A DNA stretch of 64,000 nucleotides from Sphingomonas xanthus. Its GTDB lineage: Bacteria; Pseudomonadota; Alphaproteobacteria; Sphingomonadales; Sphingomonadaceae. Where the stretch lies: NCBI RefSeq assembly GCF_007998985.1, contig NZ_CP041659.1, positions 1,228,501 through 1,292,500 of the forward strand, given 5' to 3'. The translations under genes and the position numbers were made by a program. This document shows, in pieces, positions 1 through 64,000 of this stretch. Numbering within the stretch: the stretch's first letter is position 1; every line of letters begins with the position of its first letter. Below the pieces are notes generated by a model. It had not been told where the DNA came from. It did not search any database and was given only the letters and a program-made list of their open reading frames with translations.

Positions 1-705
1 GACCGCCTGCAAAGCGATCGTTCCGTCGTCGTTGGTCACGAAGCTCGATCCGTCGAAGACCAGCTCATCCTGCCCGCCTACGCGGTTGAGATAGGCTAGC
101 GGCAATCCGGTTTCGACCACCCGCTCCCGCACCAGCCGCTGGCGCAGTTCGTCCTTGTCGATTTCATATGGGCTGCCGTTTGGCACCAGCAGAAGCGCGG
201 CGCCCTGGCGTGCGAGATGCGCGCAGACCTTTTCCTGCCAGATGTCCTCGCAAATGGGGACGCCGATCCGCACGCCGCGAAACTCGAGCGGTTCAGGCAG
301 CGGGCCATGACCAAACACCCGTTTTTCGTCGAACGTGCCATAGTTTGGCAGTTCATGTTTCAGCGTCCGGCCGATGACCTTGCCGCCTTCCGCAAGCAGC
401 ATGGCGTTATAATTGATGCCATGTTCGGCGACGATCGCGCCGAAAAGAAGCGCCGGGCCCCCGTCGGCGGTCGCATCGGCGAGCCGCGTGGCCCAATCTA
501 TCGCCTGCCGTACGAATTCGGGCTTCAGCATCAGGTCCTCGGGCGGGTAGCCGGTCAGCTGCAGTTCGGGGAACATGACCAGCTCGGCGCCCTCCGCGGT
601 CGCGCGGGCGCGCCATTCGAGCATCGCCGCCGCGTTGCCGGCGAGGTCGCCGACCCGCTGGTTCGACTGGATTAGGGCGATGCGCAGCCGGTTGGTCACA
701 GCCAT
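1..705 (-). CDS. nadE: NAD+ synthase, glutamine-hydrolysing (N-terminal glutaminase part; cut by window edge)
   Basis: Reading leftward from the ATG at 705-703 gives 235 codons with no stop before the window edge, so only the N-terminal half is present. The visible part is a carbon-nitrogen hydrolase (nitrilase-fold) domain. It has the Glu-Lys-Cys triad: Glu47 in [14 protein letters not shown], Lys117 in [10 protein letters not shown] and Cys152 in PICEDIW. In two-domain NAD synthases this domain releases ammonia from glutamine for amidation of nicotinate adenine dinucleotide in the C-terminal synthetase domain. The YPPEDL and LPNYGTFDE motifs are typical of the NadE glutaminase domain rather than of a free-standing amidase. 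The gene is divergent from prs, with a 94-base gap. The synthetase domain is outside the window, so that half is inferred. Confidence 0.9.
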
Positions 706-799
706 CGCTTTAACGCGGCTGTCTGGCGCCGCAACCTTGCCCTTGCCCGCTGCCCTTTCTAAGGGGCGGCTACGGGGTCAGCGATACAGGATCATCACA

Positions 800-1732
800 A
801 TGAAATTGCTCGCCGGGAACAGCAACTTGCCACTGGCGAAAGCCATTGCCGATTATCTGGAATTGCCGCTGACCCAGGCCAGCGTTCGCCGCTTCGCCGA
901 CGAAGAGGTTTTCGTCGAAATCCAGGAGAATGTCCGGGGCGAAGACGTATTCGTGGTCCAGTCGACCAGCTTCCCTACCAACGACAATCTGATGGAGCTG
1001 CTGATTTGCATCGATGCGCTGAAACGCGCGTCGGCCAAGCGAATCACCGCCGTCATTCCCTATTTCGGTTACGCCCGGCAGGATCGGAAGCCGGGGCCGC
1101 GTACCCCGATTTCGGCCAAACTGGTGGCCAACCTCATCACCAAGGCCGGCGCCGACCGGGTGCTGACGATGGATCTGCACGCCGGGCAGATCCAGGGCTT
1201 CTTCGACATTCCGACCGACAACCTCTGGGCGGCGCCGGTGATGGCCGCCGATATCCAGGCGCGCTATTCGAACAAGAGATTGATGGTCGTGTCGCCGGAC
1301 GTCGGCGGGGTGGTTCGGGCGCGCAGCCTGGCCAAGCGGCTCGACAATGCGCCGCTCGCGATCGTCGACAAGCGTCGCGAACGTGCCGGCGAGTCCGAAG
1401 TGATGAACATCATCGGTGACGTTGAAGGCCATTGCTGTGTGCTGGTTGACGATATTGTCGATTCGGCGGGCACGCTTTGCAATGCCGCCGCCGCGCTCAA
1501 GGAGCAGGGCGCAACCGAGGTCGTCGCCTATTGCAGCCACGGGGTCCTTTCGGGTGGCGCGCAGGCGCGGGTCACCGCAAGCGTGCTGACCGAACTGGTG
1601 GTCACCGATTCGATCTTTCGCGAAGGGCTCGACGGATCGACCAAGCTCCGCCGCCTAACGATCGCCCCATTGTTCGGCGAGGCGATCCACCGCATCGCCG
1701 ATGAAAGCAGCGTTTCCAGCCTGTTTGATTAA
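800..1732 (+). CDS. prs: Ribose-phosphate pyrophosphokinase (PRPP synthase)
   Basis: A 310-residue protein beginning [20 protein letters not shown], the usual length for class I PRPP synthases. It makes 5-phosphoribosyl 1-diphosphate from ribose 5-phosphate and ATP, for purine, pyrimidine, histidine and NAD synthesis. Visible motifs are FADEE near residue 33, the ATP-site stretch [10 protein letters not shown], the [13 protein letters not shown] segment and the PRPP loop [13 protein letters not shown] near residue 215. The open frame continues upstream to 575, but homology starts at the ATG at 800, so that start is used. It is preceded by a weak CAGG. The gene is followed after 56 bases by ribBX. 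The nearby nadE also depends on ribose-phosphate metabolism. Confidence 0.96.
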
Positions 1733-1736
1733 ATGC

Positions 1737-1777
1737 AATGTGATTAACGGCGCTTTGCAATCACATTACCATGTGAT
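1737..1777. promoter_or_regulatory. Triple half-site palindromic operator upstream of the HTH-ribBX gene
   Basis: Three copies of the heptamer ATGTGAT occur in the 56-base gap before ribBX: plus strand 1738-1744, minus strand (as ATCACAT) 1760-1766, and plus strand 1771-1777. The first two form a perfect 9-base inverted repeat, AATGTGATT (1737-1745) with AATCACATT (1759-1767). The second and third form a tight palindrome ATCACAT-TACC-ATGTGAT (1760-1777). Their centres lie 22 and 11 bp apart, so all three face the same side of the helix. The element ends 11 bp before the ribBX ATG. Binding by the HTH domain of RibBX itself is an inference. Confidence 0.6.
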
Positions 1778-1788
1778 AGCGGCGCCAA

Positions 1789-3075
1789 ATGTCTACGACC
1801 CTCATCGAAAAACTCTCCGCGCTGGTCGACAGTGGCGAAGCCAGCCGGAGCGGGCTGGCGCGCGCTGCCGGCCTCCATCCCAACAGCTTGCGCAAGCTCG
1901 GCGCACCGGACTGGAACCCGACCGCCGACACGCTGGTCCGGCTCGAAAAGCTGATTGATGGCGGAGTTCAGGATGTGCTGGTGGGCGCCGAGGCCATCAT
2001 CCACGAGGCCCGCAACGGCCGTATGTTCATCCTGGTCGATGATGACGACCGGGAGAATGAGGGCGACTTGGTTATCCCGGCACAGATGGCCACCCCGGAC
2101 GCGATCAATTTCATGGCTCGCCACGGCCGCGGGCTGATCTGCCTTGCACTCGGCAAGGAGCGGGTCGACGCGCTCGGGCTGGAGCCGATGGCGCGGCGCA
2201 ATGGGACGCGGATGGAAACCGCCTTCACCGTGTCGATCGAGGCGCGCGAGGGGGTGACGACCGGAATTTCCGCCGCCGACCGGGCGCGGACGGTCGCGGT
2301 GGCGATTGACGCCGCCAACGGGCCGGACGCGCTGGTGTCGCCGGGCCATGTCTTCCCGCTGGTGGCGCGACCCGGGGGGGTGCTGGTCCGGGCCGGGCAT
2401 ACCGAAGCGGCGGTCGATGTCGCCCGCCTCGCCGGCCTTAACCCCAGCGGGGTCATTTGCGAGATCATGCGCGAAGACGGAACCATGGCCCGGCTCGACG
2501 ACCTGATGGCCTTCGCCAAGGTCCATGGACTGAAGATCGGCACCATTCGCGACCTCATCGCCTATCGGCTGAAGAAGGATCATATGGTTGAACGGGTTGC
2601 CCAGACCCGCTTCACCTCCGGGTCGGGCGCCGACTGGACCGCCCAGGTGTTTCGCGACAAGGCGAGCGGCGAGGAGCAGCTGGCGTTGGTCCATGGATCG
2701 ATTGCGCCCGACCGGCCGACCCTGGTGCGGATGCATAGCATCGACCTGTTCGCCGACCTGCTCGGTGAAGCCGGTCCGCGCGCCGGGCTGTTGCACGGGG
2801 CGATGCGGATGATCGAGGCCGAGGGCGCGGGCGTGGTCGTCGCGCTGCACGCGGCGGCACAGGGCTCGCTCAGCCTGGTCACCGACCTGCGGTCGGGCAA
2901 GCCGGCAGAGACCGGTCCCGCGCTGCGAAGCTATGGCGTCGGGGCGCAGATCCTTGCCGCACTTGGCATCCATGACATGATTCTGTTGACCAACACGCGT
3001 CATTCGCCGGTCGGACTCAGCGCCTATGGGCTGGCCATCGTCGAGGAACGCTGCATCGCCGGGACGGAGCAATAA
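1789..3075 (+). CDS. ribB: 3,4-dihydroxy-2-butanone 4-phosphate synthase with N-terminal Cro/C1-type HTH and degenerate GTP cyclohydrolase II domain (RibBX type)
   Basis: A 428-residue protein in three parts. Residues 1-60 look like a Cro/C1 helix-turn-helix: [19 protein letters not shown], then a helix [13 protein letters not shown]. Residues about 64-265 are DHBP synthase, which converts ribulose 5-phosphate to the four-carbon riboflavin precursor, with [23 protein letters not shown] and [10 protein letters not shown]. Residues about 270-425 match GTP cyclohydrolase II ([12 protein letters not shown]) but lack the zinc cysteines: the usual CxxxxxxxxxCxC region reads [17 protein letters not shown]. 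The catalytic RQEGRG segment reads HAAAQGS. Such RibBX hybrids are known in Proteobacteria, so ribA activity should be encoded elsewhere. The HTH fusion is the oddity. The stop overlaps ribH as TAATG. No FMN riboswitch fits in the upstream gap. Confidence 0.93.
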
Positions 3076-3491
3076 TGGCCCATGTGCTGATCGCCGAGGC
3101 CCGCTTTTACGGCCATTTGAACGACATGCTGCTTGCCGGCGCCCGCGCCGCGCTCGACCAGGCCGGGCACAGCCACGAAACGCTGACCGTGCCGGGAGCG
3201 CTGGAACTGCCCGGGGCGATCGCGCTCGCGGCGGAAAGCGGCAAGTTCGATGCCTATGTCGCCCTTGGCGTAGTGATCCGCGGCGAGACCTGGCACTTCG
3301 AAATCGTCGCGGGCGAGAGCGCCCGGGGCCTCATGGCGCTGACGCTCGATGGGCTAGCCGTGGGCAACGGCATCCTGACCGTTGAGAATGAAGCGCAGGC
3401 CATCTTCCGCGCCGATCCGAAACAGGCCAATAAGGGCGGCGGTGCGGCGGATGCGGCGCTTGCGCTGCTGGCCCTTAAGTCGCGCTTCTAG
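3075..3491 (+). CDS. ribH: 6,7-dimethyl-8-ribityllumazine synthase
   Basis: A 138-residue protein, short but within the lumazine synthase range. It condenses the RibB product with 5-amino-6-ribitylaminouracil, the penultimate step to riboflavin. Recognisable segments are [15 protein letters not shown] (substrate loop), [20 protein letters not shown] with the catalytic His, and the [15 protein letters not shown] helix near the C-terminus. The residue before the catalytic His is Trp, where Pro or Ser is more usual, a minor divergence. Translation is coupled to ribBX by a one-base TAATG overlap, so the two consecutive pathway enzymes are co-expressed. Any regulation through the operator at 1737-1777 would include this gene. 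Confidence 0.93.
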
Positions 3492-3510
3492 GCGCGCCAG
3501 GGCTTCGCCG

Positions 3511-4086
3511 ATGTGCAACCTCTACCGACTGCACAGGGGCACGGATGCGATCCGCCAATTGTTCGCCGAACAAGGGTTCCAGCTAAGCTTTCCTGAAGGT
3601 GCCCCCAACCTGGAACTGCGCGACGTTAGAATCACCGACCGCGCGCCGATCGTCCAAGCGGCGGGCGATGGCTATGCGCTGGTCGAGCGGCGGTGGAGCT
3701 GGCCATCAAGCTACGGCAAGCCGCTCTACAACTTGCGATCCGAAGGACGAAACTTCCCGCAGAACCGCTGCCTCGTCGTTGCCGACGGTTTTTATGAGTA
3801 CACGACGCCGGCCGACCCCAAGCAGAAGCGCAAGGATCGCTGGCTGTTCACTCCGACTACCGGGACCTTGCTCGGCATTGCCGGGATTACACGCGAATCG
3901 CCCGGGGTGGGCGCGGCATTCACCCTTTTGACTGCCGAGCCGGGACCCGATGTCGCACCGCTTCATTCGCGGCAGATCGTCCTGCTCGATCCTGCCGATT
4001 GGGCGGGCTGGCTGAGCGGCGAAGTTCCCAGCCGGAACCTGCTCAAGCCGACCCCGGCCGGATTCCTGAAGGTCGAACCGACCTAG
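3511..4086 (+). CDS. SRAP-domain protein (YedK/HMCES family), abasic-site DNA-protein crosslinker
   Basis: A 191-residue SOS-response-associated peptidase family protein. The start is fixed by the family rule that a Cys follows the initiator Met: MCNLYRLHRG at 3511, where Cys2 becomes the N-terminal nucleophile. Family members form a thiazolidine crosslink with abasic sites in single-stranded DNA. Other conserved points are NLRSEG, the GFYEY segment carrying the catalytic Glu, and the His in APLHSRQ. No LexA box was recognised. Its stop shares the bases CTAG with the stop of the convergent SOUL gene. Confidence 0.88.
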   Translation: MCNLYRLHRGTDAIRQLFAEQGFQLSFPEGAPNLELRDVRITDRAPIVQAAGDGYALVERRWSWPSSYGKPLYNLRSEGRNFPQNRCLVVADGFYEYTTPADPKQKRKDRWLFTPTTGTLLGIAGITRESPGVGAAFTLLTAEPGPDVAPLHSRQIVLLDPADWAGWLSGEVPSRNLLKPTPAGFLKVEPT

Positions 4087-4706
4087 CCGATTGGTAGCCA
4101 AACCTCGTTGCGGCGCAGTGGGCCAGGGATCATCGGGCTGTTGTAGAAAGCATATTCCGGTTCGCCGTCACTCTTTTCACCGTTGCGCGCCAGCCATCCG
4201 CGGAGCCGGTCTTCCTGGTCCGCGAGCAATTTGTCACCGCCGCGGCCGGCAAAGCTCACCACCGCGATCTTGCGCGCAGGCACTTTGACCAGTTCCACTC
4301 CATCGGGCGGCTGGGGAAGCTCGGCCCGGTCGCGCAGCATTACGAAGCGCGTTCGCCACGCCCCTTCAAGGGCATCATTGAACAACGGGGGGTCGCTGGC
4401 CATCGGGTCGCCCCCGTCCTGGATGACGGGGACGGTCATCGGCAGCTTCTGTCCGCCGCGCGACTTGGCGAAAATATAGTCGGCGAGGATCCGGAAACCC
4501 TGGCTTAGCGCGTCGCGGCGCGGGCCGTGCACCACCGTCTCGGCGACGACCATCGCCGGATAGTCGCGAAGCTGATAGTCGCCGTCAGTCAACAGCGTGC
4601 GATAGTCGGGCTCCGGCGTCTGCTTTTCACGGAATAAATAATAGGCCCCGCCGAGCAGCGCCGCGCCGACCGCAGCCGCCGCGCCCGCCATCATGTCCTT
4701 CCTCAT
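4083..4706 (-). CDS. SOUL family haem-binding-like protein, membrane anchored
   Basis: About 207 residues. An N-terminal hydrophobic segment (AAAAVGAALLGGAYYLF, about residues 9-25) would anchor or export the protein. It is followed by a SOUL domain: DYQLRDYPAMVVAET, a GFRILADYIFAKSRGGQKLPMT stretch split by the domain's usual K-x-L-P-M-T-x-P-V motif, and FYNSPMIPGPLRRNEVWLPI near the C-terminus. SOUL proteins are related to haem-binding p22HBP, but the bacterial role is not established. The ATG at 4706 is used. A TTG two codons upstream (4712) is closer to the strong AAGGAGG and remains possible. The gene lies just downstream of the Old Yellow Enzyme gene on the same strand and may be co-transcribed. 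Confidence 0.85.
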   Translation of the reverse strand: MRKDMMAGAAAAVGAALLGGAYYLFREKQTPEPDYRTLLTDGDYQLRDYPAMVVAETVVHGPRRDALSQGFRILADYIFAKSRGGQKLPMTVPVIQDGGDPMASDPPLFNDALEGAWRTRFVMLRDRAELPQPPDGVELVKVPARKIAVVSFAGRGGDKLLADQEDRLRGWLARNGEKSDGEPEYAFYNSPMIPGPLRRNEVWLPIG

Positions 4707-4741
4707 CGCCAATGTCCCTCCTTGGTGGGGACTCGAACCGG

Positions 4742-5830
4742 TCAGGCGGCTTCCTGTTCCCTAAGCAGCGGATAGTCTGTGTAGCCTTCGCGGCCTTGCG
4801 TGTAGAAGGTGGCGACATCCCAGCCGTTAAGGCCATGACCGCCCTGGATCCGGTCGACCAGGTCTGGATTGGCGATGAACGGGCGGCCGAAGCTGATCGC
4901 GTCGGCGATGCCTTCCGCAAGCCGCGACTGCGCGCTGTGTCCATCATAGTCGCTGTTGAGCACCAGCTTTCCGGAATAGACCTGCCGGATCTTCGGACTG
5001 ACGGGAGCTTCATCGGTTGCCCGGAACGTCGAATCCGGGCCGGGCTCGCGCAGCTCCAGCCATGGTACGCCAAGCCGCTCCAGTTCGGCGGCGGCGGCAG
5101 TGAACAGCGCGTGGTTGTCACTGTCGTTACAGCCCTGCGCCTCGCCGATCGGGGAAAGGCGGATGCCGGTCCGGTTGGTACCAATTTCGGCGGTAACGGC
5201 TTCGACAACCTCGCGCATGAAGCGCAGGCGATTGGCGATCGGTCCGCCATAATCATCGGTCCGCAAGTTGGTGCCGTCGCGCAGGAACTGGTCGATAAGA
5301 TAGCCATTGGCGCCGTGGATCTGCACGCCATCAAACCCGGCACGGATCGCATTACGGGCAGCGCGCGCATAGTCGTCGAGCGTGAGCTTGATCTCGTCGT
5401 AGGTCAGCGTCCGAGCTTCAACATAATCCTGCTTTCCCTCATAGGTGTGGGCATAGGAAGGAGCCGTAGTTGCCGAAGCGCTGACCGGCTGACCTTGCCC
5501 GACGCTGGGGTGGACCAGCCGGCCCATGTGCCACAGTTGCGCGACGATCCGCCCGCCGGCCTTGTGCACGGCTCCGACGACCGGCTTCCAGCCTTCGACT
5601 TGTGCGTCGCTCCAAAGCCCCGGCGCATATGGCCAGCCGAGGCCGATCCGGCTGATCCCGGTGGCTTCGCTGATGATCAGCCCGGCCTTGGCACGCTGCG
5701 CATAATATTCGGCCATGACCGGGGTCGGCACCGCTTCGCGGCTTGCTCGTGCGCGAGTCAACGGCGCCATCAGGATGCGGTTGGGACTGGAAATCCCGCC
5801 AAGCTGGATGGGATCGAACAATGGGGACAT
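4742..5830 (-). CDS. Alkene reductase, Old Yellow Enzyme family (NemA-like)
   Basis: A 362-residue FMN-dependent ene-reductase with a TIM-barrel fold. It would reduce activated C=C bonds such as those of enones or maleimides, and sometimes nitro compounds, using NAD(P)H. Visible motifs are MAPLTRARA near the N-terminus (flavin site), AQLWHMGRLVHP, the substrate-binding pair in QIHGANGYLIDQFL (His and Asn), NLRTDDYGG, and ISFGRPFIANPDL for phosphate binding. The start is taken at 5830, MSPLFDPIQLGG, because AAGGAAG lies just upstream. The frame extends 18 codons further without homology. The natural substrate cannot be read from the sequence. Confidence 0.93.
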   Translation of the reverse strand: MSPLFDPIQLGGISSPNRILMAPLTRARASREAVPTPVMAEYYAQRAKAGLIISEATGISRIGLGWPYAPGLWSDAQVEGWKPVVGAVHKAGGRIVAQLWHMGRLVHPSVGQGQPVSASATTAPSYAHTYEGKQDYVEARTLTYDEIKLTLDDYARAARNAIRAGFDGVQIHGANGYLIDQFLRDGTNLRTDDYGGPIANRLRFMREVVEAVTAEIGTNRTGIRLSPIGEAQGCNDSDNHALFTAAAAELERLGVPWLELREPGPDSTFRATDEAPVSPKIRQVYSGKLVLNSDYDGHSAQSRLAEGIADAISFGRPFIANPDLVDRIQGGHGLNGWDVATFYTQGREGYTDYPLLREQEAA

Positions 5831-5993
5831 GCGAACTTCCTTGCTAAGCCGGCCGCGCCGGAACTGCGCCGCCAATAGTTGCATATTAAAACCGGCCCAA
5901 GGAAGTTTCCCGGGCTTTTCGATAAGCCAGCCTTATCGACTTAGCTGCTGCTTGTCGCTTCCGCGGGCGGGCAAATGCGCTTACGGGCAACTG

Positions 5994-6896
5994 GTGGCCC
6001 AGCAAAAACCAACATCGCTTGCCTTCATTGCCCTGCTTGTCGGCAATGTAGCGCTCGCCACGGGCCCGTTCCTGGTGAGGAACAGCGGCGTCGGCCCGGT
6101 CGCTGCCGGATTCTGGCGGCTGGCGCTCGCTCTGCCCTTTTTGTGGGCGATCGCATGGATGTTTCGTCAGCCCGTCCAGTGGCCGAAGCGGACGGTGACC
6201 CTCGCCATTGCCGGCGCTGCCTTTTTCTTCGCTGCCGACCTTGCGGCCTGGCACGCGGGGATCCTTCTGACCAAGCTCGGCAACGCCACCCTGTTCGGCA
6301 ATATCAGCAGTTTCTTCTTCGCCGCGTGGGGGTTGTGGCTGGTCCGGAAATGGCCCTCGGTGCTGCAGGCGGCCGCCTTGACGCTGGCCGCGGCCGGTTG
6401 CGGGCTGCTGATGTGGGGGAGCGCGGAACTTTCCGCGGCCAATTTGCGCGGCGACCTGCTCGCCGTGCTCGCCGGGCTGCTCTACACCGGCTACCTCATC
6501 CTCGTCGAACGCACGCGGGGCGGACTCCAGCCGATGCCGCTGCTGTTCATCGCCAGCCTGTTCGGCGCGGCAATGCTGCTTCCGGCTGCGCTTGCCGCCG
6601 GTGAGCAAATCCTTCCCGACAATTGGACCGCCCTGGTTGCACTGGCCGTTTGCAGCCAAGTCATCGGGCAGGGACTGCTGGTTTATGCGCTTGGACACCT
6701 CCCGCCGCTCGTGATCGGTATTGCCATGCTCACCCAGCCGGCGCTCTCGGCACTGCTTGGCTGGCTCTATTACGGAGAGGCTTTCACCCCGCGCGATTGG
6801 AGCGGTGCGGCGATGATCGTCGTCGCGCTGGTGCTGGTCCGCATGCGCGAGGGATCGGCGCCACGCTTGCGCCAGCCGGTTGTCGCGCCCAATTAG
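5994..6896 (+). CDS. EamA/DMT family transporter
   Basis: About 300 residues with ten predicted membrane segments in two EamA repeats. The first contains GPFLVRNSGVGPVAAGFWRL and WHAGILLTKLGNAT. The second begins near LLAVLAGLLYTGYLI and ends in PALSALLGWLYYGE. This pattern belongs to the drug/metabolite transporter superfamily, whose members usually export small metabolites. The substrate is unknown. The open frame runs upstream to 5715, but the hydrophobic homology starts directly after the GTG at 5994 (GTG GCC CAG CAA), so that start is preferred with moderate certainty. The divergent gene is the Old Yellow Enzyme gene. The 163-base gap holds nothing else I could recognise. Confidence 0.85.
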   Translation: MAQQKPTSLAFIALLVGNVALATGPFLVRNSGVGPVAAGFWRLALALPFLWAIAWMFRQPVQWPKRTVTLAIAGAAFFFAADLAAWHAGILLTKLGNATLFGNISSFFFAAWGLWLVRKWPSVLQAAALTLAAAGCGLLMWGSAELSAANLRGDLLAVLAGLLYTGYLILVERTRGGLQPMPLLFIASLFGAAMLLPAALAAGEQILPDNWTALVALAVCSQVIGQGLLVYALGHLPPLVIGIAMLTQPALSALLGWLYYGEAFTPRDWSGAAMIVVALVLVRMREGSAPRLRQPVVAPN

Positions 6897-6903
6897 GGTC
6901 GAA

Positions 6904-7563
6904 ATGGCCACGGACAAACCCACACCGCTCGAAGCCCTTCGGCTCAAGCTGGCGCTTGCTGTCGGCGAAAATGCCGCTTTTGACGGCTGGACGCAGAAGG
7001 CCGTCGACAGTGCGGCAGCCCAGCTTGGGATCGACCCGGCCCAAGCCCGGCTGGCCTTTCCCAAGCCGCCGGCGAAAATGGTCGAAGCCTGGATCAGCGG
7101 CGTCGACGCGGCGATGGCGGCTGAATATCCGGCGGAGCGAGTCGCAGCGATGAAGGTTCGCGACCGCATCCGTTCGCTGATTTGGGCCCGGCTTGAGCTT
7201 GCCGCTCCGGCGCGTGAAGCGGTTCGGAGCGCGCTAGCGATCCTAGCCATGCCGCAAAATGTACCGCTGGCGTTCAAGACGGGTTGGCGGAGCGCCGATC
7301 TGATGTGGCGGATCGCCGGCGATACGGCGACCGATTATAACCATTATTCCAAGCGGCTGATCCTGTCGGCGGTTTACGGGTCGACGCTGCTTGCCTGGCT
7401 CGACGACCGGTCGGAAGGCTGGGCGGACACCGCCGCCTTTCTCGACCGGCGGCTGGGCAATGTCATGAGCTTTGAAAAATGGAAGGCCGAGTGGACGGGT
7501 AACGATATTCGCCGGCCAAGCCTGTCGCGCTTTCTCGGCCGATTGCGATATCCGCCACGTTGA
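6904..7563 (+). CDS. COQ9 family protein (ubiquinone biosynthesis accessory factor)
   Basis: A 219-residue protein matching the COQ9 family of alphaproteobacteria and mitochondria. In eukaryotes COQ9 binds a lipid and presents ubiquinone intermediates to the COQ7 hydroxylase. The bacterial role is inferred from this. The C-terminal half carries the family hallmark: AAFKTGWRSADLMWRIAGD-like text (PLAFKTGWRSADLMWRIAGD), followed by DYNHYSKRLILSAVYGSTL and FLDRRLGNVM. The start is MATDKPTPLEAL at 6904, eight bases after the EamA stop, so the genes are probably co-transcribed. Its TGA lies inside a TTGACG element that may serve as the -35 box of feoAB. Confidence 0.88.
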   Translation: MATDKPTPLEALRLKLALAVGENAAFDGWTQKAVDSAAAQLGIDPAQARLAFPKPPAKMVEAWISGVDAAMAAEYPAERVAAMKVRDRIRSLIWARLELAAPAREAVRSALAILAMPQNVPLAFKTGWRSADLMWRIAGDTATDYNHYSKRLILSAVYGSTLLAWLDDRSEGWADTAAFLDRRLGNVMSFEKWKAEWTGNDIRRPSLSRFLGRLRYPPR

Positions 7564-7583
7564 CGGGCTTTTCACCAGCAGTT

Positions 7584-7602
7584 GTTAATGATAATCGCTC
7601 GC
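7584..7602. promoter_or_regulatory. Fur box upstream of feoAB
   Basis: The 19-base stretch at 7584-7602 contains the core AATGATAATC. By my alignment it matches 14 of 19 positions of the classical Fur consensus (three GATAAT-type hexamers). It sits directly before the feoA ATG at 7605, where Fe(II)-loaded Fur would block transcription or initiation. A TTGACG, five of six matches to a -35 box, lies at 7560-7565 over the COQ9 stop codon. The -10 element is not clear. Confidence 0.7.
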
Positions 7603-7604
7603 AA

Positions 7605-7862
7605 ATGACCGGCGCCATCGTTCCTCTCGACCAGCTTTCGCTCGGCTCTTCGGGGCGGGTCGTGGCGATCGACTGGTCCGCCCTAGGGCAGGCAGAGGCG
7701 GCAAGGTTGCGGCATTTCGGCTTCGACGAGGGCGTTTCCGTTACGCCGATGCACCTCGGCCCTCTCGGTCGCGATCCCCTTGCGGTCAAGGTCGGGCGGA
7801 TGACCGTAGCGATCCGCCGGAGCCACGCCCGCGCGGTCAAAGTCACGACCGAACCGGCATGA
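7605..7862 (+). CDS. feoA: Ferrous iron transport protein A
   Basis: An 85-residue SH3-like protein of the FeoA family, with PLDQLSLGSSGRVVAI, RLRHFGFDEGVSVTPMHLGP, DPLAVKVGRMTVAIRRSHA and a short C-terminus. FeoA is a small cytosolic partner of the FeoB iron permease. The ATG at 7605 (MTGAIVPLDQL) is chosen because the upstream extension to 7560 overlaps the COQ9 stop and the Fur box. The stop overlaps the feoB start as ATGA, so the two are translated together. Regulation by Fur is inferred from the box at 7584-7602. Confidence 0.93.
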   Translation: MTGAIVPLDQLSLGSSGRVVAIDWSALGQAEAARLRHFGFDEGVSVTPMHLGPLGRDPLAVKVGRMTVAIRRSHARAVKVTTEPA

Positions 7863-9709
7863 ACCCTGTCCCGTTGGTAGCGGTCGCCGGCAACCCCAAT
7901 GCCGGAAAGAGCGCACTGTTCAACGCACTGACCGGCGCCCGGCAAAAGGTCGGCAACTATCCGGGCGTGACGGTCGAGCGGCACGTCGGCAAGACCGTGC
8001 TTCCCGACGGCTCGCCAGTCGAGCTGGTCGACCTTCCGGGTGCCTATGGCCTCGATCCGACCAGCCTCGATGAAGCGGTGACCCGCGACGTGCTGATCGG
8101 GCGGCAGGCTGGCGAGCGGCTGCCGTCCGCCCTGCTGATCGTCGTCGATGCCTCGAACCTCGACAATCATTTGCGCTTCGCGCTGCAGTTGATCGACCTC
8201 GGCCTGCCGACGGTGGTGGCCTTGAACATGATCGATATGGCCCGCCGCGACGGGCTGGAACTCGATGCCGCAAGGCTTGAAGAACTGCTCGGCGTTCCGG
8301 TTGTCGAAACGGTCGCGGTGCGCCGGCGCGGGCTCGATGACGTCCTTTCCCGCCTTGGCGAACTTCTTGCCCAGCCGCGAAAGATCCGAAGCGGGGATGG
8401 CCCTCCTCCCGATTCGCTGGCCTTACAGCGCCGCGCCCGCGAGATCGCGACCGCGGCCGTGGTCAGCGAAGCCCCGGTGCGTCGGATTACCCATCAGCTC
8501 GACGGCGTCCTGCTTCACCCGGTCGCCGGTCCGCTGATCCTGACGGTGATCCTGTTCCTGATGTTCCAGGCCGTCTTTTCCTGGTCGGCGGTGCCGGCGG
8601 ACGCGCTTGAGGCGGGGACGATGGCGGCCGGCGAAGCGATCGGGAATGCTCTACCCGACGGATGGCTGCGATCGCTGGTCATCGACGGCCTGTTTGCCGG
8701 CGTCGGCGCGGTAGTGGTATTCCTGCCCCAGATCCTCATCCTGTTCCTGTTCATCCTGGTCCTCGAATCGACGGGCTACATGGTCCGCGCGGCGTTCATC
8801 ATGGACCGGCTGATGAGCCATGCCGGGCTGTCGGGCCGGGCGTTCATTCCCTTGCTGTCGAGTTTCGCCTGCGCCGTTCCGGGGATCATGGCGACGCGGA
8901 CGATCGACAATGAAAAGGACCGGCTGACCACCATCCTGGTGGCGCCCTTGATGACCTGTTCGGCGCGCCTACCGGTCTACACGCTGGTCATCGCCGCCTT
9001 TATCCCGGCGGCGCGCATCGGTCCGGGAATTGGCCTTCAGGGGCTGGTCCTGTTCGGGCTTTATGTCGCCGGGATCATCGGGGCGCTGCTGGCTGCGCTG
9101 GTCTTGCGGCGAACGGCGGTCAGCGGCGGCGGCGGCGCGTTCATGATGGAACTGCCCAAGTATCAGATGCCGCGGCTCAGCGACGTCGGCATCGGTCTAT
9201 GGCAGCGCGCTACCATCTTCCTGAAGCGCGCCGGGACGATCATTCTGGCCACCACGGTCATCCTGTGGGCGCTGGCCAGCTTCCCCCAGGCCGGAACGGG
9301 GCAGAAACAGTCCGAAGTGTCGATCGCCGGAAAGATCGGCGACGCAATCCACACCGTGGTCGCCCCGATCGGGTTCAACAAGGACATCAGCATGGCGCTG
9401 CTGCCCGCGATGGCGGCCCGTGAAGTGGCGGTTGCGGCGATCGGGACTGTTTACGCCCTTGATGCAGAGGATGAGGCGGGGCTTCAGACATTGGAAGAAC
9501 GGCTGGCCGGACGGTGGAGCCTGGCGACGGCGCTGGCCTTCCTCGCCTGGTTCGTCTTCGCCCCTCAGTGCATTTCGACGATCGCCATCACCCGCCGCGA
9601 AACCAACGGTTGGCGCTGGCCGTTGTTCATGGTCACCTATCTGTTCGTGCTGGCCTATGCCGCCGCCGGGGCAACCTACTGGACGGCAGTTTCCTTTGGC
9701 CTTGGCTAA
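7859..9709 (+). CDS. feoB: Ferrous iron transport protein B (GTP-dependent Fe2+ permease)
   Basis: A 616-residue inner-membrane protein. The N-terminal G domain shows G1 GNPNAGKSALFN, the NYPGVTVE switch I, G3 DLPGAYGL and G4 NMID. After a short GDI-like linker there are two Gate repeats (CAVPGIMATRTI near residue 345 and a second around FAPQCISTIAITRR) and several membrane segments. It takes up Fe(II) across the inner membrane. It is shorter than the 773-residue E. coli protein because the C-terminal cytosolic tail is missing, which is common outside the enterobacteria. ATGA coupling to feoA confirms the operon. Confidence 0.96.
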   Translation: MNPVPLVAVAGNPNAGKSALFNALTGARQKVGNYPGVTVERHVGKTVLPDGSPVELVDLPGAYGLDPTSLDEAVTRDVLIGRQAGERLPSALLIVVDASNLDNHLRFALQLIDLGLPTVVALNMIDMARRDGLELDAARLEELLGVPVVETVAVRRRGLDDVLSRLGELLAQPRKIRSGDGPPPDSLALQRRAREIATAAVVSEAPVRRITHQLDGVLLHPVAGPLILTVILFLMFQAVFSWSAVPADALEAGTMAAGEAIGNALPDGWLRSLVIDGLFAGVGAVVVFLPQILILFLFILVLESTGYMVRAAFIMDRLMSHAGLSGRAFIPLLSSFACAVPGIMATRTIDNEKDRLTTILVAPLMTCSARLPVYTLVIAAFIPAARIGPGIGLQGLVLFGLYVAGIIGALLAALVLRRTAVSGGGGAFMMELPKYQMPRLSDVGIGLWQRATIFLKRAGTIILATTVILWALASFPQAGTGQKQSEVSIAGKIGDAIHTVVAPIGFNKDISMALLPAMAAREVAVAAIGTVYALDAEDEAGLQTLEERLAGRWSLATALAFLAWFVFAPQCISTIAITRRETNGWRWPLFMVTYLFVLAYAAAGATYWTAVSFGLG

Positions 9710-9761
9710 CGCTGCGGGCGGGCCTAACGCTGGGCATCAAATCTAGCGTTGGGAGAACATC

Positions 9762-10265
9762 ATGGCGGGCGTGAACAAGGTCATTCTGGTCGGCAACCTG
9801 GGCCAGGACCCGGAATCGCGTTCGTTCAGCAACGGCGGCGAAGTGGTCAACTTGCGCATCGCCACGAGCGAAACGTGGAAAGACCGCGACGGCAACCGCC
9901 AGGAACGGACCGAGTGGCACTCGGTCGCGATCTTCAACGAGAATCTCGGCCGGGTGGCCAAGAACTACCTGCGCAAGGGATCGAAGGTCTACATCGAAGG
10001 CCAGCTCCAGACCCGCAAGTGGCAGGATCAGAACGGCAACGACCGCTACACGACAGAGATCGTGCTTCAGAAATTCCGGGGAGAATTGGTGCTGCTCGAC
10101 AGTCGCGAGGGCGGTTCGGGAAGCGGCTTCGGTGGCTCGGGCGGATCCTATGGGGACGATTTCGGTGGCGGGTCGAGCGGAGCGACCGGCGGCAACAGCC
10201 GCCAGCAAACGCGGCCGCAGCCGGCGGCGTTCGACACCGATCTTGACGATGACGTGCCTTTCTAA
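9762..10265 (+). CDS. ssb: Single-stranded DNA-binding protein
   Basis: A 167-residue SSB. The OB-fold occupies about residues 1-110 ([50 protein letters not shown]). A flexible Gly/Ser-rich linker follows, and the acidic tip DLDDDVPF is the docking tail for RecG, PriA, Exo I and other partners. GGGAGA lies seven bases before the ATG. The 52-base gap after feoB contains a small inverted repeat (AACGCT 9726-9731, AGCGTT 9745-9750) that may separate the transcripts. Its TAA overlaps the stop of the convergent yceD by four bases (CTAA). Confidence 0.97.
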
Positions 10266-10786
10266 GGCAGTTTGTCCATCTTAGCCTTGAGCGCCGCAAG
10301 CGCCGCGAACGGGCCGGCGTCTTCCTCGCTCAATACTCCGGCCTCCTTGAGCGCAGCTTCCGCACCCGCACTGCGGGGATAGGGGTCAAGCGCCAGTGCC
10401 AGCGTGTCGGATATCGCGCCGCCAAGGTCGATCGCCATGCCGTCGTGGAAAATAGTATCGAGTTCGCCTTCGTCGAGTTCGACCTCCTCTTCGACCGCGC
10501 CGACGGCCGGCTGGGGGACGAACTTCAGGTCGAACGCCTCGTCGACATGCTGGGCGACCGGCTCACCCGTTGCCACGCACGCCTGCTCAAGCACGGCCTT
10601 GAGCCGTCCGGTCGCAGTAATGGTTTGCCCGTCGCGCGACAGCGCCGCATGCGCTTCCATGCGCTCGAGGCTAAGCAGGCGGAGCCTGCGCGCAATTCCC
10701 GCGCGCTCGGTGTCGTCGGCGACGATGTCGATCCGGTCGCCGTCGCGGATCTGGTCGAGCGAAAGGCGATGGCTGAACTCGCTCAC
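10262..10786 (-). CDS. YceD family (DUF177) protein
   Basis: A 174-residue DUF177 protein. In E. coli and plants YceD relatives influence 23S rRNA accumulation, but the biochemical role is not settled. The alphaproteobacterial form is recognisable from [14 protein letters not shown] at the start, the central [19 protein letters not shown] and the acidic [18 protein letters not shown] stretch. The usual CxxC pair of the core is reduced to one Cys (ACVATGEP), which is common in this lineage. rpmF, often the next gene elsewhere, is absent. The start overlaps the upstream bc1 chaperone gene by four bases (ATGA). Confidence 0.88.
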
Positions 10787-11298
10787 GCAATCCGTCCTTC
10801 CATTACGTCGCGATCGCTGCGCCCGGAGAGCCCTTCATCAAAGCGACGCAACGCTTCCCCGGAAAACGTCAGTGCGGTCTCGGCGGGCGGGAGCGAGTCG
10901 CGGTAGACGCTGAACCGCACCGCTTCGTCCCAGCTCGCTTCGCCGGCCTTGGCAGTGCGCCAGCGGTCAACCCGGCTGGCAAGCGCCCCGACCAGCGACC
11001 GGACCTGCTTGCCGATCGACGGATCGCCGAATCCCTGCTCGCGCATCTGCCCGTCCATGTCGGCGATGAAGCTTTCGGTGAGCGCGACCGAATGCCGCAC
11101 GGCCTCCTCTTTGCCCTCCTCCAGCCGGAGGATCGCCAACGCCAGCAGGCTGGATATCACCGCGAATCGGCCGTCGAGCGTGTCGGGCACCGAACCCTCG
11201 CGGTACCAGGCCGGGCGACGTCCCTCGGCAACGACGGCACCGTACAACGCTCCCGCATCGGCTCCTTTAGGGCGTAACATCGCCATTATTGAGCGCAT
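10783..11298 (-). CDS. Ubiquinol-cytochrome c chaperone family protein (CBP3-like)
   Basis: About 171 residues, related to mitochondrial CBP3/UQCC1, which assists cytochrome b assembly into the bc1 complex. Typical segments are ALYGAVVAEGRRPAWYREG, VPDTLDGRFAVISSLLALAI, SFIADMDGQMREQGFGD and SIGKQVRSLVGAL. The ATG at 11298 has a textbook CAGGAGGACT just upstream. The longer upstream frame (to 11973) runs across the divergent bamE and is spurious. It is divergent from bamE (105-base gap) and coupled to yceD. The bamE / bc1 chaperone / DUF177 neighbourhood recurs in alphaproteobacteria. Confidence 0.88.
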   Translation of the reverse strand: MRSIMAMLRPKGADAGALYGAVVAEGRRPAWYREGSVPDTLDGRFAVISSLLALAILRLEEGKEEAVRHSVALTESFIADMDGQMREQGFGDPSIGKQVRSLVGALASRVDRWRTAKAGEASWDEAVRFSVYRDSLPPAETALTFSGEALRRFDEGLSGRSDRDVMEGRIA

Positions 11299-11403
11299 GG
11301 AGTCCTCCTGTAGGTGCGGACGACTTGCTTGTGTCGCCATCCTCCGCATATTGGGCCTGAGCGGGCCGGCGGACAAGCCGCGCCGATCCCATGGAGTGAG
11401 TAA

Positions 11404-11859
11404 ATGGCCAAGCGCAGTATTGCAGCGATCATCGGATTGGGGTTGGCGTTGACCGCCTGCGCCGGGATGCGCGAGCATAGAGGCTTCATCATCGACAAAT
11501 CGCTGGCCCAGGCCATTCAGCCGGGAATCGATAATAAGGACTCGGTGACCAAGACGCTTGGCCGTCCGACCTTCACCGGTCAGTTCGATCCGAACGATTG
11601 GTATTATGTTTCCCGCAACACGACCCAGCTGGCCTTCCGCGATCCGCGGGTTACCGACCAGACAGTGCTCCATGTCCGCTTCGATCAGGCCGGCAACGTT
11701 ACCGCGGTCAACCAGACCGGCAAGGAACTGATTGCCGCGGTCGACCCGTCGGGCGACAAGACGCCGACGCTGGGAAGGAAGCGCAGCTTCTTCGACGAGC
11801 TGTTCGGCAATATCGGGACCATCTCGCAGCCGGGTCTGCCAGGGTCGCGCCAGCAATAA
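11404..11859 (+). CDS. bamE: Outer membrane protein assembly factor BamE (SmpA/OmlA lipoprotein)
   Basis: A 151-residue lipoprotein. The signal sequence ends in the lipobox LTAC, with lipid attachment at about Cys19. The BamE domain follows, with GIDNKDSVTKTLGRPTFTG, WYYVSRNTTQLAF and VLHVRFDQAGNV. It would sit on the inner face of the outer membrane as a non-essential subunit of the BAM complex that inserts beta-barrel proteins, including the two TonB-dependent receptors and the porin of this window. The C-terminal 35 residues are a charged tail, longer than in E. coli. GGAGTGA precedes the ATG. Confidence 0.92.
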   Translation: MAKRSIAAIIGLGLALTACAGMREHRGFIIDKSLAQAIQPGIDNKDSVTKTLGRPTFTGQFDPNDWYYVSRNTTQLAFRDPRVTDQTVLHVRFDQAGNVTAVNQTGKELIAAVDPSGDKTPTLGRKRSFFDELFGNIGTISQPGLPGSRQQ

Positions 11860-11918
11860 GGCAGTTGGCATCGCCCTTGCGCCTTGTCGGCATGGGCCAT
11901 CCTGCTTAAGCGTCGCGC

Positions 11919-12671
11919 ATGACCGCGACGCCCGCCGGCATGACCTATGCCGATTATCTGCAGCTCGACACATTGTTGTCGGCGCAGCATCCCTTGAGCG
12001 AACTGCATGATGAAATGCTGTTCGTCATCATCCACCAGACCAAGGAGCTGTGGCTCAAGCAGATGCTCCACGAGGTCGGCTTTGCCTGCCGGCTGGTTCG
12101 GGAGGATCGCTTTGCCGAAGCCTATAAGGCGCTGGCGCGGGTCAGCCGCATATGGACGGTAATGACCCTGTCATGGGACGTCCTCGCAACGCTGACCCCG
12201 GTCGACTATTCGGCGTTCCGCGATGTCCTTGGGACATCTTCGGGTTTCCAGTCCGCGCAGTTCCGCGAACTCGAATTCCGACTGGGCATCAAGAATGAGA
12301 AGTTCCTCAATTATTATGAAGGCGGAAGCGCGGGCCACGCGGCGCTGGAGCAGGCGCTAGCCGAGCCGTCGCTCTGGGACGAGGCCAATGCCGCGCTGGC
12401 GCGGGCCGGCCTTCCCGCCGATGACCGCAAACAATCGTGGCTGACCGTTTATCGCGAGCCCGGTGAATATTTCGGGCTCTACCAGCTCGCCGAAAAGCTG
12501 GTCGACCTTGACGATGCGTTGGCCGCTTGGCGGCACAAGCATATGATCACGGTTGAGCGGATCATCGGCATGAAAGGCGGCACCGGCGGGTCGGCGGGCG
12601 CGGCATATCTTGCATCGACCCTGACCAAGCGGGCCTTTCCGGAACTCTGGTCGCTCAGGACCGAGCTTTGA
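11919..12671 (+). CDS. kynA: Tryptophan 2,3-dioxygenase
   Basis: A 250-residue haem enzyme that opens the indole ring of L-tryptophan to N-formylkynurenine. Diagnostic segments are MTYADYLQLDTLLSAQHPLS, HDEMLFVIIHQTKELW (His is the distal residue), GTSSGFQSAQFRELEF (substrate loop), and HKHMITVERIIGMKGGTGGS with the proximal haem His and substrate-binding Thr. The length is slightly below that of the 279-residue Xanthomonas enzyme. The stop overlaps the next start as TTGA, coupling it to the kynureninase-like enzyme. kynB (formamidase) is not in the window. Confidence 0.95.
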   Translation: MTATPAGMTYADYLQLDTLLSAQHPLSELHDEMLFVIIHQTKELWLKQMLHEVGFACRLVREDRFAEAYKALARVSRIWTVMTLSWDVLATLTPVDYSAFRDVLGTSSGFQSAQFRELEFRLGIKNEKFLNYYEGGSAGHAALEQALAEPSLWDEANAALARAGLPADDRKQSWLTVYREPGEYFGLYQLAEKLVDLDDALAAWRHKHMITVERIIGMKGGTGGSAGAAYLASTLTKRAFPELWSLRTEL

Positions 12672-13834
12672 GCTTCAAGCCGCTTTTCGCCCGATCGCTG
12701 GGCGCCGCGCCCGACCGCTTGCATTTCGCCGCGCACAGCCATCACCTTTGGCCCGATGCCTCGCTTGAAGGGCAAATGCAGTGCTGGGAGGATGCTTCCA
12801 TGCTGGCGGATCGCAAGTGGGGCCGGATCATGGACGAAATCTGGCCTGGCGCCCAAGCCGAGGTCGCCAACGAGCTCGGGACCGACGATTCCTCGGCGAT
12901 CGTGTTTGCATCAAACACCCACGACCTCCTTGTTCGGCTGGTGGCGGCATGCCCGCGCGATGGCGAGGCACCGCTGCGCGTACTGATGAGTGACGGCGAA
13001 TTCCATTCGGCGCGGCGGCAGATGGCGCGCTGGGCGGAGGCGGGCGAAATCCTTCTCACCACGGTCGCCGCCGAGCCCCATGATGACTTTTCCGACCGCT
13101 TTCTAAGCGCCGCGGAGTCGGGCGGGCACGACCTCATCTTGGTAAGCCATGTCATGTTCGGCAGCGGCCGAATATTTGAGGGGGTGGAAGCACTTGCGGC
13201 ATTGGCCCGACCTGACGGGCCCTGGGTCGCGATCGACGGCTATCATGCGTTCATGGCCGTGGCCGACCCGTTTGGTCCCAAGGCTGCGACGAGCGCCTTT
13301 TATCTCGGCGGAGGCTATAAGTATGCCATGGCCGGCGAGGGCATGGGGTTCATGCACTGCCCGCCCGCTTTCGGCGAAAGGCCGCCGATTACCGGCTGGT
13401 ACGCCGAGTTCGGTGACCTTACCGCGCCGCCCGGCAGCAGCGTCGGTTATACGCGCGACGCAATGCGGTTCATGGGCGCCACCTTCGACCCGTCTGCGCT
13501 CTATCGCTTCTTGGCGGTGCGCGCGATGCTTGCCGAAAATGGATTGACCTCGGACCGGATCGCCGCCCGGGTCGCCATGCTTCAAGATTTGATGCTCGAC
13601 CGGCTGGCGGGAACGCCGTTGGCCGACGCCGAGCTGCTCAATCCACCGGGAAACGGACCTCGTGCGCGTTTCCTTGCCTGGCGAAGTCCCCGGGCGCAGC
13701 GCTGGTGCAACGAATTGATGGATCGCAACTGCATCACCGACGTGCGAGGTGACGTGCTACGGGTAGGATTTGGCCTCTACCATGACGAGGAAGACGTCGA
13801 GACCTTTGTCCGGCTGGGCCGAACGCTCGCCTAG
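12668..13834 (+). CDS. Kynureninase-like PLP enzyme (class V aminotransferase fold)
   Basis: A 388-residue fold-type I, class V PLP protein. The PLP Lys lies in YLGGGYKYAMAGEG, and an Asp for the pyridine nitrogen in VAIDGYHAF. Position after tryptophan dioxygenase, with translational coupling through a TTG start inside TTGA, points to kynurenine cleavage to anthranilate and alanine. However, the N-terminus (LHFAAHSHHLWPDA) and the SNTHDLLVRL region differ from textbook KynU, so it could be a divergent kynureninase or a related lyase. No GTG or ATG fits better than TTG 12668. The stop shares CTAG with the tetR stop. Confidence 0.75.
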   Translation: MSFKPLFARSLGAAPDRLHFAAHSHHLWPDASLEGQMQCWEDASMLADRKWGRIMDEIWPGAQAEVANELGTDDSSAIVFASNTHDLLVRLVAACPRDGEAPLRVLMSDGEFHSARRQMARWAEAGEILLTTVAAEPHDDFSDRFLSAAESGGHDLILVSHVMFGSGRIFEGVEALAALARPDGPWVAIDGYHAFMAVADPFGPKAATSAFYLGGGYKYAMAGEGMGFMHCPPAFGERPPITGWYAEFGDLTAPPGSSVGYTRDAMRFMGATFDPSALYRFLAVRAMLAENGLTSDRIAARVAMLQDLMLDRLAGTPLADAELLNPPGNGPRARFLAWRSPRAQRWCNELMDRNCITDVRGDVLRVGFGLYHDEEDVETFVRLGRTLA

Positions 13835-14499
13835 GTTTTGATGCCGCGCTGGACCAGGTCGTTGGCAAGGCTCGCGACCTTGTCTTCATTTTCTTCTCCC
13901 CAAACGCCGAAGCGCAGGCCGAGGAAGACGTTCATTCCCATCAGCGCCCAGGCGCGGACTTCGTTGGCAAGCGGACCGTCGTCGCGGACTTCGCCGCTAT
14001 CGGTCGCCGCCGCCAAGCGCCCGGCGATCCGGTTCGCCGTAGTTTCATAATGGGCACGAAAACCGGCCGGATCGACGAACTCGGCCTCGTCGATGATCCG
14101 ATAGACTTCCTTATGGTCGGCGACGAAGCGCAGATAGGCGGCGAGGGCGCGTCGTTCGCCGTCGAGCCCGCCCGCGGCGCCTTCCAGCGCCGGGGCGACA
14201 TGGTCGCGCACCCGGCCGGACATGTCGCGGACGAGCGCGCCGAACACCGCCTCCTTGCTGTCGAAATAGGTGTAGAAAGTCCCGAGCGCGACCTTGGCAC
14301 GGCTGGTGATTCCGACGATCGAGCTTTCATGGAAACCGCGCTGCCCGAATTCCGCCAAGGCCGCATCAAGGATCTTGCGCAGGGTCTTCTCCCCGCGCGC
14401 CGTGCGCGGCGCCTTGCCTTTGCTGGCCGAGGATGCGGCGCGGGTCATGCCTCGCTGCGTTAGTCCGCTATCCGGCGCCTTGTCCAATGCTGCCCCCAT
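13831..14499 (-). CDS. TetR/AcrR family transcriptional regulator
   Basis: About 222 residues. The N-terminal TetR helix-turn-helix lies at about 40-90: RKILDAALAEFGQRGF, IVGITSRAKVALGTFYTYF, DSKEAVF. The C-terminal ligand domain is all helical. ATG 14499 is preferred to 14517 because GAGGG sits eight bases upstream, while 14517 abuts the palindrome and has no ribosome site. It is divergent from a TonB-dependent receptor gene, with a perfect palindrome between them (14518-14539). It therefore probably represses itself and the receptor-hydrolase-MFS cluster until an imported ligand binds. The inducer is unknown. Confidence 0.9.
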   Translation of the reverse strand: MGAALDKAPDSGLTQRGMTRAASSASKGKAPRTARGEKTLRKILDAALAEFGQRGFHESSIVGITSRAKVALGTFYTYFDSKEAVFGALVRDMSGRVRDHVAPALEGAAGGLDGERRALAAYLRFVADHKEVYRIIDEAEFVDPAGFRAHYETTANRIAGRLAAATDSGEVRDDGPLANEVRAWALMGMNVFLGLRFGVWGEENEDKVASLANDLVQRGIKT

Positions 14500-14517
14500 C
14501 GACTGCCCTCTTGTCAT

Positions 14518-14539
14518 AAGTTGAAAGACGGTTCAACTT
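14518..14539. promoter_or_regulatory. Perfect 22-bp palindrome, probable TetR operator
   Basis: AAGTTGAA (14518-14525) and TTCAACTT (14532-14539) are exact inverted repeats around a six-base spacer. The site lies between the divergent tetR and receptor genes. TTGAAA at 14521-14526 inside it could be a -35 box for the receptor gene, so a bound repressor would occlude the polymerase. Size and symmetry fit TetR-family operators. The link to this particular regulator is inferred from position. Confidence 0.65.
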
Positions 14540-14606
14540 TCATTATGGGGTGCTCAGGGCAGCAGACCGGTTTCAATCGGCACGCCCCAAATGGGGAGGA
14601 AAGAAT

Positions 14607-16922
14607 ATGTACCGCACTGCGATTCGCACCATGTTGTTGGCCAGCGTCGCGGCCATGTCGGCCGTGCCCGCTCATGCTCAGGACGCAGCGGAGGCACCTT
14701 CCGTTGCCGAACAGGATGAGGCGGCATCCACCATCGATACCGGGGAAATCGTCGTCACTGCGCGCCGCACGGAAGAGAATTTGCAGCGCGTTCCGGCCGC
14801 GATCTCGGCGTTTTCCGAGCGCACCCTTGAACGCATTCAGGCCACCGACACCACCGGCCTTCAGGGCGCGGTGCCGAACCTCAACATCGTCCAGGGCCGC
14901 GGCTCGTCCAACGCTACCAACATTTTCATCCGCGGCATCGGCCAGCCCGACGCGCTGCAGACCTTCGATCCCGCGGTCGGTGTCTACATTGACGACGTCT
15001 ACCTGTCGCGAATCCGCGGCAACCAGCTGGACCTGCTCGATGTCGAACGCGTCGAGGTGCTGCGCGGGCCGCAGGGCACGCTGTACGGCAAGAACACGAT
15101 CGGCGGCGCGATCAAGTTCGTCACTCGCAAGCCCTCGCAGCAGTTCCGCGCCACCGGCAGCATCGCGGTCGGCTCCTATGACCAGTTCGACCTGAAACTC
15201 GCCGCGTCCGGCCCGGTCAGCGACACCATCGCCGCCGGTTTCGCCGTGATGCGCGCCAAGCGCGACGGCTTCGTCGAGGACCGCAATGACGACCGGGAAT
15301 ATAACGACCGCAACACGGTCGCCGCGCGCGGCGCGATTGCATTCACGCCGACCAGTGCGCTGCGGATCGACCTGACGGCCGACTATGCCCATGACGATGC
15401 CAGCCTGAACACCGGCGCGCCCCTCAACGCCCTCACCTATCTGTTCACGCCGGGGGTCGTCGTGCCGCTTGAGCGCGACCCCGATGACTATAATTATACG
15501 GTTGAGACCACTCCGGGCCTGCCCAATTCGACCAAGATGACCCATTGGGGATTCTCCGGAACGGCGGCCTACGACGTGAACGATGCGCTGACGCTGAAGT
15601 CGATCACCGCCTACCGCAAGCTCAGCACCACCGACTATATCGATATCGATGCGACCGCCGCCGAGATTGGCGACGTGCTGGTCGACGTACGGCAGGACCA
15701 GTTCAGCCAGGAATTCCAGCTGACCTATACAAGTGATCGGCTGACGGCGGTCGGCGGGCTCTATTATCTCGACGAGAATGTCTCATCCCACCAGGAAGCC
15801 TTTGCGGATGATTTGATCAACATCACCATATTCCGCGGCGTATTTCCGGACTTCCTGCTCGGTCCGTCGAATTTTCCGACCTTCCTGCGGACCATCGATG
15901 ACGACCTGAAGACCGACAGCTATGCCGCCTATGTCAACGGCAGCTTCGCGCTGACCGATGCTCTGCGGATATCGGCCGGACTGCGCTGGACGCGGGAGGA
16001 AAAGGACTATTTCCGGACGACATCGACCTTCTCCAGCGCGCCCTTCCTGAACAGCGCGGCTCCATTCGTGTTCGAACGCAAGGACCGTTGGAAAAACCTC
16101 TCGCCGATGCTGTCGGTCGATTATCAGTTCACCCCTACGACGATGGCCTATCTGCGCTACGCCAAGGGCTTCAAGTCGGGCGGGTTCAACGGCCGCGCCA
16201 ACGAGATCGGGTCGGCGACCGCCTATGACCCGGAAACGACCGAGTCATACGAAGCCGGGCTGAAGACCACGATTGCCCGGCAACTTCGCTTCAATGCCGC
16301 GGTCTTCCACAACAATTATAAGGACTTTCAGGCACGCGTGTCGGAACTGGACGAAAGCACCGTCCCGCCCACCCCACTGCTGTCGGTCCTCAATGCCGGC
16401 AAGTTGCGCATCCGCGGCGCGGAACTGGAAGCGGCCTGGACTCCGACACCCGAACTGCTCCTCGACACCCAAATCGGTTATCTCGACGCGAAATATAAGC
16501 AGTTCGACGATCTGCGCTTCACCAACTTCGACGGCAGCCGCGCATTCCAGGAACCGGCCTTCGCCCCGAAGTGGACGATGCGGTTCGGCGCGCAATATGC
16601 CGCGAGCCTGGGTTCGGCGGGTACGCTGACCTTGGGCGGACAAGCGCGGTACCGTTCGCGGCACGCCTTGTCGGTCGACAACACCTTCACCAATTCGGAC
16701 GCGGAAATCGAAGGCCTGTTCCAGAAGGGCTATTGGCTGGGCGATGCGCGCGTCGTCTGGGAAGACGCCGCCAAACATTATTCGGTCGGCCTTTACGCCA
16801 ACAATCTGTTCGACAAGCTCTACAAGACCGACGGGCAGGAATTCTCGAGCATTGGCAGCATTCGGACCGTCTATTTTGGAGCGCCGCGAACCTTCACGCT
16901 TCGGCTGACGGCCCGTTATTGA
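14607..16922 (+). CDS. TonB-dependent receptor (outer membrane transporter)
   Basis: A 771-residue protein with a signal peptide ending at AVPAHA. A TonB-box-like DTGEIVVTARR follows, then a plug domain (VPNLNIVQGRG, IFIRGIGQPDALQTFDPAVG, VEVLRGPQGTLYGKNTIGGA). A 22-strand barrel follows, ending FTLRLTARY with a terminal aromatic residue. It would import a TonB-energised substrate into the periplasm. This plug type (FDPAVGVYIDDVY) is abundant in sphingomonads and often serves organic carbon compounds, but the ligand is not readable here. The ATG at 14607 has GGGAGGAAAG upstream. It is controlled presumably by the divergent TetR and is followed by a hydrolase and an MFS gene. Confidence 0.95.
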   Translation: MYRTAIRTMLLASVAAMSAVPAHAQDAAEAPSVAEQDEAASTIDTGEIVVTARRTEENLQRVPAAISAFSERTLERIQATDTTGLQGAVPNLNIVQGRGSSNATNIFIRGIGQPDALQTFDPAVGVYIDDVYLSRIRGNQLDLLDVERVEVLRGPQGTLYGKNTIGGAIKFVTRKPSQQFRATGSIAVGSYDQFDLKLAASGPVSDTIAAGFAVMRAKRDGFVEDRNDDREYNDRNTVAARGAIAFTPTSALRIDLTADYAHDDASLNTGAPLNALTYLFTPGVVVPLERDPDDYNYTVETTPGLPNSTKMTHWGFSGTAAYDVNDALTLKSITAYRKLSTTDYIDIDATAAEIGDVLVDVRQDQFSQEFQLTYTSDRLTAVGGLYYLDENVSSHQEAFADDLINITIFRGVFPDFLLGPSNFPTFLRTIDDDLKTDSYAAYVNGSFALTDALRISAGLRWTREEKDYFRTTSTFSSAPFLNSAAPFVFERKDRWKNLSPMLSVDYQFTPTTMAYLRYAKGFKSGGFNGRANEIGSATAYDPETTESYEAGLKTTIARQLRFNAAVFHNNYKDFQARVSELDESTVPPTPLLSVLNAGKLRIRGAELEAAWTPTPELLLDTQIGYLDAKYKQFDDLRFTNFDGSRAFQEPAFAPKWTMRFGAQYAASLGSAGTLTLGGQARYRSRHALSVDNTFTNSDAEIEGLFQKGYWLGDARVVWEDAAKHYSVGLYANNLFDKLYKTDGQEFSSIGSIRTVYFGAPRTFTLRLTARY

Positions 16923-16962
16923 CTGGACGAGCGGGGGCCGGCTGGCCCCCGCAACTGGCGCC

Positions 16963-17841
16963 ATGGCCGATCCGATCTCCTTCGCCGAACGATACTGGCC
17001 ATCGCAGGACGGCCTGACCCTTTACGCCCGTGATTATGCGGCGCGCGGGCGCCAGGCTGGCCTTCCGGTGATTTGCCTGCACGGCCTCACGCGCAATTCG
17101 GCCGATTTCGAGAATGTCGCCCACCGCATCGCTCAGGCGGGGCGGCGTGTGATCGTGCCCGACATCCGCGGGCGCGGCCGGTCCGACCGCGATCCCGATC
17201 CGCGGCGCTATCATCCCCGTACCTATGCGCGGGACATCGCCGGGATGATGGACAGGATGGGCATGGATCAGGCGATATTCGTCGGCACCTCGATGGGCGG
17301 CATCATTACGATGGCCCTTGCCGGGATCGCGCCGAAGCGGATCGCGGCGGCGATCCTCAATGATGTCGGGCCGGAAGTCTCGCCCGAGGGCATCGCCCGA
17401 ATCATCGGCTATGCAGGAAAGGCTAGTCCGGTGCGCTCCTGGCAGGACGCGGCCGACTACTCGCGCCGGATCAACGGCGCAGCTCTACCGCATCTGGCGG
17501 CGTCCGACTGGGAAAGCTTTGCACGCCGGACTTTTCGGGAAGGTCCGACGGGTCCAGTGCTGGACTATGATCCGGCCATAAGCCTAAGCCTTGCCAAGCC
17601 GCCGGGATGGATTGCCCGCCAGATCGCCAAGCTCCTGTTCCGCAAACTTGCCAAGGGCCGTCCGCTGATGCTCATTCGCGGCGAGCGGTCGGACATTCTG
17701 TCCGTCGAAATCGCCGAGCGGATGCAGCGGACCGCGCTGCACCTCGAACGGGTCGAAATTGCCGGGGTGGGTCATGCGCCGACTCTCGACGAACCGGTCG
17801 CGGTTGACGCCATGGCCCGCTTCCTGCGAACGGTGCCGTGA
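16963..17841 (+). CDS. Alpha/beta hydrolase
   Basis: A 292-residue alpha/beta-hydrolase. The oxyanion segment is ICLHGLTRNSADF, the nucleophile elbow is GTSMGG (Ser near residue 108), and the acid and base are probably Asp in GERSDILS and His in GVGHAPTLDEP. DIRGRGRSDRDPDP is typical of the esterase / C-C hydrolase side of the family. There is no signal peptide, so the protein is cytosolic. Its place between a TonB receptor and an MFS carrier suggests that it hydrolyses the imported compound, for instance an ester or lactone. This is inference. The gap after the receptor is 40 bases, so co-transcription is likely. Confidence 0.87.
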   Translation: MADPISFAERYWPSQDGLTLYARDYAARGRQAGLPVICLHGLTRNSADFENVAHRIAQAGRRVIVPDIRGRGRSDRDPDPRRYHPRTYARDIAGMMDRMGMDQAIFVGTSMGGIITMALAGIAPKRIAAAILNDVGPEVSPEGIARIIGYAGKASPVRSWQDAADYSRRINGAALPHLAASDWESFARRTFREGPTGPVLDYDPAISLSLAKPPGWIARQIAKLLFRKLAKGRPLMLIRGERSDILSVEIAERMQRTALHLERVEIAGVGHAPTLDEPVAVDAMARFLRTVP

Positions 17842-17880
17842 CGATCCCGCGCTGTCGCTGACGTGAAAGGCTTAGCTGAA

Positions 17881-19158
17881 ATGACCACCGACGCGTCCGC
17901 ACACCCCCGGCCCGCGCCGCGCGCCAATGTCGTCCTGGGCCTATTGCTGCTCGCCTATATCTTCAATTTTCTCGATCGCCAGATTCTCGGCATCCTGCTG
18001 GAGCCGATCAAGGCTGACCTCAACTTCTCCGACAGCGAACTGGGGGTGCTGACCGGTCCCGCTTTCGCGCTGGTCTACAGCCTGTGCGGCATCCCGTTGG
18101 CGCTGCTGGCCGACCGGACCAGCCGTTCAGGGGTGATCACGGCGGCGCTCGCCGCCTGGTCGGGGTTCACTGCCCTGTGCGGCACCGCGACCGGATTTTG
18201 GCAGCTGTTCCTCTTCCGGCTCGGCGTCGGGCTTGGTGAAGCGGGCGGCGTCGCCCCCTCCTATGCCCTCGTCGCCGATACCTTCCCGGCGCAGAGGCGC
18301 GGGCGGGCGTTGGCCATCTTCTCGCTCGGCGTGCCGATCGGGCTCGGACTGGGGGCGATCCTCGGATCCTGGATCGCCGCGACCTTCAGCTGGCGCACGG
18401 CCTTCGTCGCCATGGGAGTTGCCGGGCTAATTCTCGCGCCCATCTTCAAATATGTCGTGCGCGACCCGCCGCGCGCGCCCGGCACCACCGCACCGTCGCT
18501 GCGCGCCCTCGGCGCAACCTTCCCGGCCGTCGCCCGCAAGCGCAGCTTCTGGCTGATGGCGTTCGGCGCTTCGCTCAGCTCGCTGGTGGGATATGGGCTG
18601 GCCACTTGGGTCGCTTCGATCCTCATCCGCAGCTACGGCATGACGTTGATGGGGGCCGGCCAGTTTCTTGGCTCGTTGCTGCTCATCGGCGGCAGCGCCG
18701 GGGTCTTCATGGGCGGTTGGTTGGCCGATCGCCTCGGCAGTCGCAACCGCCGTTGGTACGCCTGGCTTCCGGCGATCGCCTGGCTGGTTACCGCGCCGCT
18801 CTACGCGGCGGGGTTGCTCGTCGACAATCTGGTGCTGGTCTGGGCGCTTCTCCTCGTCCCCAATGCGCTCAACATCCTCTGGCTCGGGCCCATCACCACC
18901 GCGGTTCAGCACCTTGTCGAACCGTCAAAGCGGGCAACGGCAAGCGGCTCTTTCCTGCTGATCAACAATTTGATCGGTCTCGGCGTCGGACCGCTGCTGA
19001 TCGGCGCAATCAGTGACCAGCTCAAGAGCAGCTATGGCGTGGATTCCCTGCGCGTCGCGGCGCTGGCCGTTCTTGCCTTCTACCTGGTCGCGGCACTGCT
19101 GCTGTTCCTCGCGTCGCGGACGATCGAGCGCGATTGGGTCGAAGAACCGGCAGGCTGA
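17881..19158 (+). CDS. MFS transporter (spinster-like)
   Basis: About 425 residues with 12 predicted membrane segments. The start region LLAYIFNFLDRQILGILLEP and the loop GLGEAGGVAPSYALVADTFP (motif near segment 4) are characteristic of the spinster-like subgroup of the major facilitator superfamily, which is frequent in sphingomonad catabolic clusters. It would move the compound, or a product of it, across the inner membrane in concert with the upstream receptor. ATG 17881 is preferred to GTG 17863, six codons earlier. The gap to the hydrolase is 39 bases. Confidence 0.9.
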   Translation: MTTDASAHPRPAPRANVVLGLLLLAYIFNFLDRQILGILLEPIKADLNFSDSELGVLTGPAFALVYSLCGIPLALLADRTSRSGVITAALAAWSGFTALCGTATGFWQLFLFRLGVGLGEAGGVAPSYALVADTFPAQRRGRALAIFSLGVPIGLGLGAILGSWIAATFSWRTAFVAMGVAGLILAPIFKYVVRDPPRAPGTTAPSLRALGATFPAVARKRSFWLMAFGASLSSLVGYGLATWVASILIRSYGMTLMGAGQFLGSLLLIGGSAGVFMGGWLADRLGSRNRRWYAWLPAIAWLVTAPLYAAGLLVDNLVLVWALLLVPNALNILWLGPITTAVQHLVEPSKRATASGSFLLINNLIGLGVGPLLIGAISDQLKSSYGVDSLRVAALAVLAFYLVAALLLFLASRTIERDWVEEPAG

Positions 19159-19182
19159 CCTGTCCCGCCGATGAATGGTGAC

Positions 19183-19207
19183 GGAACGCGCTTCTTTCCT
19201 GGCCGTT
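19183..19207 (+). promoter_or_regulatory. EcfG-type (general stress response) promoter
   Basis: GGAAC (19183-19187) and CGTT (19204-19207) are separated by exactly 16 bases, the consensus of alphaproteobacterial sigma-EcfG promoters. The ribosome site AAAGGAG and the ATG at 19233 follow 25 bases downstream. It would place the secreted Tyr-rich protein, and perhaps the fasciclin lipoprotein after it, in the PhyR-NepR-EcfG stress regulon. No sigma-EcfG gene is in the window. Confidence 0.7.
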
Positions 19208-19232
19208 TGAGGCCATCGAAAGGAGATTCCCC

Positions 19233-20234
19233 ATGACCAAATGGATTCTCGCGGCTGGCGCTGCGGCGCTAGCCATCGCGCCTGCCTATGCTGACCCCAA
19301 GGGAAATAAGGGCGGTGGCAAAAATCATGCCGACCATGCCCAGAAAGGCGGGGGGAACAAGGACTATGTAAATCGCGGTGGCGACAAGCGCGACTTGCGC
19401 GCCAAGGACGACCGGCGCGGCAACGATCCGCGAAAGGCGGAACGGAAGTTCGCCCGAGCGATAGACGACAAGCCTGCCAAGGGTCCGAAGATCAAGATCA
19501 AAAATGGCGGCGACGTTCATGGCGTTCGGGACCATGCCAAGCGCGACCGGCGCCTAGCGCGGATCGATCGCGACGACGGCGTTCGCTTTCTTCCCAACTG
19601 GACGGAACGCGGGCTGACCCGCGGATTCGCCAACGGTTGCCCGCCGGGCCTAGCCAAAAAGGGCAATGGCTGTCTGCCCCAGGGGCTGGGACGCAAGGTT
19701 GTCGGAACGGCGATGCCGGCCGCGCTTGCGTCCAGTATGCTCGATGGGCCTTACCGCCTCTGGTACCGGGACAACGATCGTTACATGTATCGCTGGGACG
19801 ACGATTATATCTATCGCGTCCAGCGCGATGGCGGGCAGATCGACGCGCTGTTCCCCTACGCCAACCGGGACTATTATTATTATCCGGTGGGACAGCAGTA
19901 CCCGGAATATTACAACTATTATAACGTCCCCTACCAGTATCGCGGTTATTATCCGGACAGCAACGATTCCTGGTACCGGTACGGCGATGGCGCCATTTAC
20001 CAGGTGAATCCATCCAGCGGACTGATCCAGGGAATCGTCGCTCTGCTTACGGCCAACCCGCTTGCGGTAGGACAGCCGCTACCGGCCACCTATGGCGTCT
20101 ATAATGTGCCGTTCGCCTATCGCGATCGCTATTACGACACGCCTCAGGCCGCCTACCGGTACAACGATGGCTATATCTATAGGGTCGATCCGACGACGCA
20201 GCTGATCACCGCGGTGATCGATGCAATTGTCTGA
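19233..20234 (+). CDS. Secreted Tyr-rich repeat protein of unknown function
   Basis: A 333-residue protein with a signal peptide (MTKWILAAGAAALAIAPAYA). A basic, Gly/Lys/Asp/Arg-rich low-complexity region follows (about 21-110), then a short two-Cys segment (NGCPPGLAKKGNGCLP). The C-terminal half has three related copies of a Tyr-rich unit at about residues 176, 246 and 306. The best-conserved core reads YRYNDGYIYRVDPTTQLI. The unit resembles short beta-hairpin repeats of envelope proteins, and the GCPPGL segment recalls RcnB-type periplasmic proteins. I do not assign a function. Expression from the EcfG promoter suggests a stress role in the envelope. Confidence 0.82.
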   Translation: MTKWILAAGAAALAIAPAYADPKGNKGGGKNHADHAQKGGGNKDYVNRGGDKRDLRAKDDRRGNDPRKAERKFARAIDDKPAKGPKIKIKNGGDVHGVRDHAKRDRRLARIDRDDGVRFLPNWTERGLTRGFANGCPPGLAKKGNGCLPQGLGRKVVGTAMPAALASSMLDGPYRLWYRDNDRYMYRWDDDYIYRVQRDGGQIDALFPYANRDYYYYPVGQQYPEYYNYYNVPYQYRGYYPDSNDSWYRYGDGAIYQVNPSSGLIQGIVALLTANPLAVGQPLPATYGVYNVPFAYRDRYYDTPQAAYRYNDGYIYRVDPTTQLITAVIDAIV

Positions 20235-20259
20235 TGCGAACGAAGTTCAGGAGAGTTTG

Positions 20260-20823
20260 ATGACTTCTACCAAGCTGATGATAGCGGTCGCGGCGGCCGG
20301 CTTGCTGGCGACCACCGGTTGCGGCGAGGGCGCAGCCGGCAATAATGCGGCCACCGCGACCGACGCCGCAGCAAAGGCTGCTGGCGATTCGACTATCGCC
20401 GAGGGAATTGGCGACGCCGACACGTTCGCTGCCGCGGCGAAGCAGGCCGGGCTGGACGGTACGCTTGCCGGGCCGGGACCTTATACCGTGCTGGTCCCGA
20501 CCAACGCGGCATTCGACAAGCTGCCTGCCGGCACGCTCGATGCTTTGATGAAGGACGAGGCCAAGGCCGAACTGACCGGCGTACTCACCTATCATGTCCT
20601 GCCCGGCGAAATCCTGGCTGCCGATATCGGCAAGGCCATCGAAGCCGGAAACGGCAAGGCATTGCTGGCGACGATGGCCGGCGGGACGTTGACTGCGACG
20701 AAAGAGGGCGACGCGATCGTCGTCTCCGACGGGGCCGGCAGCAAGGCCCGGATATCGGGCGGCGACGAGCGCCGGTCCAACGGTGTGATCCACCGTATCG
20801 ATACGGTGTTGATGCCGAGTTGA
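20260..20823 (+). CDS. Fasciclin-domain lipoprotein
   Basis: A 187-residue protein. ATG 20260 with CAGGAG upstream gives MTSTKLMIAVAAAGLLATTGC, a lipoprotein signal with Cys at about 21. After a low-complexity Ala/Asn linker comes one FAS1 domain: GPGPYTVLVPTNAAFDKLP, LTGVLTYHVLPGEILAADI and NGVIHRIDTVLMP. Bacterial FAS1 proteins are surface or periplasmic adhesion-like proteins. It follows the Tyr-rich protein by 25 bases and probably shares its transcript and stress promoter. A terminator-like hairpin at 20831 separates it from dnaN. Confidence 0.9.
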   Translation: MTSTKLMIAVAAAGLLATTGCGEGAAGNNAATATDAAAKAAGDSTIAEGIGDADTFAAAAKQAGLDGTLAGPGPYTVLVPTNAAFDKLPAGTLDALMKDEAKAELTGVLTYHVLPGEILAADIGKAIEAGNGKALLATMAGGTLTATKEGDAIVVSDGAGSKARISGGDERRSNGVIHRIDTVLMPS

Positions 20824-20830
20824 TGATTTC

Positions 20831-20860
20831 GGGCGGACGGCATGTCCGATCCGCCCATTT
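20831..20860 (+). terminator. Hairpin, probable terminator after the fasciclin gene
   Basis: GGGCGGACGG (20831-20840) pairs with CCG (20846-20848) and TCCGCCC (20850-20856), with one bulged A and a five-base loop, followed by ATTT. It begins seven bases after the fasciclin stop. The T-run is short, so efficiency is uncertain. Confidence 0.5.
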
Positions 20861-20920
20861 CCCCCTTCCGCGCCGCTTGCGCCTCGCTATAACGAGCACA
20901 CAAAGCGCGAAGGGGCAAAA

Positions 20921-22024
20921 ATGAAGGCGACGATCGAACGGGCGACCCTCCTCAAGAGCCTGGGCCATGTCCAGTCGGTAGTCGAGCGGCGCAACACCAT
21001 TCCGATCCTGTCCAACGTGCTGATGGAAGCGCGGGAAGACGGGTCGCTGCGCCTGATGGCGACCGACCTCGACCTGCAGGTCGACGAAAGCGTCGCTGCC
21101 CAGGTCACCCAGGCCGGCGCGACGACCGTGTCGGCACATACTTTCTTCGATATTGTTCGCAAGCTGCCCGAGGGCAGCCAGGTCGAGCTATCGGCTTCCG
21201 AAGGGAAAATGCAGGTTGTTGCCGGTCGCGCCCGGTTCAACCTGTCGACCCTTCCGCGCGACGATTTTCCGGTGATCGCCGAGGGCGAGCTTCCCACGCG
21301 ATTCGAACTGCCCGCGCAGACTCTGCGCCAGATCATCGACAAGACTCGGTTCGCCATCTCGAGCGAGGAAACCCGTTATTATCTGATGGGCATTTTCCTC
21401 CATGTCGCCGACGACCGGCTGAAGGCGGCGGCGACGGACGGTCATCGGCTGGCCCGGGTAACCGTCGAAAAGCCCGAAGGCGCCGACGGAATGCCCGACG
21501 TGATCGTTCCGAAGAAGTGCGTCGGCGAGCTGCGCAAGCTGCTTGAGGAAGTCGAAGGCACCGTCGAAGTGTCGCTGTCGGCGACCAAGGTCCGTTTCGG
21601 CCTCGGTAACGCTGTCCTCACCAGCAAGCTGATCGACGGCACTTTCCCCGACTATAACCGGGTTATCCCGACCGGGAATGACAAGCTGCTCAAGCTTGAC
21701 CCGAAAAGCTTCATGGCCGGTGTTGACCGTGTCTCGACCATTGCCAGCGAAAAGACCCGGGCGGTCAAGATGGCGGTAGACCGCGACAAGGTAACGCTGT
21801 CGGTCACTAGCCCGGAACACGGGCTGGCGGTTGAGGAACTTCCCGCCGACTATGGCGCCGAAGGGCTCGAGATCGGGTTCAACGCCCGCTATCTGATGGA
21901 CATCCTTCATGAGATCGAAGGCGACACGGTCGAGGTCCACCTTGCCGATGCCGCCGCGCCGACACTGCTGCGCGAGAATGACAAGAGCTCCGCACTCTAT
22001 GTGCTGATGCCGATGCGGGTGTGA
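20921..22024 (+). CDS. dnaN: DNA polymerase III beta subunit (sliding clamp)
   Basis: A 367-residue clamp with three beta-clamp domains. The start MKATIERATLLKSLGHVQSVVERRNTIPILSNVL is spread over the first domain. Later come DFPVIAEGELPTRFELPA, LIDGTFPDYNRVIPTGND and the C-terminal LYVLMPMRV, which lines the partner-binding pocket. It encircles DNA and tethers polymerase III. A TATAAC at 20888-20893 may be its -10 box. The gene heads a dnaN-(monooxygenase)-recF set. The stop overlaps the next start as GTGA. Confidence 0.97.
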   Translation: MKATIERATLLKSLGHVQSVVERRNTIPILSNVLMEAREDGSLRLMATDLDLQVDESVAAQVTQAGATTVSAHTFFDIVRKLPEGSQVELSASEGKMQVVAGRARFNLSTLPRDDFPVIAEGELPTRFELPAQTLRQIIDKTRFAISSEETRYYLMGIFLHVADDRLKAAATDGHRLARVTVEKPEGADGMPDVIVPKKCVGELRKLLEEVEGTVEVSLSATKVRFGLGNAVLTSKLIDGTFPDYNRVIPTGNDKLLKLDPKSFMAGVDRVSTIASEKTRAVKMAVDRDKVTLSVTSPEHGLAVEELPADYGAEGLEIGFNARYLMDILHEIEGDTVEVHLADAAAPTLLRENDKSSALYVLMPMRV

Positions 22025-22347
22025 CCATCTGCCGTCAGTGGCGGGGCTGGACCGATCCGCAGTCGGCCGAAGAGTATGAGCGCATTGTCCGGACCGAAGT
22101 GATCCCCGAAATCGAGGCGCTTAGCCTGCCGGGCTTCCGCCATATCGACCTGATGCGCCGCGACCGGGGTGACGAGGTCGAGTTTCAGACATTGATGTGG
22201 TTCGACAGCCTTGATGCGATCATCGCCTTTACCGGCGATGATTATGCCGTCAGCCATGTACCGCCGGCGGCCCAGGCCGTGCTGAAGCGGTACGACGCGC
22301 GCGCCGTCCACTATGAGGTCATCGACCGGCGCGGGCAGGGCCGCTAA
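22021..22347 (+). CDS. Antibiotic biosynthesis monooxygenase-like small protein
   Basis: A 108-residue protein starting at the GTG inside the dnaN stop overlap GTGA. The segments WRGWTDPQSAEEYERIVRTEVIPEI, LPGFRHIDLMRRDRGDEVEFQTLMWFDSLDAI and FTGDDYAVSHVPPAAQAVL fit the ferredoxin-like ABM superfamily of small dimeric proteins. Family members degrade quinones or haem or have no known activity. It sits between dnaN and recF, where no DNA-replication partner is expected, and ends 13 bases before recF. It is probably a lineage-specific insertion. Substrate unknown. Confidence 0.72.
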   Translation: MTICRQWRGWTDPQSAEEYERIVRTEVIPEIEALSLPGFRHIDLMRRDRGDEVEFQTLMWFDSLDAIIAFTGDDYAVSHVPPAAQAVLKRYDARAVHYEVIDRRGQGR

Positions 22348-22359
22348 GCGGGGCGGCCG

Positions 22360-23421
22360 ATGACCGCCGTGACCCGCCTGTCTCTCAGCGAATTTCGCAA
22401 CTACCGCAACGCGCTGGTCTACGCCGCGCCGGGCTTCGTCCTCCTCAGCGGCCCGAATGGCGCGGGCAAGACCAACATCCTGGAGGCTGTGTCGCTGCTC
22501 GCCCCTGGCCGGGGGCTGCGGCAGGTGCCGCTTGGCGAAATCCGACGAAGCGGAAGCGAGGCCGGCATGGCGGTTGCCGCCAAACTCGACGACGGGACCG
22601 AGATCGGTACCGGGGCGAGCGCGACTGCGCCCGATCGGCGGCAAGTGCGGATTAATGGTGCCGCGGCATCAGTCAATGCGCTGGGCGAACGGCTCGCGAT
22701 TCTCTGGCTGACCCCGGCGATGGACCGGCTGTTCACCGACAGCGCGGGCGGTCGCCGCCGTTTTCTCGACCGGCTCGTTCTCGCGCTGGAGCCCGGCCAT
22801 GCCCATCACGCCGCTCGCTACGAAGCGGCGATGCGAGCGCGCAACAAGCTTCTCGGCGAAGCGCATTGGGACACTGGCTGGCTTGCTTCGCTGGAAATGC
22901 AAATGGCCGATCATGGCGAGGCTGTCGCCGCCGCCCGAGGGCGTACCGTTTCAGCGCTGACCGAGATGTTGGCCCACCTTCCCGATGATGACTTTCCCCG
23001 CGCCTCGTTACAGCTTGACGGGTGGGGCGGCGCTGATCTTGCGGCGACGCTTGGCGCTGGGCGCGGCCGCGATGCCGCCGCCGGCCGGACGCTCGACGGG
23101 CCGCATCGGCAAGATCTCGCCGTTACCCATCTGACCAAGGGACAGCCGGCGGCGCGCGGTTCCACGGGAGAGCAGAAGGCGCTCCTGCTAAGCTTGGTGC
23201 TGGCCCATGCCGCGCTGGTTGAGCAGCGGCGCGGGGCGCCCCCGGTTCTCCTACTTGACGAAGTTGCCGCCCATCTCGACCCTGATCGCCGCGCAACGCT
23301 TTACGCCCGGCTCGCCGGGCGTAGTCAGGTATGGATGACCGCGACCGAAGCCGCATTGTTTGACGGCATTACCGCCGCGACCCGCTTGCGGGTAGAGGAT
23401 GGCAGCATCTCGGCAGCCTGA
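22360..23421 (+). CDS. recF: DNA replication and repair protein RecF
   Basis: A 353-residue SMC-like ATPase: N-terminal [17 protein letters not shown], Walker [30 protein letters not shown], signature [17 protein letters not shown], and Walker [21 protein letters not shown]. RecF loads RecA on gapped DNA with RecO and RecR. ATG 22360 follows the small monooxygenase gene by 13 bases. In many bacteria gyrB follows recF directly. Here a helicase gene and a convergent DUF2254 gene have come between them. Confidence 0.95.
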
Positions 23422-23422
23422 C

Positions 23423-23450
23423 TGGACTTTCCGCGAAAAACCCCTATATC
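23423..23450 (+). promoter_or_regulatory. Putative sigma-70 promoter of the DEAD-box helicase
   Basis: TGGACT (23423-23428) and TATATC (23445-23450) are spaced by 16 bases and begin just after the recF stop. The -10 context CCCTATATCG recurs exactly at the gyrB promoter (26423-26432). A start near 23457 would give a leader of about 155 bases. Confidence 0.45.
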
Positions 23451-23611
23451 GCACCGCAACATGGAGGCGCCGACCAACGCGGCGTGATCGGTCGAACAGG
23501 ACCGGCCCAGCGCTTCCCCGGCTTTACGCTACCCAGATCACGCGGGGTGCTTTTTACAACCCCCGGCCGCTGCGCGCATTCGCGTAGCGCCTTTTCATAT
23601 CGGAAATTCCA
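23451..23611 (+). promoter_or_regulatory. Long structured 5' leader of the DEAD-box helicase gene
   Basis: The leader contains an eight-codon ORF (23461-23487, MEAPTNAA) at its very beginning. A GGGG/CCCC pair flanks GCTTTTTACA around 23543-23564. A strong hairpin CGCTGCGCG (23568-23576) with CGCGTAGCG (23581-23589) has one G-U pair and is followed by CCTTTT. The last structure has the form of an intrinsic terminator or attenuator and ends only 16 bases before the TTG start. RNA helicase genes often use long leaders for cold or autogenous control, so conditional read-through is plausible but unproven. Confidence 0.45.
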
Positions 23612-25062
23612 TTGACCAATTTTGCCGAGCTTGGACTGTCCAAGCCCCTTCTCGACGCGCTGTCCGCAAAGGATTACGGCCAGCCCACGCCAATTCAGGC
23701 CAAGGCCATCCCGACGGTCCTGTCCGGCCGTGACCTGTTGGGCATCGCCCAAACTGGCACCGGCAAGACCGCGGCGTTCATGCTGCCGTCGCTCGATCGT
23801 CTTGTCGCGGCTTCGCAGGATCGTCCTGCGCATGGCCGTCCGACGCATGGCCGTCCGCAGGGACGCGCGCGGATGCTGGTGCTGGCCCCGACCCGCGAGC
23901 TTGCAGCGCAGATCGCCGAAAGCGCGCGCACCTATGCCAAGGGCCAGCATATCAGCGTCGGCGTCATTTTCGGCGGCGTTCCCGTCCCCCGTTCGATCCG
24001 CGAAGTGTCTCGCGGACTCGACGTGCTGGTGGCCACACCGGGCCGGTTGCTCGACCTTGTCGACCAGCGAGTCCTGGATCTGTCGGCGCTCGAAATCCTC
24101 GTCCTCGACGAGGCTGACCAGATGCTCGACCTCGGTTTCATCCACGCGCTGAAGCGCATTGTCCGGCTGATCCCGGCCAAGCGCCAGACGCTGTTCTTCT
24201 CGGCGACCATGCCGAAGAGCATTCGCCAGCTGGCCGAAAGCTACCTGACCAATCCCGCGGAAGTGTCGGTAACCCCGGTCGCGTCGACCGCGGAACGGAT
24301 CCGGCAGCAGGTGACCTTCGTCAACCAGTCGGAAAAGCAGGCTTTGCTGACTTTGTTCTTCCAGTCGACAGACATCGAGCGGGCGCTCGTCTTCAGCCGC
24401 ACGAAGCATGGCGCCGACAAGATCGTGCGTTATCTGGCCGCGGCGGGCATCGGGTCGAATGCGATCCATGGGAACAAGAGCCAGGCCCAGCGTGAGCGTG
24501 CCCTCGGCATGTTCCGTTCGGGCGAAGTGCCGATCTTGGTTGCGACCGACATTGCCGCGCGCGGGATCGACATTCCGGGCGTCAGCCATGTCCTCAACTT
24601 CGACCTCCCGAACGTGCCGGAACAGTATGTCCACCGGATCGGCCGTACTGCCCGTGCCGGGGCGGAAGGCATTGCCGTCGCCTTCTGCGCCGAGGATGAA
24701 CGTCCTTATCTGCGCGACATCGAGAAGCTGACCCGTCAAAAGGTTGCGGTTGCCCCGCTTCCCGAAGGCTTCCTCGTGGCCGTCGAGGCTGTCGCGCGAA
24801 TGAAGCCGGCACCACGCCGCGGTGATGCGCCGCAGCGTGGACCGCGCACCCGGATTGGCTCGCCGACTGCCGAAATCAAGGCCGACCGTCGCGCCGATCA
24901 TCGCAACCGGCAGAATCGCAACCGCTCGGCGGACGGCCAGGCACTGTCGCAGCGTCATCCGCAGCGGGCGGACGGCCATCCGGCGCACCGTCCGGAAGGC
25001 GGCCAGCGCAAGCGGCCATTTGGCGGCCGGCGCCGGACCGGTGCCGCGGCGCCCCGGGCCAG

Positions 25063-25066
<4 letters not shown>
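23612..25066 (+). CDS. DEAD-box ATP-dependent RNA helicase (RhlE-like)
   Basis: A 484-residue helicase. Motifs in order are F-A-E-L-G-L with the Q motif (QPTPIQ), motif I AQTGTGKT, Ia PTRELAAQ, GG, motif II VLDEADQM, motif III FSATMP, then ARGIDIPGVSHVLN and motif VI HRIGRTARAG. A basic, Arg/His-rich tail of about 100 residues (from about 385) would bind RNA. A short tandem repeat of HGRP between motifs I and Ia (23828-23858) is unusual. The start is TTG 23612 (MTNFAELGLSKPLL), since no ATG or GTG is available. Likely roles are ribosome assembly or RNA decay at low temperature. Confidence 0.92.
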
Positions 25067-28903
<3,837 letters not shown>

Positions 28904-29056
28904 CCGTCGTCGCTGGACGATTGTTTGAAACGGCGCCGGCGCCGGCGCGCGTCCGCATGATCGTCGGCGACCGTTCGTCTCAATCCCTTGTGCCTGTCAT
29001 CGAAACGGCGCGATGCCCGTGGAACCGCAGCATGCCAAGGATGATTGCCAACTGAG

Positions 29057-29827
29057 ATGATCAGCCGGCCCACCATTACTGTCGCCAGCTACAATATGCG
29101 CAAGGCTATCGGCACGGATCGACGCCGCCGGCCCGACCGCGTGCTGCAGGTGTTGCAGGAAATCGACGCGGACATTGTCGCGCTGCAGGAAGCCGACAAG
29201 CGGATGGGCGGACGCGGCGCCGCGGTCCCGCATGAGCTGATCGACGAACATGGCCTCTACAAGCCGGTGCCGATGCTGGTTCGCCACAAGCGGACGATGG
29301 AAATGTTTCCCGGCGGCGCGCGGGTCGAACAGTTGCTGAAGACCAACACCCGCAATCTCGGCTGGCACGGTAACGCCTTGCTGGTGAAACCTCACGTCGA
29401 GGTAATGGACGTTGCCGCTCTCCACCTGCCTACGCTCGAGCCGCGCGGAGCGGTGATGGCCGAACTGCTGGTCCATGATCGCCCGATCCGCATCATTGGC
29501 ATGCACCTCGACCTGTCGGGCTTGTGGCGGCGGCGACAAATGCGGATGATCATCGAGACCGTCAGGGCCAGGCCGCACCAGATGCCGACTATCCTGATGG
29601 GCGACACCAACGAGTGGCGGGATGCAGCGGGATGCCTGAAGGACCTCGACGGCGCCTATCGCCTGGCGCCGACCGGACCCAGTTTTCACGCACGGCGGCC
29701 AATTGCGCCGCTCGACCGGATCATCGTCGATCACCGGTTGGCGATCGAGGCGTCGGGGGTCCATGCCAGCGCCGAAGCGCGAAGGGCCAGTGACCATCTC
29801 CCGGTCTGGGCGCGGGTAGCCTTCTAG
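29057..29827 (+). CDS. Endonuclease/exonuclease/phosphatase family protein
   Basis: About 256 residues with the EEP fold shared by DNase I, AP endonucleases and phosphodiesterases. Motifs are TVASYNMRKAIGTD, DIVALQEADKRMGGRG (metal-binding Glu), IIGMHLDLS, TILMGDTNEW (Asp and Asn of the active site), LDRIIVDHRL and RRASDHLPVWARV (terminal Asp-His). No signal peptide is apparent. The substrate could be nucleic acid or a phospho-ester. ATG 29057 is chosen over the in-frame TTG at 29045. The 153-base gap after gyrB shows no clear terminator. The stop shares CTAG with rpoN. Confidence 0.87.
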   Translation: MISRPTITVASYNMRKAIGTDRRRRPDRVLQVLQEIDADIVALQEADKRMGGRGAAVPHELIDEHGLYKPVPMLVRHKRTMEMFPGGARVEQLLKTNTRNLGWHGNALLVKPHVEVMDVAALHLPTLEPRGAVMAELLVHDRPIRIIGMHLDLSGLWRRRQMRMIIETVRARPHQMPTILMGDTNEWRDAAGCLKDLDGAYRLAPTGPSFHARRPIAPLDRIIVDHRLAIEASGVHASAEARRASDHLPVWARVAF

Positions 29828-31281
29828 CCGGCGGCCATCTTCCGCTGGCGGCGGCGCTGGATAGAAGAACCTATCCCCATCGCCTCGCGGTATTTAACGA
29901 CCGTGCGGCGGGCGATATCGATCCCCTGCTCCTTGAGCAGCGCGACGATGCCGTCGTCGGAAAGGACCTCGCGCTCCTCGTCGACGATCGACTTGATCGC
30001 TGCCTTGACCGCTTGGGCCGCGGCGCCTTCGCCATCGTCCGACGCGACTCCGGACCCGAAGAAGAATTTCAGCTCGAACAATCCCTGCTCGCAGGAAAGA
30101 TATTTGTTGGTGGTCACCCGGCTAACGGTCGATTCATGCATTTCAATCGCCTCTGCGACCTTGGCTAGCGTCAGCGGCCTCAGCGACCCGACACCGTCCT
30201 CGAAAAATCCCCGCTGCTGCTTCACGATTTCCGTCGCCACCTTGACGATCGTGCGGGCCCGCTGGTCGAGCGCCTTGACCAGCCAGTTGGCGCTGGCGAG
30301 GCAATCAGTCAGCCAGGCCTTGGACGCCTTGTCCTGGGCACCGGCCTTCAGTTCCGCGTGGTAGCGGCGATTGACCAGCACGCGCGGCAGCGCGGCATTG
30401 TTCAGCTCGATGACCCAGCCATCCCTTCCGCGCCGGATGAACAGGTCCGGCGTGATTGCTTCGGGCTCGCGAATGACGAACCGACAGCCGGGCTTCGGGT
30501 CATAGCTGCGCAGCTCACGGACCATGTCGGAAAGATCGTCTTCATCGACGCCGCAGATCCGGCGCAGGTCGGCCATCCGGCCCTTTGCCAACAGGTCGAG
30601 GTTGGCGATCAGTCGGGCCATTGCCGGATCGTATCGGTCGACCGCCTTCGCCTGCAGGGCGAGGCATTCTTCAAGGTTGCGGGCGGCAATCCCGGGCGGA
30701 TCGAGCGACTGGACCAGCGCCAGCGCCTCTTCCGCTTCGGGCAGGCTCGCGTCGCACTCCTCGGCGATCAGGGACAGTTGTGTTCCGAGATAGCCGGTTT
30801 CTTCCAGCTCCCTGACGATTGCGTCCGCCAGTCGGGCCTGGGTTCCCCCGATGCCGTAAACTTGGCTAAGCAGATGTTCTGCCAGACCTTCATCCCCGCC
30901 TTCGAGCCGGTCGAAGTCGAAAGCTTCGTCCGGGCCGCCGCCGCCGCCGACGTCCGCGAAACTGTCGGATTCCAGCGCGGCTTCGCGCCAATCCATATCG
31001 ATCGGACTATCCTCGGCGCCGCCCAGCTTGCCGATGAGTTCGTCGCTTCCGGTCGGGTCGGCGGCTTCGTCGCCGAACTCGCGGTCCTCGCGCACCAAGA
31101 CCGCACCTTCACCGCCTTCGCCGGGCCGCGCTTCAAGCAATGGATTCTTGGCGATTTCTTCGGCGATGACCGCGTCAAGCTCGAGATTGCTTAGGGCAAG
31201 CAGCTTGATGGCCTGCTGCAACTGCTGGGTCATCACCAGCTGCTGCGAAACGCGAAGGTCGAGACGCGGGCCCAGCCCCAT
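29824..31281 (-). CDS. rpoN: RNA polymerase sigma-54 factor
   Basis: A 485-residue sigma-54. Region I begins MGLGPRLDLRVSQQLVMTQQ with the Gln-rich activator-interacting segment. Region II is acidic (about 55-125). The core-binding region contains DPPGIAARNLEECL. The DNA-binding part ends with the RpoN box ARRTVVKYREAMGI. It directs polymerase to -24/-12 promoters that need an ATP-dependent activator, none of which is in the window. It lies last in the rnd-lptC-lptA-lptB-rpoN series, 18 bases after lptB, the usual alphaproteobacterial and gammaproteobacterial association. Confidence 0.96.
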   Translation of the reverse strand: MGLGPRLDLRVSQQLVMTQQLQQAIKLLALSNLELDAVIAEEIAKNPLLEARPGEGGEGAVLVREDREFGDEAADPTGSDELIGKLGGAEDSPIDMDWREAALESDSFADVGGGGGPDEAFDFDRLEGGDEGLAEHLLSQVYGIGGTQARLADAIVRELEETGYLGTQLSLIAEECDASLPEAEEALALVQSLDPPGIAARNLEECLALQAKAVDRYDPAMARLIANLDLLAKGRMADLRRICGVDEDDLSDMVRELRSYDPKPGCRFVIREPEAITPDLFIRRGRDGWVIELNNAALPRVLVNRRYHAELKAGAQDKASKAWLTDCLASANWLVKALDQRARTIVKVATEIVKQQRGFFEDGVGSLRPLTLAKVAEAIEMHESTVSRVTTNKYLSCEQGLFELKFFFGSGVASDDGEGAAAQAVKAAIKSIVDEEREVLSDDGIVALLKEQGIDIARRTVVKYREAMGIGSSIQRRRQRKMAAG

Positions 31282-31299
31282 GGCCGCTAGTCCTTCACG

Positions 31300-32073
31300 C
31301 TACAGGGCAAAGCTTTCGCCAAGATAGAGGCGGCGGACATTGTCATCGGCGACCAGCGCCTGCGGCGTCCCTTCGAATAGCACCTGCCCATCATAAATGA
31401 TGCAGGCCCGATCGACGATATCCAACGTCTCACGGACATTGTGATCGGTGATCAGCACGCCAATGTCGCGCTGCTTCAAATCCATGACCAAGTGACGGAT
31501 ATCGCTGATGGAAATGGGGTCGATGCCCGCGAAAGGTTCGTCAAGCAGCATTATCGATGGCTCCGCGGCCAATGCGCGGGCGATTTCGCAGCGTCGCCGT
31601 TCGCCGCCCGACAGCGCCATCGCCGGTGAGCTGCGCAGGCCGTTCAGGCCGAACTCGTCGAGCAGTTTCTCCAGCCGCGCCGCCCTCGCCCGGACGTCGG
31701 GTTCCGATATTTCAAGCACCGATCGAATATTCTGTTCGACGGTTAGTCCGCGAAAAATCGAGGTTTCCTGCGGCAGGTAGCCGAGTCCGAGAATGGCACG
31801 CCGGTACATCGGCAAGTCGGTGATGTCGCGGCCGTCGAGGAAGATTCGCCCGGCATCGGGCCGGACCAGCCCCATGACTGAATAGAAGCTGGTCGTCTTG
31901 CCGGCGCCATTGGGTCCGAGCAGGCCGACCACCTCGCCGCGTTCGACATGCAGCGATACGTCGTGAAGGATGGCGCGCTTGTCGTAGCTTTTCGCGATCG
32001 AACGGACTTCAAGGCCGCGCACCCAGGTCGCGCCTTCCGAGGCCCGAGATTCAATGGTGGCCGCTTCGTTCAT
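31300..32073 (-). CDS. lptB: LPS export ABC transporter ATP-binding protein
   Basis: A 257-residue ABC ATPase: Walker [14 protein letters not shown]-loop LGLGYLPQETSIFRGLTV, signature LSGGERRRCEIARAL, Walker B PSIMLLDEPFAGIDP, H-loop LITDHNVRETL. It powers extraction of lipopolysaccharide (or the glycosphingolipid-like envelope lipids reported for some sphingomonads) through LptFG. The DHNVRETL and EPFAGIDPIS signatures separate LptB from other ABC proteins. The start MNEAATIES at 32073 has about 15 extra N-terminal residues. It is downstream of lptA by four bases. Confidence 0.96.
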   Translation of the reverse strand: MNEAATIESRASEGATWVRGLEVRSIAKSYDKRAILHDVSLHVERGEVVGLLGPNGAGKTTSFYSVMGLVRPDAGRIFLDGRDITDLPMYRRAILGLGYLPQETSIFRGLTVEQNIRSVLEISEPDVRARAARLEKLLDEFGLNGLRSSPAMALSGGERRRCEIARALAAEPSIMLLDEPFAGIDPISISDIRHLVMDLKQRDIGVLITDHNVRETLDIVDRACIIYDGQVLFEGTPQALVADDNVRRLYLGESFAL

Positions 32074-32077
32074 GGCC

Positions 32078-32608
32078 TTAATTGGGGCGCTTCGGCACGG
32101 TGAACCGGCCGGTGACCCGGCCTCCACCTTGGTTAACGCCGCGCAGCCCGCCGTCCATCACCGCCCTGCCCGTGTCGAGGTCAATCGTCAGTCTCCCGCC
32201 CGACAGGAAGGAGCCGCCCCGATCGAGCCGGACATTGCCGACCATGGTGATCAGGCCTTGGTCGAGGTCGTAGACCGCAAAATCGCCGCGCGCAGTCTCG
32301 CTGGGACTGGTCACGGTCACACCGCCGCTGGCGTCGATCCGGTTGACGTCGATCCCGTCTTTGCTTGCATATGCCAGAGTCAGCCGCGCCGTGCGCAGTG
32401 TAAGATTGCCCTGCTTCACCACCACATTGCCGGCAAAAATGGCCCGGTCGGACCGGTCCTGCGCCTCGGCGCGGTCGGCGGCAAGGTCGATCGGCGCACG
32501 GCTGTCATGGCCCTTGAGCGCGGAAATGCCTTCCTGCGCCAGGGCCAGGCCGGCACAGGACAGGGCGGCAAGGCCAATCAAAAGACGCTTGGCGTTCATG
32601 ACGATCAT
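32078..32608 (-). CDS. lptA: LPS transport periplasmic protein LptA
   Basis: A 176-residue periplasmic protein with a signal peptide ending near AGLALA. One OstA/LptA beta-jellyroll domain follows: PIDLAADRAEAQDRSDRAIF, VVVKQGNLTLRTARLTL, GVTVTSPSETARGDFAVYDL, LDRGGSFLSGGRLTIDL. It forms the periplasmic bridge that carries LPS from LptBFGC to LptD. The ATG overlaps the lptC stop (ATGA) and GGGGG lies upstream. The order lptC-lptA-lptB agrees with their physical chain. Confidence 0.93.
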   Translation of the reverse strand: MIVMNAKRLLIGLAALSCAGLALAQEGISALKGHDSRAPIDLAADRAEAQDRSDRAIFAGNVVVKQGNLTLRTARLTLAYASKDGIDVNRIDASGGVTVTSPSETARGDFAVYDLDQGLITMVGNVRLDRGGSFLSGGRLTIDLDTGRAVMDGGLRGVNQGGGRVTGRFTVPKRPN

Positions 32609-33243
32609 CTGACGGCCCCCTGCCGAATTTTCAAGCGCACGCCGCCGTCGAGGCTGACGGTCCGCTCGCCAAGGTCAGCTCGTAGCCGGCCAGCCTGGAA
32701 GTCACCAAGCGGCATGGTGCCGCTGACCGGCCCGCTAGATCGCATGGTCCGCTTGTCGAGGTCGATCCGCACATCGCGGGTCGTCAGCCGGTAGCCGTCA
32801 GGGGCCGCGACACGAACCGGGCCGTCGACCAGCATTTCTTCGCCTTCAAGGTCGTAGCGGCCCTTGTTGGCGGCGATTCCGAGCGGCCCTCTGGCAAGAT
32901 CGAGCCGGGCGCGCATTCCCTCGATCATCACGATCGGGACATTGCTTGACTGCTGCAGCGCGCGATCGGCGATAATCTCGAACTTCTGACCGCGATCGTC
33001 TTCACCGACATAACGGGCGGACTCGACCCGCATCCGTTCCTGCGCGCGGTCGACCTCATTCTTGTCGAGCAGGAAACTGACATCGCCCCGCCCGCCGAAG
33101 GGGGCGACCGCAAGCAAGACCAACAGACCGCCAATGATCACCGGCAAGCCGAATTTGACCGCGCGCACGACATGGTCGTGGCGGCTCCCCGGCTCGGCCC
33201 AGTGGCGCTTGATCGCCCGTTCGCGGTTGGCGGCTTCCGACAT
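32605..33243 (-). CDS. lptC: LPS export protein LptC
   Basis: A 212-residue protein with one N-terminal membrane anchor (about 32-50, GLPVIIGGLLVLLAVAPF) and a periplasmic LptC beta-jellyroll (DNA-inferred segments RYVGEDDRGQKFEIIADRAL, ANKGRYDLEGEEMLVDGPV, TTRDVRIDLDKRTMRSSGPV). It links LptBFG to LptA. The fold is recognisable by pattern more than by identity. Position between rnd and lptA supports the call. The start follows the rnd stop by three bases. Confidence 0.9.
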   Translation of the reverse strand: MSEAANRERAIKRHWAEPGSRHDHVVRAVKFGLPVIIGGLLVLLAVAPFGGRGDVSFLLDKNEVDRAQERMRVESARYVGEDDRGQKFEIIADRALQQSSNVPIVMIEGMRARLDLARGPLGIAANKGRYDLEGEEMLVDGPVRVAAPDGYRLTTRDVRIDLDKRTMRSSGPVSGTMPLGDFQAGRLRADLGERTVSLDGGVRLKIRQGAVR

Positions 33244-33246
33244 GGC

Positions 33247-33870
33247 TTAGCTATGCGCAAAAATATCCTGCTCGGCCCAGCCGGCCAGATCGAGAAGCGC
33301 CCGGGCCGGGAGGAAATCGAAGCAGGCCTGCGCAAGCTCGGTCCGGCCCTCGCGCTCGAGCCGAGTATCGAGTTGCTCCTTTAGTCGGTGAAGGTAGCGC
33401 ACATCGCTGGCGGCATATTCGCGCTGAGCGTCATTGATTTCCGGCGCGCCCCAGTCGCTGGTCTGCTGCTGCTTGCTAAGATCGGTCGCCAGCATTTCCT
33501 TGACTAGCTCCTTCAGCCCATGCCGGTCGGTGTAGGTGCGGACCAGTTTGGATGCGGTGCGGGTGCAGTAGAGCGGAGTCGCCATTACGCCCAGGTAGGC
33601 ACGGATGATCGCCACGTCGAAGCGCGCGAAATGGTAAAGCTTGAGCCGCCCCGAATCGGCGAGGAGCGCACGCAGGTTGGGCGCCGCATAATCGCTATCC
33701 GGACCGAAGCGCACCAGATGCTCGTTCGGGCCGCCGTCACTCAATTGGACGAGGCACAGCCTGTCGCGCCCGGGCATCAGGCCCATCGCCTCGGTATCGA
33801 CCGCGATCGCCGCGCCGGCGGCGAAAAGGTCGGTGGTAGGCAAGTCTTCTTCGTGGAAATGAATGGCCAT
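33247..33870 (-). CDS. rnd: Ribonuclease D-like 3'-5' exonuclease
   Basis: About 207 residues containing only the DEDDy exonuclease domain: VDTEAMGLMPGRDRLCLVQ (motif I), YHFARFDVAII (motif II) and YAASDVRYLHRL (motif III with Tyr). The C-terminal HRDC domains of E. coli RNase D are absent, so this is the short alphaproteobacterial form. It would trim 3' ends of small RNAs. The start MAIHFHEEDLP at 33870 is chosen. An in-frame extension to 33921 lacks homology. It heads the lpt-rpoN operon. Confidence 0.92.
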   Translation of the reverse strand: MAIHFHEEDLPTTDLFAAGAAIAVDTEAMGLMPGRDRLCLVQLSDGGPNEHLVRFGPDSDYAAPNLRALLADSGRLKLYHFARFDVAIIRAYLGVMATPLYCTRTASKLVRTYTDRHGLKELVKEMLATDLSKQQQTSDWGAPEINDAQREYAASDVRYLHRLKEQLDTRLEREGRTELAQACFDFLPARALLDLAGWAEQDIFAHS

Positions 33871-34114
33871 GACGTTCCCGATTTTATGAACCACCCTGCC
33901 TGAACCGGCGGTGACGTCCATTGTTTTGCTATCCCTCTAGTCGCATCGGGGCGCTGCTTGCCAGCCTTAACCATGGAATCACTAGGAGCGACGCCATTTT
34001 TCCTGTAGGGACGCAATCGTGCGCGTGGTGATTCCGCGCGTGCGGCCGGTCGCGCCGTGGGCCCAGCGCGTTGGTTCTGAGATTTTAGGGCATAAGAGAG
34101 TTTGGATTTTCTGC

Positions 34115-34972
<858 letters not shown>

Positions 34973-34997
34973 GGCTTAGCAGCAAGCAAGTTCGATG

Positions 34998-35029
34998 GGC
35001 CCGTCCGGAGCGATCCGGGCGGGCCTTTT
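34998..35029. terminator. Rho-independent terminator between the cold-shock and ligase genes
   Basis: GGCCCGTCCGGA (34998-35009) pairs with TCCGGGCGGGCC (35014-35025), 12 pairs with one G-U, loop GCGA, followed by TTTT. It lies 25 bases after the cold-shock stop and its T-run touches the last base of the convergent ligase gene. This is one of the few convergent junctions here that has a terminator. Confidence 0.88.
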
Positions 35030-36612
35030 CATGTCGCCAGCGCAAGCAGCGTGGCGATCTGATCGGCCTCATGCGCCGGCTTGTCGTCGCGGATTCGGTT
35101 TATTCGCGGAAAACGCATCGCCAACCCGGACTTGTGGCGCTTGCTGGCGTGAATCGAATCGAAGGCGACTTCCAGTACAAGCTCGCGCTCGACCTCCCGA
35201 ACGGGCCCGAAGCGATTTACGGTATGGGTCCGAACGAACCGGTCGAGCCACCTCAATTCTTCGTCGGTAAAGCCGAAATAGGCCTTGCCCACCGGCAATA
35301 GCTCGCCGTCGTCGGTCCAGCAGCCGAAGGTGTAATCGCTATAATAGCTGGAGCGTTTGCCCGACCCGCGCTGGGCATACATGAGGACGCAGTCCGCCGT
35401 CAGCGGATCGCGTTTCCACTTGTACCACAAGCCGGCCCGGCGCCCGGCGACATAGGGCGAGTCGCGGCGCTTGAGCATCAGCCCTTCGACACCATCCTCG
35501 CGGGTTCCCGCGCGCATCTCCTCCAGCGCCTCGAAGCTGCCGGCTTCGATCAGGCTCGACAGGTCGAACCGGTCGCGATCGAGCATGGGCACGAACGCCT
35601 CCAGACGCTGCCGTCGTTCGGTCCACGACAATTCCCGCAGATCCTGGTCGCCAAGAAACAGCGCGTCGTAGAGTCGCACGAATGCCGGCGATTGGTCGCG
35701 CATCTTGGCACTGACGGTCTTTCGACCCAGACGCTGCTGAAGCGCATTGAAGCTTCCGGCCGCGCCGCCCTGGGAATCGCCCCGAACCAGAAGCTCACCG
35801 TCCAGCACCGCGGTCGTGTGGAAGGCTTCGGCGACGTCCGGGAAACTTGTAGAGATGTCGTCGCCGGTGCGGCTGTAGAGCCGGGTCTGGCCGCCGGCAT
35901 GAACAAGCTGGACGCGGATCCCGTCCCATTTCCACTCGGCGGCATAGTCGGCGAGGTCGACCCTCTTATCCTCGAGCGGATGCGCCAGCATGAAAGGGCG
36001 GAAAACGGGCACGTCGTGGACGGTCGGTTGCGGCGCTCGGCCTTCGCCCCAGGCGAACAATTCGGCATAGGGTGGTTTCAGCCCGTGCCAGACCTCCTCG
36101 ACCTGCTCGACATCGATTTCGAAAGCGTCGGCAAGGGCCTGCTTGGCCAACCTGGACGAAATGCCGACGCGCAATGCGCCCGTCGCCAGTTTCAGCAAGG
36201 CGAACCGGCCCGAAGGATCAAGATGATCGAGCATCTCGGCGAGGATCGCGGGCGCATCGGTCCGGCTCGCCAGCCTGAGCCGCTCGACCGCCGCGCTGAT
36301 GGGTAGGGTGCCGTCGTCGATGGCGCATTCTGCTCCATGTGGGGCGGGCCAGAGCAGCGACACCGTTTCGGCCATATCGCCGACGAAATCGCGGCTCATC
36401 TTGAGGAGGACCGGATCGATCCGTTCTTCGGCAAGCGCGCGAACCTGCGCCGGCTTCACTGCGGGGATGTCGAGGGTTCCAGTCAGCGCCGCAAGGGCAA
36501 CGCCCCGGTCTGGGTCGGGAGCCGTCTTGAGATAGTCACCGATCAGTCGCAGCTTGCTGTTGCGCGATCTCGTATAAACGAGGTCGTCGAGAAGTTGGGC
36601 AAAAGCACGCAT
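35029..36612 (-). CDS. ATP-dependent DNA ligase (LigC/Lig-B type)
   Basis: A 527-residue ligase. An N-terminal DNA-binding domain is followed by the nucleotidyltransferase core, with catalytic Lys in EWKWDGIRVQL (about residue 215), then VLDGELLVRG, EGLMLKRRDSPYVAGRR and WYKWKRDPLTADCVLM. The OB domain carries the ADCVLMYA and GKAYFGFTDEEL segments. Bacteria use such ligases in repair, alongside NAD-dependent LigA. Elsewhere this subfamily sits with an Lhr-type helicase, an exonuclease and the PdeM nuclease. None of these is adjacent here, so the gene is solitary. The start MRAFAQLLDDL is at 36612. The longer frame overlaps dps. Confidence 0.93.
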   Translation of the reverse strand: MRAFAQLLDDLVYTRSRNSKLRLIGDYLKTAPDPDRGVALAALTGTLDIPAVKPAQVRALAEERIDPVLLKMSRDFVGDMAETVSLLWPAPHGAECAIDDGTLPISAAVERLRLASRTDAPAILAEMLDHLDPSGRFALLKLATGALRVGISSRLAKQALADAFEIDVEQVEEVWHGLKPPYAELFAWGEGRAPQPTVHDVPVFRPFMLAHPLEDKRVDLADYAAEWKWDGIRVQLVHAGGQTRLYSRTGDDISTSFPDVAEAFHTTAVLDGELLVRGDSQGGAAGSFNALQQRLGRKTVSAKMRDQSPAFVRLYDALFLGDQDLRELSWTERRQRLEAFVPMLDRDRFDLSSLIEAGSFEALEEMRAGTREDGVEGLMLKRRDSPYVAGRRAGLWYKWKRDPLTADCVLMYAQRGSGKRSSYYSDYTFGCWTDDGELLPVGKAYFGFTDEELRWLDRFVRTHTVNRFGPVREVERELVLEVAFDSIHASKRHKSGLAMRFPRINRIRDDKPAHEADQIATLLALAT

Positions 36613-36700
36613 CAGGCGACCGCAGATGTGGTTCCGAAGTGTCCGTGCATCGAACAGGCCAATGTCCTTTGCTGGGCGTTTGGTGCCTGCGGGGCGGGGT

Positions 36701-37198
36701 TCAGCCGTTCTGCGCGGATTCGAACAGGAACCAAGCGCGCTGTTCGGCGGCGTCGGTCCATTCGTCGATAATCGCCGAGGTGGCATTATCCTTGGCGGTA
36801 TCGGCCAGGTCCTTGGCGGCGCGAAGCTGTTCGACCAGCGCAAGATTGTCGTCGCGCAGCTCTTTCAGCATGTCCTTGGCACTGACGAATCCGCGGTCAT
36901 TGTCATCGATCGTCTGCCGGCGCGAGATATCGCCAATCGAGCGCAGCGTCGTGCCGCCGATCTTGCGCACCCGCTCGGCGATCTGATCGGTGGTGCCGAG
37001 AATCTGCGCGGCCTGTTCGTCAAACAGCAGGTGATAGTCCCGGAAATGCGGGCCCGAGACATGCCAGTGGAAATTCTTGGTCTTGAGATAGAGGGCGTAG
37101 CTGTCGGCGAGGATGCCATTGAGTGCCGCAGCCACGTCGCGGGCCTGGTTGGTTTTCAGATCGGTCGGGGTCGCCAGCTTGGGCGCGGCATCGGACAT
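36701..37198 (-). CDS. dps: Dps/ferritin-like DNA-protection protein
   Basis: A 165-residue Dps family protein with a four-helix bundle. The ferroxidase ligands appear in KNFHWHVSGPHFRDYHLLFDEQAAQI-type text split as NFHWHVSGPHF, DYHLLFDEQ and the later DDNLALVEQLRAA. A basic N-terminus may bind DNA. It forms dodecamers that oxidise Fe(II) with peroxide and shield DNA. It lies 88 bases upstream of the DNA ligase on the same strand, so oxidative-damage protection and DNA sealing may share a transcript. A weak EcfG-like promoter lies upstream. Confidence 0.93.
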   Translation of the reverse strand: MSDAAPKLATPTDLKTNQARDVAAALNGILADSYALYLKTKNFHWHVSGPHFRDYHLLFDEQAAQILGTTDQIAERVRKIGGTTLRSIGDISRRQTIDDNDRGFVSAKDMLKELRDDNLALVEQLRAAKDLADTAKDNATSAIIDEWTDAAEQRAWFLFESAQNG

Positions 37199-37229
37199 CG
37201 TTTCGTCTCCGGTCTTGGTTTATTAACCC

Positions 37230-37254
37230 AACCGATCGAACGACAAAAGGTTCG
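37230..37254 (-). promoter_or_regulatory. Weak EcfG-like promoter candidate upstream of dps
   Basis: On the minus strand CGAAC (37254-37250), 16 bases and GGTT (37233-37230) resemble GGAAC-N16-CGTT with one mismatch in each box. dps genes belong to the general stress regulon in several alphaproteobacteria, which is the main reason to list it. Confidence 0.3.
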
Positions 37255-37282
37255 CTGCAGCCGATCAATTTCGCGTCTGGCG

Positions 37283-37597
37283 CTAATGGAGTTGAATCGC
37301 CAGCGCGGCGAGAATCGATTCGCGGTCGTGCGCTGGGTTGTCGCTGACCAAGGCCTCGCCCATGTGCGACAGGCAGGCCCGCGTCGCAGTCCGATGGCCC
37401 GGCATCAGGGCGTGATGGGCGCCATAATCGGCCAAGCCCTCGAGCGCGGCCATGCCATATTCAGAGGCAAGGCTGCGGATTGCCTCCATCCGGGCGGCGA
37501 TGTCGACCGGCTTCAGGCTGGCCACGCGCTGCTCGATCTCGCTGATTCGCTCGCCGATGCGCGTGCGGACGACGCTCAGGGATTCGGGGGCGGGCAT
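37283..37597 (-). CDS. Small helical protein of unknown function
   Basis: A 104-residue protein beginning MPAPESLSVVRTRIGERISE. It is predicted almost entirely helical, with two heptad-like segments (RIGERISEIEQRVASLK and DIAARMEAIRSLASEYG). Next come the segment HHALMPGHRTATRACLSHMG and the tail AHDRESILAALAIQLH. There are no membrane segments, signal peptide or Cys pairs. I do not recognise a family. It is transcribed toward dps with an 84-base gap. Codon usage resembles that of its neighbours, so it is probably a real gene restricted to sphingomonads. Confidence 0.65.
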   Translation of the reverse strand: MPAPESLSVVRTRIGERISEIEQRVASLKPVDIAARMEAIRSLASEYGMAALEGLADYGAHHALMPGHRTATRACLSHMGEALVSDNPAHDRESILAALAIQLH

Positions 37598-37676
37598 AAG
37601 CGATTCTCCGTAATTCGGAGAGATTTGCTGAAAATGGTTAACGGAGCGTCAAAGCCGGTCTTTTGGGCCCTTCGCC

Positions 37677-37737
37677 TTGACAAAGCGGCGCCCTCCCGTC
37701 ATGGGGCGCGGGTTCGGGCGGCGTTATGCGCCGCCTT
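37677..37737 (+). promoter_or_regulatory. rpmG promoter -35 box and leader hairpin
   Basis: A perfect TTGACA at 37677-37682 is the best -35 hexamer of the window. The -10 box is poor in A+T (near 37699-37705). Downstream, GGCGGCG (37717-37723) pairs perfectly with CGCCGCC (37729-37735) over a five-base loop, followed by TTCATATTTT and, 30 bases on, the rpmG ATG. This might be an attenuator or autoregulatory structure of the L33 leader. Confidence 0.45.
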
Positions 37738-37766
37738 CATATTTTCAGCTTTGCAGGATTCTCGCG

Positions 37767-37934
37767 ATGGCCAAGCCGGCAACCGTCAAGATTAAGCTCG
37801 TCAGCACCGCTGACACGGGCTTCTTCTATGTGACCAAGAAGAACCCGCGCAACCAGACCGAGAAGATGTCGTTTCGCAAGTACGACCCGGTCGCGCGGAA
37901 GCATGTCGAATTCAAGGAAGCCAAGATCAAGTAA
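37767..37934 (+). CDS. rpmG: 50S ribosomal protein L33
   Basis: A 55-residue L33: [39 protein letters not shown], ending VEFKEAKIK. This is the zinc-free form, since none of the four Cys of C+ paralogues is present. It belongs to the large ribosomal subunit near the E site. The start MAKP is at 37767. The gene is monocistronic, faces divK convergently, and is preceded by the leader hairpin at 37717-37735. Confidence 0.97.
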
Positions 37935-37975
37935 TCCCTCCGGGGAGCCGCGGACGCGTTCCGGGCTGATCTTCG

Positions 37976-38398
37976 TTATGCCTGTATCGGGGCGGCTCCA
38001 TGATTGGGGCCGCCCGATTCATGTCCGACGGGTCCGGCTGCCAACAGCTCGTCGACCGTTTCGGCAAAACGAACCACCGAAATCGGTTTCGACACATAGG
38101 CCTGGGCTCCCGCCGCGCGGATGCGCTCATCGTCGCCTTGCGCCGAATAGGCGGTCACCGCCATGATCGGGACATGCGCCAATTCCGCGTCGGCGCGAAG
38201 TTGCTGCATCAGCTCAATGCCGGTGACATAGGGTAGCTGGATGTCGGTGATGACGAGATCAGGGCGGAAGGCGCGGGCGGCCTCAAGCGCCTCGCGACTG
38301 TCGGTCACGGGCTGCGTTTCATGGCCGTGTGCGTTCAACAGATCGCAGAACAGCTTGATGTTGAGGGCATTGTCCTCGACAACCAGGATCTTGGCCAC
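37976..38398 (-). CDS. divK: Single-domain response regulator DivK
   Basis: About 140 residues, a stand-alone receiver domain: AKILVVEDNALNIKLFCDLL with the acidic pocket, phospho-acceptor Asp in DLVITDIQLPYVTGIEL, Thr in VPIMAVTAYSAQGDD and Lys in YVSKPISVVRFAE. The NALNIKLFCDLL sequence after the acidic pocket is diagnostic of alphaproteobacterial DivK, which controls CckA-CtrA cell-cycle signalling through DivL, DivJ and PleC. The start is GTG 38398, with GGGGGA about ten bases upstream. The Ala/Gly/Pro C-terminal tail of about 20 residues is longer than in Caulobacter. The PleD partner is not in the window. Confidence 0.93.
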   Translation of the reverse strand: MAKILVVEDNALNIKLFCDLLNAHGHETQPVTDSREALEAARAFRPDLVITDIQLPYVTGIELMQQLRADAELAHVPIMAVTAYSAQGDDERIRAAGAQAYVSKPISVVRFAETVDELLAAGPVGHESGGPNHGAAPIQA

Positions 38399-38431
38399 TC
38401 GAACGTTTCCCCCTTGCAGAAATCCTAGGCG

Positions 38432-38716
38432 ATGTTGAGCCACCACACAAATCGTCCGCTCGTCGATGCCGAGGCGCTTGCCCTGGCCGCGCTTGCTGCG
38501 ACCCTTTCAGACGAACGTCGCGCGGTTCGGTTCCTCGACATCACCGGGATCGATGCCGATGGCCTTCGCGAACGCGTCGGCGCCGGCGATAGCGGCCTGC
38601 TCGCGGCGGTTCTGATGTTCCTTGAAAATCATGAACCGGACCTGCTGGCGGTTGCCGGCACGATGGGCGTTGCCCCCTCCGACCTGGTCGCTGCCCGATC
38701 GCAACTGGAGCGATGA
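38432..38716 (+). CDS. DUF3572 family protein
   Basis: A 94-residue protein matching DUF3572, a small all-helical family almost confined to alphaproteobacteria: LVDAEALALAALAATLSD, RFLDITGIDADGLRERVG, LLAAVLMFLENHEPDLLAVA and a short tail. Function unknown. In many genomes it is next to divK, as here, divergently with only a 33-base gap. That conserved neighbourhood hints at a cell-cycle link, but no mechanism can be read. Its stop overlaps the HAD gene start. Confidence 0.85.
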   Translation: MLSHHTNRPLVDAEALALAALAATLSDERRAVRFLDITGIDADGLRERVGAGDSGLLAAVLMFLENHEPDLLAVAGTMGVAPSDLVAARSQLER

Positions 38717-39330
38717 TGAACCGCCCCCTCCTGATTACCGACTGCGACGAAGTGCTCCTTCACATGGTGTCGCACTTCGATGCCTGGCTTGGCGAGGTCC
38801 ACGACATTCGCTTTGCCTTCGAGACCGGCAGCTTTGGCAGCGCAATGACCCACCGGGTGAGCGGAGAGCAGGTTGCCGAGGACCGTGTCTGGCCGCTTCT
38901 CGAGGAATTTTTTCGCGGTGAGATGCACCGCCAGACGCTGGTGCCCGGCGCACTTGAAGCGCTGGGCCGCATCGCCGAAGTGGCGGACATCGTCATCCTC
39001 ACGAACATCGGGGACCAGGCCCACAGCTGGCGGGTCGAACAGCTTGAGCGGCATGGGATCCGCCACGAGGTGGTTTGCAATCGTGGAGGCAAGGGCATTC
39101 CCGCCCGGGCGATCGTCGACCGTTTCGGAGCGTCGCGAGCGGCCTTTGTCGACGACCTTCCCGTGCATCATGCGTCGGTCGCCAAGCATGCGCCGGACGT
39201 CCACCGGCTGCACATGGTTGCGGAACCGCGGCTTGCCCCGGCCGTCCCGCCGGCCGAAGACGCCCACGCACGGATCGACGATTGGCCCACTGCCTGCCAA
39301 TGGCTGCTCGACCGACTGGAGGATCGATGA
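38713..39330 (+). CDS. HAD family hydrolase
   Basis: A 205-residue HAD-like phosphatase. The nucleophile motif is LLITDCDEVLLHM (first Asp nucleophile, second Asp acid/base). Motif II is VILTNIGD, Lys lies in NRGGKGIPARAIVDRF, and motif III is AAFVDDLPVHH. The cap is a small helical insert between motifs I and II. Substrate unknown. The DCDE form in place of DxDGT is typical of a small alphaproteobacterial subgroup. The start overlaps the DUF3572 stop (ATGATGA, so 38713 or 38716), and its own stop overlaps the SDR gene by ATGA. Confidence 0.85.
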   Translation: MMNRPLLITDCDEVLLHMVSHFDAWLGEVHDIRFAFETGSFGSAMTHRVSGEQVAEDRVWPLLEEFFRGEMHRQTLVPGALEALGRIAEVADIVILTNIGDQAHSWRVEQLERHGIRHEVVCNRGGKGIPARAIVDRFGASRAAFVDDLPVHHASVAKHAPDVHRLHMVAEPRLAPAVPPAEDAHARIDDWPTACQWLLDRLEDR

Positions 39331-40073
39331 GCCAGACCATTTTTATCACCGGCGTTACAGCTGGAATCGGCGCAGCGACCGCGCGGAAATTTATCGCCAA
39401 CGGTTGGCAGGTGATCGGCACCGGCCGTCGGCGTGATCGGCTCGACACGCTTGCGGCCGAGCTGGGCGAGGGCTTCCACCCGCTAATGCTCGACATGCAG
39501 AGCATCGCAGATTTCGGGCCGGCGCTGTCGGGATTGCCAGACCAGTTCCAGGCGATCGACCTCCTGCTCAACAATGCCGGCCTAGCGCCGCCGATGAGCA
39601 ATTTGCAGGATGCCGAACAGGAACCGATCGACACGGTGATCGCCACCAATGTCGACGGGCTGGTCGCGTTGACGCGGCACCTGCTGCCGCGCCTGATCGA
39701 TCGCAAGGGCGGGGTGATCAACCTGTCGTCGGTCGCCGCGACATACCCCTATCGGGGCGGGGCGGTTTATGCGGGCACCAAGGCATTCGTTCGTCAGTTC
39801 AGCCTTGGCTTGCGCTGTGACCTTCACGGCACCGGGGTCCGGGTCACTTCGATCGAGCCGGGCATGGCCGAAACCGAGTTTACGCTGGTTCGGACGCAAG
39901 GAGACCAGGCGGCGTCGGACGCGCTCTATGCCGACATGAACCCCATGACCGCGGACGATATCGCCGAGACGATTTGGTGGGTCGCTAGCCTGCCCGCGCA
40001 CGTCAATATCAACTCGCTCGAACTTATGCCGACCAGCCAGAGTTGGGCCGGTTTCGCAGTCCATCGCGGTTGA
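39327..40073 (+). CDS. Short-chain dehydrogenase/reductase (YdfG-like)
   Basis: A 248-residue classical SDR: cofactor motif TGVTAGIGAATAR (TGxxxGxG), GTGRRRDRLD suggesting NADP (two Arg after strand 2), LLNNAGLA, catalytic Ser in NLSSVAATYPY, and the YxxxK motif YAGTKAFV. Its overall pattern is close to YdfG, which oxidises 3-hydroxy acids such as L-allo-threonine and serine and reduces malonic semialdehyde. The exact substrate is inferred. It is translationally coupled to the upstream HAD gene by ATGA. Confidence 0.9.
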   Translation: MSQTIFITGVTAGIGAATARKFIANGWQVIGTGRRRDRLDTLAAELGEGFHPLMLDMQSIADFGPALSGLPDQFQAIDLLLNNAGLAPPMSNLQDAEQEPIDTVIATNVDGLVALTRHLLPRLIDRKGGVINLSSVAATYPYRGGAVYAGTKAFVRQFSLGLRCDLHGTGVRVTSIEPGMAETEFTLVRTQGDQAASDALYADMNPMTADDIAETIWWVASLPAHVNINSLELMPTSQSWAGFAVHRG

Positions 40074-40086
40074 CGGACCGCGATCG

Positions 40087-40104
40087 GCGGGGCAATCGCC
40101 CCGC
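40087..40104 (+). promoter_or_regulatory. Hairpin ending at the ridA start codon
   Basis: GCGGGGC (40087-40093) and GCCCCGC (40098-40104) pair perfectly around AATC. The 3' arm ends one base before the ATG of the RidA gene, and the only Shine-Dalgarno-like sequence (GGCGGGG) is within the 5' arm. The stem could hold initiation down unless opened by translating ribosomes or heat. Confidence 0.5.
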
Positions 40105-40566
40105 ATGAACATCGACCAACGCCTTGCCGAACTCGGCATCATCCTTCCCGAAGCTGCTGCCCCCGTCGCCGCCTATGTCCCGGCGGTGGAAATCGGTGGC
40201 CTGCTGCACATCAGCGGCCAGATTTCGTTCGCGCAGGACGGCAGCCTGATCAAGGGGCGGCTGGGCGAAGGCTTGTCGCTTGAAGAAGGCCAGGCGGCGG
40301 CGCGGCGCTGCGGCATCATGCTGCTGGCCCAGATCAAGGCTGCGCTTGGCTCGCTCGACCGGGTCGAGCGGATCGTCAAGCTGGGGGTGTTCGTCAATTC
40401 GCACGGCGACTTCACCGACCAGCCGAAAGTCGCCAATGGCGCGTCGGAACTGATGCAGGACGTTTTCGGCGAAGCAGGCCGCCACGCCCGCTCGGCGGTT
40501 GGCGTTCCGGTCCTGCCGCTCGGTGTAGCGGTCGAGGTGGATGCGATCGTCGCCGTCAAGGACTGA
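40105..40566 (+). CDS. RidA family protein
   Basis: A 153-residue RidA/YjgF-like protein of the longer Rid subgroup: MNIDQRLAELGIILPEAAAP, GLLHISGQISFAQDG, RIVKLGVFVNSHGDFTDQPK and RSAVGVPVLPLGVAVEVDAI. Canonical RidA deaminates reactive enamine/imine intermediates using an Arg near the C-terminus. Here the matching segment is HARSAVGVPVLPLG, which keeps the Arg. It lies in an operon with an SDR and a phosphodiesterase. Its 3' end overlaps the next gene by 26 bases. Confidence 0.88.
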   Translation: MNIDQRLAELGIILPEAAAPVAAYVPAVEIGGLLHISGQISFAQDGSLIKGRLGEGLSLEEGQAAARRCGIMLLAQIKAALGSLDRVERIVKLGVFVNSHGDFTDQPKVANGASELMQDVFGEAGRHARSAVGVPVLPLGVAVEVDAIVAVKD

Positions 40567-41263
40567 TCCCCTCGATCCGGGTCCGGCGGGTTTCGCGCAT
40601 CGCGGCCTGTTCGGGTCAGGGGTCCCCGAAAACAGCATGGCGGCATTTGAGGCCGCACTGGCGATCGGTGCCGGGATCGAATGCGACGTTCGGCTGGCTG
40701 AAGATGGCAAGCTGGTGGTTTTCCACGATCATGACCTGCGCCGCCTGTGCGCATCCGCACTGGCGATCGAAACCAGCCCGGCGGCGATCATCACGGCGCA
40801 AAGGCTGTTGGACAGCGACCAGCGTATTCCCCTGCTGGCCGATCTGCTCGACCTGATGGGGGGCCGGGCGCCGGTCCTCATCGAAGTCAAAACGCGCGGC
40901 GCCAACGTGCGCCGCATCGCCGAGGCTGTCGGAGCGGCGGTCGCCGCCTATCGAGGCGTTGCCGGCGTCATGAGCTTCAACCCCGACATCGCAAGGGCGA
41001 TTGGCCGGTACAGGCCGGCCATCCGGCGCGGTCTGGTGCTGTCGCGCAAGGCTTCGGCGTTCGATCGCTGGCGTTGCCTTCGCCGGGCAAGGCCACAGTT
41101 CCTGGCCGTCGATTGCGGCGCGATCAGGCAAGGCTGGGTCGCCCGCAACCGATCGTTCATGCCAGTCTATAGCTGGACCGTCCGCACCGCCGATGAACTT
41201 GAAATGGTGCGCGTTCATGCGGACGCGCCTATCTGGGAGGGCGATGGCCGACCGCGAAACTGA
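40541..41263 (+). CDS. Glycerophosphodiester phosphodiesterase
   Basis: A 240-residue GDPD with a TIM-barrel: FAHRGLFGSGVPENSMAAF (catalytic HRG and Glu), IECDVRLAEDGKLVVFHDHDL (metal and catalytic acidic residues, second His), LIEVKTRG, and PVYSWTVRTADEL near the C-terminus. It hydrolyses glycerophosphodiesters to glycerol 3-phosphate and an alcohol. There is no signal peptide, so it is cytosolic. The only usable start, ATG 40541, lies 26 bases inside the RidA gene. It overlaps the next gene by 20 bases as well, an unusually tight arrangement. Confidence 0.9.
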   Translation: MRSSPSRTDPLDPGPAGFAHRGLFGSGVPENSMAAFEAALAIGAGIECDVRLAEDGKLVVFHDHDLRRLCASALAIETSPAAIITAQRLLDSDQRIPLLADLLDLMGGRAPVLIEVKTRGANVRRIAEAVGAAVAAYRGVAGVMSFNPDIARAIGRYRPAIRRGLVLSRKASAFDRWRCLRRARPQFLAVDCGAIRQGWVARNRSFMPVYSWTVRTADELEMVRVHADAPIWEGDGRPRN

Positions 41264-42383
41264 CCTTGCCGCGAATATCGCCGGATCGTTCGCGGCGATC
41301 GATCCCGCGCGCTGGGAGATGTTGGCGGGTCAATCGGACCCCTTTCTCCGCTATTCCTTCCTCTCGCTGCTCGAGAGCTCGGCGAGCGTGGGACCCGGTA
41401 CAGGCTGGGCGCCAATGCCCATTTTCGTGGAGCGCGACGGGCGGCCAATCGCTGCCGCGCCGGCCTTCCTCAAATGGCATAGTCAGGGCGAATATGTGTT
41501 CGACCATGGCTGGGCCGACGCCTGGATGCGGGCCGGAGGAGAATATTATCCCAAGCTTCAGGTGGCTGTGCCCTTCACGCCATGCGTCGGGGCGCGCTTG
41601 CTGGGCAACGACCGGGACGCGCTGCTGGCGACGCTGGAAACGGTGGTCAGACAAAATCAGCTATCATCCGGGCACATCACCTTCCTGCGGGAGGAAGAGT
41701 GCACTGCCGCCGAAGCGCGTGGGTGGCTGCGCCGCGAAGGAATTCAATTCCACTGGTTCAACCGGGGGTACCGCAGCTTCGAGGATTTTCTCGACGCGCT
41801 TGCCAGCCGCAAGCGCAAAGCAATCCGGCGGGAGCGGCGACAGGCCGTTGAGGGACTGGAAATCGTTGAACGCCGCGGGGCGGAGATCGCGCCCGCCGAC
41901 TGGGATGCGATGTGGCACTTCTATCAGGACACTGGAGCGCGCAAATGGGGGCAGCCCTATCTTAGCCGCGCATTCTTCGAACAGGCCGGGGCGGCGATGG
42001 GCGAATCGGCGCTGTTGTTCCTCGCGCTCGACAATGGCCGGCCGATCGCCGGCGCACTCAACCTTGTCGGCGGCGACACGCTCTACGGCCGCTATTGGGG
42101 CGCGATCGACGATCGTCCCTTTCTCCATTTCGAGCTCAGCTATTATCGGGCGATCGACTTTGCCTGCCGCCATGGCCTCGCCTGCATCCAGGCCGGTGCG
42201 CAGGGCGAGCACAAGCTGGCACGAGGCTATGAGCCGGTGGTGACACCGTCGGTCCATTTCCTGCCCAACCCCTCATTCCGGTCGGCGGTCAACGAATTCC
42301 TGAAGCGTGAGCGCACGTTGGTCCGGCAGGAGGTGGCCGTGGCGCGCGAAATGCTCCCCTATCGCTCCGATTCCGGATCGTAG
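41244..42383 (+). CDS. DUF482 family protein (GNAT-like, peptidoglycan-bridge acetyltransferase-like fold)
   Basis: A 379-residue protein of the DUF482 family: DPFLRYSFLSLLESS, GWAPMPIFVERDGRPIAAAP, YVFDHGWADAWMRAGGEYYPK, and the long C-terminal half with RKRKAIRRERRQA, GRYWGAIDDRPFLHFE and IQAGAQGEHKLARGYEP. The fold belongs to GNAT/FemX-like enzymes, which transfer acyl or aminoacyl groups. No substrate has been established for DUF482. GGGAGGGCG precedes the ATG, inside the GDPD gene. The tail overlaps the convergent isoaspartyl peptidase gene by 25 bases. Confidence 0.88.
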   Translation: MADRETDLAANIAGSFAAIDPARWEMLAGQSDPFLRYSFLSLLESSASVGPGTGWAPMPIFVERDGRPIAAAPAFLKWHSQGEYVFDHGWADAWMRAGGEYYPKLQVAVPFTPCVGARLLGNDRDALLATLETVVRQNQLSSGHITFLREEECTAAEARGWLRREGIQFHWFNRGYRSFEDFLDALASRKRKAIRRERRQAVEGLEIVERRGAEIAPADWDAMWHFYQDTGARKWGQPYLSRAFFEQAGAAMGESALLFLALDNGRPIAGALNLVGGDTLYGRYWGAIDDRPFLHFELSYYRAIDFACRHGLACIQAGAQGEHKLARGYEPVVTPSVHFLPNPSFRSAVNEFLKRERTLVRQEVAVAREMLPYRSDSGS

Positions 42384-43282
42384 ATCGCGACCTTCCGGCC
42401 GTCGGCGCTGGCGATGCCGCGATACATGCCGGGCGTCGTAAAGCCGAGGGCGGTCTCGCCGCTCGGCGAAACCGCAATCAGGCCGCCGTTGCCACCCAGC
42501 TGCTTGATGTCGGCAAGTACGGCATCGAGCGCGGCCTGCAACCCGGCTCCACCGAGCCGCACCCGTGCGCACAGTTCATGGGCCGCTGCGGCACGAATGA
42601 AGATTTCGCCCAGGCCCGTCGCGCTCACCGCGGCGGCGCGATCGTCGGCATAAGTGCCGGCGCCGATCAGGGGCGAGTCGCCGATCCGGCCCCAGCGCTT
42701 GGCCGTGAGGCCCCCGGTCGAGGTGGCGGCGGCGACATGGCCCTTTGCGTCGACCGCCACGGCGCCGATCGTCCCATATTTGATGTCGGTGTCGAATGCA
42801 TCGCTGCCTTTGGCGAGCAGTTCGTCGAGCTGGCGCCGCCGCTCAGGCGTCTGAAACCATCGGTTGGCGACCTGCTCCAGCCCGACTTCGCGGGCATAAT
42901 CATCGGCCCCCTCATAACTCATCAGCACGTGCTGGCTTAGCTCCATCACTGCTCGCGCGGCGCTGATCGGGGCGCGGGTTGACCGCATCCCGGCGACCGC
43001 TCCGCAACGACGGTCGCGCCCGTCCATGATTGCCGCGTCGAGTTCGACATGGCCGTCGTGGGCAAGCACGCTTCCGCGCCCGGCGTTGAAACATGGGTCT
43101 TCCTCTAACACCCTCGCCGCGGCCTCGACCGCGTCCAGCGCACTGCCACCCGGCGCCAGGATTCTTTCCCCTGCCTCCAGCGCTGCTGCGAGTCCGGCCC
43201 TCCCCGCTTCGTCCTGTTCAGGCGGCAACTTTCCGGGCCGCATCGCGCCCGATCCCCCATGAATGACCAATTTCCAGCTCAT
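42359..43282 (-). CDS. iaaA: Isoaspartyl peptidase / L-asparaginase (Ntn hydrolase)
   Basis: A 307-residue type 2 asparaginase precursor: LVIHGGSGAM at the start, EDPCFNAGRGSVLAHDGHVE, IMDGRDRRCGAVAGM, and the autocleavage site DIKYGTIGAVAVD with the Thr nucleophile near residue 172. TSTGGLTAKRWGRIGDSPLIGAGTYAD and ATGLGEIFIR follow. The precursor splits itself before the Thr into alpha and beta chains and removes isoaspartyl residues or asparagine. There is no signal peptide. It is on the opposite strand to the preceding operon, with a 25-base tail overlap, and divergent from the SPFH operon. Confidence 0.94.
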   Translation of the reverse strand: MSWKLVIHGGSGAMRPGKLPPEQDEAGRAGLAAALEAGERILAPGGSALDAVEAAARVLEEDPCFNAGRGSVLAHDGHVELDAAIMDGRDRRCGAVAGMRSTRAPISAARAVMELSQHVLMSYEGADDYAREVGLEQVANRWFQTPERRRQLDELLAKGSDAFDTDIKYGTIGAVAVDAKGHVAAATSTGGLTAKRWGRIGDSPLIGAGTYADDRAAAVSATGLGEIFIRAAAAHELCARVRLGGAGLQAALDAVLADIKQLGGNGGLIAVSPSGETALGFTTPGMYRGIASADGRKVAIYDPESER

Positions 43283-43336
43283 CGTCCGGCCCTAGCGCGG
43301 GTGGCGCGCCGATTCCAGTTGCCAGACGCGGCACGA

Positions 43337-43355
43337 TGATATAAATCTGATATCA
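43337..43355. promoter_or_regulatory. TGATAT palindrome upstream of the SPFH operon
   Basis: TGATAT (43337-43342) and ATATCA (43350-43355) are inverted repeats around seven bases. The second arm also forms the self-complementary TGATATCA (43348-43355). The element is very A+T-rich compared with its surroundings and ends 18 bases before the SPFH ATG. The ribbon-helix-helix protein encoded two genes downstream is the natural candidate to bind it, but this is inference. Confidence 0.5.
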
Positions 43356-43373
43356 AATAAAAGGGAGGGATTC

Positions 43374-44276
43374 ATGAGTGTCTCAGAGGTACTCGCGCTG
43401 AATGCCAGCCGCGAGCGGCAGGCATCCTCGGCGAGCGGCTACGTCATGCTGCTGATCTTGCTGCTGGCGATAGTCGTGCAGGTCTGGAGCATTGCTGGCC
43501 TGGCAAGGGACCAGGAAACCATGCTGCATATTATCGGGGTGGTTGCGGCGCCGATCGTGCTGTTGTTCGTGGTCAGCGGATTCTACATGCTGCAGCCAAA
43601 CCAGGCGGCGGCCATTACGCTGTTCGGCGATTATAAGGGTACCGACCGGACGACCGGCCTGCGTTGGGTGTTGCCCTGGTTGATGCGTCACAAGATTTCG
43701 GTCCGCTCGCACAATTTCATTTCCGACAAGATCAAGGTCAACGACCTGCGCGGCAATCCGATCGAGATGGCGGCTCAGATCGTCTGGCGCGTCGTCGACA
43801 CCGCGCAGACGCTGTTCGATGTCGACGATTACAAGGAATTCGTGAAGGTCCAGGTGGAGGCCGCGATCCGCGCGATCGGTGCGCGGTATCCCTATGACGA
43901 TTTCGAACATATGGAAGTTACGCTGCGCGGACATCTCGACGAGGTGGCGGCCGAGTTGAAGACCGAGCTTCGGGCCCGGCTGGCGGTCGCCGGCATTACC
44001 GTCGACGAATGCGGCTTCACCCACCTCGCTTATGCCTCGGAAATCGCCCAGGCGATGCTTCGGCGCCAGCAGGCCCAGGCGGTCGTCGCCGCTCGCCAGA
44101 CGCTCGTCGCCGGCGCGGTCGGCATGGTCGAAATGGCTTTGGAAGCCCTGAGCGAAAAGAATGTCGTTCATCTCGACGACGAGCGGCGCGCCGCGATGGT
44201 GTCCAACCTCATGGTCGTGCTGTGCGGCGAACGCGATACGCAGCCGGTCGTCAACACCGGTACGCTGTACCAGTAG
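43374..44276 (+). CDS. SPFH/band 7 domain membrane protein
   Basis: A 300-residue protein with two N-terminal membrane segments (about 22-45, YVMLLILLLAIVVQVWSI, and 54-73). An SPFH domain starts near YMLQPNQAAAITLFGDYKGTDR and continues through FISDKIKVNDLRGNPIEMAA and YDDFEHMEVTLRGHLDEV. A helical C-terminal part ends in NTGTLYQ. SPFH proteins form large membrane-bound cages or microdomains. GGGAGG precedes the ATG. It heads a four-gene operon with a ribbon-helix-helix protein, a small membrane protein and an exported hydrolase. Confidence 0.9.
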   Translation: MSVSEVLALNASRERQASSASGYVMLLILLLAIVVQVWSIAGLARDQETMLHIIGVVAAPIVLLFVVSGFYMLQPNQAAAITLFGDYKGTDRTTGLRWVLPWLMRHKISVRSHNFISDKIKVNDLRGNPIEMAAQIVWRVVDTAQTLFDVDDYKEFVKVQVEAAIRAIGARYPYDDFEHMEVTLRGHLDEVAAELKTELRARLAVAGITVDECGFTHLAYASEIAQAMLRRQQAQAVVAARQTLVAGAVGMVEMALEALSEKNVVHLDDERRAAMVSNLMVVLCGERDTQPVVNTGTLYQ

Positions 44277-44285
44277 GGCGGTCTG

Positions 44286-44492
44286 ATGGGCGGCGAGCGC
44301 AAGGCTTACCCGTTACGGGTCGATCCTGCCCTGTGGGCAGCGGTTGAGCGCTGCGCCGCCTCCGACCTCAGAAGCGTCAATGCCGAAGTCGAATGTCTAT
44401 TGCGCGAGGCCTTGAAAGCTCGCGGGGTGAAGCTGGAGGCGCCGCTGCAAGTCCGCCGCGGGCGCCCGCCGCAGGGGCAGGGCGATGCGTGA
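44286..44492 (+). CDS. Ribbon-helix-helix (Arc-like) DNA-binding protein
   Basis: A 68-residue protein: KAYPLRVDPALWAAVERCA (beta strand and helix 1), then SDLRSVNAEVECLLREALKA (turn and helix 2). It is followed by a basic tail rich in Arg, Pro and Gln. This is the Arc/MetJ-type fold that dimerises and inserts a two-stranded ribbon in the major groove. It is encoded nine bases after the SPFH gene and overlaps the next ORF by eight bases. It may act as the repressor of its own operon at 43337-43355. It could instead be an antitoxin, but no recognisable toxin follows. Confidence 0.8.
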   Translation: MGGERKAYPLRVDPALWAAVERCAASDLRSVNAEVECLLREALKARGVKLEAPLQVRRGRPPQGQGDA

Positions 44493-44730
44493 AGGTCCTG
44501 AATGGTTTGCGCCGAAGCGCTACGGTTTCGGCGCCGGGTTGCCGATCGCTTGGCAGGGATGGCTGATCCTGTCGCTGTTCCTGGTCGTGGTGCTGGGGTC
44601 GGCTTTGCTGTTTCGCGATCGGCCCCAGTTGGCGCTGGCGATAGTGTTACCGGCGGCTGCAGCGTTGGTCATTGTCGCCGCAAGGACCACACGGGGCGGT
44701 TGGCGCTGGCGTTGGGGAGCAGAGGAATAG
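44485..44730 (+). CDS. Small two-membrane-segment protein
   Basis: An 81-residue protein, MREGPEWFAPKRYGFGAGLP, followed by two hydrophobic segments (about 23-43, WQGWLILSLFLVVVLGSALL, and 48-66, ALAIVLPAAAALVIVAAR) and a basic, Trp-rich C-terminus (RGGWRWRWGAEE). It matches no family I can name. It is translationally coupled to the ribbon-helix-helix gene (8-base overlap) and followed two bases later by the hydrolase, so it belongs to the SPFH operon and probably works at the same membrane. Confidence 0.75.
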   Translation: MREGPEWFAPKRYGFGAGLPIAWQGWLILSLFLVVVLGSALLFRDRPQLALAIVLPAAAALVIVAARTTRGGWRWRWGAEE

Positions 44731-44732
44731 TC

Positions 44733-45653
44733 ATGCTGACCTTGTTGCTGGCCGCGACCGCGGCGACGTCGACGCCGGTGACTGCGCCCGGTCCGTCCGG
44801 ACCACTCGCGGGAACCTTTATCGATGCCGGGGCGCGAAGTCCGGTCGTGCTGATCATACCCGGTTCCGGACCGACCGATCGCGACGGCAACAGCCCGTTG
44901 GGAGTGACCGCCGGAAGCTACCGCCTGTTGGCCGAAGCCCTTGCCGAGCGGGGCGTCAGCAGCGTTCGCGTCGACAAGCGCGGCATGTTCGGAAGCAAGA
45001 ACGCACTTGCCAATGCGAATCAGGTGACGATCGCCGACTATGCGGCGGATGTGCGCAGCTGGATCGGCGCGATCAGGACCAGGAGCAGCAGTTCCTGCCT
45101 ATGGATCGCCGGTCATAGTGAAGGTGGGCTGGTCGCACTGAAGGCTGCGCAGGACAGTGCCGGCATTTGCGGCGTGATCGCGCTGGCGGCCCCCGGACGG
45201 CCGGTCGGTATCGCGCTACGCGAACAGCTCAAGGCCAATCCGAATAATGCTCCGCTGCTCGACCAGGCGCTCGCCGCGGTCGATTCAATCGAAGCGGGCA
45301 AGCAGGTCGATCCGGCAAGTCTCCATCCTGCGCTTCTCCCGCTGTTCAATGAGCAGGTGCAACCCTATTTGCGCGACCTGCTTTCGCACGATCCGGCCAG
45401 GCTCGCCGCGTCGCTGGATGTGCCGCTGCTCGTGATCCACGCCGAAGCCGATCTGCAGATCGCGCGCGCCGATGCGGATGCGCTGGCGGCGGCGAAACCC
45501 GATGCGAAGTTGAGCCTGATTGCCGGGGCCAATCATGTTCTGAAGATACCCGCAGGCACCGATCGCGCCGCGAACATGGCCAGCTATGGGGACGCGTCGC
45601 TGCCGCTGGCGCCCGGGATTGCCGACGCGATCGCAGCGTTCGTGCGGCGCTAG
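44733..45653 (+). CDS. Exported alpha/beta hydrolase
   Basis: A 306-residue protein starting at ATG 44733, with a short signal-like N-terminus (MLTLLLAATAATSTPVTA). The hydrolase body has VVLIIPGSGPTDRDGNSPLG, VRVDKRGMFGSKNAL, the nucleophile elbow AGHSEGGL (Ser about 125), LLVIHAEADLQIARADADAL and the His in AGANHVLKI. The PGSGPTDRDGNSPLG segment is typical of a family of periplasmic dienelactone-hydrolase-like or peptidase-like proteins. The substrate is unknown. As the last gene of the SPFH operon it may modify an envelope component. Its stop shares CTAG with the S1/P1 nuclease. Confidence 0.85.
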   Translation: MLTLLLAATAATSTPVTAPGPSGPLAGTFIDAGARSPVVLIIPGSGPTDRDGNSPLGVTAGSYRLLAEALAERGVSSVRVDKRGMFGSKNALANANQVTIADYAADVRSWIGAIRTRSSSSCLWIAGHSEGGLVALKAAQDSAGICGVIALAAPGRPVGIALREQLKANPNNAPLLDQALAAVDSIEAGKQVDPASLHPALLPLFNEQVQPYLRDLLSHDPARLAASLDVPLLVIHAEADLQIARADADALAAAKPDAKLSLIAGANHVLKIPAGTDRAANMASYGDASLPLAPGIADAIAAFVRR

Positions 45654-46534
45654 CGTTGGCCTGGCGCCTTGCCGTGGATCAGGGCGTCGTCGATTAGCCG
45701 GGCAAGCCGTATGCCACCCGCGACGACATTGCGTTTTACTTCGGGGATGAGGACATTGACCTCAGCTTCCCCGAGGACAGGCCGTTCGGGCGGTTCGGCA
45801 CCGCAGGGGTCGGTCAGAAGCGTCTTATAGGCAAGGTCACGCGCCTTGCCCCACATCTCTCGGCTCCACTCCTCGACCGTGCCCCGGCTAACCTGGATGC
45901 GCTCGGCTTGCGGGACCTGCGCCAGCATAGCCGCCGGGCCGGCGGGCGGCGTGCTGATCGCCCGCTCGGCAAGCCAGCCGTCCCAGATTCCGTGAAGGTT
46001 GGTGCGCCCGCCGATGATTCCATAATTGGCGGCGACGCGGTTGCCGCCGAGGTCCTGGTGGTCCCCGGCATGCATCGGCTGGTGGAGATCGCCGACAAAA
46101 TGGGCAAGGAAGGCCAGGGCCATCAGCCGCTCGCGTGTGGGCACACCGCGGTCGGCGAGCAGCCGGGCGTTCCGCTCAATCTGGACGGACACGCAATTGC
46201 CGTCCTTGCAAGCCGCCTTGAGATCGAATGGCTTGCAGATGTCGACGTTCTGGTAATGCCAGCTGAATGCATAGCCGAACCGGTCGCCGAGCGGCTTGAT
46301 GCAGTCGGCCCAGAGGCTGGCTTGCTCCAATGTCGTCACCGGGCAGTCCGGCGTCTCCAGAAGCTTGCCTTGCCTCAGCAGGGAAGCGACCTGGCTGCGG
46401 CTTTGGGCGCTCATCTGCAGCCAGGCGATCCGGGCAACGCTTTCATGGCCATATTCCCAATAGGCCCCGGCGGGACGGGCAAAGCCAAGCAACGCGACCA
46501 GCGCGGCGAGCATCAGCATGAAACGATTCGGCAT
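45650..46534 (-). CDS. S1/P1 family nuclease, secreted
   Basis: A 294-residue protein with a signal peptide (MPNRFMLMLAALVALLGFAR, cleavage near PAGA). The mature protein begins YWEYGHESVARIAWL, where the family's N-terminal Trp and the His act as zinc ligands. Later ligands are in LWADCIKPLG, LAFLAHFVGDLHQPMHAGD (HxxGDxHQPLH-like) and TNLHGIWDGWL. It is a three-zinc, single-strand-specific nuclease with 3'-nucleotidase activity, acting in the periplasm or outside the cell. It follows the SLOG-membrane gene by 30 bases on the same strand, so it may be the fourth gene of that operon. It could equally have its own promoter. Confidence 0.92.
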   Translation of the reverse strand: MPNRFMLMLAALVALLGFARPAGAYWEYGHESVARIAWLQMSAQSRSQVASLLRQGKLLETPDCPVTTLEQASLWADCIKPLGDRFGYAFSWHYQNVDICKPFDLKAACKDGNCVSVQIERNARLLADRGVPTRERLMALAFLAHFVGDLHQPMHAGDHQDLGGNRVAANYGIIGGRTNLHGIWDGWLAERAISTPPAGPAAMLAQVPQAERIQVSRGTVEEWSREMWGKARDLAYKTLLTDPCGAEPPERPVLGEAEVNVLIPEVKRNVVAGGIRLARLIDDALIHGKAPGQR

Positions 46535-46564
46535 GACCTTCCTTACCTGAAAAGCTAGGCCGGG

Positions 46565-48406
46565 TTAGCCGCTGATTGTCAGGTCATGCTGTTCATGGAC
46601 CAGCCGCCATTCACTAAGGTCCGCGAACATCGCCCGCGCGGCCTGTTCGCCAAGGTCGGCTGCCCGCGGCAGTTCGATGCCGTCGGTTCGAAGTTCTCTT
46701 GCCAGCACCGCGAGCGAGGCGGCGGTTGCTTCGGAACGGAGCGCGCTTCCCCCGAAATCACCTTGGAACCGGATGCCGAAGACCGCGGTGCCGACCGCGG
46801 GCAACCCCGCGGAAATCAGGGTCAGCCAGTCCTGCCACCGTTCGAACCAGTGGGGAGCTAATGCCAGTGCAGCGATGGTCGCGGCCGAGGCAGCCAGGGT
46901 AACCCAAAAGATGCCGATGCTGACCCGCTCAAGCCGGTGATCGAGCAATTGGATCTGCTTGCTGTGCGACTGGTGATAGGCGACCTGCGGGTCAAGCTCC
47001 TGCTCGGCGATCGCCCGGGCGATTGGACCGGCCATGTCGGCCTTGGCGGTGCCTGCGGGGCACCCAACGGCCCGCCAGATCGCCGACGAATACCATTCGA
47101 TCCAGCGGCGGGCGACAGGATTGGTGACGCTGCCCGGCGGATCGGGCGCCGCGATGCCGAGGAGTTTGAGGCTGCGCAGCGGTCGCAATCGTTCCGCGAG
47201 CTGGCGATAATCAAGCCATCGCCGATGCCATTGCCGGGTCACGCCGACCCGCGTGTTAACGATGATAAGGAGGGCGAGGAGAAATTCGAAGGCGGCAAGG
47301 CCCAATTGGGCCTTGGGAAACAGGAAGCCGCTCAGTCCGACCAGCACCGCCATCGCCGCCAGGGTAAAATTGAGGACATGACCACTGCGGTAATTTTGCG
47401 CGAAATGGGTCGCCAACTGGTCGGCCCAGCCGTGGGTAGTCCCCAACAGGTCGATCGCCATGGTGAAGCCGTGCGGCTTAAGACAGGCCTCCGTGTAGCG
47501 GCGCCACTCCTGCTCGCGCAGGACCGAGGAGCGCTCCTCGCGGAAATCCTTGGCGTCGAACCGCCCGACCCCCGCGGTCGCCAGAAGAAGTGGATATTCG
47601 ATCCGAGCACGGTACCGATGCTGCCGTTCGGCGATGAAGGTCGCCAGATAATCGCGCTCCCGGCTGTCCTGCGGCGGTGCAACCAGCAAAGCCAAGAGTG
47701 CGTCGAGATTGGCAGCATTATAGGGCCGCCGGTCGACATCGCCGCTATGGACGGTGACGACCGCCGGGTCGTAGGCACTCCACAGCAGGGTGATGGGCTG
47801 GTCCGAAGCAATGGGGATATGGACCAGGGGTGTGCCGCGGCCCATTGCCAGTTCGACGATTTCGCCCGTGCCGCCGCGGCCGCGGGGAACCTCGCCGTCC
47901 CAAACGGCAATCAACAGGTCAGAATGGGCAACGGTGGCTCGCCCGGCCATCACATAGGCATCCAGCGGTCGCTGCGGGTCGCCCGGCAATTCCAGGATCC
48001 CGCCGGCTGCATCGATCAGCCGGTCGAAATCGGACCGGGAGCGGGCGTCGACTTCGGCCCGGCTCACTTCTCGGGAAAAAGGCATGATTACCTGCAGCGA
48101 AAAGCCCCGCTCAAGCCCCGCCATTGCGGCGATCTGGTCGGCCCCATCGGCGAGCGGGGACACGAGCGTCAGGCATGGGCGTTGGTCGGCAAACCAGTGT
48201 CGGTTCTCATCGCATTGCCGGTGTGCGGCCCTGCCGACCTCCTCGACGACTTGCCGTATACGGGTTTCGACCGTTGCAGCGGACGCGCCAAGCGACGCGC
48301 TGCGGTGGCCGGTTACGCCAAGACGAAAGGCAAAGGGCGGCTTTGGCGGACCGTGCGACGCAGCGTCCTGCTGATCCCCCGGCATCACGCCCACTGCCCT
48401 GTTCAC
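46565..48406 (-). CDS. SLOG-like Rossmann protein with four C-terminal membrane segments (SLATT-like)
   Basis: About 613 residues. Residues 27-200 look like a SLOG nucleotide-binding domain: RLGVTGHRSASLG, TLVSPLADGADQIAAMAGLE, HSDLLIAVWDGEVPRGRGGT and GEIVELAMGRGTPLVHIP. The second half has hydrophobic segments near 343-363, 366-384, 495-516 and 527-546. A WHRRWLDYRQLAERLRPLR stretch between the pairs recalls SLATT (SMODS/SLOG-associated two-TM effector) domains, seemingly duplicated. SLOG and SLATT are known from nucleotide-signalling conflict systems, where a ligand-binding domain triggers membrane damage. The start is GTG 48406 (TAGTG overlap). ATG 48385 is possible. Family assignment is by eye. 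Confidence 0.68.
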   Translation of the reverse strand: MNRAVGVMPGDQQDAASHGPPKPPFAFRLGVTGHRSASLGASAATVETRIRQVVEEVGRAAHRQCDENRHWFADQRPCLTLVSPLADGADQIAAMAGLERGFSLQVIMPFSREVSRAEVDARSRSDFDRLIDAAGGILELPGDPQRPLDAYVMAGRATVAHSDLLIAVWDGEVPRGRGGTGEIVELAMGRGTPLVHIPIASDQPITLLWSAYDPAVVTVHSGDVDRRPYNAANLDALLALLVAPPQDSRERDYLATFIAERQHRYRARIEYPLLLATAGVGRFDAKDFREERSSVLREQEWRRYTEACLKPHGFTMAIDLLGTTHGWADQLATHFAQNYRSGHVLNFTLAAMAVLVGLSGFLFPKAQLGLAAFEFLLALLIIVNTRVGVTRQWHRRWLDYRQLAERLRPLRSLKLLGIAAPDPPGSVTNPVARRWIEWYSSAIWRAVGCPAGTAKADMAGPIARAIAEQELDPQVAYHQSHSKQIQLLDHRLERVSIGIFWVTLAASAATIAALALAPHWFERWQDWLTLISAGLPAVGTAVFGIRFQGDFGGSALRSEATAASLAVLARELRTDGIELPRAADLGEQAARAMFADLSEWRLVHEQHDLTISG

Positions 48407-48870
48407 TAGTGGAACTGACCTCCGCCGCCGTTGCGGATCTCGGGATCATATTCGAAGCGCGACTGGCCGCCGACCTCGTCACCCGAAAACCATAAGGAAT
48501 AGTAGAGCGTGCAGGCCGAGCCGCTATTGGCGTCCACAACCTTCAACAAATTTCTGTTGCTCTCCCCGTCCTTGATCTGGCCGCCGTTGCCTGTTCCGGT
48601 GGGGCAGCCGTCGAGCGCCACCCAAATCGCGTCCTGCCAATCGTCCAGGAACTGCAAGTGCGCGCCGCTTTCATCGCGAAGCTGGAAATGGATCGGCACA
48701 TCGGCCTCTTCGGCCGGGATAATGACCTTGCCTTTTTTGTTTCCGCTATCGCCCTGCCGTTTCCATCGATGATCGAACAATATCTCGTCATCGATCCTAA
48801 AAGCGTAGATGGTGACCTGGACGGGCTTCACGCTCGACCGATCGACGATATCCGCTTCAGCTGCTTCCAT
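48406..48870 (-). CDS. Unrecognised 154-residue protein between TIR and SLOG genes
   Basis: A soluble protein beginning MEAAEADIVDRSSVKPVQVT, with an excellent GAGGAGGAAAAG before the ATG. The pattern alternates hydrophobic residues (VQVTIYAFRIDDEILFDHRW, VPIHFQLRDESGAHLQFLDD, CTLYYSLWFSGDEV), which suggests an all-beta sandwich. It ends FEYDPEIRNGGGGQFH. Two Cys could pair. It has no signal peptide, membrane segment or nuclease motif. It is locked between the TIR gene (27 bases upstream) and the SLOG gene (one-base overlap), so it is probably a sensor, adaptor or modulator of that system. I assign no family. Confidence 0.7.
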   Translation of the reverse strand: MEAAEADIVDRSSVKPVQVTIYAFRIDDEILFDHRWKRQGDSGNKKGKVIIPAEEADVPIHFQLRDESGAHLQFLDDWQDAIWVALDGCPTGTGNGGQIKDGESNRNLLKVVDANSGSACTLYYSLWFSGDEVGGQSRFEYDPEIRNGGGGQFH

Positions 48871-48897
48871 CTTTTCCTCCTCAAACTCTGCTCCTCA

Positions 48898-51063
48898 TCA
48901 CACGCGCACTGGTCGTTGAACCATTGTGTAACTGGGGTGCTGGAATCCCATCGCCGCAAGGCGCTGGACTAGGCGGTTGGCCTCCTCGGCTCGGCCCAGT
49001 TGCCGGAGCAGCAGGGCACGATTGGCGATCTCCCGCGGCTGTTCTTCGATATCGGTCGGCCATGCCGTCAGCGCGCGCTGGTTGGCGGCCCTGGCGCCGC
49101 TTGCCTGCCCGGCCATGGCCAGTGCGTGGCTCAGCAGCATTTCCGATTCCGCGATAGCCAGGCCCCGCTCGATTGGTTTTTCTTCCCCGCGCGCGATGGT
49201 AAGCGCACGGCGAGCCTGCGATTGCGCTTCGGCTGAGTTCATCAGGTGAAGCGCGATCAGCCCCTTAATCTTCGCGCACCGCAGCTGAAGGGTGGTCCGC
49301 CACATCGTCACGCTTCGGTCGCGTGCAAGCAGTGCGGTTGATGCCGCGCAGGCCGAATCCGCGGCGCTGCGCGCACCGGCGGCATTGCCTGCCGCCAGCT
49401 CCAGCGCTGCACGGTCGAAATTGGTCTGCGCCCCCGCTTGCATCCATTCGGTGTTATTGGGCTCGGTCCGCATCAGCCAGTCGACAAGCTTTGCGGCCTG
49501 CCGGGCCTGGTCGATCGATTGCGGCATTCGCCCACGGTAGGACAGCATCCGGGCCACCGCCCTGCGCGCCGTCATCTCATCACGGCGCAGCGCGGTTGAC
49601 GGCTTATCCGGATCCCAAAGTTCGGCGATCAGACCCAGTTGACGCTGCCTGAGCGCGATGCCGTCGTCGATCTGCCCGGAAAACTCCCTCGCATCGGCAA
49701 GCCAGGCCAGCGAGTTGATCAGCTTGATCTGAAACTCCGGATCGCGCGCATTTTTGACGACCAGCGCCTCGACCGGTTCCATCAGCCGCTGGAAGGTCGC
49801 GGCAGCATCGCGGTAGCGCCGCTGGTCCATGAGGACCGTACCCAGATTGGTTTCGGCGTAAATCTGCTCCAGCTGGTAATCCTGGTTGCCCGGTTCCAGT
49901 TCGACCATCCGGTCGGCGAGGACGCGATAATCGCGAAAGGCCGCCGCTGCCTTCTCTAAGTCGCCGCGAAGATAATCGATATATCCGACCCAGAAGACGT
50001 TCTGCGCATGGTTGAACAGGTTCCGCGGATTGTCGGGCTCGCGGCGCAGCGCCTCTGCCGTGCCGTTCAACGCTTCGCGATAGCGCCGTAACGCGCCATC
50101 GAGGTCGCCCCGAGCCTGCGCCATCTCACCCATCAAGGTCAGCGCCCGCGACCGTTGGGCCAGGGCAGCGTCGGACAATGATCCCTTATTCTGTCCTTCA
50201 TAATAAGCGAGCGCCCGGGCGCCGACCGAATCCATGAGATCGAGCCGCCCAAGGGGCGCAAGCTTTTCACGAAGGTCGCCGAGCATGAACCCGACCAGCT
50301 TGTCGGCTTCCTGGCTATGGAAATGGGCTTCGTCGCGCGCTTCGATCGCGGTGTAGGCAAGCCCTCCGGTAACGATCATGCCGGCGATAGAGGCGGCCGT
50401 GATGAGCGACTGGCGCCGATGCCGCCGCTGCGCATCGCGCTGGGCAAGATCGTCAAGTCCCACTCCGAGCAAGCCTGCAGCGATCTTGAGCAGGCCAAGT
50501 TTGCGGCCATCGCCGCCCTCGCGAAGGTCGGCTGCAATCGGCTCGGACCGCTGATCGGTGGGGCGCCCGCGCCGATCATAATGGGTCCGTAGCGACAGCG
50601 GAAAACATTCCTCCGCCTCATGACCGGGCATATCGCTGGCGAAGGGCTCTCCCTCGACGATCGCGGCAATGACCCGGTCTTCGCCGTTAAGGCGTTTGAA
50701 ACAGGCGATTTCCTCATCGATCCATCGCGACTGGACAGCGGCCGGCGAACAAAGGACGATCAAGAACCTCGATCCGGCGATCGCATCTTCGATCTCTTCC
50801 CCAAGGTCGCTCGACACGGCGAGTTCTTGGCGATCCCGAAAGATCGGGGTCAGCCTGCGCGGGATCGCGCCCTGGGAGGTGAGTTGGCCGACAAGGCGCG
50901 GCGGGACCTTGAACCTTTCCAGCGATTCGTGGAGCCATTCGGCGGTTGCGCTGTCGTTGTGGCTGTAGCTGAGGAACGCCATGTAGCGTTGCCGAGGCGT
51001 GGCGCGGCGGGAGCGGTGTGGGGCGCTCCTCGCAGGTCGCGACAATTGGGCAATCTCGGCCAT
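48898..51063 (-). CDS. TIR-domain protein with one membrane segment and helical (TPR-like) repeats
   Basis: A 721-residue protein. TIR domain (about 27-140): RYMAFLSYSHNDSATAEWL, RLTPIFRDRQELAVSSDLG, FLIVLCSPAAVQSRWIDEE. The W114-x-x-x-E118 pair is where catalytic Glu sits in NAD-cleaving TIRs. A membrane segment lies at about 219-240 (SLITAASIAGMIVTGGLAY). The remaining 480 residues are helical repeats resembling TPRs (for example DLDGALRRYREALNGTAEAL and RRYRDAAATFQRLMEPVEAL). This places a cytosolic TIR and a periplasmic or sensor repeat region on opposite sides of the membrane. The ATG at 51063 is preferred to the TTG at 51066. It is the first gene of the minus-strand operon. Confidence 0.82.
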   Translation of the reverse strand: MAEIAQLSRPARSAPHRSRRATPRQRYMAFLSYSHNDSATAEWLHESLERFKVPPRLVGQLTSQGAIPRRLTPIFRDRQELAVSSDLGEEIEDAIAGSRFLIVLCSPAAVQSRWIDEEIACFKRLNGEDRVIAAIVEGEPFASDMPGHEAEECFPLSLRTHYDRRGRPTDQRSEPIAADLREGGDGRKLGLLKIAAGLLGVGLDDLAQRDAQRRHRRQSLITAASIAGMIVTGGLAYTAIEARDEAHFHSQEADKLVGFMLGDLREKLAPLGRLDLMDSVGARALAYYEGQNKGSLSDAALAQRSRALTLMGEMAQARGDLDGALRRYREALNGTAEALRREPDNPRNLFNHAQNVFWVGYIDYLRGDLEKAAAAFRDYRVLADRMVELEPGNQDYQLEQIYAETNLGTVLMDQRRYRDAAATFQRLMEPVEALVVKNARDPEFQIKLINSLAWLADAREFSGQIDDGIALRQRQLGLIAELWDPDKPSTALRRDEMTARRAVARMLSYRGRMPQSIDQARQAAKLVDWLMRTEPNNTEWMQAGAQTNFDRAALELAAGNAAGARSAADSACAASTALLARDRSVTMWRTTLQLRCAKIKGLIALHLMNSAEAQSQARRALTIARGEEKPIERGLAIAESEMLLSHALAMAGQASGARAANQRALTAWPTDIEEQPREIANRALLLRQLGRAEEANRLVQRLAAMGFQHPSYTMVQRPVRV

Positions 51064-51165
51064 CAAGACCCCCGGCTCGATTTCCCTTTAACCCCTATTA
51101 GCATGATGGGTTAACCAAGGTCGAATCCCGGTGGGCCCCTTGGGCTTGTCACGAGGAGCGTCTAT

Positions 51166-52308
51166 ATGGGCGCCATGTCCTCAATTCGTCCGTGGCGCAC
51201 CATCGAGCGCCGCCGCTCTCGGCAGATCATGGTCGGCGACGTTGCCGTGGGCGGCGATGCGCCGGTCACAGTCCAGACGATGACCAACACGCCGACTTGC
51301 GATGCTCGTGCGACCATCGACCAGATTCGCCGCTGCGAGGAAGCCGGGGCGGACATCATCCGGGTGTCCTGCCCGGACGTCGAATCGACCGCGGCACTGC
51401 GTGAGATCGTCCGTGCCGCCAACGTCCCGATCGTCGCGGATATCCACTTCCACTACCGGCGCGCGCTGGAGGCGGCAGACGCGGGCGCGGCCTGCCTGCG
51501 CATCAACCCTGGCAATATCGGGTCGGCCGAACGGGTTCGCGAAGTGGTCAATGCGGCCAAGGCCAATGGCTGCGCGATCCGGATCGGCGTCAACGCCGGC
51601 AGTCTCGAGAAGAATCTGCTCGAGAAGTATGGCGAGCCCTGCCCGGAAGCATTGGTCGAAAGCGCGCTCGACCATATCCGGCTGCTCGAGGACCATGATT
51701 TTCGCGAATATAAAGTCGCGGTAAAAGCTTCCGACGTCTTCCTCGCCGTCGCCGCCTATCAGCAACTGGCCGATGCGGTCGACTGCCCGCTCCACCTCGG
51801 GATCACCGAAGCCGGCGGACTGGTCGGCGGAACGGTCAAATCGTCGGTCGGTATCGGGTCCCTGCTGTGGGCCGGGATCGGCGACACGATCCGCGTCTCT
51901 CTGTCCGCCGAGCCGGAGGAAGAAGTGCGCGTCGGCTATGAGATCCTCAAGGCGCTCGGTATCCGCAACCGCGGGGTCCGGGTCGTATCCTGCCCCAGTT
52001 GCGCGCGGCAGGGTTTCGACGTGATCCGCACGGTGCAGACCCTTGAGGAGCGGTTGCAGCACATCAAGACGCCGATGTCGCTGTCGGTGCTCGGCTGCGT
52101 GGTCAACGGCCCGGGCGAGGCGCGCGAAACCGACATCGGTATTACCGGCGGCGGCGGCGGCAAGCATATGGTCTACCTTTCCGGCGTCACCGACCACCAT
52201 GTGCGTGATGCCGACATGGTCGACCATATCGTCGAACTGGTCGAGCAAAAGGCTGCCGAGATCGAGGCGCAGGCGTTGGTCGAACAGGGTCTCGACGCCG
52301 CCGAATAA
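51166..52308 (+). CDS. ispG: 4-hydroxy-3-methylbut-2-enyl diphosphate synthase (flavodoxin-type)
   Basis: A 380-residue IspG (GcpE) of the two-domain bacterial type: [60 protein letters not shown]. The C-terminal domain has the [4Fe-4S] ligands in [12 protein letters not shown] and [16 protein letters not shown]. It reduces methylerythritol cyclodiphosphate in the MEP isoprenoid pathway, which also feeds ubiquinone and carotenoids. GAGGAGC seven bases before ATG 51166 favours that start over 51175. It is divergent from the TIR operon, with a gap of about 100 bases. Confidence 0.96.
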
Positions 52309-52325
52309 TCGGCTAACGCCGCGGC

Positions 52326-53219
52326 ATGGACCGCCATGAAAACCCCCTCGCCGCATTCGCTGCCGCGATCATCGCCGTCGGATTTCTGTCGGCGATGGAC
52401 GCTGCGATGAAGGCCGTAAGCCTCGATTATGGCGCGATGTCCGCGCTGGCCTGGCGCGCGCTGCTGGCAACCCCAGTCGTCGGCCTGGCCTATTGGCTGA
52501 CCCGCCCGACCCGCCCGTCACCGTTGGCGCTGCGCCTGCACCTCATCCGTGGCGGGCTGATGATCCCGATGAGCCTGACCTTCTTTTGGGGGCTGACCTA
52601 TGTGCCCATGGCGCAGGCGATCGCGCTGGCGTTCGTCGCCCCGCTGCTTGCGCTCATTCTTGCCGGACCGCTGCTGGGGGAAACGATCGGACCGCGGCTT
52701 GTCGCCGGCTCGCTGCTTGCCTTGATTGGCGTAATTACGATCTTCATCGGCCAGGCCCAGGCCGACCTCGGACGCGACGCCATGCTTGGCAGTCTTTCGA
52801 TCCTGCTGTCTGCAACGCTCTATGCCTTCAACATCCTGCTGATGCGAAAACAGTCGATGAACGCGCAGCCGCTCGAAATCGCCTTCTACTATTTTGCCGT
52901 TGCCGGCATCGGTTTCTGGCTGATTGCCATTCCGTTCGGTGCGCCGCCCTTCCCCAAGAGCGAGATTGCGGCGTTGCTGCTGGCGACCCTGCTGTCGATC
53001 TGCGGAATGCTGGGGCTGGCCTGGGCCTATGCTCGGGCGGGCGCCGGCTATTTGTCGACGAGCGAATATTCGGGCTTTCCCTGGGCGGCCCTGTTCGGCT
53101 TTATCTTCTTCCGCGAAATTCCCTCGCTGTGGACCTTGGCTGGGGCGGTCGCGATCATCGCCGGCTGCTGGATTGCTGCCCGCCCCGGCAAGGTCGAGCA
53201 CCCGCTCGAAACGGCGTGA
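52326..53219 (+). CDS. EamA/DMT family transporter
   Basis: A 297-residue inner-membrane protein with ten predicted helices and two EamA repeats. The first has FLSAMDAAMKAVSLDYGAMS and TFFWGLTYVPMAQAIALAF. The second has YFAVAGIGFWLIAIPFGAPP and a C-terminal EYSGFPWAALFGFIFFREIP. The typical YVPMAQAIALAFVAPLLALI stretch resembles RhaT/EamA exporters of metabolites. It starts 17 bases after ispG and is followed by an SMR protein gene 16 bases on, so the three are probably co-transcribed. Substrate unknown. Confidence 0.88.
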   Translation: MDRHENPLAAFAAAIIAVGFLSAMDAAMKAVSLDYGAMSALAWRALLATPVVGLAYWLTRPTRPSPLALRLHLIRGGLMIPMSLTFFWGLTYVPMAQAIALAFVAPLLALILAGPLLGETIGPRLVAGSLLALIGVITIFIGQAQADLGRDAMLGSLSILLSATLYAFNILLMRKQSMNAQPLEIAFYYFAVAGIGFWLIAIPFGAPPFPKSEIAALLLATLLSICGMLGLAWAYARAGAGYLSTSEYSGFPWAALFGFIFFREIPSLWTLAGAVAIIAGCWIAARPGKVEHPLETA

Positions 53220-53235
53220 CGCAAAGGGAGCGACG

Positions 53236-53550
53236 ATGGCCTGGTTCTACCTCATACTCGGCGGCTTTTTCGAAGTCGGCTTCACCACCGCGCTGCGTTT
53301 CGTCGAGGGGTTCAGAAATGTCCCGTGGACGCTGGCTTTCCTGGCTTCCGTCACGCTCAGCATGGGACTGCTCGAGGTCGCGGCCCGGGAGATTCCGATG
53401 GGCACCGCCTATGCCGTATGGGGCGGGATTGGAGCGGTCGGGACCGTTCTGGTCGGCATGGCTTTTTTTGATGAACCAACGACGACCATCCGCCTGCTCC
53501 TGATCCTTGGCGTGGTCGCCTGCATCATGGCCCTGAAGCTGACCGCCTGA
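53236..53550 (+). CDS. Small multidrug resistance (SMR) family protein
   Basis: A 104-residue protein with four membrane segments: MAWFYLILGGFFEVGFTTAL with the conserved Glu14, NVPWTLAFLASVTLSMGLLE, AYAVWGGIGAVGTVLVGMAF, TTIRLLLILGVVACIMALKL. SMR dimers exchange protons for guanidinium, quaternary ammonium or polyamines. GGGIGAVG in helix 3 and the lack of the usual EmrE Tyr/Trp set make a SugE/Gdx-like guanidinium exporter plausible. No guanidine riboswitch fits upstream. AAGGGAG precedes the ATG. Confidence 0.9.
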   Translation: MAWFYLILGGFFEVGFTTALRFVEGFRNVPWTLAFLASVTLSMGLLEVAAREIPMGTAYAVWGGIGAVGTVLVGMAFFDEPTTTIRLLLILGVVACIMALKLTA

Positions 53551-53676
53551 GCCGTTTCCCGCCGTTGGTCAGGGTGGGCGTGCCGGTTCGTCGAATGATT
53601 CGCGTCAGTCACTTTAGCTTCATCCGGGGCCAGCAAGCCCAGCGGCACTTCCCCGTTCATTGTGAGTTCGCTGTTA

Positions 53677-56310
53677 ATGTCAGAAGTATCCACCTTCATC
53701 TCCATCCTCTTGGCCAGCACCGCGCCGGTCGCTGCCGCGGCCCAGGAAGCGGCACCCGGATCGCAGGCCGGATCGCCGGCTGAGCCGAGATCGATCGATC
53801 CCCTGACGGGGGAAGAGGGCGAGGAGATCGTCGTGGTCGGCCAGAAGCCGCGCGGCTCGGTCATCGGCGATATCCCCGCCGAAAACGTCCTCGACAGCCG
53901 CGACATTCGCTCTACCGGCGCGACCAGCATCAACGAACTTCTGGCCGCGGTCGCCAGCCAGACGGGCAGTGCGCGCGGCCGGGCCAGCGGACGGCCGATC
54001 CTGTTGCTCAACGGCCAGCGCGTGTCGGGCTTCCGGGAGCTCCGCGACCTGCCTCCCGAAGCGATCGAACGTATGGAAATCTTGCCCGAAGAGGTCGCGC
54101 TTAAATATGGTTATGCCGCCGACCAGAGAGTGGTGAACATCGTCCTTCGGCGGCGCTTCAACTCGACCACCGCAGAGGTCCGTGGGCAGTCGGCGACGAG
54201 CGGCGATTATGCGGGTGGCCAGGCCGACGCGACCCGCCTGTTGATCAGCGAAGGCCAGCGTACGTCGGTCAACCTTCACGTCGAGGGCAACACCGCGCTG
54301 TACGAGGATGAACGTGCCATCGCGCTGGATCCGGTGGCCCCGGATACCGACGCTGTCGATCCGCGGCCGTTTCGGACCCTGGTCGGCGCGCGCCAGAACG
54401 TTCGCCTGACCGGCGCTGCCAATCGGATGATCCTCGGCGATGTCTCGGCGACCTTCAACGGCGAAGTCGAGAAAGAGCATAGCCGCTCGCACTTTGGCGT
54501 ACCGACGGGAACGCTCGACGATGACGGCGACGAGATCGTGCGCGCAGTCGAGGACAGCAGGCTGACCCGGGAAACGACCACCGAAGCGATCCGGCTGGGC
54601 AGTGCGCTTAATGGCATGGCGGGTAAGTGGCGCTGGTCGTCGACCGCCAATGCCGAATTGTCGCGAACCAAGGGCCACACCGAGCGGGGCTTGGACCTGG
54701 CAGCGCAGCAGGACCGCCTCGACGCCAACGACCCGACTTTCGATCCCAGGGGTGATCTTGGGCCCGTTTCGCTGTTCCCCGACGACCATAGTCGCGCGAT
54801 TCGCCGCTCGCTGACCGCGGATGGAACGCTCACCGGCCCGGTCCTCAAGCTTCCCGCCGGGGACGCCAATATGACATTGAAAGCGGCTCTGGGGAGCGCC
54901 GACCTTGAAAGCCGTGCAACGCGGCGCGGCCAACTGAGCGAGTCCGACCTTGGCCGCGACAGCGGCGAGGCCTCCATCAGCCTGGACCTTCCGATTACCC
55001 GGCGCAGTTCATCGATTGGCCGGCTTTCGGCCAATGCCAATTTTGGACTTTTTCAGCTCAGCGATTTCGGAACATTGACGAATGTTGGCGCGGGGCTGAA
55101 CTGGTCGCCGGCTGAACGGCTCAACGTTAACGCCAGCTGGACCCGCGAGGAGGGCGCCCCGACGCTTCAGCAACTCGGCGACCCGCTGGTCGATACGCCG
55201 GGCGTCGCCTTTTTCGATTATCGTCGCGGCGAAACCGTCTTTCTGACGACGCAGACCGGCGGCAATCCCGATCTCGACGCGGACCGCCGCAATGTTTTCA
55301 AGGTCGGCGGCAACTGGCAGCCTTTCCAGGAGACCGACCTGCGCCTGCGCGCGGAATATGTCTGGCAAGCGATCGATCGGCCCCAGGGCAGCTTTCCCGC
55401 CGCCAGCGAAGCGCTGGAGGATGCTTTCCCCGACCGGTTCGAACGCGACCCCGACGGCCGGCTGGTGCGCGTCGACCTTACCCCGGTCAATTTCCTGAAA
55501 TCGCGCCGCGAAACGCTGCGCTGGGGACTGAACTTCACCAAAACGCTGCAAACCGCACCCCCATCGCCAGAAACGATCAATGCGCTGCGCAGCCAGTTCG
55601 CGGCCCGCCGGGCAGCATCCGGGCAGACCGCGCCGGAGCGAACGGCGCCGCCTGTTGCAACTGGCGCGACGCCGCCGCCTAGCGCCGAGGGTTCGGAGCG
55701 GCCAGCGGCGAGCCCGCCCTCCGGTGCGCGCGATGGCGGTCCACGCTTCGGCGGCGGCGGCGGGGGAGGACCATTTGGCCGCGGCCGTGGCGGTCGGCTG
55801 ACCTTGTCCTTCACCCACCAGCTCAACCTCGTCGACGAGGTGGCAATCGCCAAGGGCCTGCCCAAGCTCGACTATCTCGATGGCGAAGCGGTCGGGACAA
55901 CCGGCGGCCGTCCGAATCACGAACTGCAGGTCGAGGCCGGCTATTACAATAATGGGCTTGGTGCCCGGCTGCAGGGAAACTGGCGCAGCGGGACGAGGGT
56001 CGAGAGCAGTGCCGGTGACCTGCGCTTTTCGCCCTACGCGGACATCGACCTCAGGTTCTTCGCCAATCTCGGAGAGCGGCTCGACCTGGTCGCCAAACAT
56101 CCTTTCCTTCGCGGCAGCTCGGTCCGGCTCGATATCGACAATCTGTTCGATGCCCGGCCCAAGGTACGGGACGCCAATGGCTCCACCCCGCTCCGCTACC
56201 AGCCGGCTCTGCTTGAGCCGATCGGTCGGACCGTGTCGATCACCTTCAGGAAGCTGTTCATCCCGGTCCGCTTTTTTCAGCGGGGCGGCGGAGGACGCCG
56301 ACCGGACTAG
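53677..56310 (+). CDS. TonB-dependent receptor-like protein with Gly/Pro-rich insert and C-terminal extension
   Basis: About 877 residues. A short signal (LLASTAPVAAAAQ), a TonB-box-like EEIVVVGQKP, and a plug domain (RDIRSTGATSINELLAAVAS, GRPILLLNGQRVSGFRELRD, IERMEILPEEVALKYGYAA). The rest is barrel. Unlike ordinary receptors it carries a Pro/Ala/Gly-rich insert at about 660-705, with GGPRFGGGGGGGPFGRGRGG. Barrel sequence continues after the insert. After the expected terminal aromatic (ITFRKLF) a further [16 protein letters not shown] follows. The plug lacks the canonical FxRG motif. This subgroup is frequent in sphingomonads, and substrate is unknown. ATG 53677 or GTG 53662. It shares CTAG with ppa. 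Confidence 0.88.
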   Translation: MSEVSTFISILLASTAPVAAAAQEAAPGSQAGSPAEPRSIDPLTGEEGEEIVVVGQKPRGSVIGDIPAENVLDSRDIRSTGATSINELLAAVASQTGSARGRASGRPILLLNGQRVSGFRELRDLPPEAIERMEILPEEVALKYGYAADQRVVNIVLRRRFNSTTAEVRGQSATSGDYAGGQADATRLLISEGQRTSVNLHVEGNTALYEDERAIALDPVAPDTDAVDPRPFRTLVGARQNVRLTGAANRMILGDVSATFNGEVEKEHSRSHFGVPTGTLDDDGDEIVRAVEDSRLTRETTTEAIRLGSALNGMAGKWRWSSTANAELSRTKGHTERGLDLAAQQDRLDANDPTFDPRGDLGPVSLFPDDHSRAIRRSLTADGTLTGPVLKLPAGDANMTLKAALGSADLESRATRRGQLSESDLGRDSGEASISLDLPITRRSSSIGRLSANANFGLFQLSDFGTLTNVGAGLNWSPAERLNVNASWTREEGAPTLQQLGDPLVDTPGVAFFDYRRGETVFLTTQTGGNPDLDADRRNVFKVGGNWQPFQETDLRLRAEYVWQAIDRPQGSFPAASEALEDAFPDRFERDPDGRLVRVDLTPVNFLKSRRETLRWGLNFTKTLQTAPPSPETINALRSQFAARRAASGQTAPERTAPPVATGATPPPSAEGSERPAASPPSGARDGGPRFGGGGGGGPFGRGRGGRLTLSFTHQLNLVDEVAIAKGLPKLDYLDGEAVGTTGGRPNHELQVEAGYYNNGLGARLQGNWRSGTRVESSAGDLRFSPYADIDLRFFANLGERLDLVAKHPFLRGSSVRLDIDNLFDARPKVRDANGSTPLRYQPALLEPIGRTVSITFRKLFIPVRFFQRGGGGRRPD

Positions 56311-56843
56311 ATTTTCGCGGCGTCGGCCTTGGCAATCGAATCGGTGACGACTTTCTGGGCAGCCGCGGCATCGCCCCATGTCCCGATTCGGACCCACTTT
56401 TCGGCCTCAAGGTCCTTATAGTGGGTGAAGAAATGCTCGATCTGCTGAAGCACGATCGCCGGCAGGTCGGTGCCCTCCATCACGTCGGCATAGTAGGGCG
56501 AGGTCGTGGTTTCGGGCACGGCAAGCAATTTTTCATCGCCGCCCGCCTCGTCCTCGAGGAACAGCACCGCGACCGGACGGGCGCGAATCACCGAGCCGGG
56601 GATCAGCGGCCAGCGGGTCATCACCAGGCAGTCGAGCGGATCCCCGTCATCGCACAGCGTTTGCGGAATGAATCCATAATTGGCCGGATAGCGCATCGGC
56701 GTATGCAGGATGCGGTCCACGAAGATTGCGCCGCTGACCTTGTCGAACTCATATTTCACCGGCTCGCCGCCGATGGGGACTTCGATAAGCACGTTGACGC
56801 TATGCGGGGGATTGGAACCCGCGGGAATCAGGTCGATGTTCAT
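56307..56843 (-). CDS. ppa: Inorganic pyrophosphatase (family I)
   Basis: A 178-residue soluble PPase: [60 protein letters not shown] with the Asp metal cluster, and [10 protein letters not shown] near the end. It hydrolyses diphosphate from biosynthetic reactions such as the PRPP-dependent and aminoacyl-tRNA steps. The start is set at 56843 by homology. The frame runs back to 56939 over the hisS start. It is divergent from hisS with a 64-base gap. Confidence 0.96.
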
Positions 56844-56907
56844 GATGGCGCGGCCATTAAGCGTCCAGCGCTTCCCTGCAAACGCAAAAATGCTATGCGC
56901 GGCGACC

Positions 56908-58149
56908 ATGAGTTCCACGCCGCAGTCCGTTCGGGGCATGCAAAGCCTGCTGGGAGAAGAGGCTGACCGCTTCCATGAAGTGGTCGCCGCCTTCGATCGC
57001 GTCCGCCGTCTTTACGGCTTCCGTCGGGTCAAAGTGCCTGTGCTGGAGCAAACCCAGGTGTTCGCCAGGACGATGGGCGAGACGACGGACGTCGTGTCGA
57101 AGGAAATGTACAGCTTCGAGGACAAAGGCGGGGAGCAGGTCACCCTTCGCCCGGAATTCACGGCCGGGATCGCCCGCGCATTCCTGAGCGAGGGCTGGCA
57201 GCAGCATATTCCGCTAAAGGTCGCGACCCATGGACCGGCGTTCCGCTACGAGCGGCCGCAGAAGGGCCGCTTTCGCCAATTCCACCAGCTCGATGCGGAG
57301 ATTATCGGCCCGGCCGAGCCACAGGCCGATATCGAACTGCTCGCCTTCGCCGACCAGCTGCTGAAGGAGCTCGGCCTTGGCGAGACTGCGATCCTCAAGC
57401 TCAACACACTGGGCGATCCGGCGACGCGGGCGGCGTGGCGCAATGCATTGCATGAACATTTCGCCGCCAATGTCGCGGCTCTAAGCGAGGACAGCAGGAC
57501 CCGGCTGGATCGGAACCCCCTTCGGATTCTCGACAGTAAGGCGCACCAGGACTGGCCAATCGTCGACAGCGCGCCGACCATTGACGAATTTCTGACTGCC
57601 GAGGCGGCGGAATTTTTCGGCGAGCTGACCGAAGGCCTCGATCGCGCCGGCGTGCGCTGGGAACGGGCGCCACGGCTGGTGCGCGGGCTCGATTATTATC
57701 GCCATACCGCCTTCGAATTCATCACCGACACGCTTGGCGCCCAAGGCACGGTGCTTGCTGGTGGTCGCTATGACGGGCTGATCGAGACCTTGGGGGGGCC
57801 GCACACGCCGGCGGTCGGCTGGGCTGCGGGGATCGAGCGGCTAGCGATGATGATCGACGCGCCGCAACCGGAGCGACCGGACGCCGCCATCGTGCCGATG
57901 GGCGAGGCGGCCGAGCGACGCGCCGCGATTCTGATCGCCGACCTGCGCCGCGCGGGCATTGCCGCGGATCTGGGGCTCAGGGGCAATATGAAGAAGCGGA
58001 TGCAGCGGGCGAATGCCTCGGGCGCGCGCTTCGCGATCATCATCGGCGACAGCGAATTGGAAGCTGGCGAAGCGCAGCTCAAGGATCTGGCGAGCGGCGA
58101 GCAGCGCGCCGTCGCGTTCGACCTGCTGGCGTCGGAGATCGGACGATGA
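56908..58149 (+). CDS. hisS: Histidine-tRNA ligase
   Basis: About 413 residues, class II synthetase. Motif 1 region [32 protein letters not shown], motif 2 [22 protein letters not shown], the histidine-specific [13 protein letters not shown], and motif 3 [28 protein letters not shown]. The C-terminal anticodon-binding domain is present ([20 protein letters not shown] to [12 protein letters not shown]), which distinguishes it from the regulatory paralogue HisZ. Start ATG 56908 ([14 protein letters not shown]) or ATG 56890. The stop overlaps prfA by ATGA. Confidence 0.94.
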
Positions 58150-59231
58150 AGGCGATCAGTCTCGATCGCATTGTGTCGATCGAGACCAAGAAAAATGACC
58201 TGGCCGAAGCCATGGCCGCGCCTGACCTCGCGCCGGAAGATTTCGTCCGGCTGAGCAAGGAATATGCTCAGATCGAGCCGGTCGCCGCGGCCGCGCGCGA
58301 AGTCCGCCGCCTCCGGGCCGAGCTAGAAGTGCTGACCGGCCTCGCAGCCGATTCCAGCGCAGAAGCGGAACTCAAGGAGATGGCGGCGATAGAGGCCGAG
58401 GAGATCAGGGCAAAGCTTCCGCTCGCCGAGCGTGCGCTGGCGGTGAAGCTTCTCCCCAAGGATTCGGCCGACGAGCGTGCGGCGATGCTTGAGGTGCGCG
58501 CCGGGACCGGCGGCGACGAGGCCGCGCTGTTCGCGGGCAATTTGCTGCGCATGTACCAGCGCTTCGCCGAAGAGCAGGGCTGGAAGTTCGAACTGATCAG
58601 CGCTTCGGCCAGCGATGTCGGCGGGTATAAGGAGGCGGTCGCGTCGATTGCCGGGGCGGGCGTGTTCGCTAAGCTCAAATTCGAAAGCGGCGTTCACCGG
58701 GTTCAACGCGTTCCTGCAACTGAGAGCGGGGGGCGAATCCACACGTCGGCCGCAACCGTTGCGGTGCTTCCGGAAGCCGAGGACGTCGACGTGCAGATCG
58801 ACGACAAGGATCTGCGGATCGACGTGTATCGATCGTCGGGGCCGGGCGGCCAGTCGGTCAACACCACCGACAGCGCGGTGCGCATCACCCACTTGCCGAC
58901 CGGGCTGGTCGTCATCCAGCAGGACGAAAAGTCGCAGCACAAGAACAAGGCAAAGGCGCTGAAGGTGCTGCGCACCCGCCTGTTCGAGCTTGAGCGCGAG
59001 CGGCTTGCGTCGGAACGCGCCGGCGCGCGCCGGTCGATGGTCGGATCGGGCGATCGTTCGGAACGGATCCGCACCTATAATTTTCCGCAGGGACGCGTGA
59101 CTGACCACCGGATCAACCTGACGCTGCACAAGCTCGATGCTATCCTTGAAGGTCCGGGGTTGGCCGAACTGGTCGAGGCGCTGGTCGCCGAGGACGAGGC
59201 GCAGCGCCTGGCCGGGCTCGAGCAGGCGTGA
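58146..59231 (+). CDS. prfA: Peptide chain release factor 1
   Basis: A 361-residue RF1. Codon recognition region includes [20 protein letters not shown]. The PAT-type stop-codon reader is within [11 protein letters not shown], and the catalytic GGQ loop is [20 protein letters not shown]. The C-terminal [20 protein letters not shown] is conserved. It terminates translation at UAA and UAG. It is coupled to hisS (ATGA) and to prmC (GTGA), whose product methylates the GGQ glutamine, so substrate and modifier are translated together. Confidence 0.97.
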
Positions 59232-60046
59232 CCAGCATCCCGCGCGCATTAGGGCGCGCGACGGAAATGCTCACTTCCAGTAGCGACACGCCCCGGCTCG
59301 ACGCCGAACTACTGATGGCGGCTGCGCTCGGGATCGAACGCGACGCTTTGCTGCTCAACGATCCCCGAGGACGGGCTCCGCCCAATTTCATGCCCTTGGT
59401 GGAACGGCGCCGATTGGGCGAACCGGTTGCATATATCCTCGGCCGGCGTGCCTTTTGGACGATCGACCTTGAGGTAGGGCCGGGCGTGCTCGTCCCGCGG
59501 CCCGACAGTGAAACATTGATCGCCGCGGCTTTTGACCATTTCGCAGGCAGCAAGGGGCCGGAAACAATCCTCGACCTTGGCACCGGGCCGGGCACGCTGC
59601 TGCTTGCGGCGCTCGACCAGTGGCCTGATGCGTCCGGCTTGGGCATCGATTCCTCGCCGATCGCGCTCGACTATGCAGCGCGCAACGCCCGGCGACTCGG
59701 CTTGGCTGGCCGGATCACCTTGAAGCAGGGAGACTGGGCGGCAGGGATCAGCCAGCGATTCGATCTGCTGCTTTGCAATCCTCCCTATATCGCTACCGGC
59801 GCCGAAACGGGCCCTGGAGTCGCGGCCTTCGAACCGGCCGAAGCGCTGTTCGCCGGGCCGGATGGGCTCGATGATTATCGCCGCCTTGCACCCCAGATCG
59901 CCCGGTTGCTGGCGCCCGGTGGACTGGCGGTGATCGAAATCGGTTTCGACCAGGCCGATAGTGCGGCCAGGCTGTTCGCCGCGGAGGGGCTTCAACCGCG
60001 CCTGGTTTACGACCTTGCCGGGCGGCCTCGGGCGCTGCTGATTTAG
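59228..60046 (+). CDS. prmC: Release factor glutamine N5-methyltransferase
   Basis: A 272-residue methyltransferase starting at the GTG in the prfA overlap. The N-terminal helical part ([38 protein letters not shown]) binds the release factor. The Rossmann domain has [20 protein letters not shown] for S-adenosylmethionine, and the catalytic [13 protein letters not shown]. It methylates the GGQ Gln of RF1 and RF2. The prfA-prmC pair is conserved in bacteria. Confidence 0.96.
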
Positions 60047-60269
60047 GTTTTAAAGGAAAAGGCTTGGAATTTTCGAAGCTGCCCGTTACATCGGGGGGCA
60101 GGGACGGGGCCGCTCTCACGAAAATGATGCGCCCCCGCCGCCGACCCCCGACGACATCGCCGCCCACGCACCAGAGGTGTTTGACGGCAAGGGAGGGTCG
60201 ACTTGCGCCAATGATGGGCGCAGGCCGGTTCTGCCGCGACGGGACCACACTTCCTAGGGAAGGAAGATC

Positions 60270-60317
60270 ATGGCGACCGGCCTTGCCGGCGCCGGTGCGA
60301 CAGGGAAGTTACATTGA
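60270..60317 (+). CDS. Fifteen-codon upstream ORF coupled to the DUF4167 gene
   Basis: ATG 60270 with a strong GGGAAGGAAGAT upstream encodes MATGLAGAGATGKLH and stops at TGA 60315-60317. The TTG start of the DUF4167 gene (60314-60316) overlaps this stop as TTGA. The codons lie across a GC-rich hairpin (ACCGGC 60276-60281 with GCCGGT 60291-60296). It may be a leader peptide for translational coupling. Whether it is translated cannot be told from one sequence. Confidence 0.4.
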   Translation: MATGLAGAGATGKLH

Positions 60318-60922
60318 TCAATAATCGTCAGGGCGGCCGCCGGCGTGGCCGCGGTGGACAGCGTCCCCAAGGGATGACTGGCAATGCAGGCGGCAATCGC
60401 CAGGATAACCGGCAGCGTGGAAACGCCGCCCAGCTCCTTGAGAAATACAAGAGCCTGGCGCGCGACGCGCAGCTCGCCGGTGACCGCGTCCAGACCGAAT
60501 ATTATCTCCAGTATGCGGATCATTATTTCCGCGTCCTCGAGGAGACCCGGTCGCGCTACGAGGAACAGCAGTCGAATCGCCGCCGCCGCGACGATGATGA
60601 CGATGACATCGACGGCGACGACGAGGTCAGCGCCGACAATGATGGTGATGATGACGGCGAGGGTGACACCCGCCAGCGCCGCCCGCGCAGCCGAGAACGG
60701 TTCGAACGCGGCGACCGCCCAGAACGTCCCGACCGGCAGCGAGCCAATGGCGCGCGCCGTGATGCCGAAAAGGATGACGACGGCGACGAGAAGATCGCGG
60801 TCGGGGTTCTGCCACCGGCAATCGGTACCGACGATAGCGATGAGCCCGAAGCTCCCAAGCCGCGCCGCAGGACCCGTAAGCCGGCAGCCGGAGCGGGAAG
60901 CGACGAGGCGTCCATCGCCTGA
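60314..60922 (+). CDS. DUF4167 family protein (Arg-rich, acidic central region)
   Basis: A 202-residue protein with an Arg/Gly-rich N-terminus (RRRGRGGQRPQG), which is probably RNA-binding. The DUF4167 core is NAAQLLEKYKSLARDAQLAG and YYLQYADHYFRVL (about 40-80). A long Asp/Glu-rich disordered segment (RRRRDDDDDDIDGDDEVSAD) and alternating basic patches follow. DUF4167 is an alphaproteobacterial family of unknown function, and the RGG-like N-terminus and charged tail suggest nucleic-acid or ribosome association. The start is TTG 60314, with AGGGAAG inside the upstream ORF. The 267-base gap from prmC also contains a TTGACG near 60180. Confidence 0.83.
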   Translation: MINNRQGGRRRGRGGQRPQGMTGNAGGNRQDNRQRGNAAQLLEKYKSLARDAQLAGDRVQTEYYLQYADHYFRVLEETRSRYEEQQSNRRRRDDDDDDIDGDDEVSADNDGDDDGEGDTRQRRPRSRERFERGDRPERPDRQRANGARRDAEKDDDGDEKIAVGVLPPAIGTDDSDEPEAPKPRRRTRKPAAGAGSDEASIA

Positions 60923-60942
60923 TTTTGCCGGCAGAACGTTTC

Positions 60943-60973
60943 AGGACCGGCGGGCATGATGCCTGCCGGTCCT
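60943..60973. terminator. 14-bp hairpin between the DUF4167 gene and pstS
   Basis: AGGACCGGCGGGCA (60943-60956) pairs with TGCCTGCCGGTCCT (60960-60973), one G-U pair, loop TGA. It lies 21 bases after the DUF4167 stop. The following sequence (GTCATAAATT) is not a clean T-run, so it may be a weak terminator or a 3'-end stabiliser. Its right arm overlaps the first bases of the Pho box. Confidence 0.55.
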
Positions 60974-60989
60974 GTCATAAATTCGTCAA
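60972..60989. promoter_or_regulatory. PhoB box upstream of pstS
   Basis: CTGTCAT (60972-60978), AAAT, TCGTCAA (60983-60989) follows the 18-base Pho box pattern of two 7-base direct repeats 11 bases apart. The first repeat is perfect and the second keeps GTCA. A third weaker repeat, GCGTAAC (60994-61000), continues the 11-base period. Phosphorylated PhoB should activate pstS and the porin gene when phosphate is scarce. Confidence 0.75.
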
Positions 60990-61073
60990 GCCAGCGTAAC
61001 GATCTCGTCCCCGTCCCTGGGTAAATCCCCTGGGTCAGCGCGGCAACCCTGCCCGCCAAGTGGGATCGATGAT

Positions 61074-62108
61074 ATGCACTCTAAGTTCACGCGAGGAGCC
61101 ATGCTTGCCGTGGCACTCTCCACCACATCTGCCGCGGCCGACGCTCGCAGCCTGCGCGCGGTTGGCAGTTCGACTGTTTACCCCTTCGCCAAACTTGCCG
61201 CGGAACGAGTCGCGAGGGCGAATCCCAGGCTGGGTACGCCGATCATCGAATCGACCGGCACCGGAGCGGGCTTTAAACTCTTCTGTGCCGGTATTGGCGA
61301 ACGCTTCCCCGACATTTCCAATGCTTCGCGACGCATGAAGGCCTCTGAAGCCAAGCTTTGCGCCAGCAACGGTGTGAAAGATGTCACCGAAATCCAGATC
61401 GGCCTCGATGGCGTGGCGGTGGCGACTGCCAAGGGCACTCCGCTTGTGGGGCTTACCCAACGCGACCTCTATATGGCGATCGCCAAGACACCTTTCGGAA
61501 AGCCAAACCGGTCAAAGACGTGGAAGGATGTCAATGCGAGGCTCCCGGCCTTGCCGATTCGCGTTTACGGCCCGCCCCCAACGTCGGGCACGCGCGATGC
61601 GCTGGGCGAATTGTTACTGACGCCTGCATGCGAAGCCAATGCCGGTGTCGCAGCTCTCAAAAAGTCGAATGAAGCGAAGTTCAAGGCGATTTGCACCGCA
61701 GTGCGCGAAGACGGTGCCTACATCGAGGCCGGCGAGAACGACAATCTGATCGTCCAGAAGCTGGCAGGCAATCCGGGCACCCTAGGATTGTTCGGCTACA
61801 GTTTCCTCGAGGAAAATGGCTCGAAGTTGAAAGGCGTCTCCATCAATGGAGTCGCTCCGACCTACCAGACCATCTCGTCGTTCCAGTATCCGGGCGCGCG
61901 GCCGCTTTATATTTATGTGAAGAATGCCCACGCGCCCGCCATTCCGGCCATTCGCGCGTTCGTTGCCGAGATCACCAAGGAAAGCGCGGTCGGGCCCAAG
62001 GGCTATATGGTGTCTCATGGCCTAGTTGTAGCGCCCGCACCGGTCCGGGCTCGTCCACAACGGGCAGCGCGGACTTTGACCCCGGTCAAGTTTGCCGAGC
62101 TGAAGTAG
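61074..62108 (+). CDS. pstS: Phosphate ABC transporter substrate-binding protein, PstS-like
   Basis: A 344-residue periplasmic protein with a signal peptide (to about residue 24, SAAADA). The phosphate-binding segments are VGSSTVYPFAKLAAERV, ESTGTGAGFKLFCAG, ISNASRRMKASE and PPPTSGTRDALGELLL. It scavenges phosphate for PstCAB, whose genes are not here. The C-terminal 30 residues (PAPVRARPQRAARTL) are a basic tail that is unusual for PstS. The Pho box upstream and the phosphate-selective porin downstream form a two-step uptake unit. Confidence 0.93.
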   Translation: MHSKFTRGAMLAVALSTTSAAADARSLRAVGSSTVYPFAKLAAERVARANPRLGTPIIESTGTGAGFKLFCAGIGERFPDISNASRRMKASEAKLCASNGVKDVTEIQIGLDGVAVATAKGTPLVGLTQRDLYMAIAKTPFGKPNRSKTWKDVNARLPALPIRVYGPPPTSGTRDALGELLLTPACEANAGVAALKKSNEAKFKAICTAVREDGAYIEAGENDNLIVQKLAGNPGTLGLFGYSFLEENGSKLKGVSINGVAPTYQTISSFQYPGARPLYIYVKNAHAPAIPAIRAFVAEITKESAVGPKGYMVSHGLVVAPAPVRARPQRAARTLTPVKFAELK

Positions 62109-62134
62109 ATCCAGTCACAAAAATGAAATGCGTG

Positions 62135-62171
62135 CCGTCCATTGGGGCGGCACGCAGCCGCCCCATGACGG
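62135..62171 (+). promoter_or_regulatory. Intercistronic hairpin between pstS and the porin gene
   Basis: GGGGCGGC (62144-62151) pairs with GCCGCCCC (62157-62164), and the stem is extended by T62143-A62165. After a small internal loop CCGTC (62135-62139) pairs with GACGG (62167-62171). No T-run follows. Such stems often protect the upstream message from exonucleases and cause unequal expression of the two genes. Confidence 0.5.
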
Positions 62172-62192
62172 GGTCGGGGGGAAGGACAGACC

Positions 62193-63773
62193 ATGAAGAC
62201 GAATTCCATCGTCCGGGCGTTGCTGGCCAGCAGCGCCTTGCTGATCAGCCACACTGCTCATGCGCAAGAGACTGGCGCAGAGCCAGATACGTCAGACGCC
62301 GTCGCGGATTCGACGATCGCCAATGCCCAAGGACTTGATGAAGCACAGGCACAGATCGCGTTACTGAAGGCACAGGTCGAAGCGCTCCAGGAATCAATTG
62401 CTCAGATCCAGAGTGCCCAGGCGAAGGCGACGCCGAGCTGGAAAGGCGCTCCTCAGCTCGAGGACAAGGCCGCCGGTTGGACCTTCAAGCCGCGCGGCCG
62501 TATTCAGTACGACGTGGGCGCGGTTAACAACCCGAATGACGCAATCGTCACGCGCAACCTCGGGTTCAACACTCGCGCACGCCGCATCCGGCTCGGTGCG
62601 GAAGGCACCATTCCCGGCGGGTTCGGCTACAAGGCGGAAATGGATTTTGCCGGCGGCAGTGTCGGCTTTGGCGACGTCATCCTGACATATTCGCCAGCCA
62701 ATGCGCCGTTCACCGTCGCGATCGGCAACCAGGAGACCAATAACGGCCTGGAACAGCAGTCGAGCTCGCGCTTCTCCAGCTTTATCGAACGCGCTGCATT
62801 TGACGATGCCTTCATCAACACGCGCCGCATCGGTATTAATCTAGGCTATGTAGCCAAGTCGAACGAACTCAGGCTGAATGCCGGTCTTTGGGCAGCCCAT
62901 TCGATCGACAGCAGTTTCGACGACGACGGCTGGATCGGGGCCGCACGCGCTGTCTACTCGCCGCTGGTCGGCGGCAACCAGCTGCACTTCGGCGCCAATT
63001 ACCAGCACCGGGAATTCCAATCCAATAACGGCACTACGGCATCGTCGTCGTCGGGCCGGCCGTCCACCAACCAGCTAGCCCGCTACCGAGCCCGTCCATT
63101 CAGCCAGCTGACGGACGTCCGATTTGTCGATACCGGCAATTTCGCGGCCAAGAGCGACGACATCATCGGGCTGGAAGCCGCGGGGATCTTCAAGTCGCTG
63201 CATGTCGCGGCCGAGGGACAGTATCTAACAGCAAACGCCTATAACGCCTTCGACGCGATTGCCGTTGATGATCCGGACGACGTGCTCGACCTGTTCGGTT
63301 CTGCAACGCAATATGTCCCCGACGGAAACCCGAGCTTCTGGGGTGGCTATTTCGAGGTTGGCTATTTCCTGACCGGAGAAACGCGCGGCTACAAAAACGG
63401 AACTTGGGATCGGACGAAGGTCCTCAAACCGCTCAGCAAGGGCGGATCGGGGGCGTTCCAGCTTATCGGCCGCATCGACTATCTCGATCTGGCGTCCAAC
63501 AAGCTCAAGAATGGCTGCACCAACAATTTCGTGACTGGTTTGAGCTGCACCAGCTCGTCATCGCAGCTTGCGAAAGGCGGAAGCCAACTCGGGTTCCTCG
63601 CGGGCATAACCTGGATCCCCGAGGATTATATGCGGGTGCTGATCAACTACTCGCATGCCTCCATCGAAGGTGGCCCGTTTGCGGCGTCCGTCAAGCCCGA
63701 TTCGGCCAAGCCGATCGACCAGCGACGCTACGGCGTCGACACCGTTCAGGCCCGCTTCCAGATCGATTTCTAG
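62193..63773 (+). CDS. Phosphate-selective porin (OprP/OprO-like)
   Basis: A 526-residue outer-membrane protein with a signal peptide (cleaved near AHAQ). A coiled-coil of about 30 residues follows (AQAQIALLKAQVEALQESIA), for periplasmic trimer contacts or peptidoglycan. The 16-strand porin begins WTFKPRGRIQYDVGAVNNPN and ends RYGVDTVQARFQIDF with terminal Phe. RARRIRLGAEGTIPGGFGYK and IGNQETNNGLEQQSSSRF are characteristic of the OprP family. It admits phosphate or polyphosphate to the periplasm. SD GGGGGGAAGGA. It is co-transcribed with pstS under the Pho box. Confidence 0.92.
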   Translation: MKTNSIVRALLASSALLISHTAHAQETGAEPDTSDAVADSTIANAQGLDEAQAQIALLKAQVEALQESIAQIQSAQAKATPSWKGAPQLEDKAAGWTFKPRGRIQYDVGAVNNPNDAIVTRNLGFNTRARRIRLGAEGTIPGGFGYKAEMDFAGGSVGFGDVILTYSPANAPFTVAIGNQETNNGLEQQSSSRFSSFIERAAFDDAFINTRRIGINLGYVAKSNELRLNAGLWAAHSIDSSFDDDGWIGAARAVYSPLVGGNQLHFGANYQHREFQSNNGTTASSSSGRPSTNQLARYRARPFSQLTDVRFVDTGNFAAKSDDIIGLEAAGIFKSLHVAAEGQYLTANAYNAFDAIAVDDPDDVLDLFGSATQYVPDGNPSFWGGYFEVGYFLTGETRGYKNGTWDRTKVLKPLSKGGSGAFQLIGRIDYLDLASNKLKNGCTNNFVTGLSCTSSSSQLAKGGSQLGFLAGITWIPEDYMRVLINYSHASIEGGPFAASVKPDSAKPIDQRRYGVDTVQARFQIDF

Positions 63774-63790
63774 GCGGATGGATAATAGCG

Positions 63791-63828
63791 GAGGCCCTTG
63801 GCGACCGCGTCGCCGAGGGCCTCGCTTT
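63791..63828. terminator. Bidirectional terminator after the porin gene
   Basis: GAGGCCCTTGGCGAC (63791-63805) pairs with GTCGCCGAGGGCCTC (63809-63823), 15 pairs with one G-U, loop CGC, followed by GCTTTATTC. It lies between the porin and the convergent thioesterase gene, whose stop is at 63827-63829. Confidence 0.85.
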
Positions 63829-64000
63829 ATTCGCCCTGGTCCACCGGACGCGGTCGGTGCTGTTCATCCAGCGCGACGAAGGTGAAGATCGCCTCGGTTA
63901 CCTTCTTCTCGGTCCGTCCGCGATCGCGCGTCGCGACGACCTCGATCCGGATTGCCATCGACGTCCTGCCGACCCGGTCCACCTCGGCGAAGACGCTGAT
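63827..64000 (-). CDS. Acyl-CoA thioesterase, hotdog fold (YciA-like), partial
   Basis: The last 57 residues of a gene entering from beyond the window. VDRVGRTSMAIRIEVVATRD, TEKKVTEAIFTFVALDEQHR and PRPVDQGE match the C-terminal strand-rich half of the YciA/BACH acyl-CoA thioesterases, which hydrolyse acyl-CoA to free acid and CoA. The N-terminal half, with the catalytic Asp, is outside the window, so activity cannot be judged. It converges on the porin gene with a strong terminator between. Confidence 0.8.
   Translation of the reverse strand: MSVFAEVDRVGRTSMAIRIEVVATRDRGRTEKKVTEAIFTFVALDEQHRPRPVDQGE

What the first reader, a model, noticed from the sequence alone, without database searches (positions are those of the whole stretch)
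46565..51063. Three-gene TIR / unknown / SLOG-membrane operon: candidate immune or nucleotide-signalling system
On the minus strand come a TIR-membrane-repeat protein with a W-x-x-x-E active-site pattern, a 154-residue beta-type protein, and a SLOG-like nucleotide-binding domain joined to four membrane segments of SLATT character. Intergenic distances are 27 bases and a one-base overlap. TIR domains make NAD-derived signals, SLOG domains bind such nucleotides, and SLATT segments are proposed pore-forming effectors. The logical chain is sensor and signal maker (TIR), modulator, then membrane effector.
Basis: partly seen in the sequence, partly recalled or inferred. Interest (0 to 1): 0.78.

Follow-up and report, generated by a model that had tools for sequence, protein, structure and literature searches.

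The report
Three-gene bacterial alarm-and-pore operon
A bacterium carries a three-gene unit that looks like a membrane receptor able to make a small alarm molecule, a small partner protein with a possible built-in cutting site, and a membrane protein that may read the alarm; what it protects against is not known.

Summary

The operon occupies a variable slot beside an ispG-like gene. Neither phage defence, nucleotide signalling nor self-cleavage was tested, and helper residues of SO1698 are not conserved in gene 2. Best reading: Thoeris-like TIR-to-SLOG signalling with a membrane effector, a new variant of a known kind.

The parts
48898..51063 (-). Gene 1: TIR - probable TM - TPR protein, 721 aa (ATG at 51063)
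   Evidence: TIR_2 E 2.3e-13, ThsB_TIR 1.8e-9, both over cut-off; alignment A3 of 22
50644..50991 (-). TIR domain; W114 and E118 (codons 50722-50724 and 50710-50712) are the candidate NADase active site
49294..50421 (-). TM-TPR receptor half, homologous to the C-terminal half of the large receptors in L164-L169
   Evidence: (A4)
48406..48870 (-). Gene 2: 154-aa beta-sandwich protein with SO1698 fold
48442..48447 (-). Codons of Asp142-Pro143, the conserved Asp-Pro aligned with Asp116-Pro117 of SO1698
46565..48406 (-). Gene 3: SLOG-SLATT-like membrane protein, 613 aa (GTG start overlaps gene 2 stop by one base)
47813..48331 (-). SLOG domain of gene 3 (about residues 26-198; Gly-rich GxxGHR and GxGGT motif residues invariant in the 28 proteins of A2)
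46688..47431 (-). Two SLATT-like membrane units of gene 3 (about residues 326-417, SLATT_1; and 477-573, a weak SLATT_4 match of E 0.056)
45650..46534 (-). S1/P1 nuclease gene, 30 bases downstream; judged a resident of the site, not part of the system
   Evidence: PF02265 5.7e-41; beside ispG without the operon in L196-L199 and L204
51166..52308 (+). ispG (gcpE)-like gene flanking the operon's slot (name from recall); conserved flank

Best explanation
A Thoeris-like two-step alarm with a membrane end-point. (1) The TM-TPR half of gene 1, together with the Asp-Pro protein of gene 2, forms the sensing unit; gene 2 may be a self-cleaving or cleavage-poised ligand whose C-terminal PxIxN tail, or whose release, is read by the TPRs [inferred]. 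(2) When triggered, the TIR domain clusters and converts NAD+ into an ADP-ribose-type nucleotide [inferred from family knowledge and intact catalytic residues]. (3) That nucleotide binds the SLOG domain of gene 3 and makes its SLATT-like helices assemble or open, which damages or depolarises the inner membrane [inferred]. The benefit is most likely growth arrest or death of an infected or damaged cell [inferred]. Shown here: operon structure, folds, conserved residues, repeated TIR-SLOG pairing, and a receptor half and partner type shared with wHTH-STAND receptors. Not shown: signal, ligand, trigger, pore, cleavage.
Against: No phage, NAD or toxicity data. The window's SLATT and DUF4231 matches stay below curated cut-offs. 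The ThsA and TRPM2 rows have middling Z (8 to 9), which the tool itself warns about; Foldseek alone gave no match at E 0.001 or better for gene 3. 21 of 75 SLOG-SLATT loci have no TIR domain within 4 kb by my profiles. Distances of SLATT and TIR domain follow those of ispG moderately (Spearman 0.55 and 0.62), as for a long-resident system. SO1698's Asp37 and Ser114 are not conserved in gene 2, so cleavage may not occur. 8 of 24 top TPR receptors lack the strict Asp-Pro pattern next door: G568 and G472 have an Asp-Pro without the Asn, G451 one that looks accidental, and G530, G421, G347, G362 and G101 none; and the strict match of G089 sits on an inner DPAGN, not on its last Asp-Pro. No viral-contig match.
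Confidence: 0.5

Rival explanations
1. Envelope or stress signalling, not immunity. The TPR half lies in the periplasm, like the sensor half of CadC-type regulators, and reports envelope state with the Asp-Pro protein. The TIR-made nucleotide then gates the SLOG-SLATT protein as a physiological channel.
For: The same TM-TPR half with an Asp-Pro partner occurs in wHTH-nSTAND1 proteins. Arg-rich stretch before the TM segment suggests N-inside. One chromosomal slot kept in many genus members. Related loci carry an Ion_trans_2 protein and genes that read as a Ser/Thr kinase and a PP2C (the last two by eye, not scanned).
Against: Very fast divergence and duplication of the Asp-Pro protein and different SLOG partners look like conflict systems. 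Most Asp-Pro proteins lack an export signal: 2 of 30 have a lipobox-like stretch and 6 of 30 a C-terminal TM.
Confidence: 0.3
2. The TIR protein is itself the killer (NAD+ depletion). Gene 3 only senses or buffers the product, and the middle protein is an inhibitor.
For: Bacterial TIR proteins can act as NAD-depleting effectors (PMC12847820, passages read); catalytic residues intact.
Against: A SLOG-membrane gene is found near a TIR domain in 54 of 75 loci, and another partner type is a SLOG protein with a cyclase domain, which fits a messenger better than depletion.
Confidence: 0.12
3. A gene set with no shared pathway; co-location is accidental.
For: Gene 3 and gene 1 relatives lie apart in one genome (G004: L065 and L077), and no function is known.
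Against: Recurrent order in 22 loci, tight spacing, 54 of 75 TIR-SLATT pairs and 16 of 24 receptor/Asp-Pro pairs.
Confidence: 0.03

Closest known systems
Thoeris type I (TIR ThsB + SIR2-SLOG ThsA)
   Different: No SIR2 match in the partner, which is a membrane protein; TIR carries TM-TPR; an extra Asp-Pro protein lies between.
Thoeris type II (TIR + TM-macro ThsA)
   Same: TIR plus a nucleotide-binding membrane effector; membrane damage by ligand-induced oligomers (PMC11204291 and PMC12847820, passages read).
   Different: Sensor domain is SLOG, not macro; membrane part is SLATT-like.
SLATT effectors next to TIR or cyclases (surveys by Aravind and colleagues)
   Same: SLATT predicted as nucleotide-responsive pore; TIR-SLATT neighbours described in firmicute phages (PMC9503650) and SLATT with nucleotide-related effectors in GTPase-centred systems (PMC7159879); passages read. 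Their 2015 source paper is recall only.
   Different: Here SLOG and SLATT are fused, and the TIR is a TM-TPR receptor with an SO1698-fold partner; that set is not in the passages I read.
SO1698 of Shewanella oneidensis (PF08985, DP-EP; formerly DUF1888 by recall)
   Different: No Pfam DP-EP match to any of 30 family members at E 0.1; Asp37 and Ser114 not kept; receptor output is TIR, not wHTH-nSTAND1.
TPR-S / SLOG / class III cyclase proteins beside TIR (conflict systems of Aravind and colleagues, recalled)
   Same: Proteins of this type (c26) follow the same kind of TIR-TPR gene in other families; TPR-S and Guanylate_cyc found in the two scanned, L083 and L144.
   Different: Output is a nucleotide cyclase, not membrane helices.
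TRPM2 channels

Membership tests
Thoeris type I | TIR protein with NADase active site | tested here: met
   TIR_2 and ThsB_TIR over cut-off; W114/E118 invariant. Activity itself not tested.
Thoeris type I | SLOG domain in the partner | tested here: met
Thoeris type I | SIR2 NADase domain in the partner | tested here: not met
   No SIR2 match at E 1 in gene 3; membrane helices instead
Thoeris type I | Activation by 3'cADPR | not testable with these tools
   needs biochemistry
Thoeris type II | Macro domain in the membrane effector | tested here: not met
   No macro match in gene 3 at E 1
SLOG superfamily | Rossmann-like SLOG fold with the conserved Gly-rich motifs | tested here: met
SLATT / DUF4231 | Profile match over curated cut-off | tested here: inconclusive
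   Window: SLATT_1 38.8 vs 41 bits, DUF4231 20.0 vs 24.7. Family members: DUF4231 in 24 of 28 at E up to 0.1, best 8.4e-8
SLATT / DUF4231 | Membrane permeabilisation on nucleotide binding | not testable with these tools
   prediction in the literature (PMC7159879, PMC9503650, passages read)
DP-EP (PF08985) | Pfam profile match | tested here: not met
   0 of 30 members at E 0.1
DP-EP (PF08985) | SO1698 beta-sandwich fold | tested here: met
DP-EP (PF08985) | Asp-Pro at the SO1698 116-117 position | tested here: met
   D142-P143; kept in 37 of 38
DP-EP (PF08985) | Asp37 and Ser114, whose mutants appear uncleaved in the PDB set | tested here: not met
   Columns vary in the family; Asp37 also varies among the PF08985 genes. 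Sequence alignment only
DP-EP (PF08985) | Self-cleavage | not testable with these tools
   needs protein

The most novel reading that the evidence does not exclude
A reusable receptor cassette exists in Pseudomonadota: a membrane TPR receptor plus a self-cleaving Asp-Pro beta-sandwich protein encoded just behind it. Cleavage of the Asp-Pro bond (releasing a PxIxN tail, or freeing a membrane-anchored domain in the tail-anchored forms) is the trigger read by the TPRs. Evolution has plugged the cassette into different outputs: TIR feeding a SLOG-SLATT pore, TIR feeding a SLOG-cyclase, or a wHTH-STAND regulator. The window holds the TIR/SLOG-SLATT version, so a protein self-cleavage event would be the input to NAD-derived nucleotide signalling.
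Probability: 0.25. Interest if true: 0.85.

Novelty: new variant of a known kind. Interest (0 to 1): 0.6.

Why it matters
TIR-to-SLOG signalling is known from Thoeris, and in the passages that I read SLATT pores are predicted from neighbourhoods. A compact operon that joins a TIR receptor to a fused SLOG-SLATT protein would let the SLATT prediction be tested with the whole pathway at hand. The receptor cassette would also give a functional context to SO1698, a solved structure for which I found no stated role in my searches, and would show one sensor feeding several outputs.

Tried and rejected
S1/P1 nuclease as a fourth member: rejected. It follows the operon by 30 bases, but it stands next to ispG without the operon in L196-L199 and L204 (5 of the 12 sites fetched).

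SLOG by sequence alone: phmmer and profile searches of solved structures gave nothing useful; the fold comparison settled it. TIR against solved structures by single sequence gave nothing at E 0.01; the profile found mainly TPR proteins and a few plant TIR domains among the best 60 of 67.

Mobile carriage: no relative of gene 3 among 18 pattern matches in viral contigs; 18 plasmid records hold partial relatives, none covering 80% of the query; 11 plasmid records hold partial relatives of gene 1.

Known defence system by profile: PADLOC gave only weak TIR matches for the four proteins scanned.

Literature: searches (terms around SLATT, SLOG, TIR, Thoeris, TPR-S, SO1698, DUF1888, DP-EP). None of the listings shows a TM-TPR receptor with an SO1698-family partner; one search listed one paper with a single DUF1888 mention, not opened. 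The paper that I recall on SO1698 (Osipiuk and others, J Biol Chem 2012, self-cleaving DUF1888) is not held under the DOI I tried, so its content is recall only. Burroughs 2015 and a J Bacteriol 2020 survey with TPR-S are recall only.

How clean the cassette count is: of the 24 top receptor hits (score gap between 173 and 110 bits), 9 were used to build the profile A4 and 6 were first found through their PF08985 gene (10 in all, as 5 are both). The other 14 give 6 of 14 with the strict pattern and 9 of 14 with any Asp-Pro in the last 45 residues, one of which (G451) looks accidental (rows). The 1374 background frames are stop-to-stop frames over 300 residues, non-coding ones included. The middle-family set was gathered by a profile that contains the Asp-Pro, so its conservation inside the family is partly by construction.

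Rows left out before counts: SLATT-type matches that I did not fetch (G193, G195, G225, G236, G248, G271, G274, G285, G310 and a second place in G155) and weak ones (G003, second place in G030). L090 repeats L050's genome but is inside the 75. The ten loci L144-L153 are 10 of about 40 SLOG-only matches, picked by me by hand.

My gene calls come from a home-made codon model; the counts use stop-to-stop frames instead. Names such as ispG, kinase and PP2C are by reading or recall; TPR-S, cyclase, FHA and ion-channel calls were scanned only in single representatives.
Full report
WHAT IS THERE. The window comes from a 2.23-Mb genome; the names attached to its nearest protein relatives are Sphingomicrobium and Sphingomonas. 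On the minus strand lie three tightly packed genes: TIR (51063 to 48898), a 154-aa gene (48870 to 48406) and a SLOG-membrane gene (48406 to 46565). The gaps are 27 bases and a one-base overlap. An S1/P1 nuclease gene follows after 30 bases, and an ispG-like gene (name from recall) flanks the operon upstream on the other strand.

GENE 1. Residues 25-140 are a TIR domain: TIR_2 E 2.3e-13 and ThsB_TIR 1.8e-9, both over cut-off. In the 22 proteins of alignment A3, W114 and E118 are invariant; E118 is where NADase TIRs carry their catalytic Glu (family knowledge). After an Arg-rich stretch comes a weak hydrophobic segment (under my threshold in this protein) and then TPR repeats.

TIR AND SLOG GO TOGETHER. 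Gene 3 occurs in 29 of 61 genomes searched, all 29 in the same genus (29 of 37 there, own genome included). With a profile there are matches in 94 of 296 genomes of the order, weak SLOG-only matches counted. Of 75 loci with a SLATT anchor, fetched by SLATT match except the window itself, 54 have a TIR domain within 4 kb (L050 and L090 are the same genome). The own genome has 3 TIR_2 genes in 2.23 Mb, so by my estimate from this one genome about 1 to 2% would be expected. The TIR partners differ: TIR-TPR in the window's group; in others TIR-FHA, with genes that read as a Ser/Thr kinase and a PP2C and often an ion-channel-like protein. In further families the TIR-TPR gene is followed by a c26-type protein; two of that type were scanned and have TPR-S and Guanylate_cyc, and the SLOG part rests on matches to profile A2. 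Ten such loci picked by hand from about 40 SLOG-only matches (L144-L153) all have a TIR domain nearby (10 of 10). On a Caballeronia plasmid a DUF4231 protein is followed by a TIR protein.

A SHARED CASSETTE. I then searched for Pfam's DP-EP family (PF08985) in 398 genomes of the phylum: 6 have it. In all 6 the gene lies directly behind a 1062-1112-aa protein. The two of these that I scanned have a Trans_reg_C (wHTH) and nSTAND1 front; the other four start alike by eye. The rear half of all six aligns with the TM-TPR half of gene 1 (E 4e-44 to 1e-54). A profile of that half (A4) matches in 83 of 398 genomes, with 24 strong hits above a score gap. In 16 of 24 a next gene ends in DPx2-3N, against 12 of 1374 other long frames; one of the 16 (G089) matches on an inner stretch. 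For the 14 hits that neither built the profile nor came through PF08985 it is 6 of 14. Four receptors with other fronts (L247-L250) and two with a TIR front (L246, L251) lack the pattern. Niveispirillum shows a similar receptor followed by a protein ending in SDPEVVNDG on a plasmid.

EVOLUTION. In 17 genomes with the operon beside ispG (136 pairs), median identities are ispG 89%, TIR domain 64%, SLATT 52%, TPR half 47% and gene 2 30% (where two copies exist the better-scoring was used, which blurs the gene 2 value). Gene 2 distances do not follow ispG (Spearman -0.01); SLATT (0.55) and TIR domain (0.62) do so moderately. At 12 further ispG sites in the genus no operon is seen; in five of them S1/P1 lies about 130 bases from ispG (L196-L199, L204). 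So the operon fills a variable slot and the nuclease belongs to the site.

MECHANISM. The best-supported chain is receptor (TPR + Asp-Pro protein), TIR-made nucleotide, SLOG-SLATT membrane effector. Only the parts and their pairing are shown here. Immunity is favoured by the likeness to Thoeris, the different SLOG partners and the rapid change of gene 2. Envelope signalling is the main rival, because the same cassette also serves a wHTH protein and the locus is long-resident.

COMPARISON. It works like Thoeris but is not type I (no SIR2) or type II (no macro domain). TIR-SLATT neighbours are in print (PMC9503650, PMC7159879; passages read). What the listings did not show is the TPR receptor/Asp-Pro cassette; most subscription papers are outside that library.

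Noticed in passing
L065, L067-L071, L142 (SLOG-SLATT) and L144-L146, L148 (c26 type): A second layout: TIR-FHA protein beside the SLOG protein, with genes that read as a Ser/Thr kinase and a PP2C phosphatase, and in several an Ion_trans_2 channel-like protein. It suggests phospho-control of TIR-SLOG signalling.
   Followed up: partly
L083:7918-9756, L144:4741-6531 and similar: TPR-S / SLOG-like / guanylate-cyclase proteins near TIR genes; L083 lies behind a TIR-TPR gene in the place of gene 3.
   Followed up: partly
L077 and L065 (same genome, G004): At the ispG slot this genome has TIR, two Asp-Pro-family genes and S1/P1 but no SLATT; its SLATT gene lies elsewhere in a TIR/kinase/PP2C cluster. 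In one of its Asp-Pro-family genes the Asp-Pro column reads Ala-Ile.
   Followed up: no
L205:3429-3815: Near the Niveispirillum receptor/Asp-Pro pair lies a further small ORF ending in WDPFITINP on the other strand, perhaps another partner.
   Followed up: no
L247-L250: The TPR half also occurs behind other N-terminal parts (start FISSPGDV in L248 and L250, DUF4062-like by recall; TIR-like by eye in L247 and L249) without an Asp-Pro neighbour of the strict kind.
   Followed up: no
L190 and L192 (own genome, C1:1833497-1833817 and C1:1713015-1713245): Two further TIR_2 genes in the window's genome, not examined.
   Followed up: no
L060: Order changed to SLATT - TIR - Asp-Pro gene, with no ispG in the fetched stretch, which suggests that the trio can move or rearrange as a set.
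   Followed up: no
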